This document shows, piece after piece, positions 1 through 64,000 of a stretch of 64,000 bases of DNA. Origin of the DNA: Maylandia zebra. Lineage: Eukaryota > Chordata > Actinopteri > Cichliformes > Cichlidae. Position numbers and translations under genes: made by a program. Each line of letters opens with the position of its first letter. The stretch's first letter is position 1. The notes under the pieces are model-generated. The model did no database searches. It was given only the letters and a program-made list of their open reading frames with translations, and had not been told where the DNA came from. The stretch spans positions 19,419,560-19,483,559 of the forward strand of contig NC_135177.1 in NCBI RefSeq assembly GCF_041146795.1, given 5' to 3'.

Positions 1-928
1 TCACATGTCCCCTCAGTATTTCTATCACAGTTCTTCCTGTTCCCTGAAAAGTGCATGCTGACATGGAAGCTTGAAAAACACAGCATCCCTGTCATGTTCA
101 CACTGACTCGTTTCAGACAAGCAGAGCATGGGAACAGCGTTAACACACATTCTCTCATTTTAGCAGAGCACTTTTTAACTCAAAGCGTCCTCTGCGTCTA
201 AATAGAGAAGCACAATATTTAAAGCGGCGCATGTTATCGCAAGCTTAAATACCTCGATTCAGGAAGAAGTGCCTGGTCGTACCACGCTGCTGTGCTGAGA
301 AGCTTTGAGTTCTCTTTTCGCACAGAAAGAGAGAGATCGGGCGAGCGCAAAGAGTTGAGAGTACGGGAGAGTGAGAGAGAAGGACAGAGCGAATGTGTGC
401 ACGAGAGGCACAGTGGATGTAAGACAGCAGGGAAGTAGGAAGAGATTTAAAGACAGAGGGGAGACAGAGATTGGGATGCAAAGAAGGTGGAAAAAAAAGG
501 ATAAGGCATTCCTCAAGGGGAGTGGAAACACCAGGCTGTGTGATCACCTGAGTTGTTCACGTTGTGCATCTTGCTCGGGTTGGGGAACTGCTGGTGTCCA
601 ACGCGCCCTTCTGTTATGGAGAAACTTGACTCGCCCTCGTAAATCGTCTGCAGCATACTCCACTCAGCACTCAAGTCTCATTGCAAGCCTTGTGTTTCCT
701 GACACCAAGAGCCAACCCTCAGCCACTCCAGGGGAGAGACCACGACAACAGGCAACTCTCTCCCTTCCTCTGTCTCCTCCTCTGAGAAACTACTCTCACT
801 GAAGCGCAATAACACAAGCAGCATACACTCTCTCTGCAGGGCTGGTACTCTCCCGGGTGCCCTGCTTTAGTCTGTTCCAAACACTAACACAGTGTTTGGA
901 GAAGAATCCAGCTTCTTTTCCTATTTGC

Positions 929-961
<33 letters not shown>

Positions 962-1162
962 TGTGATTTTTTTCTTCCTCTCTCTTCAGCAAAGTGTCTG
1001 ATCAGAGACTGAGAAAAAATGTAAAGCTGAGTTGCTAGGAAAGCCGTGTAGTGTGTACTGAGCACCGCGCAGAGGCAGTAATGCAAGCTGGGGAGGGAGC
1101 AAGCTTCATTTGCATGTGAATCAACAACTGCGTGGCCCACAGGTGACAGAAATAGAACAATG

Positions 1163-1186
1163 GCCAGCCCTGGCTAAAAATAGGTC
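1163..1186. promoter_or_regulatory. Candidate MEF2/ROR-type composite site, copy 1
   Basis: GCCAGC is followed by TGGCTAAAAATAGGTCA. CTAAAAATAG (1174-1183) is a perfect MEF2 consensus, and it overlaps AAAATAGGTCA, which fits a ROR/Rev-erb half site with its AT-rich 5' extension. An E-box CAGGTG lies just upstream at 1140-1145. A similar composite occurs about 1 kb downstream. Motif matches alone do not show function. Confidence 0.3.
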
Positions 1187-2203
1187 AGGCGAGGCGCAGG
1201 GATTGGAGCAGCATTGATGCGTTTAAAAATACCACACCAAACACAGCTGTCTTCTTCAGCTCCTGCCAGAAGGCATGTCTCCTGACTCCCTCTCTGCAGA
1301 TGGAGGCTTGAATCCTCTATTCTCTCTTTTCTGATTTGTTGAACCTGTCTCTCTCTCTCTCTCACACACTCACTCTATTTATGTCTTCATTTTGTCCTCT
1401 CAGGTATATGGATGGAATGATGCATTTTTGTTCTGATGTACCCGCGAGAGGGAAAGAAACTTTACATGTGCACTTGATAGCAGGCGTTTTGCAAAGCAAC
1501 TGATTGCCTGTTATTATGAATCACAAAACCAGTGAAATGGTGTATTAACAATTTTTTGCGATGGGGTATTTCGACAAATGCAACCAAACACCGGTGCTCT
1601 CAGGCGTAATCTGCATGTGTGACAAAAACGCAACAGGACGTGTTAAGACGAGCGAGACATCTTAAACGAACAGAAGAGTGTTCATTTAAGATGATTTAAC
1701 ATGTGGAGTGTTACCTCACTGCATTAGCTCGGTATATGTGTGGGGTTCAGTGTGTATTCAGGGCAGTGATGCTACTCAGGAAGCATGCTTTCAGCTAACC
1801 AAGGAAGCCAACTGTAAGATGCCATAACAGCATGATCGTAATTACATAAACCTCTCAAACTGTGTCAAGAGCACTTTTCCAGGATTGCAAATCCCATTCC
1901 CTTGAAACACTCTTGATACTGTTTAATGGAGGATTTAAGAACAAACAAAACACTACACTCCCCATTTACAATCAATAGAACCTAAATTCTAAATTCAAGA
2001 ACTAAGCTGCTATATATACTTGGATGTTTTTCATTAATATTACAAGACAAAGATCTATATATTCCCACTGTAGCCCATAAAAGCCAAGTCACATGTTTTA
2101 GCTGACCACTGATGCAGGGCTGGGTTTGTGGCCAAGCAGCCTGTGCCTTTAAATTTTTCATCTTCCTTCATAATTTGACCTGTCCCCCAGCCAGGGGCGT
2201 GGA

Positions 2204-2226
2204 GCCAGCATGGCTATTTTTAGGTC
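2204..2226. promoter_or_regulatory. Candidate MEF2 composite site, copy 2
   Basis: GCCAGC, one base, then TGGCTATTTTTAGGTC. CTATTTTTAG (2214-2223) is a perfect MEF2 consensus. The arrangement GCCAGC-n-TGGCTA-(A/T run)-TAGGTC repeats that at 1163-1186 in the same orientation with a one-base difference in spacing. The surrounding 2100-2240 is less AT-rich than its neighbours, as conserved non-coding elements often are. Confidence 0.3.
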
Positions 2227-5200
2227 CCGAGCTCTGACGACTGGGCTACAGAGACACAGAGAAGGAGTTTTACTGTGTTGTTTCAGCTGGACAAACATTT
2301 AACCCCTCAATCCTTTTTATCAAAGCACAAACCAAGAAGCCAAGAAGGAAATGCACAGCTTGCAGGCTTAGCCCAGACACAAAACACAACTCTGGGGCTA
2401 ATGTTTGAGCATGTTGGCTGATTTGATTATTTATACACAGAGCCATCAGCAACAGTGTTTACAGTTTTTGGGGAGGTTATTTTTTATAGAAAACATATAA
2501 TGGAAAACATATCTTCATATAATCTGTACAATAGTAAGGAAAATTGCTTCTACAAAAAAAATACCAACAGCATAAAACAATCAACGAATGATTGAATGAA
2601 TGTTTATAGCGCGAGTGATACCTTACAGATTAAGTAAACTCCAGACTATGGTAGAATTTATGTCGGATATGTGAGCGATAACAAGCCTTCAAGTTCAAGG
2701 TAAGGATGGCTAAAGACCCAGAGCTCCATCTGTCACAGTATCCGTCACACCGGGCAAGCTCTGACCCCGTAGGCTGGCCTTAGTCATAGGCTAAAGCATA
2801 ATTAATCAAGAGAGGAAGTAAAGCTGTCACGTGAATGACAATTATTATGACAAAGGGATTTCTATTTTAAAGTCCTATTTTATTATATTCTATTTCTTCA
2901 TCAAATCCTAAAATTAAAAGGCCCCTGTGCAATGTTCGTGTGTGTTTTCCACTACTACACAACAAAATACTATATTTAATATTTTTGCCATTAGGATGAC
3001 TAAAGATCATGTCTGGCTTAGTGTTATTTTTTGATTTACTTCATTTTTTTATAGAAACGACAAAACGTACACACAGATTTATGCTTCAGTTGTTCTACAA
3101 ATGTAGAAAACACAAGCACATTACTCTGCTCTATTACAGGGAGCAGACACACATGTTTAAGTCCCAGTATCTTTTTGAAAAGAAGTTCAGGTCAACCTGC
3201 CCTGGTGCATGTCAGAAAAACAAAACAGAAACGTTTCACTGGGACATGTTAGCGGAGATTAACCTACACTTTTTATTTATAACTAGCTTCCTGAGGCTGA
3301 TGAGGGATTGTGGGATTGGAAATAGCTGTCCAATAGGCAGGGTCCAGTAAACCTGCAATGTGGCAAGCCCATTATAGCTCCTACTGCGTCACTGGCGGCC
3401 TTTGTCTACTTTAGTCCTATTAAAGCATTTAAGTGTGAACGTCAGCGTCCCTGCTGGAGAGCCACTCTACTCTGCTCTCGGGTGCCTGGGCTCGACTGTC
3501 TGTCACCTCCCTCACATCAAACACAAACTATGTGTCTCTCTCTGTGTATGTGTGTGTGTGTGTGCATGTTTTGTCACCAGAGCACTAATGTGGAGTGGGG
3601 AATTATTAGTGATGAGGGAACAAGTGGGCTAGATCAGTGAAGGGCTCATAGCGCTTTCCAAAATTAAATGAACGGCCATTATAAGCTGTTTTAAAGAACA
3701 CCCTATACAAACATATAGCACCCATATGCACATTACCATTATGCTGTTGCCGTTTTTAGATTGACTCTAACTTTGTCAATTAACGTGCAGCTTTCATGCT
3801 ATGTGAAAAAAAATTGATGCTCTTGTTTCAAATGAGTCTACTCATATTACTACAATCACTGTAGCAGCTTCAAATCACCTCTTGAAGTTCTCTGGCATAA
3901 TCACTATAGCACTGATGCCTTGTGACACACTGTGCATGATGAAACCCAGCAGGGAGGCAGAGTGAAGAAAGAAGGGAGCAGAAGTAAAGTGTTGCAACAG
4001 ACATGGGAGGTGGACGAAGCTCACTCGTTCTAATTTGATCTGGCTAGGAAATGTCTTATTCTCCTTAACAGAGGATGACCTGCGTGTGGGAAGGAATGAG
4101 TCAGGTCTGCTTTGTTGTTCTCTGTTATTTGAACTTCAAAGGCAACCATGCAGCTCAGCGGGGGTGGTGGCGGGGGTCATCTACTGTTAAATAATCTGAT
4201 TACACAGTGGATATCCAAGCACTCTTCCATGATCTTAATCGATAAACTATAAAATTCATTTCCCTGGCTTTCTGCCTGCAATGGTTCAGATTTCATCATG
4301 TCACCTTGGGAGGACTGTGGCGGATGTTATCATTGTCGAGTACTTATTTCTCCATTCAGAGGGGGATGCTCCTCCCCAGAGAGGAGTTGCATAATAACAG
4401 CAACTTCTCATAAGTTACCATGCACCTAAATGGCACCACCCTCTCCCCTGAGCTTCGTCTCTCTGTAGAGGCCACCACGCAGCTCCAAGGGCACCCCTGG
4501 TACATGAGGGAAATTACCTCTCCACACCAATTACTTCACCACCCTCCATACGTCAGCCCCTTATGAGTCACCATTGCTAACTGTGGAAGAAATCCTAGAT
4601 CAATTTATAGACTCATGCCAGACTCTACATGAGCAGCGCAGCATACTCAGACCTCAGAAAGTGTCCCAGCTGAAAGCCAGGGTTGAAGTTTTGTCACTTC
4701 AAAACAGCCCATTTTCCCTTTACCCTGTAGCCAGTCTCATAAAAGCACAAAGGCCCTACAACTGCTGATTTGAAGGTAAAATCCAATTAGCCTGTATATC
4801 TGGGTGAGTTATGCGAGCATGTTTCCCCACTAATGATTCTGGGTGCTCTTGCTTTTATTGGGTTATTTTGTCTGGCTTCCTCTGGAATTTCCTGTTGGAC
4901 TTTTCAGGGTGATATAGGTTGTACTTAACAGGTTGGATCAAATAACATGAAAAGCATTGAAAGGCGGTTATGTTTGGCAGTTAATGTTGAAACACTGCCG
5001 ACAAAGTTTGGCAGTGCTGCTCCAAACACAAAAACAGACATGGAGTTTTTTGCATTTCATGTGAAGACTCTGTACGATCCAGACAACTAAACTGCATTTT
5101 CAACTAGATTTTGAAGTAAGCGTGTCTTCTTCTGCATTGTGTTTGTGAAAAACATATTTTTTTGCAATCTGCATTTATGTTTATTGAGTCAATCATATAT

Positions 5201-6069
5201 TAGACAGGGTGGAATCCATCACCACACAACTATTTTCTTGACCTAACCAAACACAAAGCTAAAGCAAAACTCTTAACTCAAATATAATATAAATAATATA
5301 AAAATATCTGCAAAATATATATATTTATATAGTGTCAAAAAATCCTGCAAGGTATACCTCCACCACTTCATCTACCTCCTTATGTGGACATAAGGACATT
5401 TTTTTGATGAGAACACAGTTTAGATATATTGGAAGGTACTTCTGTGATGGAAGTGTAATGAAAGGGTAAGAAAACAGAGAGAAGTAAAAAAAAAAAAAAG
5501 AGAGAGAGAAGAAGAAAGTCTGAGAAATGCGAACCCTCTATCTGAGATGTAAGAGCAGACTGAACGATAAAAGGCAAAAACACAATTTCAAAGCATCCGC
5601 TTATTGTGAGCTGACATTGAGGTCAGTTTACTTTCAAACTTTGAATAGGTCCTTGATGCCATGCCTTCATCTGCTGCCATAGGCTTTCTAAAAATAGACA
5701 TGTACCACAAAGGCACACTGGAAAAAGAGGGCTGCTCTCAGTACTTTTACTGATCAATGTGCTCATCTCTGCTGGAAACCATTGATCCACTGTTTGTATC
5801 AAATTGACTATGTTGTTGTTGTACAGCTTCCATCCTACATGTACTCCTGACAAGCCCGCTTTATGTTCTCCTTTGTTTCTTTTGCCAAGCACCATCCCTC
5901 ATATTAACACAAACCATTGATCCTTTAAGAATATTGTTACATCAACAGGCTTAGCATTGATTAGACCTTCTGAAAGACAACTCTTAATGTCAGCTGGCAT
6001 TTTAATGCACCGTTAACTAATAAATATAAAAGGGCACTTTTTTGCCTGGAACCATACTGGGTAGAATCA

Positions 6070-6076
6070 TTGCATC
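6070..6076. repeat. Left target-site duplication of the 11.5 kb element
   Basis: TTGCATC lies directly outside the left inverted repeat and is repeated exactly at 17623-17629 directly outside the right one. If the element ended one base differently the duplication could be read as 8 bp with one mismatch. Confidence 0.8.
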
Positions 6077-7287
6077 CAACACGTTCTCACTCCCAACTCG
6101 TCAAACGTGTGACGCATGGTCAGGCTCCCTCTGCTGCACTTATGGACGCGCAGGGTACCCCTCTCGCGTCGGGAATTGACGTGAAGGGTCCTCCGATTGA
6201 AGAGATTGCCGGGAAGTGCCTGTTGTCGGTATATTTAGACATTTTCCAAATCACATTGTAGTGACGTATACAGAACACAATAAATTATATAATGTAAACA
6301 ACTACCTGAAAAACAGGTAGAACGATACTTTTGTATGGTTTATTGCATTTACGGAGGGAGTGATGTATGCTGGGTAATGGCACAGCTAGCGACTGGGTGA
6401 CTTTATTCACCCGCTTCGGCTGTTATCAGTCCATACATTAGCGTTATTAGCACAAACCAGTCCCATAGATATGGGCCATCTCCTGCTAGATTGTTCAGAA
6501 GGTTGTTCTCATCCATCCAGATGGAGGATCACTAACAGGAGCGTGGGAAGACTCCAGAATCCACTCTGGCTGGAATCCGGTGGATATGCAGTGTGTACAG
6601 GTAAGACCATTTAAACGGACAGCATTTATAGAATGACTATTAAAAGTCAGCGAGTGTCAGTAATGTTAATGTGGTTATGTTAGTAATACACCGAGTGCTA
6701 ATATAACAGCTTTAAGATGCATTTGTAGATGTTATTACGTGTTTTACCGTCTTTATGGTGCTAGCTTAAAGTTACGGTGTAAACGTTAGCTTATATTGGA
6801 GGAAAGCTGTTACTGGTTAAACGATGTTAGCACAGAAATATTAGCTTCTGTCATGACTGATGAAGTTACTAGTTAATAAAGTTTTCAGTAAAGTGTTTAA
6901 TCGCAGCCACAGATTGACAGCAAATATCTCGGTTAGCTTCAGTGCATCTATAATAAATATGTGCAAGTTTCAGTGCTTTGTTTAAACTGTATGATACTTA
7001 TACTGACCCAGGGTCAGTGTAAAATACAATCCTAGCTGTGTGAACAAAGCCTGGCTCCTTTAATCCTGCATGACAAACCTCAGGATGCAGGTTATTATTA
7101 CTCTTTCCTGCTGGCACACCTGTCACACCTGAGAGTCAGCTAGAAACTTACAGTGACGTGGACATCATGCAAAGACTGCCAGACTCTGTAATACTGCAAA
7201 TGATCAGTGACTCAGGTTAACACTAAACTTTAAACGGCACCTCTGTGTCTCTGTGTGCTGAACATCTAGGATTGAGTCAGGCTGCAT
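6077..7287 (+). repeat. Left terminal inverted repeat (1,211 bp)
   Basis: It is the reverse complement of 16412-17622, and any base at x pairs with 23699-x. The outer 180 bp are GC- and CpG-rich; the inner part is AT-rich. Identity stops abruptly after GGCTGCAT at 7287. Substitutions seen include CACAAACCAG against CACAAATCAG near 6455. The arm includes an open exon at 6471-6600 ending in CAG followed by the donor GTAAGA. A 63-codon frame at 6070-6261 is probably fortuitous. Confidence 0.9.
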
Positions 7288-8480
7288 CAGCTGAAGCTGT
7301 TATTTGTATATATCAGTATTTTTTATTCAGGTGTGGGGAAAATACGTAAGACTGCAGTGAAGCGATGCACCAGATTAATCCCTGGCCAAAGGTATCGTAC
7401 TTAAATCAGACTACTGATCCAGCCACATCAGCCGTTTGTGAGGTCTGTTTAAAGTAGACTAAAAGTGAACTGCAGGTTCCTGAGAGGTGGACTGTGAGCA
7501 CAGAAACACATGTTCATACATACAGCTGCAGCAAACTTACATTAATTTTAAATAGATTTGTTACTCTGATGTCTGTCTCTGTGTTAGTCCTCTGACAGAC
7601 TGGTGACCTGTCCAGGTGTGCTCTACCTGTGACTACTGGGACAGGCTCTAGCCTCTGTAATAGAAATGTTCTGTTATTCTCATTTTAAGTATTTAAGTGC
7701 TTATGCATATGCTTAGTTGTGACACTGTTATAGACTGTTCAGTGAAAGTTTCTAAAACTAGATGAACTTACTTCAGCGTCAGCAGTTTGAGAAAACAACT
7801 CCCTTTACAGGTGCTGATAAGGCCAAGGGCACAAAACAGCTTAACCATTGATCCGTTGAAGTGTGGTAGGATCAGTTTGTAACTTCCTCCCTCTTCCTTG
7901 GAATGCATAAAGGAGGAGGAGCACAACTTCTGTGGCAGCGCTGACATGACTGAACTGTGATGTTTGATGTGTGTTGGCGCAGTAATAAATAGCTTGATCA
8001 CAGCTCTTTCTGTGTTGCAGACTTTATTTCAAAAATTCCACGACCCCCCCCCCCCCCCTCCCACTGTGAACCTGAATTGAATATTCAGAAGACATTTGTT
8101 TAAATAGTTCTACAAATCTGAGCTGTCGGTGTGTCCTTGGATTGTGTGGTAATAATATTAGAGCCTGCAATCTTTCTTACTGAATCTCTACTATGAGTCA
8201 TGTTACCTGAGATTAATTCTATGTTTACCTGTCAGCCTGGACGAATGTGCTGTGTGAAGGAAATTAAATTAAATCAGATCTGAACTGCGTACATTTGAGG
8301 AACCTGGTCATATTTAATTGAAATATGAACCAGTGATTTTTTTGATTGCTGATTCCAAGATAGTCTTTGTGGAAATCCTGTTTGGCTTTTTGTCATTTTA
8401 ATTCTCTTCTCTGTTTTCCAGAACAGTTCTCCACAGTCGCTGTCCACATGGGTCAGTGGGACCAAGAAGCACTCTGCTAA
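6471..8480 (+). CDS. Putative two-exon reading frame starting in the left arm (speculative)
   Basis: Exon 1 at 6471-6600 opens with ATG (MGHLLLDCSEGC...) and stays open for 43 codons to a phase-1 donor CAG|GTAAGA. A strong acceptor TGTTTTCCAG precedes 8422. Joining the two gives 18 further complete codons and then TAA at 8478-8480, for about 62 residues. I recognise no domain, signal peptide or homologue. Further exon-like segments follow (around 9655-9790, 9860-9930 and 10530-10745) before an AATAAA at 11108-11113, so the unit may equally be a non-coding spliced transcript. Confidence 0.2.
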
Positions 8481-11400
8481 TGTGGGACTCTGACCAGCAA
8501 CATCCAGCAAGACCCAGACAGCGTTTTCTATCTCCCAGCTGGAGTTTTTTGTTTGTCTGTGACTGGAGAGTCAGATTTTTGTTGAGCTTCACACTTGCAG
8601 AGGTAAGTCAGTTTGCAGAGATCCCTCCCACCCTGGCTTTTATGTGCTAGATTTCTTATCTGAAACGGTAATATTTCAGTGACTGCTGCTTCTACACTCT
8701 ACTGATCCCTGATGGGAGAATCATCAATTTTGGCAACAAAGAAGCCTGGTGGATGTTTGTTTACAGTCTGATGATGGGACATCATGCTCTGCATCTTCAA
8801 AGTTTGCCTCCTCATTATTATTCATACCCAGTAATGTGAAGTATGCTCATATCTACTATAACTGAACCAACCTGGTGCTCTTCATTTATGGAGGCTGTTG
8901 AGTCTGAATGTTGGATGTTGTGTATCTCGTGTTCTCTGGGCTTTGTTGTCCTCAGTCTTTTTGCAGGATCAGAAAACAAAACCAGGAGGCGCGTAAATGT
9001 TTCTTTTCCATGATGTTTCTTCAAATGTTTCTTCTGGATGATGATAAGACTGTGACACAGGATGCCACCTTTGGTCTTGTGATGAAGCAAAGCTCAGGAA
9101 GAAGTGTGATTAAATGGTACCCACATGTGTGCTGCTGAGAAGGATGTACAGGGGCACCTGCAGCCAAATCCAAGCTTCAGGTTAGTTGTAGTTGCAGAAC
9201 GCTATAGACTGAGACAGCTGAGGCATCAAATGTTTGATTAAACGGATGAAAAAGAGAAGTTTCTTCCCTATAATTATCACTTCTTAAAATCTGTAGCAAC
9301 TTCAAGTCTGTCAGCGTGCTGAGCATGCTCAGAATGTGACAATATATTTTTGTTCAATATTTAATTTCTTTCAGTTGCAATTGTTAAATGAAAAAAAAAA
9401 ATAAAAATATATTCTTATAATTTAGCAAACTAATTTATCAAAAGAAATATACATATATCTGTATTAGTTTTAATAAATTAATTTGACACCTGTATTGAAA
9501 ATACCATATTGTATTCATACAGAATCAGTTTGGTATCATTGTTTGTCTTTTCACTGATTGTTGAAACTAAGAGTTGCTTTGATCTGTTTAGATCTAAAGT
9601 ATCCAAAGTTGAGCTCTGATGTTTCTTCACCCTTGTGTGTGTGATATGTGATTCCTACATGCTGGCAGAGCAGCAGTTTGTGCTCACAGATGGTGACGGT
9701 GTGGAGAGACGGTGGTGTTTCCTCAGAAGAACCAGCAGAGTCACTCGCTGACTGATGCTCGTCTGCACTGCACAGAGGAAATCAACTGACCGAGGTTTGT
9801 CCAGTGACGTGTTATGAATGTATATTTGTTTTATGCTTACAGTTATGTTTTTCTTGACAGAGGCTCTGCAGAGGTTAGACAAAGCAGAGAAAACATGTGC
9901 TTTACATTTTACTGTGATTTATTGAGATATTTGTTGCCTGATGTTCAGCAGGAATGGAGAAATGGAATCAAAGGGAGATGTTTTTGCTGTTTTTGTAATG
10001 ATGTAAGTAAATCTTCAATATTATTTATTTGCTTGGTTATATTAGGAGTGTTTCTGAGTGAGGGGGGAGGAGTCATTATCCAGGTAAAGTGACGTGGATC
10101 AGTGGATACACTTGTCTCCCCTTTAAAGGAGACACTCTTAGAGAGAGACGATTAGAGTCATCCTTAAACGTTAGTGCTTTCAAATACACAAACATTTTTA
10201 AAGGACAAAAATGAACATCCAACTTTGACTGTAATACAAAATAAATCTTTGCATGTGTGTTTTCAAACTCTCAGATGGGCAGCATATCAGTCTTGGACTG
10301 TCTAACCTGCCGGAGCAGCACTGAATGACCACCACACATGAGCATGTTCCTGCAACATTCAGCATCTGATCCTTCATCTGTGTGCTGCTGCTTTTGGTAA
10401 GTAGAGTTACCCAACTACAGTAACTCTAAACACATGCCATCCATTTCTAACGGCCTGGTTACTTCCTGTCAGTTACTTTAGAAACCAAGTGGTCACCTGA
10501 CCTAACACTGTTTCTTCTTCTTCCCCTTAATGTTCAAGTGTCACATGTCAAACAGCTGGAGAGGAAACTACACCAGTGTACTGGGATGTTTCACCAACAC
10601 GTGCCAGATGCTGTTCCTTCATGGTGACATCACCAGAGACAGCCCCACCCACCTCAGGACCTCGCCATTGATCATGATGATTATAATGATGACAGCGAGC
10701 GGAACTAAGACTGTAAAAATCCACGACCAGAATTTTTCTTTCTAATTATTAATGAATACTGAGAGCCTCTTTCTGTGTTTTGTCTGTTTTGTTTTTTTTT
10801 TACCTCATTTGTTACTAACAAAGTTCACAAACTCACACAGTTTACATTCTGTATGTTTCCATCTTTACCAGCCACACTCTAACTGCATTTAAGAAAATGA
10901 TCCTTAGAAATCGTCCTTTTTCTCTTTTGTAATTGATGATAATTCAGTGAATATACTGCGCTGCTTCCTTCTATTGCGTCACACATTGCTTTATGTTTTT
11001 CAGTGTCCAGTTATTTTTTACTGCTGTTTGAATTCTCTGAATGTTTGACCCTGTAGACTGTTTGATGGACTGCTTGTCTTCCTGTTTGTAACCGCCGCCT
11101 GTTTTTTAATAAAGATTTGGATTTCTGACTTTAACACAGCCTCTGCGTGTCCTCCCTTTGTGTCCTCTTCCTCTGTGAATGTGTTGCATGTGTCACAGAT
11201 TCCTTTTATTAACAGCTTTCCCACAGTGAGTTGCATCAGCATTCATTCACAGCACATTTCAGAAGGATTCAGATTAATACAGTGATCTTACAGTCAGAAT
11301 GATCCTGACAGAGTGCCACTGTAAATGATCTTTCATCAGGTAAATTTTAAAGTTCAGTATTTCAAAGCAGGAGTTATGAAGAATCATGCTGGCATTAGGA

Positions 11401-14400
11401 CTAATAATATGTACTTAAAGTCAAAGTTTTTTAATTATGCTAGAATATTGGAAGACAATCAACTTTTACTGTTTTCCGCATATTAATTATTCTGAAATAG
11501 AGACGGTGACCCTAACTGTACAGAAGCACTAAACAGCTGACAATCTAACAGACATCATTGGCCTGAGCTGTCATGTACAGTGAGTCTGATCCTTTGCTGT
11601 GAGAGTCTGACAAGCATGTTTCTGGTCAGTTTGGAAGAAATAATATCACAATGTTGATCTTTTTTCCAATATTCCTTCTCTTTTACAACAAACTGTGATC
11701 AAAGCTACTTATGTTCACAGCATGTAATAATACTGACAGTCCAGGGCACTGTGGTCTGTTGAGCTAGGGTTAGGGTTAGCAATTCAGACATATGTAATCA
11801 ATATTAAACGTCTCTGACGTGGGCCACTGTCTGCAGTGTTGGGAAATCCATACCAGGCTGGAACGAGTCAAGGTAGGTGAGCATCCACAAGAAGACACAG
11901 CAGATGCATCCTACTAATACTGACAGGACCAGGAGACTCCAGAAACCGAGCATGTTCTCTTCAGTGCCATCCTCGCCTGTCACCCTCTCTGCCCGCAGCT
12001 CTTTGAGTATGGGGTAGATAAGGGCGCAGAGAAACCCTTATTACTAATTCGTATTATAATTCAATTTTCATGAAATATTCATATTCAGTATCGGTCCTTT
12101 TATATTATAACCACGTATCCACCCAGGCTCATGGTGGGGCAGGGCTCTGTCCTGGGATGCTTGAGTACAAGGTAATGTACACCTGACCAGGTATCCAGTC
12201 TGTCAGAATTGTTTTCAATATTTGGTTCAAAAACACGAGTGACAACAAAAATCCAACTAGGATTCTTGCATATGATGAATGAAGTCTGTCTTTGACTGTA
12301 TTGTCCAGCTGATCCATCAAACCCCCAGCAGGTGAACCTTATTCATGACATAACACGGCAACAATGTAAAAAATTAAACAGCAACAGTCTAAATGTAAAG
12401 TGCATTCTAAACTCCTCTTCAATAAATCATATGCAAAGAGTCATTCAGGACTGTAAAACGTGAACTACAGAACCCAGAGTCTTCATCATTAAATCTCTGG
12501 TTGCTTCATTTTTCTATCCTATATCAGATACTTTAAGGTTAGGTTAGGTAAAGTTGCATTCTCATGGTGAGGCAAATGCTTTATGTGTGTGTGTGCGTGT
12601 CATGAACGGCTATAAAAGGCCTATAATTAAAGAACAAAGCGGGGTTTGAGTTCGAGTTGCGGCAGACTGTCACTACTTGTAAATGGAACGCAGCCTTCCT
12701 GCGGCGGACAGCTAATAACAGGAATCGGACGCGGTCCAGCCAAGTCCACAGCAACCACCACAGCAACCGCCTAGCATGACCTTAAAAACATATTCTGTCT
12801 TCATAACTATCAAAAACATGAAATGATTTGCAAAGTGTTTAAGTGTTACAGCTGCAGAGAGCTATGGTGGTATCTTTGGAAGCTGTTTGCATAGCTAATA
12901 ATATACGATGTAACCATGGAGACAGTCAGTCACGTGAGCTAGCGGTGCACGTTTACTACAGTGAATAAGGTGATTGTGTGCACAGCGTCCACACGCTGCA
13001 GAGGGTAAAGACATTACTTCAATATTGTTTTATATTTGCCTTCTGTTGACCATCACCTCAGGTTCACCATTACAGTTTCAGCAGACAGATGCACACTGTC
13101 TAAATATGAACACAATCAAAAACTCATGTCTCAGAAATAAGCACAGCTGTTCATGTTTGTCATTAGAGTTTTATTTGTAAGAAAACTATGAACTTCATAT
13201 TGTGCATCAAACAAAAGAACATTTCACAACTCTGAGTCAACAGAAATGTCTCTAATGTAGACGTGTACAGTGTAGTGTAAGCATTAAAAGATCATAAAGG
13301 AAACACTAACATTCATGTGAAACTAATTGTAATAAAAAAATGAACAGGTGGTTTATAGATTTAAAAGAAAGAATCTGAAAACAACACTTTTTTGGTCTAA
13401 GTGATCAAAGTAGAAAACAGAACTGATGTTCAAAAACAAACCGTAGCTGCACTAATATTACACATCTCCATTGTTGTGGTGAACAGACATGTTGCTTTTA
13501 AAACCACATGCAGTGTGTGACCGTGACTGTTCACTGAGACCATGAACGCCACTTCGCTGAAGCCTTCGCCTTCTTCTTCTTCTTCTTCTAAATTGGAAGC
13601 AGAAGGAGCACGAGCTGCTTTGATCTACTGAAAGGAAAAAGCAGAACATCTGAGCTGAAACCAGTCAGCTGAAATCATTAAGACAGGAACAAATTCAATG
13701 CAGTGTCTCAGGTGGCTTAGCCTGTTACAACTGTTGATACAAGCTAAATACGGTTAACACACAGTGTCAGGGAGCTCCAGTGTGGGAACTAGTGGCTTTA
13801 GGTTTGTAGTCATTTAACTTTCATCCATTCATTCATTTAATTCAGGAGGAAGAAATGTCAGGTTGATGCAGGCTGGTTACATGCATTTGGTCCCATGCTG
13901 TCTTTAACTAAATGACTTGGTTCACTTTATGGCTGGGCTGTATGTGGGGTTATATCATGTTATTTGGGCAGGAGTACCTGTCCCCTGTTAGACTTAGAAA
14001 GTTTCTCCATAAGTAGAGTTTCTAACTCTTCTAGCACATCTGTGACTGACAGCTTTTTGGTGGCTCTTTTTACCCCACACTGGTTGTGAGTGTGTAAATA
14101 GCCCCACTAGTTCTTTTGGGTTGCAGTTAACTTGGGAGGAAGAGGTAGGTCTGCCATGACTAGATGTATAACAATTATCTGGGATACATAAATTTCATAA
14201 TGCATGCATATATCTCTATAAACCTGCCTGAGGGCTGCCATTTTTTACATTCAGTTATTTCTTTGTTGAATCTAAATAATGAATGTGTTACAGTTAAACT
14301 GACACTGATCAGTGTGAATGGCTCATTGGGACACAGAAACCTTTAAATTAAACCCATCACCTGATATCGAGTGTCAAACAATATCAAAGCTGTAAAAGCT

Positions 14401-16411
14401 CTTTACAGTCAGAATTTATAAAACTATGATTGTAAATTAATTCAAACAAGTGAGCTTTTCTCTTTGTGCTGAATATCAACACTGTGGTTTCTTAGACTGT
14501 AAGCTTTACTTTAGCACAACCACTTGTAGAAGCTGCCACTCCAAATGTCTTTTGATAACAAGAAAAAAATACCTTTTCAGTCCACGGCCTGAAGTTCTTC
14601 TCTGACATCTTCTGCCATCGGCTTTGTCTGCTGGTTTGAAGACAATAAACCACAAAAAAGATGATTTAGTCACTTTGTCTGCATCATGCAGCTCGAATGT
14701 GTCGTGTAACGATGTTGAATAGCCGTCGTTATCCCTCTGCTGTGTCAGCAGGATTGTACTGTACAGCATCTCATTGATATGTGAGGAATGCTAATGTAAA
14801 CAGACTTACATCATTAAAACATAAAGGACAGGAGATATTTAGATATTTTTATATTTATATTACATTTTATAGCTGACGGATATTACTAAATAGATAGAAT
14901 TTACTAAATAGCTGGATGAACATGAAAAATATGTCTATAATCACAAATGACCATGAGAGCCAGTAGAATTAATTCAACTGGACACTCGAAAGACGTCCTT
15001 AAATGCTCTTTAAGTGGCAGAACAGATAAACAAACAGTTAATCGCTTACTTGAGATGAAATCTGCTCAGCTACTTTGAAAACAGCTTCTAACTGGTTCCT
15101 CCTGTAACAGGATGACTGCTCAGGGGTAAGGCCATCATGCAGTCCAGCAACCTTTATGGTTCTGCTTTGATTCACCAGGAACTATTAGGGAAACCTTCCA
15201 GCGCCTCCTGTGAAAGACACAGGCATAAACACACAAACATTTATTAACATGTTCCACAGTCTTCCAGTTTGATTTTCTCATCCTGTGGACAACAACGTAC
15301 ATGGATGCAGGTTTATTGTTGACTTTTGTAAGGTTTATTTAGTGAACATATCCAGCTGCAGCTCCACTGTGATCCTGAGCTGGATAAGCACTTAAGAAAA
15401 TGTGTCAATAAATGGACATACATCAACTTACTATATTTATCCAAACAGACGGGACCAATAATGCTTCACTGAGTTAGAGACTTTAATGTCTCTTCTATGT
15501 AAGAAGATCTCGTGCTGATATACCAGCAAACTTGACAACAAAGGTTTTTCAGACTGCATGTAGCTGTCCTCTATGTCAGCTCACACATTTACATTCATGT
15601 CACACTTATTTCTGCTTTCCCATTTTATAATTATTACTTACATTTTGATTATAAACCTTGAGTTTGTAAATGATCAGATTACATAATTGGAATACAATGT
15701 ATCCAATTCAGGGTTGCGGGAGGACGAAGCCTATCCCAGCTGATACAGGACAAAGACAGGCTGCCAGTTTATTGCAGGGCTAACACAATATGTGTAACAG
15801 AAAATCCACTTAAATGTTTGATATTTCTTATAATAATCATAATTATGACTATTATTTAAAGGTTTCTTTATAAATACATTTTGATTTTTTATAACCTCTA
15901 AAATATAAACCTGAGCTGTTTCAGATTCTGACCTCTGACCTCACTGCAGCTCCCTCTTGGAAGTACGTCTGCTTCTTGTCTACCCCCAGTGTTGACCGCC
16001 TGCCCTTGATATCACGTACTGTACCTGAGGAACAAAACAGGACAAACACTTGCCTTCATTTAAGAAGTACATTCATACAGAGGTAATCTATGGAAACACA
16101 CTAGTTCAACCTTTGGGAGGAATCAGTTCCTGTGAAACATTTCTGTAAATGAACATCATGTGGAGAATGAATGAAATGAGTTCTTCAGGTGACTCAGCAG
16201 TCCCACACTGACAAATGAAATCTAGTTAAACTATTAAGCATATTTGCTCTTCTGAAATCTGTGTTAAACAACAACAAACATAAATTAGTAACAAAAATAC
16301 AGCTGAGTAGAGGCTTTACAAACCACCAGCAGCCATAATGCTAAATTTTAATCTTCAAATGTTTCTGAGCCGTCTTCAACCTGCTTTTAACACATTAAAG
16401 TCCCACAGTCA
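7288..16411. other. Core of the 11.5 kb element between its arms
   Basis: This is about 9.1 kb of AT-rich, intron-like sequence with short exon-like islands on both strands, a 15-base C run at 8044-8058, an AATAAA at 11108-11113 pointing rightward, and short TTAGGG-like repeats near 11767. No DDE transposase, zinc finger or helicase frame is visible. The only segment that I can tie to a known protein family is the minus-strand ARL6IP6-like piece at 11854-12037. Confidence 0.6.
11854..12037 (-). pseudogene. arl6ip6: ARL6IP6-like captured gene fragment
   Basis: Read on the minus strand from 12037, 61 codons are open. They include LKELRAE, then an acidic stretch, LGFWSLL, a Cys-rich hydrophobic run, and LTYLDSFQPG. 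The same order is known from ADP-ribosylation factor-like 6-interacting protein 6 (KELHAEN, LGFWTLL, a second transmembrane helix, VTYFDSFEPGM). Two hydrophobic segments fit that small multi-pass membrane protein. The fragment ends at CCTG|GTATGG, a plausible phase-1 donor after Pro-Gly, matching a likely host exon end. An in-frame TAA lies directly before the first codon and no acceptor is visible, so the 5' side is cut within an exon. The last exon of ARL6IP6 was not found nearby. Inside a TIR-flanked element this is best read as a transduplicated piece of host gene; the parental copy should lie elsewhere. Confidence 0.75.
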
Positions 16412-17228
16412 ATGCAGCCTGACTCAATCCTAGATGTTCAGCACACAGAGACACAGAGGTGCCGTTTAAAGTTTAGTGTTAACCTGAGTCACTGATCATT
16501 TGCAGTATTACAGAGTCTGGCAGTCTTTGCATGATGTCCACGTCACTGTAAGTTTCTAGCTGACTCTCAGGTGTGACAGGTGTGCCAGCAGGAAAGAGTA
16601 ATAATAACCTGCATCCTGAGGTTTGTCATGCAGGATTAAAGGAGCCAGGCTTTGTTCACACAGCTAGGATTGTATTTTACACTGACCCTGGGTCAGTATA
16701 AGTATCATACAGTTTAAACGAAGCACTGAAACTTGCACATATTTATTATAGATGCACTGAAGCTAATCGAGATATTTGCTGTCAGTCTGTGGCTGCGATT
16801 AAACACTTTACTGAAAACTTTATTAACTAGTAACTTCATCAGTCATGACAGAAGCTAATATTTCTGTGCTAACATCGTTTAACCAGTAACAGCTTTCCTC
16901 CAATATAAGCTAACGTTTACACCGTAACTTTAAGCTAGCACCATAAAGACGGTAAAACACGTAATAACATCTACAAATGCATCTTAAAGCTGTTATATTA
17001 GCACTCGGTGTATTACTAACATAACCACATTAACATTACTGACACTCGCTGACTTTTAATAGTCATTCTATAAATGCTGTCCGTTTAAATGGTCTTACCT
17101 GTACACACTGCATATCCACCGGATTCCAGCCAGAGTGGATTCTGGAGTCTTCCCACGCTCCTGTTAGTGATCCTCCATCTGGATGGATGAGAACAACCTT
17201 CTGAACAATCTAGCAGGAGATGGCCCAT
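14577..17228 (-). CDS. Putative four-exon minus-strand gene starting in the right arm (speculative)
   Basis: Proposed exons, in transcript order, are 17228-17099, 16024-15933, 15181-15050 and 14630-14577. Exon 1 is the mirror copy of the left-arm exon. The joins keep frame: phase 1 (CAG|GTAAGA to CCTCAG|GT), phase 0 (TCAGAG|GTCAGA to CCCTAATAG|TTC) and phase 0 (TCTCAA|GTAAGC to AAACCAG|CAG). Translation gives about 135 residues, with DIKGRRSTLGVDKKQTYF in exon 2, SRTIKVAGLHDGLTPEQ in exon 3 and ending EELQAVD before TGA. I recognise no family. The open frames are short enough to occur by chance, and the three consistent phases are the main support. It may be another captured gene or an element-encoded accessory protein. 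Confidence 0.25.
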
Positions 17229-17622
17229 ATCTATGGGACTGATTTGTGCTAATAACGCTAATGTATGGACTGATAACAGCCGAAGCGGGTGAATAAAGTC
17301 ACCCAGTCGCTAGCTGTGCCATTACCCAGCATACATCACTCCCTCCGTAAATGCAATAAACCATACAAAAGTATCGTTCTACCTGTTTTTCAGGTAGTTG
17401 TTTACATTATATAATTTATTGTGTTCTGTATACGTCACTACAATGTGATTTGGAAAATGTCTAAATATACCGACAACAGGCACTTCCCGGCAATCTCTTC
17501 AATCGGAGGACCCTTCACGTCAATTCCCGACGCGAGAGGGGTACCCTGCGCGTCCATAAGTGCAGCAGAGGGAGCCTGACCATGCGTCACACGTTTGACG
17601 AGTTGGGAGTGAGAACGTGTTG
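16412..17622 (-). repeat. Right terminal inverted repeat (1,211 bp)
   Basis: It is the reverse complement of 6077-7287 and the same length to the base. It ends GAGAACGTGTTG at 17622, followed by the TTGCATC direct repeat. It carries the mirror exon (ATG complement at 17226-17228, donor at 17098-17097), so transcription from this arm would run leftward into the core. Confidence 0.9.
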
Positions 17623-17629
17623 TTGCATC
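17623..17629. repeat. Right target-site duplication of the 11.5 kb element
   Basis: TTGCATC is identical to 6070-6076 and directly abuts the right inverted repeat. Confidence 0.8.
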
Positions 17630-20170
17630 AGAGGCTTTCAGACCTACATCACTGAAAAGCCTGCAGAAGTCAAATGTGGCATCTGTATCACACAAACACA
17701 AGGCCCAAGTGCACACATGTGACTCTGATGGAATACAGCCAAGCTTAGCTGACCTTAGAAAATCCCTCAGGGATTAATAAAAACAAAGGTTGTCTGTTCA
17801 GAGGCATCCTTCTAATCCACATCCTGCTAGTCAAGCCCATTTATGAGTGGATAATCATAGCATCATCCCCCAAGTTGCCTTGGAGCTATTATTCTTAATA
17901 TGATAACATAATATATATTTTTTTGCTATCGCCACTGCTTTTGAGAAAACACATTTTATCGAGCCTGTTTGTCCTTTGGCAAATTATCAGCCGAGTTATT
18001 TCAGTCACAGAAAAAGTACAGACAGTTTTCACTCACTATTTTATTTTTAAGGGACAAATCTCACTTCTGAGACACGACCATTATAGAAACACACTCATCG
18101 AGGAATATCCTGATAACACAGTAAAATGGATGTTGTTAAATAAAGCGTTCTGCGTGACTGGATTTGTCGATGACATTTAAAAGAATCCAACTAAACTTCA
18201 TTCATGCATTTTAAAAGGTCCACCTGAAAAAAGTGCAACAGGAAATCCACTTTACTATGGGGAAGGGAGGGCTGACGCTTATTGTCCAAGCCACTTCCAC
18301 CTACGCCATCACTTCTTTACTTGACCGCAGAACAGCTCCAGTACTCTCCTCCTGTGGTGTCTCAAAGGTCTCAGACACAACAATACCTCTGAAAAATAGC
18401 TCTTCCTCTGATTATAAAGGTAGAGCTCTGCATACCAGGAAATGCCCCACGGTGCATAAACCACCTCTGTTGCAATGTTAATGTCCAGGCTGCTTTATAT
18501 GCATAAAGCTAGAGGGGCTCCGCATGTATTTTTAAATGCTTTTGCTCAGGTGACCCTGCATTTCTGTGTTTGTGTATAACACATCATGTTGTACATAGCG
18601 GTTTACACATTTGCATAACAAGCCAAAGATCTCTTGTTTGATCCCAGGGGAAGACACAAATCCCTTTGGGGTTGCTTCAGGAAGGGCGTCCGGCATTTGA
18701 AAACGCTCTGCTAAATCAAACATGCGGAGCTACCCGTTGTGGCGACCCGTTGTGAATAAGGGCGCAGCCGAAAGTAGCTTCTTCCTCTATTACAACATCA
18801 TATTCATATACATTTATTTCACCATGGCAAAGTGCTATATTTGCATCCCTGTATTTATGTATTCGCTCATTTCATGCAGCTAAAGATAAAGACTCATGTT
18901 CATAAGTACACTGTAAGAACAGTATTCTACCTTGCGCTTCCTATGAGAATGTCCAAACGAGTCACGCGGGTTTCTATTTCCTCTCTCCCCTGGGAGGCAA
19001 AGAAATAGTTCAGGGGTCATCTCACTTGTTTGTGCTACATTGCTGTGCATGTGCCTGTGTGTGTTGTGTAATATGAGCATTTACTCTCATTCTGTTTTAA
19101 ATCACCTCTCTCTACTTTTTTAATTTTTTTTAATCTTCATGTAGCACACGTGTTGTAGTCTGTGTAATTACATGGTTTGTAATAAAGATGATATTACAAA
19201 TTCCTTATTCTTTTCTCTCTAAATCAGTTCTTCATATTTCATTGTTCTTTCGGGCTCATCAACTTGGTTCTGACTGGAAAATCAAGCCGTAACTAAGGCT
19301 TGTAATTATGGGACATTGTCCAAGTGGGGTAAAAACCTCCTGGTGGATCCTTCAGCAACAGTGCACCCTGCAGGTTGATTGAGAACAGAGACAAGAAATC
19401 TAGAAACCAAGAACAGTGAGAGATGCCAGGTATATAGCTGTGAACTTTCCAAAGCAATTTTCAAGGACGACAAAGACAAATACGCCGACACACAACCGAG
19501 AAAACAGGCAGAGTCACCACAGAGGTCCTCTACATATATACAAGTCAAGATCCAGTGCAAGCAAACACTCATCTGCAGACAAACAGACAGCCCTGCATAC
19601 TTCCATACACTCATCCACACTTCTCCATAGTGTTGCCATCCTGCTGGGAGTGACCGCATCACTCCCGACCTTTTCCTTTCATCCTAGATCCAATAACCAA
19701 AATGACTTTTCAACCCAGCCGCTTCAATAACACAGAGCCTAACAAGCTTTGGCTGCCTCTTTCATAAAATATGTAAAAAAAAATAAATGAAAAAAATCCC
19801 AGCACAAAACAAAAGCTGTTACAGCTATGCGACCTCTTTGAAGCTGTGTGTGTAAAAAAAATAAAATAAATAATAAAAGATATAATGAAGTGAACATTGA
19901 TGTTTTCTTTTGAACTACAAAGTGTTGAGATTCCTACTATCAAAAGAGCAAAACAGACCCGGTAGAAAGAAAAAACACTCCAAGCATTCATAGCATCATT
20001 TTTCTTTTTTCTGCTCCGCGTTTTAGTGCAGTATGCTATTCATTGATGTTTTTCTGTCCTTTTAAATGCATCTAGAGGGCGTGAATAAAACTCCCTTTTT
20101 CTGTTGCCTTTAAGCCTCCCTATTTAGTGCAAGTCTTCTGAGATAATACTACTTGATACTAAAAGGGATC
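17630..20170. other. Intergenic DNA with one SINE
   Basis: Apart from the SINE at about 18593-18779, this AT-rich stretch shows no exon chain, RNA gene or recognised protein. Overlapping open frames on both strands at 19306-19730 have no family signature. Confidence 0.5.
18593..18779 (+). mobile_element. tRNA-derived SINE (AFC/V-SINE type)
   Basis: A tRNA-like head (TAGCGGTTTACACATTTGC) has a B-box-like TTGTTTGATCCCAG at about 18635-18647. It is followed by the fish SINE body with CCCTTTGGGGTTGCTTCAGG, AGGGCGTCCGGC, AAATCAAACATGCGG, GTGGCGACCCGTTGTG and AATAAGGGCGCAGCCGAAAG. I recall this body from AFC-type SINEs of cichlids and related fish. The copy looks nearly full length and little decayed. 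Confidence 0.75.
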
Positions 20171-20178
20171 ATTTAGAG

Positions 20179-20386
20179 CAGTGGTTCTTAACCTTGTTGG
20201 AGGTACCGAACCCCACCAGCTTCATATGCGCATTCACTGAACCCCTCTTTAGTGAAAAATAAAATGTGATTTTTTTTACTGGTGCACAAAATGAGCCATG
20301 CATGTCATGGCGGAGGCTCTGCCGAACCCCTGAGACTGAGTCACTGAACCCCTAGGGTTCGATCGAACCCAGGTTAAGAACCACTG
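20179..20386. mobile_element. Non-autonomous hAT MITE (208 bp)
   Basis: Terminal inverted repeats CAGTGGTTCTTAACC and GGTTAAGAACCACTG bound a 208 bp unit with no coding capacity. An 8 bp target duplication, ATTTAGAG, is exact on both sides (20171-20178 and 20387-20394). The ends and duplication length are typical of hAT MITEs found across vertebrates. Confidence 0.9.
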
Positions 20387-20394
20387 ATTTAGAG

Positions 20395-23250
20395 TATGCT
20401 CTAAGGTTGGTAACTCAAAGGGGGTAAGAATTTTCTGTTTTGGAAACAGATGGGCTCTTAACCCTTTCACACCTATCTGACTACCAAGACCTTTATGCGG
20501 GCTCTTAGATATATAGCCAGTGTGTCCAATCTCTGTGTAATTCCTGGCTCCATTTGTTCAGCACATTTCATGGCAAGTGGGGAGGGGGTTGTTCTTGTAG
20601 ACCTGTCACTAGCAGGGTGGGTACCCGCAAAGGAAAGGCAACAACAAAGAGATGTTTAAATATGAGTTATGGTAGGCCATTTTCGCCTGCATAAGTTGAT
20701 GGGATGGCAAGAATTGACAACTAAAAGGCTTGTGAACTTTTGGTTTTGCCATCAAGGTAAACATCCTCACCCCGTGACAGATTAGTGACAATCTGTCCGT
20801 GAGGCCGAGCACACATCTCATTCATCACATTTACTGATTTAACCTCAAAGTTCTCAAAGTCTCGTATCGTGTTAGGGCAGGGACACTGTCTATAGCACCT
20901 GTCACTGGCTGTACTGAGACGCAGACAAGTGAAGAGCAACAAAACCAGACCACTCCGGCAAAATTCCTACTTAACGGACTTCAACCAAAGAATTAAAATG
21001 TCTGTAAGGAGAAAAAAGCAGGACACTGACAGAAAGCGCTGCATATTAATCTATCTTAAATACTCGAGGCAGGAGCCTTAAATTTCCCAATTTTTCATCC
21101 ACACAAGAGGCCTCTCAGAGCCATGAATGATTCATCTCTCCAACTCCTTTTAGACAAGAAGTGAAAATAAATGGAAGTAGGATCCCCCAGAGAGCCTAGG
21201 GGTCTACAGTGGGGCTGGATGAACAACACTGAGAACAGCAGGCTAAACCCACCAAAGCTCTGTATCTCTGCTACAACAGGAGCTATACTCTCCCTCTGGG
21301 TTAGAGCTCTCTTACTATAAAGAGAGAAAAATATTCCTCACACATACTTCACTCCTTATTCAGTCCTGGCCCTAGATCGGCACATTTACACACGTATAAG
21401 AGAATCTGTATGTTTTTTTTGACTGAACAAGAGTTACATTTATGATTCAGTGTATGCAGATTAAGCTTTTACTTGAAAGTGAATTAAATCTTTCCTGAGA
21501 ATGTCATGCATTGACCGGAGTTGTTGTTAATGACCTGAAACAGCAAAATAAAAAAATAATAGAAACAAGACCCTAAGAGTGCAAGTGAGGAAAAACGCAC
21601 TTTGGAGATGAAATGGATTTTGCAGGCTACGTTCAGTTTGTCTGCACGGCGTCCGGTCTTCTCAGGCACACACTGGAACAGCAGCCAAAAGCAGCGAAAT
21701 AGATAAAGGTGTGAACAAGACTCTCCATTTCATTTTCATGACAGCACACTAAGATAAAGCCCAGGGCTGTCCTCCACATTATTCTGTTTAACCTCAAAAC
21801 ACATACGGCACAAAGAGAAGAGGCTAATGAAAAACAGAACTTTCGGACAATAAAAACTATAATGTCACATCACTTAGGTTGTCGGAGGGGGGGGGGGGGG
21901 GGGGGGGGGGGGTGTCTGTTAGGTTTGTTCAATACTCAGATGATGAGACTCTTTACAGGCTTCAAGTAGGCTATGAAAACAATCTCATAAGGTGCGGCCA
22001 CAGCTGCTCATTGTGATTCCTTGGCAGATCTTTTCTGACTGTCTTCTAACATTGCGAGCATTGTTCCTAATATAATGAGGCTCACAACTCCTGAGCAGCT
22101 GGAGGATATGCCTTGTACACTGACACCTTCCATTCATGATACAATTTGTCCTAATCTTTTCAATAACCAAGACAAATAGTCCTGTTTCAAGTGAAAATGT
22201 AAGAAAGAAGTTAATAAGCTATTGACCTTAATGCTCTTGTTCTTATATGTAGCTTATGTACATTCAAGTAATATGAATCCTCTGGTAAGCCCTCACAACC
22301 TTTTGTTTAATAAAGACTGCTGATTTTAACAATGAGCCGCTGCAGAACAGAGAGCGGCACCTTCCTCTGGGCATCAACAACACCCCTCCTCCCACGAAAA
22401 CTCACTGACCCAAACCCATTTTTTCCAGTCTAAGAGAAATGTCAAGTCCAGGCCTAGAACTCGTCTCTTTGAAGGGAACATAGCAGCCAAATATAGCCCG
22501 CTCGCCTCTATGCCTCCTGACATACATCAGGCTCTACGGGTTCTGCTACCAGTGGTTAAATTTGGCACACTGTCATGTAGTCACTTACTATTAAACATCC
22601 TAACTATACAAAGAAAATTATAAGCGAGCAGTCGAGTGTACACTGTTGCCTGGTAACCTAATGCCATGTTGGGGATTCATCTTGTTATGGAACAGAAAGC
22701 ACTTACAGCCAAAGCCAATAATAGATCCTGGACCACACAAAAATAGTTTAAGGGTGTCAACAGGCATGGCCATCATGAAGCTGAGAAACATATCATGAGA
22801 GGTGTATGGTTAAGAAACACATGTCACTTGGTGTGTTTTTAGGAATTGCTTAAGTGTTTCTGTAACTGCAGTCATTGGTGAAATTACATAATTATGGTTC
22901 ATCTGTCATTATGAGTGGAATGATGGATGAAATGAGAGCTTATTTCCAAGTGTGAAATGCTGCTAAAGAAGACATTATGCTGACTGCCACTGGCGGCTGG
23001 GTAAAAATTACTAATGCTGTTTTTAAGGCTTTTTGGATCCAGCAGAATTACATAAATGTCCCCCGACTTCTGAAATATGTAAATCATGACAAACTTGTGA
23101 GGCATGTTTTACAGATTTTCTACACGTGACAGCCTCACACAGACCTACAACAGTGCCTGTTTTTGATCTAGCTTTTATACATTCAACATTAGCTCATGAC
23201 AATTAGACTACAGATCCTGCCTATCATAAAAGAAAAACATATATATATAT
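20395..23250. other. Intergenic DNA, no gene seen
   Basis: No supported exon or RNA gene was found. The notable feature is an uninterrupted 26-base G run at 21887-21912. Confidence 0.5.
21887..21912 (+). repeat. Poly-G tract (26 bases)
   Basis: Twenty-six consecutive G residues lie in otherwise AT-rich sequence. The tract can form G-quadruplexes, and its recorded length is prone to sequencing error. C runs at 8044-8058 and 30157-30178 are the same kind of tract on the other strand. Confidence 0.9.
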
Positions 23251-23253
23251 ATC

Positions 23254-23930
23254 ACTAAACTTACTGGACACTTTATTAGGTATGCCTATTCTAATGCTCA
23301 TGAATGCAAACCTCTAATCAGCCTGTCACGTGCATTTAGCCATTCAGATATGTGATTTAAGGGAAGATGAGTATTTCAAAAAATGGCTTGTTGATGCCAA
23401 ACGTCAGAAGATAATGGACAGAATAGGATGTGAACAGTAACTCAAATAACCACTCGTTACAACCAAAGGTATGCAGAAAAGCATCTCTGAATGCACAGCA
23501 CATTGCTGTAGCATTGTTTAAACATGACATCTTAACTGAGTGCTGTTGCTGACTGTGTCCATCCCTTTATGACCACAGTGTGCTCATCTTCTGACAGCTG
23601 CTTACAGCAGGATAATGCACCATATCACAAAGCTCAAATCATCTCAAACTGGTTTCCTGAACATGACAATGTGTTTGCTGTACTGGCCTCCACAGTCGCC
23701 AGAGCTCAAACCAACAAAGCACCATTGGGATGTTACCGGAACACAAGATATGCATCATGTATGTGCAGCTGACAAATATGCAGAAGCTGTCTGATACTAT
23801 CATGTCAACATGGACCAAAATCTCAGAGGAATGTTTCCAGCACCACGAAGAATCTATGACACAAAGAATTGAGGTAGTTCAAAAGGCAAAAAGAGGTCCA
23901 ACTTGGTACTAGCCATTTTTTCTTTAACCT
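23254..23930 (+). pseudogene. Decayed Tc1/mariner element with transposase C-terminal half
   Basis: It starts after a TA repeat with ACTGGACACTTTATTAGGTA, the end sequence of a common fish Tc1-like family. Two adjacent frames (23569-23772 and 23730-23912) carry transposase pieces: LQQDNAPYHKAQIISNWF, which includes the second catalytic Asp of the DDE/D triad, and then VQLTNMQKLSDTIMSTWTKI with SEECFQHHEESM. A frameshift separates them, and the N-terminal DNA-binding part and the right terminal repeat are missing. It is inactive. Confidence 0.8.
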
Positions 23931-24004
23931 GGCTTAGGAATTAAATATTTAACAGTGCTTAGGTTACACAAATATGTCAACATACTGTTTATAAATATTT
24001 ATAC

Positions 24005-25198
24005 TAGAGATGGCATGATACCACTTTTTTATGTCCGATACCGATATCATAAATTTGGATATCTGCCGATACCGATATGAATCCGATATAGTGTTTTTTA
24101 ATCAACAAAACTGTTTTTTAAATATCTTGCTGCATTTTGCCCAAGTTCATACTCAAGTTTAAAAAAAAAAAAACAACAACACTAAAGCTATTTTGTTATA
24201 CCTGTATGCAAATTTTTTTTTCATAGTTCAGCAATACTGATCAATCTAATAAACTTAAACCTACACCATCCTCCCTATTCTGGTATTTTAAAGAGTACTT
24301 AGCGTAAATATTAAGCAACCTAACTAATAGGGTTCCAACTCCCAGCAACAACAACAAAGAAAAACAGGGAACAACCCCTCACGCTCCACCTCATGATGCT
24401 TAATCGATGTAATCAACCTTAATTTGATGCAGTGTGAAAAAAAAATGCACAGAAATCATTTTTTTCAAGAAATATTAAATAGATTCAACATCTTTCTTTA
24501 ACAGAATTGCAGACTGCACAGATGGTACCTTCCCAAAGCAAAAAGTACTATAGCTTACAAGGGTATATATTAGACTTAATAGTTACTATATACAGTAATG
24601 GACTTCTATTCATTTTACATCAAATTAAAACTTTGGGTGTAACATTCAGATAATTATTTAATAAAAGCTAGACATTTTAAATGAGAATAAGAAAGAAAAG
24701 TATGTCTTTGTGTCTGGTTTCTTCTTTCTGGTGCAAAGTGGGCCAAAAACAAACAAGAGGGACGGACTCGCGACAGAAAAGCCGATCAGCTGATCATTTC
24801 ACGATTGAAGTAGCAACAGGAGAGGGAGGGAGAGAGGCAGTCGCTCCATATATCGGTTGTTAAGCTGGAATGCTTTACAAACATTCAGAGATGAACTTAG
24901 ACACTTGCTTTACTTCTCTCTGGGATAACTTTGTCGGAGATGAAATGCCACATTGGTAGCGAAGCTCCAGATGCTCAACCAGACCACCACAGGTCTTGCA
25001 AGCCACAGCCACTCTATCACATGAGCACACTGCTCCGACGTGCTATGGTTATGAGGCGAGTTACGGCGTGTTGTAAGTTTTGTGAGGCGCTTTCGTGACA
25101 TTTAATGGATCGGATTACATTTTTTATTTCTCTCCGATATCCGATCCAGTAATTTAGGTCAGTATACCGATAAGTAATATCGGATCGGTCCATCTCTA
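24005..25198. mobile_element. hAT-like element, 1.2 kb, with 8 bp target duplication
   Basis: The ends TAGAGATGG and CCATCTCTA are inverted. ATTTATAC is duplicated on both sides (23997-24004 and 25199-25206). Subterminal clusters of CCGATACCGATATC-like motifs occur near both ends and are typical transposase-binding repeats. The interior has no intact transposase; a 63-codon frame at 24910-25101 on the minus strand is unrecognised. This is a non-autonomous hAT-type copy. Confidence 0.8.
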
Positions 25199-25206
25199 AT
25201 TTATAC

Positions 25207-27290
25207 TCTTACAAATGTTGAATAATGTAGCTCAGCAGCCTTTAAAATTTCCAATCAATAAAATAACTCTCATGAAACAAAAGATCCTGGCACTGATTAA
25301 CATCCATATGCTGTAGAGCTACAGAGGACACATTGGTGCAGCATACACATCCTACTTCTGAGGTAGTCATTTCTTGCTCTATGAAACTCAATGCTATCTG
25401 TACAGGAAGACCCTCCTTGTTTTATGTTTATGTGTTGTGGATGTTGGATTAAGTGTCTAAGGACTCTGGGAAGAATAGCCTAGGCCGACGCTGATGCTAA
25501 TGGGGATCCTGATTAAACAAACAAACCTGTAATGACCATAATCTGGTCACAGAATATGAATGATGATAACAATGACTGCGAGGCTAATATAATGAAGGTG
25601 TTAAGGGCTTTTAATGTGTACTAAACAAATCAACACATAATGCTCCCACTTTAATATTAAATTGGCAGCACCTCATTTGGAGGCCATTGTGGGCCATTAA
25701 TGTATTCTGACATATGTGGACAAGAACGTTTGTTTTGGAGGAAATCATTTCATTGACAGGGGTGCAAAAAACTTACACCTGGAATTCATTTAAATGCATG
25801 AATGTAAATAAGAAGCAAAACTCAAAAACTTTGACCTGAGTTTTGCTGGCGAGATAATCAGGTGCCTCCAGCGTAGACGTCATAAATAAATAGCTGTTTC
25901 ACAGTCCAAATGGCTAATGAATTTCTTCCAACTGTTGCTATGCTCTAGATATTTTAATGTATTGCTAGACTGGCACGACAGCACATGCACAAAGGTGCCC
26001 AATTGTGTTTTTCCTTTAATGTCTTTGTGCCCAATTGAGGCAGAAGATTAGCTCTATCATTCTGTCATGTCATCCAGCACAAAACACCACCGCATTCTTT
26101 TTCTCTATTAGAACTGCAATTTATGCTGCGTGACATGAAGGCTGCCTTCACGCTGTCACGGTCAGTCGAGGATGGCACACAAACACAGGAAATAAATCCA
26201 CAGTGACAAAGCGTAATTCATCACTTTCATCACTTCAGTTGTGGGGGAAAAAAAGACAGGAGAAAAAAAAGGAAAAGGCATTGTATTCGCTCCACTTTGA
26301 CAAGCTCACTCCCACTTCTTATGTCATCACTGGTAGCAGCTGACAGATTACTCTGCGGCATCAACAGAATATTTTTACTGATACAAATCTGGCAGACGTC
26401 AGCTATAGGACAATGATAATATTCTGCTATAGTTAACATGCATCGCACAGCGGGGAACTCGCGCAACACGCTGCTTCTGTGAATAGTTCTTGCCAAGAGA
26501 ATAGCTGAACATGGTAACTTATCAAGTCCAGTGAATAATTCACAGATGCCTGCCAAAATGTGTTCTATCAAAAACATTTTGTCTCATTAACACATTCACT
26601 GGTACTATGAAATTATGTGTTAGGCTAAGTGTAAGGTGCTGTTAAAATGACTTTCTCTCCCTGACACAGCTCAGATGGTACCTGCCCCCTCAAGCCATCT
26701 GAGCAGTGTAGACATCTGTGAGCATTAACCTGCCAAGAACAAGTCTAATGTAAAAATATCATAAATATTCTGAGATGGAAAGACAGCTGAAGGGTCATTT
26801 TGACTGGCTGTGAAAGGCTTTTATGTCAACTTTGAGCCAAGTTTTTCTTGTCTAAGTGAAAATGTCATGTGTACACTGGAGGCTCTGTGCTTCTTGTGTT
26901 TTCCCTTTTACCTCGCTCTGAGAAGACTGAAACGCTGCTGTCAACACATGACACCTGGGGAAAGAGCACTGCTTACCAAAGCCATCTGCTCAAAGTTTTT
27001 GTTGGAGTGACAGGGTGTCCAGCAAAACTGAGAACCAAACAAACTTCATACATAGCACTGTCAGTTAACTTTCATTTAGTTACTGGCAGCTATTAAAAAA
27101 AATAAGCGTCTTACTTTTGAGCAGTCATGGATGTTGCCATGTTATCTGCCTGTCTTGTGGTTTTGGTTCTTCATTATCTGTAAAGACAATATGCAAAAAA
27201 TAAGCTGTAGATTCATATCTGCATTTATCGCATATGAAGTGCAACAAGCTGAGAAATGTTTATCTCTGCAATCTTTCACCACTACACACT
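25207..27290. other. Intergenic DNA, no gene seen
   Basis: No supported exon was found. A segment near 25440-25510 (TAATGGGGATCCTGATTAAAC) resembles the 3' tail of a fish LINE but is too short to classify. Confidence 0.45.
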
Positions 27291-27292
27291 TA

Positions 27293-28265
27293 CTAGTTCC
27301 AGGTTAGATTCCCTTTATGCCTTCTGAACTGCCTTAATTCTGCGTCGCATAGATTCAACAAGGTGCGATTTTGGTCCACATGACTGCATAACATGGTTGC
27401 TGCAGATTTATCAGCTGCACATCCAATGATGTGACTCTCACTTTCAACCACATCCCAAAGGTGCTCTGTTGGATTGAGATCTGGTGACTGTGGAGACTAT
27501 TTGACTACAGTGAATTCTTTTTTATGTTCAAATATGGGATGATCTGAAATTTTGGACACGATACATTAACCTCCTGTAAGGAGCCATCAGAAGATGGGTA
27601 CACTGTAGTTAATAAAGGGATTAACATGGTCAGCAACAACACTGAGGTCGGCTGTGGTGTTTAAATGATATTCAGGTCATCCTAAGAGGTTCACAAGGTG
27701 CCGACAAAATACTCCCCACACCATTACACCAACAGCAACAGTCTGAATTGTTGATTTAAATCAAGATGGATCCATGCTTTTATGTTGTTTACCCCAAATT
27801 CTAATCGTACCATCCAGCAGAAATCAAGACTCAGACCAGGCAACTTTTTTCTTCCAATTTTCTGTTGTTCTGTTTTGAGATTCAATGTGTGTATCCAGAG
27901 ATGCTTTTCTCCACACTTTGTAACGAGTGGTTATTTGGGTTACGGTTGAGCGGTCTGGCCAGACTTGTCACTTAGGGAACTGCTGCTCACTGGATAATTT
28001 CTCTTTTTCAGACATTCCCTGTAGAGGTTGTTATGCGGGAAAATTTCAGTAGGTCAGGAATTTCTGAGATACTCAGACCAGCCTGTCTGGCACCAACAAA
28101 CTTGGTACTTAAAAGACACTTAAGCCACCATTCTGATGATCGGCTCAAACTTCAGTAGGTCATCTTAACCATGTCTATATGCCTAAATGGAATGAGATGC
28201 TGCCATGTGATTGGCTGATTAGATTTTCACATTAATGAGCAACTGAACCAGTATAACTAATGCTA
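27293..28265 (-). pseudogene. Decayed Tc1/mariner copy, minus strand
   Basis: The reverse complement reads through the same family as 23254-23930. Around 27300-27490 it matches the end of the transposase gene (CAGATCTCAATCCAACAGAGC, equivalent to the PDLNPIEHLWD region, then the AEQL-type tail). Around 27880-28270 it matches the N-terminal and 5' non-coding part, ending near GCCACATGGCAGCATCTC-like sequence that this family carries. Many stops and small indels make it inactive. Length is about 970 bp, close to a full element. Confidence 0.65.
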
Positions 28266-28269
28266 AAAC

Positions 28270-30945
28270 TGAGAACACACAAGATTTTCATATGTAAAAC
28301 ACAAAAATTGAAGTGCTCAGATACACCATGAGATACTTTACTTGGCTATCTCAGTTCTACCTATGAATCTATCTTGCCAATTATATTATTAAAACACTGT
28401 TCACATGTTGAAGAACCAATAATACTGTTCTGATAATATTATAACAGTGTAATGAATCATTCTGCCTTGTGAGCATATTCTGGGTAGGCCTGTGTACTTT
28501 TTTTTACGTCTTTCACTTGCAGTGGAGTATTTATTAGTGTCGTTTGCTTGCTCCCTGCTCTGAATGCTTCTTTCACCTCTAATGCAAAGCAGCTCTGAGA
28601 ATTAATTAACCGAAGTTCTGTGTTGAGATTTTTCTTTTCACAAACAGACTACTTAAAGTTCTAATTACACTCCTAGTTTCTGCTCTTAACCCCGTGAGTG
28701 TGTCATTCCGCTCCTTGTTTAAAAGCTATACGTATATTAGCCCGTCTAAGTAATGAATAGTCTACTTTGTGACAAGGAGTGATGCTATCTGGTTGGCTGA
28801 CGAGTTCTTTAATAATGACTTTAACGCTTCAACCGACTTCGATGAGATCATACATTCGCAAGCGAGTCTATTTATAGGCGCCAGCCTGCACTACAATACC
28901 CCACATCTTGGAACTAATAACAGTCTGCGAAACCAGCAATGATGAGGTCACTTAGTAATTCAGAAAAAAAAAACATTTCCAGTATTGTGGTTGTGTGAAG
29001 AATGTCACGAATTGCTCTAATACTCACAGTTCCGGTCCACTTTTACTGGCGGACTCACAATCGATTAGAGGACGACCACCTGTGACTGCAGAACAACGGT
29101 TAACCGTTCAAATATTAATGCGCTGAACTCGCTGTCTAGCATACTGTACAGCGAACTTGCCGTTAACATACAGCATATTGTTCTTACACAGCTGGCTGCT
29201 AAAACCTATATATTAGTTAATACTTTGTTTGTACCCTCTAAGCTATCTTATGAAAGCTCTCACATACTCTTAAGTATTTCACAGCAACACTTGTATGAAA
29301 CACACTAGTTTTATACGTGTATTTTTTGTCACTTAAAAAGGCTTAAATGAACTCTTTCACTACCTCGGGCGCACGGTTGAGGGTTTGATGTGCAGAATGT
29401 GAAGATAGCTCTCTGCAGGGGGATGAGGATGCAACGGGATGAAGCTATAAAAAGCCTTAGCTACTTCGTCGAAACAGGGCATAGAAATCCCAGCCAGGGT
29501 AGTGGCAGACTGAGCAGTCTGTCTGCTCCGCTGTCCTCTGATAATCGCAGTTGACGGAGAAACGAGGGCAGCTCCGGTCGCTGAGTGTCCTCAGCAGGTG
29601 CATCGCTAACTTCATAAATCAACTTCCTTTGTGGAAAAAAGATCTTTTAACTGGTGTTATAATTTGAGCTTTACAGCTAGTGTGCAAATAATCTGTGTAA
29701 CCTTTACTCTTTTATTATTATTATTACTATTATTATTATTATTATTATTATCAGTCACTCTAATTAGAAATCAGAGCACTAGTACTGATAATAGGGCTTT
29801 GGGACACTAGTGTCTGTTGTTAAGGGGCTATTATTTTTTTGTTATTGCATAACATAAAATTCCAAAGTGAGTGTTTTGACAGCTGCATACACTTTGCAGT
29901 GATGCACCATCTAAAAATAGCACATACAGCGTCTAATAACAAGATCATTAAAATGGAAACAGCGCCATCTACTGGTAATTACATTGAATGCATTCAGCTA
30001 TAAATTAAGAACATATTAACAAATGTTGAGATGCCCGGTTGTCAGACAAGTTCGCATTGTCATTTTATTTTATTTTTTTTAAAGCATGCTCTCAGTCACT
30101 GTCACTGTGCTCCTTCCCTTGCTTCAAAGTCATGAAAGAACAATGAAGCTTTGCATCCCCCCCCCCCCCCCCCCCCCCTTCTGATTGCCATTTGGTAAAA
30201 AGGAGATGCTTTTATCTCAGGCAGGAACAATGCCTCACTGATTATGTGATTAGCAGAAATTATATGCAGATTTGTCACCGTTATAAATCTGCAGCTGTCC
30301 GTGGACTCACATTTTTATTTGTCACTTCAAAGCATTCTTCAGTAGCTTGCCTTATTTTACTGTTCAGACCCACGGATAAATGTCCTCCTTTTAAGAGAAC
30401 AAACCCCAGATCATCTGTTTTCACTTTTTTTTTCCCACATCACTGCTCAGATGTTTATATGTCTCCAGTTTGGTCTTGTTCATGAAATCAATGCTACTTT
30501 AATTCATTTAAGGTTTTGCTGAGCTCTCTTCTTTACAAACATTAAGAAGACGGTGTATAACTTGTTGAAAATCTAAGCTTTGGGTCTATATCAGCATTCC
30601 AAGAACAGTGGTGGGAAACAGGGAGATGAAATCTCTTCCGATCTTGTCACTTTCCTCCAGCAGCTGGGACTGGCCCAGTGGGTGACACCACTTTCATCCC
30701 AGAATCCCTACTGTCCAGCTGTGTGCTATCTCTCATCCTGACATCTGGAGAGGCAGGGGCACAGCCAAATATCAGTGCATCTGAGGCATGATCCTGCAGC
30801 TTGCCTGTGTCTCTGCAAGGGACCCCAGAGCTCGCATCTGGCCTCTAAAGACCGTGTCATTTGACAGCAATATTATGTGAGCTTTGTCTTCACAGGTATG
30901 TATATATACAACCAATCAGAATTTCTGCATTTGAACTACTTGGGG
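28270..30945. other. Intergenic DNA with a possible orphan promoter
   Basis: Mostly non-coding. The part at 28.7-29.6 kb is less AT-rich and holds TATA-like boxes, including TATAAAAAG at 29446-29454, about 30 bp upstream of sequence that could be a leader ending in CAGCAG|GTGCAT near 29596. A TTA trinucleotide repeat lies at about 29714-29751 and a 22-base C run at 30157-30178. No coding exon could be attached. Confidence 0.4.
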
Positions 30946-30949
30946 AAAA

Positions 30950-31810
30950 ATGCAGCGCTGTGAAAAAGTATTTGCACCGTTAATATCAACACTTCACCGA
31001 GTTCCTTTGATTCCTCAGAGGCCTCCAATGGAAGACAAAACACTGATCAGTAGACCATTTAACACTTTATTACTTCTAGAAGGGAGATGCGTCCTGCATG
31101 ACACGCTGCCGCGGATCTCAAAATGGCAGTGTGCCTATAACAGTTTTATTACAGAAGCTCTCTCATTCTAGTCTAAACAACAGTGTCTCAGTAACTTTCC
31201 ACTAGAGATGGTCTCCTCTTATCTACTTTTTCCCAGACAAGCGTGAGCAAGAGTCTGCAGCTTTCTACTCCCCAAGGACACATGGTCTCATACCTTTATT
31301 TTCAGGGCTGTGTCCACTTAATACTACACTATATAACTTTATAACACTTATTAATAAAAACGCATAGCAATGAAAAATTATTTATTCCCAATAGTTCATA
31401 TATGTACACAATATGAACATGTACATGTTTCTGATATCCTGAGAAAATGCCTTTCTAAAATTATGCTTTCAGTTATTGAGGGAAAGAAGCTATGCAAACC
31501 TACCTGGCCCAGTGTGAAAAGGGAATTGCCCACACTTGTTAAATCAGAAATTGGCTGTGATTTACCAGATTTTTTGCAAAGCCAAGTTCAATTACACAAG
31601 CCCAATTACTGCCAGACGTATTGCATCAAGAAAACACTTAAATAGGACCTGTCTGACAAAGTAGAGATCAAAAAGATCTTAAAATGCAACACATCATGCC
31701 ACAATCTAAAGAAACTCAAGAACAAATTAGAAACAAAGATACTGATATCTACCAGTCTGGAAAAACCAAGAGAGATATGTATACTTAAAAAGATTTTTTA
31801 TAACAGTCCC
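30950..31810 (+). pseudogene. Decayed Tc1-like element, 5' half with transposase start
   Basis: GTGAAAAAGTATTTGCACC at 30959 and CCCAATTACTGCCAGACG near 31600 are hallmark non-coding parts of a widespread fish Tc1-like family. The transposase start ATGCCACAATCTAAAGAAAC at 31696 begins MPQSKETQEQIRNK, as in that family, but decays after about 25 codons. The catalytic half is absent. Confidence 0.65.
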
Positions 31811-34130
31811 ATCTGACATAAGTACTGAGAGGATTTATTCTACTGGTTCTCTCATATTTATGACAAAAAGGTATATGATGATATACGTTCGGTGGGTTTT
31901 AGTGAATAGAGTCATCTTGTAAAACTGGAAATCTAGCTCAGAAGCAGAAAAATCTTAATTGAACCTTGAAAAAAATGACATTATACATATTGTCTCAAGC
32001 TATGGTTTAAAATATTCCTTCAAACCTTCAATAAATGTTTCTACTGTTTAGGTTATGCATCTACTTTAATATAAGAACATAGTTAAAATTTTTTATTCCA
32101 TATCAAAAGCTCAAGGTTATTAGGTTATTTTATATTTTTTGTAGTATATATCCTTCGTTCTGTGGCCGTCTCTTTTACAAGCACGCCCCACAAGGGGTCC
32201 TGTAAACAAGAAGAATGTAAATACAAGGTCAGGGGGCAGTTTTTAAAGCATGCTGGAAATTGGGGAGGTATGTGTGTAAGCATCTGTTTTCTTCATTTAT
32301 GCTTTTACTGTGTTTCTTCTCTTCCTAATTGAGTTGGTGGGAACCTCCCCTCCGTCACAGCCCTGGCAGTGAGAAAGTACCCCCACTGGGGATACTTTGG
32401 CCTTTGGGAGGGCTTAGAGACAGATCCAGGAGGATTACCCCAAGCAAAGGTGACCAGTCTATATCCAAAATCATCCACATAGCTGCAACGGTGTTTTTTT
32501 TCCATCTCCCCCAACCTGTAAATCCACTGCACTGAAATGTGAAACTACCCCCAAAAGTCAGTGAACATAGCCCCCATTCTTTCACCAAAGCCCTGCTACC
32601 TTCATCACTAACTGGCTGTGCCATGCCGCTTTTTTTTTTTGAAGTCCTAATGGATTGGTTGGATAGTAAACACTATGACCTCTTACACCTCTAGGCAAAT
32701 GCCTGAATAGTGAAAGAGTTGCACTAAAAGCATATTAATGACACGATTTTCTCACAAAGAACAATTGCACTTTATAATCAGTACAAGTGTTATTAATCTT
32801 TTACTGTTGTAGAATACTATGAATTAGAATTAGTATTTATTGTTATTATTAATACATGAAATATAATTAGATTAGGTGCCTTACTTGCAGTGACAGTCAT
32901 TTACACAATACAACATTGCATGTAACACATAACACTATTTTATTAGAACACCACCACACGTGTTGCATTAATGCACATCATAATGACTATTACATATGGT
33001 GCCATCAGGGCGTTTGATGCCCTGCTTGCTAGCAGATAGAAACTCCTCTTCATTCTGCTATTCTTGAAATGCTATGTACTCTGTGAACTATTGACTCTAC
33101 CAGAAATGCCTAGAGCTATCCTCGCCTCTATGACAGAACCACAGAGTCAGTAAGGACACCATAAAGAGACAACTTTTGCATCCCTGCCCTTTTGTTTTGT
33201 GCTTCCTGTCATTCCTGTTAGTCCTGTCTGTAGTGTCCTACCGGAAAAGAGGAAATGATGTAAATGTTGCATTCCACAAATGATTCAAATGTAAAAAACA
33301 AAACAAAACAAAAAAGGCAGCCTTGTCTTCAGGATTAATGATGCAGAGACTTGTTTTGTGTAAAAGGATTTTGTTGTCTAATCCTGTTAAAGCTCTAGGA
33401 TCAGTAACACTTGTACATGAATAGGGGTGCTCTGAATATTTTTAACTAATGCAAAAGAAGGGCAGCCGACAAAAAATAATATTTAAATCACAAATCACTC
33501 CCCACCACCAAAACACATACATAAAATAAAATATTGTTTTAAATTGATTGCCATAAGCTAAAAGAGTTCCACTGCTTGTAGTTAAAAGGGAAGTCACTAG
33601 GTGGCCGTATTTCATCAAATTTCGGTGTTGGATCAGTAGACCTGAAACCCATTTCGCATTTTAGGACCGCCAGTAATTCACAGTTTTAATAAGTCAGTTT
33701 TAATAAATTTCAGATCTATTTTACTGTTGTCGCCGTAAAATAAATAGATAGTACTGTTTTGTGTTTGTGTTGTGTGTTTGCTTACCTTTAAAAAAAAAAA
33801 AAGTTTCCAGGAGGCCCCCGTCAGCCCGGAGAACTCGTATTACTGCTGTCAACACTTGACTCCCAGTGGCATCCATGGAGTTGCTGCAGCGGTTGCATGG
33901 TTGTCGCACTTGTGCAACTTCAGGATGAGTCACAGTTAGTAAATAGAAAAACATTCAGCTGTTCTCAAAACCACGTTATTCAGAGCAGTGCACCATGGGT
34001 AAATTACAATGTTAATAAATGTCACGTGGAATATAGAGTTTAAAATTGCTCCTTATAGAAAATATCTACACTTATAAGCGCTGAGGGCAGTGCAATATTC
34101 AACAAAGTGCGTCTGTGCTGTTACAGAATG
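31811..34130. other. Upstream region of ankrd28, no gene seen
   Basis: Three overlapping open frames at 32305-32624 have no protein signature. Short A/T runs are the only other structure noted. Confidence 0.45.
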
Positions 34131-34428
34131 CAGCTGGCAACAACCAATCAGCGATTCCCTTACTGACATCTAGAGCGCTCTTAGCCTATCGGATTGCGTC
34201 TTTTCGGCGAGGTGAAATATGGTGGCGGCAATGTTATGGAGTTTCCGCTACTCCTCTCGCTTTCATGCCATCAGGTTAGGAAGCTAGCTAGCGAGCGAGC
34301 TAAGCTAGAGTCACGCTAGGCCTCCAGCAAAACCAGCGGCAGAAGCAACCGAGATCACACGCTGCTGTTCGGAAGGAGACAAGTATTCCTTTATGAACCT
34401 GCATGAGAGCTGTTAAAATACCACAAAT
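34131..34428 (+). promoter_or_regulatory. ankrd28: ankrd28 promoter and 5' untranslated leader
   Basis: GC content rises sharply. A CCAAT box (AACCAATCAGCG, 34141-34152) and a YY1-like AATATGGTGGCGGC (about 34216-34229) precede a leader with no TATA box, as expected for a broadly expressed gene. The leader runs straight into the start codon at 34429; the transcription start is not fixed by the sequence. Confidence 0.55.
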
Positions 34429-37400
34429 ATGGTGGTTCTCAAAATTCGAGACCAGGTAAGTAATGGCTGGTGTTAGAGGTTTACCGTAAGTTTGAGCAAG
34501 TGGCCGGCTAATGTTAGCCTCGATTTCAGCGCTCGCCAGCGCAATGTAATTCGAGTCTTTCGAGCCTGACTCTGAAACGGAAGCATTTCCTTAATCTAGA
34601 ATTTGAATTGTCCTCGATGAGGTGAAAGCTGGCTGAAGTACTGCGTGTAACATTCGAAGCCCCGTTGTTGTTCCCATCACGTTTGCACTCCGACATGTAC
34701 TTAAATGGCTGTTGAGTTAAAAAGCAGCTAATGATGTTGTATTTATTTCCAGCAATTAGCCCGAGCCTGCGTGAAATGCATCCAGCGACTCACTTGTGAA
34801 GTGACTAGTTAGCATATTGTGAGACAACAATGCTAAATTGTGTTTGTGCAGTCGCTTACGAGCAATTCTAGCGTTATTGATAAACAATAATTTCCTCTCT
34901 GTTGCTGTTACAGTGAGATTATTGTCATGACAGCCAAAGCGATCTGTTGATTGTGACATTACTGTGACAGCTAAACGTTTGTGGTTATATTTATGTTAGC
35001 AAAACCAACTAGTGATGTTTGTGGCAGCTGTAGGTTTAGAAAACCCTTAAATAACGATATAGTTTTTGTTCACTGATTCACCAAACTATGTTATTTGGTG
35101 TCACAGTGGGGCAGGATAATGGAGTGATTGGATCTGAGCGGAGCTTTGTGCTAGTTTGGTGACTTTATTGTGTTCAAGAGGATTTATAACACTGTTACAG
35201 TTAAGCTATGCCTGTAATCAGACCTCTTTAGTGTGTGCCCTTATAGAAAAACTCAAAAATATATAAAACAAGACAGTTTCTATTAGCTAGTATTCGCATA
35301 CTCTATACCCATGTGTACCGCGTTACTGGGGAAAAATGCAGGTAAACTGCTGTGTAATGCTTTAATATATGAGGGCAATGGCAGTGTGACAGTAGACGTG
35401 TCATTTTAAACTCTGCAAAAAAAAACACTTGACACCTACTTCGTGAAAACCAGAATAGCTCAGTGTTATCATTTTAAGGGTTTTGTTTTGCACATGCCTG
35501 CTATTCTGTGACATATGTACGCGCATGTGTCTTTTATGGTCTGTGTGTGCTTGAATGATCTGGGCTCCTGTGAGCCGGTGGAAGTTGCCAAAGAGCTGTC
35601 TCCATGGTGATGGTATTAACTAGCTTGGCTTGTATGAGGAGAGGAGGCACACAGTCCAGCAGTGAGAGAAGAGCATAGAAAATCTCCTACACCACCACCA
35701 CTCATGCAGGACACGGAGAACTGAAAACAACAAAATGCAGATCTGTCCTTCTTTTTTGTTTTTAACATGGCGCAAATAGTGTTCGAACCACAAGAGTCTG
35801 CTTGTTGGCTGAATTTGTCCCCAGTAACTCTAACCTGCTTTGTGCCCTGCAGACATTCATGGGCATTATAATAACTAAACGAGTTCATTGTCCTTGTGTT
35901 TAAAAAAAAAAAAAAGAAAGAAAAAGCCACTGTATGCTGCTTGCTTGCTCGCTTTTGAGATGGCAGTCGTGGTTGTACAAGTTTGTAATGTCGTGATTGC
36001 TTCAATATGTCGCTGGGAATAATCCACCCATGGCACCGCATATGTGTTGAATAGCTGTTGAGGGCTTATCCATAGCAGGGTGACCTTGATAGATTTAAAA
36101 AAAAAAAAATGAAATAACAACAATGACCCTTACAATGTTTGACATTTGGCTTATATGAAGTAAACTCAGCAATTTCCCTTACTTTATTGTATATCTTTTC
36201 TGTCAGGTAGAGGTATAAATTCTTGGTTCTGTATTTAACTTCATGAAGCATGAGTCACTAAAAGGCATCAGGAAGTAGTACTGCAAAACCAGATGATTGC
36301 AAGTATACGTAGTTGTGCTTGATTAATGTTTTAAAGTGGGTTTCTGAAGATGCACTTTCATAAACCAAATGTCTTTTGCACATACAAACTGCATGCATGC
36401 ACATTAACCTAATTGACTAGCTGGGCAGCCTGCTAAGTTGAATGATTGAATACTAATGAATGCATGTACCCTGTATATTGCATCATTTTACCTGTACAAT
36501 GGAAAGCAAAGAGAGGAGTCATTAAGTTCAGTGTTTTTGTTTTCTCTCAGCTAGTAGACTTATTTGGTATGTTTTGAGTTATTTTAAGCCAAAATCTATT
36601 TCAGGCACGTAAAGGTTATGAGTACATAATAGTGGTGTGAGGATCGATACTAAAGTATTGATTCTGTCAATACCAGATATTTATGTTCTAGAATCCATGC
36701 TCATATTAAAATATCAATATTTTATTAATTTGGGGTAAATTAGGAGTTTATGATTAACAGGAACACAGTGGAAAGTAACTATATTATTAGGATTTTCTAA
36801 ATGATTTGTATGAACTACTCCTCCTTCCGCTTGTCATAGTGATGCGAAATACAGCTGTATAAATGCATCGCTCGCTCAGGTGATGATCGTAAGCAGAGTC
36901 ATGCGTGGAGCCGTTTCAGCTCCACAAACAGCCAAGACGTGGTTTGTGACACAAAAGTAAATCATTACACGGAATATGATGATGAGTTTATGATGAGGCT
37001 AACTGAAGAAGAGGTGAGGGACAGGTGCTGCTAGGAAGTCCTTTGGTGCTACAGGCAGATACTTTCCAGGTACAGAGAGGGAAAATGTGGAGCTGTTGGT
37101 GATGTGTAACACTAAAAATACAATTCAAACATACATAAGATAGATAATAACATGTATCTAGGAAATGTTTCTCAGCTTTATTATTATTTTAAATCAGTCA
37201 TATATGTTTTTAATTGTTAATTGAATCCTTTTAAAATGTAGGCATTGAATTTTCAGGCTTTTTTTTTTTTTTTGCCTTTTTTTGCTTTTTTTCTTATATA
37301 TAATTCTTCATAATTGAATGATAAGAGCAAGAAGTCTGATGTCATGTATCCATTATGAAGGTATATTTTGAAAGACAATACTTTGGATTTTCTAAACACA

Positions 37401-40143
37401 TTAAGTTTTTGTACAAAGTGTCTGTATTGGATCACAATCACCAATACCAGTCTGAATTTTACTTGGTAGCTGATCAGAAAGGAAATCAGTGGCATCGCAC
37501 GTCACTAGTAGATAACGCAATGTTTCATGATGCAGGCAGCAGATTATTTTAAAAGCAGTTTCCTTCTCTCGGCCACTTCTTGTTCATGCATTTTGTTTTG
37601 CATATATGCTGTCTTATTCATTCAGGTTAAGATTTCTCACTTATAGTGTATTTCTTAGGAATATAGTTTTTAATTGGGGGTTCAGCTGTAACACTTTAAA
37701 ATGTCAGGAATGCTCTGCCTGGAAGGGATCTCCTCCTCTCCACTGTTGTCCCTGTCCAACCCAGCCTCTTGCTACAGGGCATGCAGATGAAAACATCCTG
37801 ATCAAAGACTCCAGTGTTTCCAAAATCTTTGCTCTGGTTTTAAAGCGATCCAGTGTTGCTAAACATAAATGATATATTTTAGTCATATTACTTACCTAGG
37901 ATTTGTTTTTGTTTTTTGGGTTATTCTTTTGTTTTTGCAATGATTTTATTTGAGCATTGCAAGCATTTCGTCTGTCTAAAATTACAGGAGTGGTTGACTC
38001 TTTCAAAAAACATAAAAAGACTGAAGCTAGCATCAGAAAGTGTTATCCAACATGAAGGGAATATTGTAACGCTGCATTCAAGACTCAGTTCTGTCATTTA
38101 TGGTGTGGCAAACTCTAAATGCTGAGTTTGGCATTTAGAGTTTGGCTTGCACTGAAGTCATAGAAAGATACACAACACTGCCAGTTCTTCAAGTCAAAGT
38201 CAGTTTTATTATTCATAACTTTATTATGTAGAAGGCATAGTATAAATTATATTAAAGCATTTGTGCAATTATTAATATGTATAAAATGTGAAGGGTATAG
38301 CAGTTTTTTAAGCATAAGCAAAAATGTTTTTAAAGCCTATGTACACATAGCAAGTGTTTATACATAACTGGACAAGTGAGGAGTCATCAGTATGAAACTG
38401 AGAAAATGAGCATAGCAGCAATTTATTTTTATAAGGTGTTGCCAATTCAATGGCCAACATGTCTATTAGGTTGAAATTTATTGTGTTCACATGTTTTGTC
38501 ACTTTTTAGAAACATCCCAAGTGTTATGATGGAAAAAATTCCATTATACACTCATGTTGAAAAACACACTGCTAGCACTCTGTCTACACGATGATCAACA
38601 AGAGAGATTTCTCAAAGAACTTTGGTTCATTTTTATGCCAAAACTTGATCTTGTGATCATGTTGGATGTGGTGAATGAGAGGAGCTGTGTACTTTTATTT
38701 TTTTTCCTGTTTTTGATTCCTGGCTGTGTGAAAGTAAGCAGCACAGTTCTCATTTTGAGTACAAGGTTTGGGTCTGTCTTTTTTAATGTCTTCATTCAAA
38801 AACTGCGATGTTTATCTCTGCTAACATGGCATGTTTACTTATCAACAGACAGAAAGTGCAGAACGGTGTTTAAAAAGTGGCCTTGGCAGTCTGTGACATG
38901 CGGAGTCATCGTTTCATTGTTTGTTCTCTTTCTCCCAAAGAATAATGCTCTTTTACATTGCTTTCATTTGTGCTTTGTTGAATGCCAATATTTGGTCTTC
39001 AGATGAGTGTTGTGTATGTCCTGTGTTGCAAGCATGCTGAAGTCCTTAAGTTTAAGTTTGGCGGATTATTGGTTTTCTCAGATTTCAACAATACCCGTCA
39101 GACAGACAAGATTGTTACTCGCAGTTCATTGGGTTTGCTCTGTATGCAAATTGTAGTGATGGAAGCTGAGATGGTGTTACATGTCCACAAAGAAAAGTAT
39201 CAAAATCATGATAATTTTGTCCTTTTTATTTATTGTGTGCTTTTTTTTTTCTTTCTTTTACAGCCTCCTTTGCTGAAAGCTATTTTCAATGTAGATCCTG
39301 ATGAAGTACGTTCGCTTATATTCAAAAAAGAAGATGTGAATGCACAGGTAAGCCCAACAGTTACAAATATCTGCATCTGTTTCCTCATATTATTGTTATT
39401 TTTGGGGGGGGCTAATGTGCAGTTGTCCTTGAAAGGCCTCGTGCAGCTCTTTCTTACAGATATTGTAGCATACAGAACAGCACTGCATGACCTGCCTCTT
39501 TTTTTTTTTTTTTTCTTTACTGCATTCCTCGTCAATATTACATATTCAAGTGGTGGTGTTTGTTTCAAAATAAGGCTGTTTTGTACTCACTCGTCCTTCA
39601 CTGCAAGGCTTTTCTTTATTTTTATTTTTATTAATTTGTTAAAACCACAATGTGGTGTTTGTGTAAATATTTGTTCCTGTTAACACTACAGTGTTGCAAA
39701 TGTTAAGGAAAATGTGTTTTTGTATTGCTACACCAGACCAATGCACATGTAATGAAGAGACAGATTGCAGTGTTTACTGCAAGTTGTTTTGTTTCTCTGT
39801 AATCTCAGCAGTTTCTTCCTGTTCACTTAATACAGGACAATGAGAAGCGAACTCCATTGCATGCTGCCGCCTATCTCGGAGATGCAGAAATTATAGAGCT
39901 GTTGATTCTATCTGGTATGTTTTCTTCTTAGTATTAATGCAATGATCACAAGAAAGTGCTTGAAGCCACAAATACTGGGTGAATTTTGGATTGTAGAAAT
40001 GAGAGTTTCACAGGTGTCTGGAGAGATTATCTAACAGTTTTTAATCAGAGAAAATAAGTCATGCTCTTAAAATGTGAAATATTAGAAATATTATAGATGT
40101 GCCTATAATTATCTTCCTAATGCTGGGAGCACATGACATACTG

Positions 40144-40189
<46 letters not shown>

Positions 40190-43100
40190 ATAATGGCACC
40201 TTTTAATAGCAAAGTGGAATACAAGCAATCATTCCTCTGCATACAGTATGATGAGATATTTGAAATGTCTCTACACCTCTTTCAGCCTTTTCTGAACTTT
40301 TCTAATTTAGTCTCTTCAAAAACTGTTGAATACCTTCTTGTCGAAACGTTGCACCATATGCAGCAAAACCATATGAGTTTAAATAGCCTTTGCTTCTTCA
40401 CTTCTAGGTGCAAGAGTAAATGCCAAAGATAACAAGTGGCTCACTCCCCTGCACCGAGCTGTGGCCTCCTGCAGTGAGGTATGTGAATTTTCCCTTTGTT
40501 CTCTGTCATACACACTACAAGACACAGGTTTGCATATCCAAACAATGTAAACCTACTTGTTGTTTTTTCTTCACAGGATGCTGTCCAGGTGTTGCTGAAA
40601 CACTCGGCTGATGTAAATGCCCGAGACAAAAACTGGCAGACGCCACTTCACATCGCCGCCGCCAATAAGGCGGTCCGCTGCGCCGAAGCCCTAGTGCCAC
40701 TACTCAGCAATGTGAATGTGTCAGACAGAGCAGGCCGCACCGCGCTGCACCATGCAGCCTTCAGCGGTCATCTGGAGGTAAATTTAAACCCTAAGACATT
40801 GTTAGATTAAACTGTGCTTAAGGAGGCACTTTAACATCTTTGGAATCGATGTGGTTGCACGTTAATGAATTGAAATAGCAGCTGAACGTTTGGTATCAGC
40901 TTTCTTAAGGAGCAGAGTGTTAATGTAGAGGGTTGGTGAGGTTTTGTGGTTGTAAAGTGTGCAATGTCTTTGAGTATAACCTCTTCAGTAATCCTCATAT
41001 TGATTGATTTAAATTGCTGTGTGCTACATAGATTGTTTTTGCTGGCAAACTGTCAGAGTATGCTAGCATTACTGGGTGTGTTTACCTGACTGTTATTAGA
41101 AGTTCCCGATCTCTTTCTAAGAAGTGTTTCTGCTTGCCTCAAGAATGATTAAACACTGGTGGGCACTCTGCCATGCAGTGCAGAATAATGGTCACATTAT
41201 TTGCCCATTTAACAAGTGTTAGTTGAGACAAGCAACATCCACATATAGGTCTGCTGAATTTTAGTAGCGCATGACTAACCGACCCGACCGTTTGATCCCG
41301 GATTCAGTTGCGCAAAATCTGGTCCAGTCATCCAAATGCTTCCTGACATCAGGGCACCCTCTTAAGTTAAAGAGGGCAGCTTTTCAATGTTTAATGAGCC
41401 AGCTACATTGAATTAAAGAGCACAAACTGCATTTTCAGACATGGCTTAAGACTGAGTGGGCTCTCTGCATGCAGTCATAAATTGTGGTCGCATACTTAAG
41501 GGTGCTGGATGCACAGATAGTGCTTGACCAATCATGTGTCTGGATGCAAATTACCCATTGTAATCTTGTACTTGCATGCAAATTAGCTATCTTAAAAGTG
41601 AATTATCAAAAATTCATGCAAATGAATGCAAGTGCATACAAGCTATTTGGAGCATCTTTTAGGTATACAGTGGATTCAAGTTAAGCATATAAATATGAAA
41701 AAGGTGAGTCTATGGAGGTATGCTCCAAGAGAAGAATGCCACACTACTGGCTGTACAAGACAGGATATTTGGAAATGCATGTTTTCTTGTTTAATCTTAA
41801 TTATATTTGTTCGGTTGGCATACCTGCACAGAATCTGTGCAAAAGGGTGACAAGGTTTCACCACTCATGTTTGCTCAGCAAGTTAAAAAAATAACTTTAG
41901 AAACCCCTGCAGGTTCAAATAATTTCTATTATATTAAAGTGAAGATACGCATACATTGACAAGACAATTGATCCAAGAGCGCTAAGATAAAGTCACTGAA
42001 CTCGTATGTCTAATATGTAAACACTGCATATGTATATAAGTTGCTACATTTATTGCAAATGGTAGATGGGTAGGTTGATGTTGCAGCGTCCCCTGATGTT
42101 TTTTCTCATCCCCTGTTTGGTTTTTTTGGGTTTTTTGCTACTTTTAGATGGTGAGACTCTTGCTCTCCAGAGGGGCCAACATCAATGCTTTTGACAAGAA
42201 GGACCGCCGTGCGATACACTGGGCCGCCTACATGGGTAAAAAATAATGCAGCCATAGAGATTTTTACGTTTTGGTATTTGTTCATTTTTATGCAACTTTA
42301 GACATTCCTTTCTTCTTGTGGTCAATATTAACTTAAATGGCAGAATTTTATTTGAATAAAAATCATCTGTTAAAATGTTTTTAAATGTTTACATTAGAGT
42401 AGATGCCATATGAACAAAAAACATGTCTAATATCTTTGTGTAAGCATTATGTAATTAAATCTCTTTTTATCTTCAGGACACATAGAAGTGGTGAAGCTGC
42501 TGGCATCACATGGAGCTGAGGTGGCCTGCAAAGATAAGAAATCTTACACCCCCCTACATGCGGCAGCCTCTAGTGGAATGATCAGCGTTGTTAAATACCT
42601 CCTGGACTTGGGGGTGGATGTAGGTTCCACCCACAAGCTTTTTGCCATCGCACTGTAGACACTGCTATACTGTATGAGCTCAACAGGAGAGATATTTTTC
42701 AGTGGTGTCTCTAAATTGTGTGTTACAACTGTTCTAACTGTAACTGTTCTTTTATTTGTAGCACTTTATTCTAATTGTTTTAATTGCCTGCTGTTTTCCT
42801 GACTTTCTAGATCAATGAGCCCAATGCATATGGCAACACACCCCTCCACGTGGCCTGCTACAACGGGCAAGATGTGGTTGTGAACGAGCTCATAGACTGT
42901 GGAGCCAACGTCAACCAGGTGAACGAGAAGGGCTTTGCCCCTCTGCATTTCACCGCCGCCTCGCGTCACGGAGCACTCTGCCTGGAGCTTCTGGTTTGCA
43001 ATGGGGCAGATGTCAACATTAAAGTGAGTAAAAACCAGGCAAAGCTTGTTATTAAACAACTAAGTATTTACATATATTTTTAGATATAACTTGTAACGAC

Positions 43101-46100
43101 CACCATTTTCTTTGTGAGTATTTATTACATGGCATGCTGCGGGAAAAAGCCTGTTGTAACCTTTGAGTCTAAGGTTTATTTTGAGCACCTGACGGCTCCT
43201 TTTGGCCTCCCATCCGTAAACTCTCTCCATACTCTTTCACATGATTCTTGCGTAGGTGGTAGAGGTTTGTCGTGTGTGAGTTTGTGCTGGGGACCGGTTT
43301 GCGGCATAATTTGCATAGTACAGTTTTCTGGTCTGTGTCAGACTTTTCATAACCAAACCATTTCCATGCTACAGAGGTAGCCCCTAGTTTAGTATTTCTG
43401 TTTGGAGCTACCTGGTTCTGCCTCATCTTCGCTGGCCATGCTGGTATTTTCTGTACCTGCATTCACTTGGTGGCCATCCAAACAATGAAAAAATGCGACA
43501 CCACAAATTAAACGATAGCGTATAAAATCGCACAGCCCTAACGTCTTGCTTCCTTGTGTGTAAACGTGTATTATTGTGCCTGCTTCCTACATGTGATAGG
43601 TCTTCTCATTGTTTGAGGGAAGCTGATTGACTTGGGGATTAAACTTTACTGTAAAAAGGCATAACTTGTCAGATAATAAGTTTTTGTTTCAATTCAGAGT
43701 AAAGATGGGAAGACTCCACTCCACATGACAGCGATCCATGGGAGGTTCTCGAGGTCTCAAGCAATCATTGAGAAAGGTGAGCTGTTTCTCATGCTGGACC
43801 CAGAAGCAAAAACTGCTTTTTAGTGTAACAGAGGCTAAATGCTTGCTTTGATTTTTGTTTTTTCCCCCTAAAGGTGCGGAGATTGACTGTGAAGACAAGA
43901 ACGGAAATACACCACTACACATTGCCGCTCGATACGGCCACGAACTCCTCATTAACACTCTCATCTCCAACAGAGCTGACACAGCTAAGTACGTGAGCCT
44001 TTCTGTTGATTTTTCAGTCAAGTCTTAGAACATATATTGAAGAGCCTTCCTTCTGAAAGCACACATGTAGTATCTGTTGTGTAACTCATATAAATGGTAA
44101 TGTGCTAGTAATAGTCATTTTTTTATTCCCACATTAGCAACATTGTTGTGTACTGTTTGTATGATACAAAGTTTTTTGTTTTTTCATTCAGACGAGGAAT
44201 CCATGGCATGTTCCCACTGCATTTAGCTGCTCTCAGTGGCTTCTCTGACTGCTGCAGAAAGCTCCTGTCTTCAGGTGAACGGCACTCATGCCCTGTCACA
44301 GCCTTCAGTGCAACGTGACACAAAGCTCACGTTTAAGTAGTTTAGAAATTCCTGACAGGAAAAAAAGTACAAAAATATATCATGTGCAATGTAAAACATT
44401 TTATAATATATCCTGAATGTGTCTCCTTCATAATCACTTTTACCCTGTGCAGGCTTTGATATTGATACTCCTGATGACTTTGGGAGGACCTGTTTACATG
44501 CTGCAGCTGCTGGAGGGTCAGTACACGATGGCTGAATATCGCCTTTAGTATTAAAGTATTGTGTAATTTTTAATCAAGTGACTATCTGTCTGTCTAACCC
44601 CTCAGAAACCTGGAATGTCTAAATCTTCTCCTCAACACTGGGGCCGACTTCAACAGAAAGGACAGCTTTGGCAGGTTTGTAGTATTTATTGGTGGATTTG
44701 GATCAAGAGTCAAATTTGAACAGGGAACTGAGCTGTGTTTGCTTTTCCAGGACCCCTCTGCACTACGCTGCTGCCAATTGTAACTACCAGTGCCTGTTTG
44801 CTCTGGTGGGGTCTGGGGCCAGCGTCAATGACCTAGACGAGCGGGGCTGCACTCCTCTCCACTACGCCGCTGCGTCTGACACAGATGGAAAGTCAGTAAA
44901 TTCTCTCTATTAAAAATGGTGGATGTTGTGTGGGAGGTGGTTCATGTTTGTAGTTTTTCACAGATAAAAGTAAAAATAACCACCTGCATTATCCATTATG
45001 CTGAGTAGTGGTTTAGGACTAGAAGCCAACATGTTGTTTCCTTGACTACAGCGCTTTTGTTGTGTCTGCAGGTGCCTGGAATATTTACTGAGAAATGATG
45101 CAAATCCAGGGATCCGGGACAATCAGGGCTACAATGCTGTGCACTACGCCTCAGCGTATGGACATCGCCTTTGTCTGGAGCTGGTAAGAACTTCAATCCA
45201 GAGTACATGACACTTAACAGCCACCATGTCCCTGTTTTCATATTTGTGTTTTGTGGAATTCTGCTTAAAGAATTGCCTGTTTTTTGTTTGTTTGTGTTTT
45301 TTTCCTGTTCTTTAACAGATTGCAAGTGAAACACCCCTAGATGTGGTAAGTTGATTTTTAGTTCTTTAGTTCTTCTTTTTAGGCTCTTGAAGACATTTCA
45401 CCTCTTGTCTGAGAGGATTCTTCAGTTATAACAGTGAAGAATCCTATCATGGGGATTATGAGCTATTCAGCCCCTAGTGGTGCTTTCACCTTGGACTTAG
45501 TCCAGAGAGTTGTTGTCATCATTATTACGTTATTGGGGTTGCACATTTCAACATGTGAGTGAGTGAATCACCTGGGAGGGGATCTCAAAAGTGTGTTATA
45601 GTTGGTGTTTTAGGCAACCACCTGTTCTGAAATGGTTGTTCTGTTTGGGCATAGATGACTTCTTTTACTCCTCCTTGAATCGTCTGTGTTCTCTGGATGA
45701 CGTCTTGGTTCTCCCCTGGTGAATGTCTGACATTTTGTCTCATGCCTCTTTGCTGATAACTAAAAGTACTCTGTTAATGTGTGCGTTCCTTTTTCTTTTA
45801 CCTTGGAGGGAACGTTTTCTGTATAGTTGTGTAAGCTTCTGATAACCCTAGGTTTGTGTTCCACTGGGTGGTGGGACTCAGAGTTTATGGTGGGTTTCTG
45901 GTAAATTTCAGTGTTCAGGCTACTATCTCCCTCGGTTGAATGGTAACCTGTTTTTTTTTGGTGTCCTTGATGTTTTTATCCCTTTAGTTGATAGATTTTT
46001 TTAAATTTAATTTCTTGAGTTCGTAGAAGAGAAGAAGCCTCACAACTGAGGAGTCTCTTCATAAAACTAGCAAGAAGTACCACAAAACTCTATGACTGAG

Positions 46101-49100
46101 GCCTTATTTTCTGGACCTGTGGGTCTGGTTGAGTCCAAGTGATGGAATTTTTTTCATTAGTCAGTGAGCACAAGGGTCCCTACAGATGTTCGTTTGTGAT
46201 CGCCCAAACTCATCTGCAGAAACATTTTCATTACAATACAAAAGCCCCAAGCAACAGATTTCAGCCAAACTTCAAAGACGTATAACAGGAAGGATTTTTC
46301 TGCTGTGATGTCTCCAGCTGTCTGTAACTCTGTCTATAACAGAGTATAATCAAGGCTTGACATATTTTTTTGTAGTTTTTATGTATATAAAATAGGGCAC
46401 AGAGTCATGCAGTAGGAAAGGAAACAATATCTGAATCAGGTTCTCATGTGTGTCTTGGCTTATTCAGCTAATGGAAACCTCAGGGACAGACATCCTGAAC
46501 GACGCGGATGTCAGAGCCCCTGTCAGCCCCCTGCATCTTGCTGTGAGTAATTTGAAACACTTGGTTTTATCCTTCTGGTGAGCAGTACATGTCACCAGCG
46601 TCAGCAGTAACTTTATAATGGGGGAATCCACCTTTCAGGCATACCATGGTCACCATCAAGCTATGGAGGTTCTGGTGCAGTCTCTGCTGGATCTGGATGT
46701 GAGAAACAGCCAAGGGCGCACACCCCTGGACCTGGCTGCCTTCAAAGGGCATGTGGAGTGTGTGGATGTCCTAATCAACCAGGGAGCCTCCATCTTGGTG
46801 AAAGATTACACCTTGAAGCGAACACCTATACATGCTGCAGGTATGTTAGACGTGGAGTTACAAATAAAATTTCCTGAACCTGAAAATTCAGACCCAAATA
46901 CAACATAAGTAATAAGTTAATCTTTCCCGCAGCTACCAATGGTCACTCAGAGTGTTTACGTTTGCTCATTGGAAATGCTGATCTTCAAAGTGCAGTAGAC
47001 ATTCAAGATGGGAATGGACAGTAAGTTAAATGAAAATCTTTTTATTTTATTTCCATTCTTATTCTAAAGTCATTGCTAACATTATTGCCTCATATCTCCT
47101 AGAACCCCTCTCATGCTTGCGGTCCTGAGTGGACACACAGATTGTGTGTATTCTCTGCTAAATAAAGGAGCCAATGTAGAAGCCAAAGACAAATGGGGCA
47201 GGACAGCCCTGCACAGAGGAGTAAGTAAATGTCATTATTTTTGCTCATATTTCTGTGCATAACTTTATTCACAGTTTTCAGTATGGATACCTAAATCTTG
47301 CTACCACTATCAGAATTTACATGTGTATTTCTTGGCCTTTGTGGAATGAGTGTGTCTTTCAAACATCGCAACAACACAATAATCACAACAGTTTTTTTGT
47401 TTTGTTTTTTGTTTTTTACTGTGTTGCAAGGCACATTTCACTTATTGCCAACCAACCAGCATGTCAGACATGTAGTCCAGTCTCGCTTTTCGAAATATTG
47501 CTTGTCAACATCCTCATTTTCTCCTGATTAGATAGTTGCAAGTCATTGTGTACATGCCTAAATGATGCGGCAGTATCTACAGTTGGTACAAAACAGCAGC
47601 AAGTATATTCACACTAATCACAGGGAACACATCACTCACAGAACGACAGTAACTTCCCATTTGCTTCAGAATCCCAAGATTTTGGCTCTACTTGATACGT
47701 TAGAGCTCCTAATACCTCATACCACCCCTAGACCCTTCAGAATCAGTTGCTGTTACATATTTTACAGTTAAGGCTTAAAACAAATGGTAAACTGTTTTAG
47801 CCCAGTTCTGTGGAACAAACTTCCTCTCGCAATTCTATCAGCACAATCATTTCCCCATTTAGAAATAAATAAACGAACTTCAGGAAAGTATGGACTGGCT
47901 TTTACATGTTGTTTTCTTACATTTTTACTTTTGCTTTCTTTGTCTATTGCTTGTATATCTTCTTTATTCATTAATGTTATGCTTTTTGGAATGTTTTAGT
48001 ACTAATATTTTTTGTAAGTTATATAAAGGACCTTGTGTGATTTTCCATAATGTATGGGTTTACACATTTAGTTGGCAAGCGAAAGGTCGATAGTTGAATT
48101 CCAGTCTGAGACGCAAAACTCTCTACCCAGTATGACTTTACAACACTCCTACTGTGCCAGCTTTCTACACAAATATGCTCTATTTGGACAACAGACATGC
48201 CAGCATATATTGAAAAGAAAACCTTGCCATCAAGGCAACGTAGGCATCATGTTAGGAATCGATGTGGAAATATTCTGCTTTGGGATGCCCAAAAGGCAGT
48301 CAAGATACTGAAAGTAAAAAGAGGCTGACTTCTACTATAGTGCAGTGACCCAACGTAGACCCTCAAAATGTACAATAAACAACTTAAAGAAAAAGAAGCA
48401 ACACTCATGGAGGAAATATTGTGAAAACTGGGTAGTGCTGCGAGTATCTGAGAGGTTTCTCTGAAACCTTGTTTTTTTTTTTCTACATATTGTATGTTGT
48501 CATTCAGGATGTAAGCCAGTCATTGGTAAAACCTGTTTTCTGTTCTCAGGCGGTGACTGGCCATGAGGAATGTGTGGAAGCTTTGCTTCAGCACAGCGCC
48601 AGCTTCCTGGTGCGAGACTGTAAAGGGCGCACACCGATCCACCTGGCAGCGGCGTGTGGACACATAGGGGTACTGGGAGGCCTTCTGCATGCTGCCCAAT
48701 CAGTGGAAACACTCCCTGTCTTAACAGACAACCAAGGCTACACCCCACTGCACTGGGCCTGCTACAATGGTACAGAGAAGAGGGCTTTGATGACATTCCG
48801 TGTAGATAAAGACATTTACATGTGATGGTTAGAACATGCAAGCCTGCCACTAAGTGCAGTAGATTAGTATAATGAAGCACCCAAGTAAATGTGGTTGGAA
48901 TATAGCCAAGCACATCTTTTCCATGTTTATTGCTTGCTCATCATACAGATGGCGACAGAATTATTAGTCCCGTCTTTAAACATTTTGTGTTTCCCAGGTG
49001 CTGTTAAACAAAGAAAGGAATTTTTCTTTTATAGTTTTTTCAAGCATCCAAGTTGTTTTTTTTGGATGCCTACATTATTTTACTTTGCACACAGAGATTA

Positions 49101-51685
49101 AATGATTTCACAAAAACTAAGACGGTTAAAATTATTAGCCTCCGTGATGCTTCTTTCCCCGAACACAAACAGTGTCTCTGTGGACCGAGAGCTCTGATTT
49201 AGTCTCATCTGACCAAAGGACACACTTCCAGTATGCATACTCTTTCTCCAAGTTGTCCTTAGCATACTTCAGTCTGGCTTTTCTTGGTGTGCAATCTCAC
49301 AGTCCATTCCTTTGCATGGTTCTAGTGATTCTCTTCTGAGCGTATAATTCCCAGCTTAGCTAAAACATTCACTCATGTTTTGGCAGTTGCTAAGGGGTCT
49401 TTAGACACATCTCTCACCAGTTTCCTTTTCAGAGATTTTGAAATCTTTTGCTTCCTACCTCTGCCAGACTTTTTCTGTCCTGTGTGGCTCTCTTTGAATT
49501 TCTTATTGATGCTTCTCACTCCAGTTCTCAGTACTTGGAAATGATGTGATAACTTTGTATATCCTTCCTCTGCTTTGTGAGCATCAACAATTCTTTTCCT
49601 CAAGTCTAAACTGATTTGTTTTGGTTTTGGTATTATGCTTTCTCAAACTCAAACTCTTGCTGAAGTTTTTTTTGTACTGTGCTCAAAGCTGCTCAAAGCT
49701 TGTAAATTAAAGGACATCATTCCACGGCAGTGATTCGTGCTATGGCTCAGTTAAAACAAAAAAAGTGAAATAATTATGCAGCACAAATAGAAATCCTTCA
49801 TGCTTTCTAAAGAAAACTAGTATGTTAAGAAATGCTATGTTGAAATTTCTGTTTTTCTGTTAAAAATGGCACTTGGGAAGCTTTTGACCCGAACTTTGCA
49901 TTTCATAGGGGGACTAATACAGTCTTCCTCGTTGGCACAGGTCTCTTATGCACACCCTTAGGCTAGTTTTGACACATCCTGGTCATTATTGCTATGTTAA
50001 TGCTGTAACTAGCTAATGTTTTCATTCTTGCAGGTCACGATACGTGTGTGGAGGTTTTGCTGGAGCAAGAGGTTTTCCACAAGGCTGATGGCAATTCTTT
50101 CAGCCCCCTCCACTGTGCTGTGTAAGACCTAGAGCTGCTTTCTCTCGATCAATTTGTGTAAGGACGGAGCATCTACCAGATTAAATAGTGCTGTTTTTTA
50201 TTCCTTAGGATCCATGACAACGAAGGTGCTGCTGAGATGCTGATAGACACACTGGGCCCTGCAATTGTGAATTCCAAAGACAGTAAAAACAGGCATGTAT
50301 GATGTTACAAGAAAAATATTAATTCAAGCCTGAATAGAATTGTAAAGCACCTGATTCTGGGAACGAGCGTAAGGAAGTGAAGGGTCATATCACTGAATAA
50401 ATACTGAGCTTTGCTTTGATGTTGCACGTGCAGGACCCCGCTCCACGCCGCAGCCTTCACTGACCACGTGGAGTGTCTCCAGCTGCTGCTGAGCCACAAC
50501 GCTCAGGTCAACAGTGTCGACGCCGTGGGGAAGACACCGCTCATGATGGCTGCTGAGAACGGCCAGACCAACGCTGTCGGTACGAAGGCTTTAACTATTA
50601 CCCTGGCAAATATCACAGCGGGACATAATAATCAATTGGAGGATTGAATTAATAAACTGCTTTATTGAATTAACTTCATTTTGTTTTTCCTGTGTTTGAT
50701 CATGTCACCATTAGAGGTGCTGGTGAGCAGTGCAAAAGCAGATCTCACTCTACAAGATGCTGCAAAGAACACTGCACTACACCTGGCCTGCAGTAAGGTG
50801 TGTAGTACCATATGGTGGCACTGTGCTCTTAGTATGCACAGTGTCTTGCCGAAGTGTTTAAATATGAGAAAGGATGAGCATTTACCACTCTGTGTGGCTC
50901 TTTTTATACCCATCCATAGGGACATGAAACCAGTGCCTTGTTGATATTGGAGAAGATTACAGACAGAAACCTCATAAATGCCACTAATGCCGCCTTACAG
51001 ACGTACGTATCACTCATATCATATTAGTACCTCGCTTGTTAGTGCATTATTGTTAATAACTGAATTCTTAATGTCAAAATGTACAAAACAAATTAGTAAG
51101 TGTTGACTAGCTTGTCACCGATTTCAAAGATTTATCTTGTCTTTTAAGGCCTCTACACGTGGCTGCAAGAAATGGCCTGACTGTGGTAGTGCAAGAGCTG
51201 CTTGCAAAGGGAGCCAGTGTCCTTGCAGTTGATGAAAATGGTAAATTCACTGTAGTTTTTTTTAAATTATTATTATTTTTGTCTTACTTCTGGGTTTTGG
51301 TGTGCATCCTTGGGCACAGCAGGATTAGAAGCTGACTGCAAATGTTTTCTTTGCATTAATTTTATGGAGCATAAAATATTGTTGTGTTGTTATTTCCTCA
51401 GGTTACACGCCCGCCTTGGCTTGTGCCCCCAACAAAGATGTGGCAGACTGCCTAGCCCTCATCCTGGCCACCATGATGCCTGTGTCTCCCTGCACCCCGG
51501 CACCAACCCTCCCATTCAGTGCCATTAACCATTACACTACCAGCCCCTCTAAGAGCGTCACCTTCGACAGCCTGCCCGTGCTGCGTGGCGAGCACAGCTC
51601 ATACTGCAGCTTCAACAACATCAGCCACCACGACGGCTTCTACAAAGACGAGGAGCTCAACGACTCTGATTCAGAGACGTACTGA
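34429..51685 (+). CDS. ankrd28: Ankyrin repeat domain 28, PP6 regulatory ankyrin-repeat subunit A
   Basis: 28 coding exons: 34429-34455, 39264-39347, 39836-39914, 40408-40478, 40577-40777, 42148-42235, 42477-42619, 42811-43023, 43698-43776, 43874-43988, 44192-44274, 44453-44516, 44606-44674, 44751-44891, 45072-45183, 45319-45345, 46468-46542, 46639-46840, 46933-47020, 47103-47220, 48550-48769, 50034-50121, 50209-50292, 50434-50579, 50715-50797, 50920-51002, 51149-51240, 51402-51685. They total 3159 bp, giving 1052 aa (human ANKRD28 is about 1053 aa). The protein starts MVVLKIRDQ, and nearly all of it is ankyrin repeats (TPLH..A motifs, e.g. [19 protein letters not shown]). The tail after residue 960 is non-ankyrin and ends [10 protein letters not shown]. 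That tail and the repeat sequences fit ANKRD28 better than its paralogues ANKRD44 and ANKRD52. Known role: scaffold that joins PP6 catalytic and SAPS subunits in the cytoplasm, also linked to cell migration. Oddities: a 27 bp exon 16 and a GC donor after exon 23. Two fish co-orthologues may exist; which one this is cannot be told. Confidence 0.97.
36632..37480. mobile_element. Probable decayed hAT-like element in ankrd28 intron 1
   Basis: It starts AGTGGTGTGAGGATCGATAC and contains repeated TATTG/CAATACC motifs near both ends (36650-36680 and 37425-37450), as in fish hAT elements with subterminal repeats. No clean terminal repeat pair or target duplication could be set, and no transposase is readable. 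Confidence 0.4.
40145..40187 (+). repeat. TG dinucleotide microsatellite
   Basis: About 21 uninterrupted TG units lie in ankrd28 intron 3, upstream of exon 4. Confidence 0.9.
43130..43545 (-). pseudogene. hAT transposon fragment with BED zinc finger, in ankrd28 intron 8
   Basis: The minus-strand frame 43462-43169 encodes a BED-type zinc finger: [15 protein letters not shown], then the C-x2-C pair ([10 protein letters not shown]), then an H-x4-H pair in [15 protein letters not shown]. This is the N-terminal DNA-binding domain of hAT transposases and ZBED proteins. The plus-strand text ends ATCGCACAGCCCTA near 43540, a common hAT terminus. The DDE and dimerisation regions are missing, so this is a 5' remnant. 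Confidence 0.75.
45370..46130. repeat. Unclassified interspersed repeat in ankrd28 intron 16
   Basis: The text TTGAAGACATTTCACCTCTTG and later AGAAGAAGCCTCACAACTGAGG resembles repeats common in fish genomes that derive from a retroelement (I suspect Penelope-like or LINE). Reading frames are destroyed and the borders are approximate. Confidence 0.35.
47560..47900 (+). pseudogene. LINE reverse-transcriptase C-terminal remnant in ankrd28 intron 20
   Basis: Frames on the plus strand read [18 protein letters not shown] and later LWNKLPLAI. These match the VQNSAAR...REHITP and LWNSLP motifs at the end of ORF2 in fish non-LTR retrotransposons of the L2/Rex1 type. Substitutions and frameshifts are many, and the 5' part is missing, as usual for truncated insertions. 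Confidence 0.6.
48053..48330 (+). mobile_element. Possible old tRNA-derived SINE in ankrd28 intron 20
   Basis: A tRNA-like head (TACACATTTAGTTGGCAAGC with a degenerate B box GATAGTTGAATTCC) is followed by sequence ending GGCAGTCAAGATACTGAAAG, loosely like the fish SINE tail. It is strongly diverged. Confidence 0.35.
48948..49925 (-). pseudogene. Tc1-like element with transposase N-terminus, in ankrd28 intron 21
   Basis: The minus-strand frame 49603-49373 reads [18 protein letters not shown], then [12 protein letters not shown], a basic GRGRKQKIS linker, and [15 protein letters not shown]. This is the paired-like helix-turn-helix DNA-binding region of a Tc1 transposase. The terminal repeats ATTATTAGTCCC near 48960 and GGGGACTAAT near 49910 face each other. 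The catalytic half is frameshifted. Confidence 0.75.
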
Positions 51686-52162
51686 AGGAAGGGCGAAAGT
51701 GATAAATGCATAAACACACGCTGTGTCTTAAAAATCATCCACCATGAGTTTGGGAGGGCAGAATGAGACACAAGCCCCCACAGGAGCCTTAAGAGTCCCC
51801 CTCACCCCACCCCACCCCTTCATCACCACCACCACCAGAGAGCGAGCAAGTGAGGGAGGAGGTTCAGCAGGCTGGCCAACGCTCATCACCACCTCATCCA
51901 GCACTAGGTGTCCTTTCAACTAATACTGGACCTCAGTGACCACTGCTTTACCAACACGGACTTCTTGAGTGCTAAAACCTGGACTCGTTTGGTAGACGGC
52001 AACCTTTCTAAGGCAATAACATGCTGTAGACTGGTGGTTGCACATCACAGAGAGCTAAACCAACAGGGACCAAGAGACATGGATACATTTTAACCCAGTT
52101 TTAACTGTGCAAATGAGACTGAGAAGGCTTGGGTTCATCGGCGGTTCGCTGTTTCTGTTAAT

Positions 52163-52198
<36 letters not shown>

Positions 52199-52499
52199 TT
52201 GGAGGGGTGGGGGGGTTCATGGGTTTATATCCGCACACTACACCCTTCAGAATGCACTTGTCCTTCAAGTCTGTAAAAGTCATACTGGGGGAAAAGATCA
52301 TTTATTTTTTGAGATCAAATTTTTATTAAACCCATTTTTCATGTCTTAAATTCCTTATCCTCTAGAGGAAAACAAAAAAAAGTCAGGTTTTAATGATCTG
52401 AGTAATTTCAAAAAATTTGATATGTGCACCGGTTAATTATTAGGTCGAGCAACCTTAATTTTGTACATTGACTTGTCCATTGCGGTTTAGTCTTTGAAG

Positions 52500-53050
52500 A
52501 ATAAATTATTTGTGTACTTCTGGTCCCTTTTTATGTGTTCATTTTGTGCCTTCATTAGTTACTGAGAAAGGATGGGTTTGTAGAGGCAGCTGTGAAAGTA
52601 CAGTGGTGCACACTAGGTAAGTATTTAAACATTTGTGAGAAGCACTGATCCCTTACTGAGGTATTTAGGCTGAGCTTTGTGAGGAGAAACACTGTAAACC
52701 AATGATAGGATGGCATTTGATTTTTCTTCTGTCTAAATGATATTTTTGCTGTTATCTTAGTCAAAGTATTGACTTTTGCTTGCTTTAACTTCAAAAAAAG
52801 AGAGAGAAACCACTCGATTGTACCCTGATTCAAGAATTCACAGTTTTGTTTGTTGACAAATGCTTTTAACTGGAATTATGTAAAATACATTCGCTAATTT
52901 CATTAGTATGGAAAAGTGTTTTTTTCTTTTCCTTGCTTTTTTTCTTGAAGAGGAAAGAAACTAGCATGTATATAGGGAAAATGACTGTGAATTCAAGTTC
53001 CAATGAATTCTTTCAGTACTGAGATTGCTGTATATTTTATGAGTAATAAA
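52500..53050 (+). terminator. ankrd28: ankrd28 polyadenylation signals
   Basis: AATAAA occurs at 52500-52505 and again at 53045-53050, downstream of the stop at 51685. Either would give a 3' untranslated region of about 0.8 or 1.4 kb. A GT/GC dinucleotide tract lies within it at about 52162-52195. Confidence 0.55.
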
Positions 53051-53865
53051 GAAATGAGTTATTTAATGATGAACTTGATTTATTTTTTTGTTAAATGCTG
53101 TCTTTATTTCTGATTGCAACTATCTCCATTTCTTTGTTTTGCTGGGAAAATGGGTGCAAGTGTACAAAAACATATGGAAATACAGTACCGTATATAAGGT
53201 AAAAACAGAGTTTGCATAATTCTAATGAGCTTGAAAGTCACTTTTCTGTGTTCATAATGTCATCGGTTTTGACAAGATCCCAAACACCGCTGTCAGAAAT
53301 GCAGGACCAGACCATGACAGAGACACTGTGTTTTACAGGTGGCTGTAGACACTGTTGTACCTTTCTCCTGACCTCTGTAAATACTGATGACGATTCATCA
53401 CTCTATAAGACTTATGCTACTGATTTACAGTCCAGTTCTTGTGTAATTTGGCATACCACAGTCTATTCTTACTGTTTCTCACTTTTAAGAATGACGTTTT
53501 GACAGCTACCTTTCCACTGAGACTATTTCTGATGAGGCAGTGAGCAGTTCAGGGGCCTGTTGGTGTACCATCATTCAATTATTATTAGTTATACTTTTGT
53601 TTTTTATTCTGTCATACAAATATAGAAATCATACAACTGCTGTTTTTATGGTGTAGAAATGTTACTGGCAGCCAATGAAAAGAGCTGCATGATTCTGTTC
53701 CATCCATATTTATTAATTTATTTAAAATGATGCATTAAACCAAAGACCGACTACAAGGTCTATGCTTAAACTCTAGATTCTAATATTTATTAGAAATAAC
53801 TAAATAAAATATAGTATCTAGTCTACACAACTGAATTTCTTTTTGCACTTCTCGGTAGGACGTGA
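53051..53865. other. Short gap between ankrd28 and hacl1
   Basis: There is no coding exon; in particular nothing resembling biotinidase, the gene found at this position in human. Sequence around 53230-53570 looks like an old repeat but could not be classified. Confidence 0.5.
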
Positions 53866-54065
53866 GGTCACACGCATTGGCTCCCGTGATTGGCTCGTAA
53901 CTCGGAAGTGGAAGTAAGGGGGCGGATGCAGGTCCAAAAACAAACCAAGCAGAGACCTTTGCTCAAGGGCTCTGATGCAAACTTGCTCAAGTCGCAGTCC
54001 AGCCTCACCTTGTGGTTTGTGACAGTGCGGTTTGACATTGCGCTGCCTGCTGTCTCCTCACGGTC
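53866..54065 (+). promoter_or_regulatory. hacl1: hacl1 promoter and leader
   Basis: Two inverted CCAAT boxes (ATTGG at 53876-53880 and 53889-53893), tandem ETS-type sites CGGAAGTGGAAGT (53903-53915) and a GGGGGCGG GC box (53918-53924) are packed together without a TATA box. This pattern suits a TATA-less metabolic gene promoter about 150 bp upstream of the start codon. Confidence 0.6.
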
Positions 54066-57000
54066 ATGGACGAAGTGACAGGAGCTCAGCTCATCGCTGA
54101 GTCTCTAAAGGCTCAGGTAGGAATGACGTCGTCTGCAAACATGTGGCACTCCAACAGAAATATTCTCCCTGTTTGTGTCTTTGCTCAGCTGTAACTGTTG
54201 AGCAATGTGTCAAAGTCCAAGTGCGGTGCGGTCAGGATCACTAAACTTTTCATAAAAGCATTTCCCCCTCTTATTAATAATGCTACTTTTTTACAAAACT
54301 TGTTCAATCCAACGTTCAACCAATCTCCCTGCAGAAAGTGGACTACATGTTTGGGATAGTTGGAGTTCCGATTATCGAAGTGGCCATGGCTGCTCAGGCT
54401 GCAGGAATCAGATACGTAGGAATGCGCAACGAGCAAGCGGTAACTCGTTGTTTTGTACAACCTTAGTAATCCCTAACAAAAGCATTGCACTGCCATGCTG
54501 ACATCAAATAATTTCTGTCGCATAACAGGCGTGCTATGCAGCGTCTGCCGTCGGATACATTACTGGGAGGTAAAATCTAATTCTGTACCGAATAAGGTGA
54601 ACAGCTGGTGCCCAGCACTGTTATTCACATGTTGCTGTTTCCTGTGGTTATCTGAATCCAGACCAGGGGCCTGTCTTGTGGTTTCTGGACCTGGGCTCAT
54701 CCATGCCCTGGGTGGAATGGCCAATGCCAACATGAACTGCTGGTATGACTCCATAACCACTGCTGTGTACTGTACAACTAACAAGGTGTTTATGAAGTGA
54801 TGCTGGCTTTGCACAGGCCGGTGGTTGTTATCGGAGGGTCTTCGGATCGAAATCAGGAAACTGCAGGAGCCTTTCAGGAGTTTCCTCAGGTAACACGTGT
54901 CTCGATGTGGATTTTTGCCTGACACCGCTTCTCTACGCTGATTCTGTTTCTCCATGTTGCCAGGTGGAAGCATGCCGCCTGTACAGCAAGTTTTCAGCGA
55001 GACCCAGCAGTCTAGAAGCCATCCCCTCAGTGATAGAGAAGGTTGTATAACAATGCCCTCACACTGTCTGTTTGTTCTTTTAATGTATCGAACAGATCTG
55101 GATGATGATGATTATTTTCATCACGTCTGTGTAAAGTTTTCTGGTATTTGGTTGGTCACAGGCGGTCCGCACAAGCATCTATGGGCGTCCAGGTGCTTGT
55201 TATGTGGATATTGCAGGCGACATGGTTAATGCTAAAGTGGAGAGGAGCAAAGTTAGGTTTGTTGTCATTCTTGGATTTAAAAATAAATAAATACATTTTT
55301 ATGCACAGTATCACTCGTTAAACATCAGGTGTATAGACTCTCAGAGAAGTGTGTCTCTCGCTCAGAGAGGTGTCCTGCTGTCCGCCTCCACCAGTGAGTT
55401 TGGCTGACCAGGGTTCAGTCACAGAAGCCATATCTGTCTTAAAAGCAGCCAAGACACCCTTGGTCATCATCGGCAAAGGTAACTGAAACAAAAGAAGCAA
55501 TTGCCACCTCTTTTCAAATTAACTAAGCCTAACCAACCTGTGTTTTTCCGCCAATAGGAGCAGCCTACGGCAGAGCAGAGACTGTGCTGAGGGAGCTTAT
55601 TGAAATGAGTGGCCTTCCCTTCCTGCCCACCCCGATGGGAAAAGGGGTTCTTCCTGATGACCATGCCAACTGTGTAGCTGCTGCACGCTCAAGGTAAGCC
55701 TCACACTGCACAATCACACCTGGTAGTAACCAGACAAAGTTGTAACAATCTGTAGAGCTTCTCCTTAATAGAGTAGTCCAGCAGAACTCTGTAACTTTAG
55801 TGTGTTTTAATCTTCCTGAAGTAGAAGGCATAGACATGCTCAGCAATACCCATGCAGGCTTTGGGGTTTAATCAATGCTCAGTTGATATTAACAGTTGAA
55901 ACAAGGCTGGATGGATTGATGCCTTTGTGCTGTGTGTGCCAAAATCTGACCCTGCCATCTGAATGTTGCAGCAGAAATCCAGACTCATCAGACCGGGCAA
56001 CATTTTTACAATTTTGATGATTGTATTGATGTATTGAGCTGCTGCCAACTGATTGGCTGGTTAGGTATTAATGTGCAGTTGAACTGGTGTACCTAATGAA
56101 GTGTTAGGTAAGTGTATAATAATACACTTATAAAAGTACTTGTTTTTTAAAAGCGATGGTCAGATTTTTCAAAAAAGAAAACAGTCTAACATCCAGACAG
56201 ACGGATGTGTTTTGAGTGCAGCTCCTATTTTGAATGTGTTTTTAGCTAGAAGACAAAATTCACCTTCTATATGCATTATTAGGATCGAAAAACATTCTGC
56301 CTAAGGGAGAAGTGGCACGAAGTTTCTATTTCTATATTTTTTAGGCCAAGAATAGTTGACAGTACATGTTTAGATGGCAAACAAACATTTGTGTCATGGT
56401 CATCTATCTGGCTCCTAAATTCTGCATCTTCTAACTAGTCAGGATCTAAAATTTTTAGTCTTGTTTAATGAGAATCCATTTTTTGACCTCTTCTGCTGTT
56501 TGTTTTTTATGTATTTTTTCCCTTGTTACCCAGAGCTCTTCTCCAGGCTGATGTCATACTTCTGTTTGGAGCCAGGCTAAATTGGATGCTCCATTTTGGT
56601 CTTTCGCCTAGATTTAACCCTAATGTTAAGATCATTCAGGTATGTAAATGACCGAGTTTATGGTTTGAGAAAAATCAGCATTAAAAGATCTGGTTTAAAG
56701 CTAGTAGTCTATTTGGTTGTTAATCTTTTGCCTTGTCATGAGAGAGTTAGTTTTGCCAAATCTGGTGCTGCAAAAGCTGTAATGATATAACCCCACTGTG
56801 ATCTGTTTGCAGGTTGACCTTTGTGCTGAGGAGATGGGCAATAACGTGAGGCCAGCTGTTGCTCTCCTTGGAGATATCAGTGCTGTTGCCACTCAGGTAC
56901 ATTTTCAGCAACTCAGCCCATTGGCTCATCTTTCTCTTTGATGTTTTTCCCATAACGTTAATTTAGGAATCAAAAGCAAACCTGTTTCATCAACATTTGC

Positions 57001-60000
57001 GCTAATGGTAAGAACCTGTGTAGAACTATGTTTTTCTCTCATAGATAATTCACTATAGCATAAGATCTGGTTGTACTTGTGCAGCTCTTAATGGCTTCTT
57101 TAATCATTGGTTTTTAAGCCTGACGACACTGAGGTCTGAACACTTTGTTCAGAGTTTTTTGTTTGTTTTTATATTTTCTTTGCTCCTCTCACTGAATTTT
57201 CAGACTGAAATATGCGACAAAAAATATGTCTGTAAAAAGCAAAATGGCAAAAACAAAGCGTATTTCATATACAGAGGAGTTTGAATTGCTAATATATGTT
57301 AATTGAGGCCTGAGATGTACTTCTTGGGTTTTTTGCAGTTTCTCTGAGCGCTGCATGGTCTGACCTTGGGGTGAATTTGTTAATAAGATTTCCACTTGTG
57401 AATAATTTTCCTCACAGTACGATGATGGACTTGAAATTGTTTGCAAATGGCCTTATAATCATTCCCAGATTAATGGACAGCAACATTTGCTGAGATTGGT
57501 GTTGTCTTTCCTCCTCGGCATTGTGTTCACACACGACCACTTGCTGATGATCAGTTAATCAAATGCATTTGATTAGCAGCACCTGGCTTCTACGTTCTCT
57601 CTCAGTTCCTATGGAAACAGTGAGGACATTCACAAGACTGCTTTTGCATTTTATTACGATTACATTGTGTTAAATGTCATGGGGTTGTTCTTCCTCTGAG
57701 GTTGCATCTACCAAATTTTAAGACCAGGTAAGGACCAGATGATTTCTTTGAAACGTCTTGTGCTGTATTTTTAGCTCGACTATATTCTCTATATCAGTGA
57801 CACGAGTACAGTAACATTCAACTGTAATAGCAGTGTTTTTGTTTTTTTTTCTTCAGCTGCTACTGTGTGTCCGTAGAGATGGTTGGAAATACCCCTCTAA
57901 CGCTGAGTGGTGGAGCACGTTAAAGAGCAAGATTGCTGCTAATGCAAAAATATCAAAGGTGGGTTTCACCAAAGTTCTTCTAATCCTTCCTTAGAATTTG
58001 GACCACCAATGGAAAGCTTACATTGTTGTTCTGTGCATGGTTACACTGTATCAGCCTGCCGATGACATTAAATTATATATTTAATCCATTTAGATGTTGT
58101 CTCTGTTTTTTGTGTTTCTTGCCAATAGGCACTTGCTCTACAGTCTACAGTGCCCTTGAACTACTACACAGTGTTTCATCACATCTCCCAGCTGCTGCCA
58201 CATGACTGCATCATTGTCAGCGAGGGTGCAAACACAATGGACATCGGACGCACCATGTTAAATAACTACCTACCTCGACACAGGTAAGCCAGTCAAGCGC
58301 ACTGACTTTTTTGTTGTTTTTTTTATGCTAACAAATCAATTTAGACTAAACTGTGAGTTAATGTATATCTATTAGATTGCTGTAAACTAATCTTGATGAT
58401 GTTCAGACTGGATGCAGGCACTTTTGGAACAATGGGAGTAGGTCTCGGGTTTGCTATCGCAGCAGCTGCTGTGGAGGCGAGCCAGAACACCGGCCGAAGG
58501 GTCGTCTGTGTGGAGGGAGACAGTGCCTTTGGGTTTTCTGGTATGGAGGTTGAGACCATGTGCAGGTGAACTGAGTCCAGTGTTTCTATTCAGTATTTGC
58601 AGTTTAACCGTCTATTGACTTCACATTCTTCTCTTTGTGTTTTGTAAATCAGGTATAGCCTACCCGTGGTTGTTATTGTGGTCAATAATAACGGCATTTA
58701 CAGCGGAGTAGATTCTGAAACATGGAAAGCAATGAAACAAATGGGAGAGCTGACCTCTGTGTGAGTGAGATACTTTTGAGAAAATGATCATAAAGTGAAT
58801 TCACTGATAGTTTTTATTGATGTCTTATGCTATGACGTAGCAAAAGTTGTCTTACATCGTCACACTGTAGGGCCCCTCCCGTGTCCCTTCTACCTGACGC
58901 TCGCTATGATGAGGTGATGAAGGCGTTCGGAGGTCGAGGGTTGCTGGTGAGGACGGTGGAGGAGCTGCGCAGTGCCTTACAGCTTAGCCTGAGTGACTGG
59001 GAGAGACCAAGTCTCATCAATGTGCTCATTGACCCTTCCTCAGACAGGAAGCAGCAGGTAACTACAACTGTTAGGAGCACATGTTTATAGAGTCTGCATG
59101 TTTATAAAGTATGCAACAACATTAACCACGTCTTGCCTGCCAGACAGACTTGAGGGTGAGCGTCTCCCAGGTGCACCTGGAGTAAAATTCTCTACATGCA
59201 CAGGCAACTCTAGAAAAATAATGCTCCACCTTGTGGTCACGGTTGTAATAACAACTCCTACCATAGTCAGAGCATCTCTGTGGCTCTATCAAATATCTGG
59301 ACTTCTGCGCTGTGGAGCGTTTGCCGTACACTGGAGAAACATGGAGGGTCTAAGGCGGTCCGAACATGTTAACACAGTCTGGAATAAAGACTTGACATAT
59401 ATCACTCATATCAGAAATCTCATCTCATAGCATGTTTTACACCTTTGCAGCCCTGAGTCCTTGCAGACTATAAGCGGTACTATATGACAAAAGGCTGCAA
59501 ATCAGATCACAGAATGTTTTTAGTATTTGGTCCTGGTGCACCACAGAAGGCATAAAGAGACTGAGTGACACCAGCAGACACAGCAGTAAAGCCAAGCCTG
59601 ATTTAATCCAGTGTTTCTTTGGTCTCTGCTTTGCATACAATAAACAGTTTCATGTTTACTTGACTCTTCCTCATCCTTTGAGGGCTATGTTACCAACATG
59701 CCTCGCTGAGCCGTAATCCTCCTGCTCCAGGTGCACCAGAACTGTTGTATTCCACTCACAATCCCTCCACCTAACACCAACCTGACCTTTCTATTTCAGG
59801 GCTCCCATAATTAGAAAGCAAGGCCCTCCGTGTTTATGTTGAACGTATCCACGCAACCTTTTGCAGACACGGTTGAAGGTTGTATTGAGTAATGTATCCA
59901 CAGCGCTGAGCTCCACGGCTGTGCCAGCAGAAAGACTTGTCCCTGACTTTTAGTGTTGCGCCTTTACCTTTCGACACCCAACTTTAATTCATTCCTGTCA

Positions 60001-60204
60001 GACTTGAAGCTGACAAGATTTAGTTTTGAAAATTTGAAGAAAACTTTTAGTTAATTTTTATTACCTGGAAAAACCTCTGTTTTACTGCTTAGATCTCCAT
60101 TACAGTACAATATTCCTCTAGATCTTATTACACCGTATAGCTAATATAAACACTGTGTTGTCTGTTTGCAGGAGTTTCCTTGGCTCACACGTTCCAACCT
60201 GTAG
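54066..60204 (+). CDS. hacl1: 2-hydroxyacyl-CoA lyase 1 (peroxisomal, ThDP-dependent)
   Basis: 17 coding exons: 54066-54116, 54335-54439, 54529-54569, 54662-54742, 54817-54889, 54964-55041, 55162-55256, 55366-55478, 55558-55693, 56534-56639, 56813-56896, 57857-57958, 58129-58283, 58407-58565, 58653-58760, 58871-59057, 60172-60204. They total 1707 bp, giving 568 aa (human 578; the difference is a shorter N-terminus). The enzyme cleaves 2-hydroxy fatty acyl-CoA to formyl-CoA and a shortened aldehyde in peroxisomal alpha-oxidation of phytanic and 2-hydroxy acids. The pyrimidine-domain glutamate is Glu50 in MRNEQA. The thiamine diphosphate/Mg motif runs from GDS (444-446) to VVNNNG (469-474). [11 protein letters not shown] and TPMGKG are family signatures. 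The C-terminus SNL is a PTS1-like signal (human SNM). The start was chosen for in-frame homology; no upstream ATG extends it convincingly. Oddities: a weak donor GTTGTA after exon 6 and duplicated in-frame acceptors before exon 8. Confidence 0.97.
55895..56120 (-). mobile_element. Internally deleted Tc1-like copy in hacl1 intron 9
   Basis: It contains GCAGCAGAAATCCAGACTCA and TCAGACCGGGCAAC, also seen in the 27293-28265 copy. It ends GCAGTTGAACTGGTGTACCT and AATGAAGTGTTAGG, a decayed ACCTAATAAAGTGGCC terminus. The coding part is lost. Confidence 0.55.
57330..57690. repeat. Interspersed repeat in hacl1 intron 11
   Basis: The text GATGATGGACTTGAAATTGT, CCTTATAATCATTCCCAGAT and TGATTAGCAGCACCTGGCT is familiar from a dispersed fish repeat, but I cannot assign its class with certainty. 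No reading frame is intact. Confidence 0.4.
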
Positions 60205-60344
60205 ATTTCCAGAGCGTTTCAGAACAGCAGTGACGGTTTTCTCCTGGAAAATATCAAACTGCTTTTGTTTTTCTGGTTGTTTCCATTAATTAATCTAATA
60301 TTTTGCTATTACTATACTGTGAATAATATGAAAAATATGACTAC

Positions 60345-60350
60345 AATAAA
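60345..60350 (+). terminator. hacl1: hacl1 polyadenylation signal
   Basis: AATAAA lies 141 bp after the stop codon in AT-rich sequence, giving a short 3' untranslated region. Confidence 0.7.
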
Positions 60351-60793
60351 ACATTTCACACAGAGTGCATGCTGTTTTTTTATGTCAGTTTTTTCCCCTC
60401 TTAATCTGGACTGCAACTGTGAGTTGCCCTGTTGAGTATTGCCTACATTAATGAAATGTAATAAAATTAAATCTGGAGAAAAGGAGAAAATAAACGCATT
60501 TGACAAACTTTTTTTTCTTTTTGCAAATGAACCAGCTAATCTTTACAGTTGAATGTAGAGATTTGTCAGTAATGGGGAAACTTTAGATGAAATCAACAGG
60601 ATTTTTCTCATTTCCATAAGTTTTGTATCCTTTTCCACAACTTGTCTGAAAAATCCTAAATGCGCAACAAAAAAAGCAATGCAAGCTAAAATAATTTGGT
60701 AGAAAATTGCATTGCTTTGTATCTCTTAAGTTGCAAGCTTGACATGATTGCTTTTTGTAATTTATATAAAGAAAAAAGCATAATTTATCTTAA

Positions 60794-61085
60794 CCTCCTA
60801 GGACCTGAACTCTTCCCCAGCATGCATTTTTAATTTCTCTTTGATATTTGGGCATATTGGGGCCCGATGAATGTAAAAACAAAGAATTACCAGATTTTTG
60901 TTTTTACCTTATTTTTGTTTTTAAGAAAAATCAGAGCCACATATGAGGATATACGTTTAAAATTTTGATAGAACAGTAGCAGTATAATGTCCTTGTAAGT
61001 GGATATCAGGCCCATGTAGAGCAAAATTGAGTATTTTAGTCTAAATAACCCAAAATGTGATGTCCACACGCCAGGTCCTAGGAGG
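60794..61085. mobile_element. piggyBac-type MITE with TTAA duplication
   Basis: Inverted ends CCTCCTAGGACCTG and CAGGTCCTAGGAGG bound a 292 bp unit, and TTAA flanks both sides exactly (60790-60793 and 61086-61089). TTAA target and CC-starting ends are the piggyBac signature. There is no coding capacity. It sits between hacl1 and colq. Confidence 0.9.
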
Positions 61086-61649
61086 TTAAAGTGCTGCTGA
61101 GAAGTAATGGAGTCTGTTTTTCTAGGTCCTTTGGAAATGCAGACACTTGACATTGTGTAAAAGACTTGCCACAGCAGTATAGTGCGCACTAAATAACTTG
61201 ATGCACAGTGTACTTCATCACAAAAAAACACATTCATCTAAACATAATTAGACTGTAGACTGATACATCTAAGAAAGTTGTAACATATTGACATCTTCAT
61301 TCAGAATGCTCTCAGCATGTCTTGCAGAAAAGCACACAGGGAGTCTCACAACTTTCCCTGAAGAGAGACAATAACAAAAGCCCCCCACTGCAGTAGTAGA
61401 GATCTAATATTGGCACCAGGAGCAGCTGGCAGGCTGTCTCCTGTAATTTTAGTGCACACTGATGCAGAGGAAAGATTTAATGGGTATTGGTCAGCGTACC
61501 CTCTTCTGAGGGCGTAAAGGAGACACAGCAGAGTGAACGCAGAGGGAGGGGGGCAGAGAGAGAGGACAGTGAGAAGAGAGGGAGTGGAAAAAGACAGCGT
61601 GAGAGCTGCTGTGGATCAGAAATAAAGTCAGGCAACTATCCGGAGCAGC

Positions 61650-63742
61650 ATGACTCTTCTAACACTTGGACTGTATCTGCCATTGTGGTTTTGTTATGGC
61701 CTGGCTCAGCCTTCTTTTCTGGACAACTTTGATTCATTCCCAGCAGGTAAGAGCGTTTTAATCCTGAGCTTGAACACTGTATACTGTACTGTGCGTGCAC
61801 AGGAGCTGGTGGATTTGAGCTGCAAAAGCACGGATTCTGAAAGTCTCAATTTGAGATTCACGTGGCACTCATGATAATACCCTTGTTTTTATTTTCTTGT
61901 TGTCCATGAGGTAGGTTGGAAAGGCCTCTATAAATAGCGAGAACAGCTCCGGCTCTTCAGTGAGAGGCACATGGGCTTCATATCCGTCCAGTGCTAGGAA
62001 TTCTGCTGGATGGGTGTCATGATTTGATAGTTTGCACCTGTTTCTCTGTTGCTTGTGCTGCTCCAGCATGCTGTAATTGCTTCAGTTTGTCAAATTTTTG
62101 ATCTGTCCCGCCTTAATTTGTCGTAAATGAAGTTTTTCTCATCTCGCATTCATTATCGCGGGTGCAGAAGTTAAAACAACACACAAAAAAACCTTCCTGG
62201 CTTCATATACCTTTGATACCCTGTTTAATTTGTGACTGCATGCCCACCTTGCGCAGCTCTCAGATCACCGGATCAGCAGAAGAGGTTCAACCCATGCTGT
62301 TTAGTGAGTCCGCCTCCACCACCGCTGTTTCCTCCACCCCCTTCACTTTGGCGCCTCTACCCTCATGTGAGTCAAAGTCATGTGACTTTCTATTGTGAAT
62401 CTCTAACTATTGACATGTCCTTGATTTATATCCAAAAACACCACATTTCTTACAGCCTTTTGACCCCTGGTCAAGAGTCTCTCGAATTTAATGTCAACAA
62501 CTGTATGAATAGCATCAAACCTGCTCTTGAAAATGTTGTCAAGACCGAAGAAGTCATCGAATTGCATCTTTATTTATATTTTACAGAGTGATGGAAATTC
62601 CCGTGGTGGTCGCGAGTCTGATGTGGACAATAACAATAAAGTTTCTTCTTGCCCAGCAGGCCCTCCGGGGCCTCCTGGCCCCCCAGGACCTCAGGTGGGA
62701 AACCAGGCTATTCCTAAAACATCATGGCTATCCTTTTGTATCTGGAACCGTGCCACTGTTATTGGACTCTTCCAATAAATCTCTCATAATGTAACAGGAT
62801 TCATCACCACTATAACTAAAGCGTCAGTCTCTGTTTCATGTTGGAGTCTACGTAGTTTTAAGGTGTTAAAAATTAGTACCCCAACTACATATTAACCGCA
62901 TGTCTTCTCCAACTTGATAGTTCCTGTATAGCAGGAGATGGGGATTTCTCTGGCCCATGCAACACAGCAACCCATTAACGCTCCACTTTTAGCTGAGACA
63001 CAAATAGCCTTTTTCCACCGGCTGCCAGTGTCCCACACATCATTCTCAGAAACTGTCTGAAGAGCTGTCTGCTTGGAAACGAGCACTGGGTCGCGTAAAT
63101 TCCAGGGCTCACCAAAACATGCTTGTGTCCAGGTGTTTGTGTTCTCTAGTGATTGAAAGATGCAAAGACCTTTCGGTTCAAAAGGCCCTCATAACCCAAC
63201 CTGCTCCACTGTTCTCCACTGTGTTCCAGCATTTCATAAGTGAAAGCAGATTTACCAACTGATTGTTAAAGCTTTTGCTGCGGTTGCTCATCAGAGGTCC
63301 AACCGCAGCAGCATTTCTCTTTATCAAAGGAGGCCCACAAGGCAGCTTTTAAATCAATAGTGGCCACTCAGCCTTTAGCTAATTGAAACTGCAGCTTCCA
63401 GAAACAGAACAGATCTGTGGTGGGATGCTGTGGACAATAAAATGAATTTAGATGGCTATCTCTGTGATTTAGGAGCATATAGCACAAATCTAATGTTTTC
63501 TTTTTATGTTCATTAGGGTCCCCCTGGATTACCTGGGATAGCAGGGCCTAAAGGAGAAAAGGTAAGGAGTGTACTTATCGAAATTAGATAAAACTAGACT
63601 GTCTGCTTATTATTCTAATAAGCTAAAGTGCAACTGACCTTTTGCACACAAATGCTTTCTGGAAGTGCATTAAATGACTGCCGTCCTTGTCCCCTCCTCC
63701 ACATCCTGTTGTCAGGGAGAAATAGGAAGACCTGGTCAAAAG
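61650..63742 (+). CDS. colq: Acetylcholinesterase collagenic tail peptide, 5' part (runs off the window)
   Basis: Visible exons are 61650-61746, 62257-62366, 62587-62694, 63517-63561 and 63716-63742, for 129 codons, all joined in frame. ColQ trimers attach acetylcholinesterase tetramers to the synaptic basal lamina. Exon 1 gives a hydrophobic signal peptide (MTLLTLGLYLPLWFCYGLAQ). Exon 2 gives the proline-rich attachment domain: two cysteines at 46-47 followed by LVSPPPPPLFPPPP, the part that binds the AChE C-terminal helices. Gly-X-Y repeats start in exon 3 (GPPGPPGPPGPQ). Exon 4 is 45 bp and exon 5 is 27 bp, sizes typical of collagen genes, encoding GPPGLPGIAGPKGEK and GEIGRPGQK. The rest of the collagen domain and the C-terminal Cys-rich domain lie beyond 64000. 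The acceptor for exon 2 was set at GCGCAG|CTCTCAG because that one keeps phase. Confidence 0.95.
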
Positions 63743-64000
63743 GTGAGAGTCTCCATTAATCACTCCATGTTCTTTGCTAAGTGGATTTACTCAAAAAATG
63801 AGATACAATGCCTCCGCCTGCTCGCTCGCTGTAAGTCACAGTGCTGCCAGTGCCTGCTTGTGTACATCCCGAAATTGTGAGGATATACAACCTTGACAGG
63901 AGGCAGAACAGACACACTGACAGGAGGCAAATGGGTGCAGGGCTGCTGAGACAGGCTGTTTTTGTGGCTGAGGGACTTTACATGCTCTCAGTCTGTTTCT

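Follow-up and report, generated by a model that had tools for sequence, protein, structure and literature searches.

The 11.5-kb unit bounded by kilobase-long inverted arms belongs to a multi-copy family of mobile elements with fixed ends, 7-bp target site duplications and a shared interior that includes an exon of the host gene family ARL6IP6, and closely similar copies occupy different sites of the genome. It is probably a large, non-autonomous, gene-carrying cut-and-paste DNA transposon whose superfamily is most likely KDZ (Kyakuja-like). The host exon and the probable KDZ affiliation go beyond what the initial annotation had seen in the window, that is, in the whole 64,000-nucleotide stretch of Maylandia zebra DNA that was analysed.

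Architecture and boundaries of the element

The initial annotation had described equal, near-identical arms of 1,211 bp around 9.1 kb, flanked by a direct repeat exact over 7 bp. Both statements were borne out (Table 1). The two arms are 1211 bp each, align without gaps and are identical at 1207 of 1211 positions, and 9124 bp separate them. The sequence TTGCATC flanks the element on both sides and matches over 7 bp, with no match at 6 or 8 bp. The ends of the element read CA..TG. The whole window gave no match to Rfam at gathering thresholds.

Table 1. Features of the element, in window coordinates
Feature	Position	Strand	Basis
Left target site duplication, TTGCATC, 7 bp	6070..6076	.	sequence comparison
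Left arm, terminal inverted repeat, 1211 bp, starts CAACACGTTCTCACTCCC	6077..7287	+	arm alignment, genome copies
CpG-rich outer left arm, o/e 0.98, putative promoter	6101..6400	+	
Donor-like CAG/GTAAGA in left arm, end of putative first exon	6601..6606	+	motif alone
Interior, 9124 bp, common to ten further complete copies, with deletions or inserts in some	7288..16411	.	
Interval absent from C1, C2 and C13, next to a poly-C run; two junctions that differ slightly	8037..8914 (approximate)	.	
ARL6IP6 exon (PF15062) captured from a host gene, open over 76 codons	11804..12034	-	Pfam E 2.2e-11, above cut-off
Interior common to the window element and the C3:58.04 Mb relative	15633..16411	-	
Candidate remnant of a transposase exon, open (TVRDIKGRRSTLGVDKKQTYFQEGAAV), preceded by TTCCTCAG	15930..16024	-	inferred, no family match
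Right arm, terminal inverted repeat, 1211 bp	16412..17622	-	arm alignment, genome copies
Donor-like CAG/GTAAGA in right arm	17093..17098	-	motif alone
Right target site duplication, TTGCATC, 7 bp	17623..17629	.	sequence comparison

Copies and target sites across the genome

The terminus and arm searches proposed in the initial annotation were run on the 962-Mb genome from which the window comes. The 24-bp terminus was found 310 times with at most 2 mismatches, and 100 of these 310 places were listed; the reversed control was found 0 times. The arm search gave 423 candidate copies, of which the best 40 were scored (96–100% identity). All 38 scored arms outside the window that were fetched start at the same base and begin with CA, and their first 45 bp are identical in 37 cases, with a single change in the other. 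Ten whole copies besides that of the window, 10.7–13.2 kb in length, have the same interior, with deletions or inserts in C1, C25, C2 and C3c; these ten are the pairs with both arms among the best 40, a choice that favours well-kept arms. About 870 bp at 8037-8914 are gone from C1, while C8, which otherwise differs from C1 by 0.05%, retains them. The C13 copy is also devoid of an interval near 8037-8914, and the junction at this gap in C2 and C13 differs slightly from that in C1.

Three longer arm pairs (C17, C4 and C13) were considered as possible autonomous copies and rejected, all three holding the interior of the window element plus inserts. Open frames read by eye as reverse transcriptase are present in C17 and C13, together with a Tc1-like transposase in C13; an extra open frame of 154 aa in the C4 copy (L076:890-1354 = C4:22607089-22607553) had no Pfam match. 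The exact 24-bp terminus occurred 0 times in the prokaryote genome and viral collections searched. No description of the family appeared in the titles and opening abstracts among the top matches of a full-text literature search; most subscription journals, Repbase and Dfam were outside its scope, and the family may be catalogued there.

Perfect 7-bp duplications, each different, flank 10 of the 11 complete copies (the window's and the ten others), and the duplication of C16 is imperfect (2 mismatches of 7). When left and right flanks of the 11 copies were mispaired, 0 of 110 combinations agreed with at most 1 mismatch of 7. An 8-bp duplication fails in 11/11 pairs, and no motif common to the 11 targets was seen by eye. 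The abundance of the terminus relative to its control and the failure of every wrong pairing show that the arrangement is not due to chance. The family is indeed mobile, as the initial annotation had supposed: nine of the ten other complete copies have perfect duplications that differ from one another and from that of the window.

Recent movement

Most copies are 0.4–0.8% divergent over the element. Divergence is 1.1–1.3% between C2 and most other copies, and about 2–2.4% for C3c and C16. Two pairs are nearly identical although their duplications differ, namely C3a and C3b (0.02%) and C8 and C1 (0.05%), which indicates recent movement. BLAST revealed no mutual similarity among the 300-bp flanks. 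Over 9440 gap-free alignment columns, 7 substitutions are private to the window copy. Taken with the near-identical copies at different sites, this agrees with a recent move, the first of two causes proposed earlier for the likeness of the arms. The substitution rate for cichlids is about 3.5e-9 per site and generation; at this rate the age of the window copy would be, as an order of magnitude, 2e5 generations, and conversion between copies would likewise reduce the divergence figures.

Homogenisation of the arms

The second proposed cause, arm-to-arm conversion, is also backed by the comparison of the copies. With arms bounded by BLAST matches and numbered by genome position, 3–9 sites (mean 4.5) distinguish the paired arms of one copy, compared with 12.6 for arms of different copies. 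Pairing permutations gave values as low as that observed in 0 of 100000 cases with all copies, in 0 of 100000 without the near-duplicates C3b and C1, and in 126 of 100000 after further removal of the old copies C3c and C16. With arms fixed at 1211 bp, where interior bases intrude in C7, C10 and C16, the corresponding means are 6.6 and 14.0, with 0 and 5 of 100000 permutations. Since arms of the same copy are closer to each other than to those of other copies, these data point to arm-to-arm homogenisation, and the likeness is probably maintained by gene conversion or repair copying. Against a simple picture of homogenisation, sister arms were found in the arm tree in only 3 of 11 copies (C16, C7 and C2). 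The arms of C3c share one clade with two other loci, those of C8/C1 and C3a/C3b group side by side, and those of the window copy, C10 and C25 are unpaired. Private alleles present in both arms number 13 in C3c, 11 in C16, 4 in C2, 1 in C7 and 0 in the other seven copies. When all copies were oriented on the window, no site distinguished left from right arms throughout.

A captured ARL6IP6 exon

Forty-eight stop-to-stop frames of at least 55 aa overlap the element. Of these, 40 were scanned against Pfam, the remaining eight being located in or across the arms (5) or in the interior (3). No transposase was recognised among the 40 of 48 frames scanned, consistent with the earlier view of an apparently non-autonomous family lacking a recognisable transposase. 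The sole match above the curated cut-off was to the host gene family ARL6IP6. This exon is found in all ten other complete copies at 95–99.6% identity, gapped in three. Genome-wide, the ARL6IP6 profile gave 69 matches, 52 of them stop-free over the matched stretch, and for at least 37 of the 69 a correctly oriented terminus is found no more than 25 kb away among the termini listed (to contig 13). A host gene piece located between the ends and kept in moved copies is the hallmark of Pack-type elements; this family has one, and shows clearly how a cut-and-paste element can multiply an exon of its host.

The end of the exon reads by eye as a splice donor into intron-like DNA, which suggests that the piece was taken from genomic DNA and not from a processed transcript. 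The best-scoring ARL6IP6 match (L082) was examined as a possible parent gene and rejected, being itself a copy of the element. A search of solved structures with the ARL6IP6 frame returned nothing useful (best E 0.92).

A relative associated with KDZ-like gene pieces

A relative at C3:58.04 Mb (L081) contains the terminus and arm positions 1-71, followed by arm positions 522-1211 and 0.8 kb of the right interior of the window element (98.6%), and then by different sequence. CxC3 (PF18804) is a cysteine cluster found in KDZ transposases. A match to this profile was found above cut-off (E 6e-9) in the next 5 kb of the locus (L083), which also gave a weak KDZ match (PF18758) below cut-off (E 0.008). 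In all, eight open pieces of the relative were scanned, yielding one CxC3, one sub-threshold KDZ and one Tc1-like DDE_3 match; no family was found above cut-off in the other five, including the first, which has a cysteine-rich stretch. Read by eye, further open pieces may be KDZ exons. The KDZ-like pieces sit inward of the shared arm, in the reading direction expected for a gene starting in the arm. A solved-structure search with one of these pieces returned none.

The KDZ link comes from this one fetched relative, 7.4 kb of a single locus in which arm positions 72-521 are missing and the gene is in pieces, and the locus could also be a chimera of the family's end with an unrelated KDZ element. 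The search for an autonomous partner with the same termini, as proposed earlier, gave one relative with a shared end and a KDZ-associated piece, and none with both ends. Neither the P profile run genome-wide nor the C3 relative yielded an intact transposase source. The region C3:53343036-60043223 contains at least 25 exact termini; those listed share the minus orientation, and no ARL6IP6 match falls between them. This part of C3 (53-60 Mb), of which one terminus was read, possibly reflects amplification of a segment that includes the transposase-bearing relative.

Arms as putative promoters

In addition to the CpG-rich outer left arm, CpG o/e values of 0.60–0.80 were obtained in the outer windows of the right arm, which are placed differently from those of the left. 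The interior has values of 0.0–0.6, save 0.77 at 12701-13000. The donor-like motifs of both arms point inward. The candidate first exon near the right arm (about 30 codons) is present in all 11 complete copies and in the C3 relative; the copy C3c has lost the acceptor AG. The region 12401-13000 shows raised CpG (o/e 0.60–0.77) and, by eye, a TATAAAAGG motif near 12611, and is a possible internal promoter or nested element.

Proposed mechanism and comparison with known elements

We propose mobilisation in trans, in which a transposase that is most likely of KDZ (Kyakuja-like) type would recognise the CAACACGTTCTC.. ends, excise the 11.5-kb unit and insert it with a 7-bp stagger. The family probably descends from an autonomous KDZ element in which other DNA, including an ARL6IP6 exon captured at the DNA level, took the place of the transposase exons. 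The shared arm, and perhaps the first transposase exon, would have been retained from this ancestor, and the long arms probably once contained the promoter of the transposase gene together with its first exon.

Few recently active DNA transposons are known in vertebrates. With its complete copies, clean duplications and KDZ-associated pieces in a relative, this young family would make it possible to test KDZ transposition in such a host. We tentatively put forward a fuller reading, in which this would be a recently active, gene-carrying KDZ transposon of a vertebrate, its kilobase arms providing a portable promoter and first exon on both sides, kept near-identical by conversion, and dozens of ARL6IP6 exon copies, most of them stop-free, having been spread by it. 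Among KDZ elements, Zisupton was reportedly first described from fish.

In the literature excerpts compared here, KDZ elements are mostly reported from fungi. Fungal Kyakuja is described there with 7-bp duplications, 5'-CA..TG-3' ends, no inverted repeats and a TET/JBP gene (PMC12730594). The present family resembles it in its 7-bp duplications (10/11 exact), in its CA..TG ends (CA in 38/38 fetched arms) and in the CxC3-type piece of a relative. It is unlike it in that the window element has 1.2-kb arms, a captured ARL6IP6 exon and no recognised transposase, whereas Kyakuja carries TET/JBP. Because of the 1211-bp inverted repeats, and because the transposase was not seen intact, we call the family KDZ-type and do not claim membership of Kyakuja. 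According to the excerpt on Cryptococcus neoformans, KDZ1-3 are 9.2–11 kb long with inverted repeats of 139–241 bp, and duplications are 8 bp for KDZ1 and 4–8 bp for KDZ2 and KDZ3 (PMC12810828). They are thus similar in size and in having inverted repeats well over 100 bp, but they encode a putative transposase and differ in the lengths of arms and duplications. Zisupton shares the superfamily, the inverted repeats and the presence of duplications, which are, however, 8 bp long (PMC12730594, in part). Plant Pack-TYPE elements, as excerpted, are DNA transposons that are likewise non-autonomous and acquire coding sequence (PMC8903248); they show many different captures, whereas one gene piece is present here in all eleven complete copies compared.

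Alternative explanations

Near-identical arms at one locus would fit an inverted segmental duplication, the alternative raised in the initial annotation, if the short direct repeat had arisen by chance. It is refuted by the multi-copy nature of the family, with its fixed edges, ten other complete copies and different perfect duplications, and its probability is negligible. A non-autonomous element of the P superfamily, moved by a P/THAP9-type transposase, is suggested by Galileo of Drosophila, for which the source excerpt gives 7-bp duplications, arms of up to 1.2 kb and, for two of four copies compared, a likeness of more than 99% between the arms of the copy (PMC2775673). We regard this as unlikely. 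The P profile PF21787 matched six times, at four places, none of which coincided with a listed position of the element, and no close 18-bp terminus was found at these six loci (best, 5 mismatches). The zebrafish P element Pdre2 is reported, in the portion consulted, with other 13-bp ends and 8-bp duplications (PMC10983969), and the gene piece joined to the family's end in the C3 relative is KDZ-associated. Galileo itself differs by its P-type transposase and by its target consensus GTAGTAC, the 11 targets here sharing no motif by eye.

That no intact autonomous partner was found and that the KDZ link comes from a single locus would also suit an undescribed superfamily with 7-bp duplications, the KDZ piece on C3 being a chance neighbour. 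This too appears improbable, since Kyakuja, in the text excerpted, already unites 7-bp duplications with CA..TG ends (PMC12730594), and the KDZ-like pieces, situated on the inner side of the shared arm, read in the expected direction. Two further groups were set aside as candidates. The hAT elements require 8-bp duplications, which fail in all 11 pairs. Dada elements have no terminal inverted repeats, as described for Dada-U6 and Dada-U1 in the excerpt (PMC3706591), and target small RNA genes, in contrast to the 1211-bp arms and the 11 targets found here, which by eye have no sequence in common.

Other features of the window

A BED zinc finger, just above the Pfam cut-off, was detected at 43169-43462 on the minus strand and is possibly a hAT remnant. 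Three ankyrin-repeat frames lie at 40487-48825 on the plus strand, and by eye we take them to be an ANKRD28/44/52-type gene. The resemblance of a frame at 54477-54800 to a thiamine-pyrophosphate enzyme falls just short of the Pfam cut-off; by eye, the frame is presumably HACL1.
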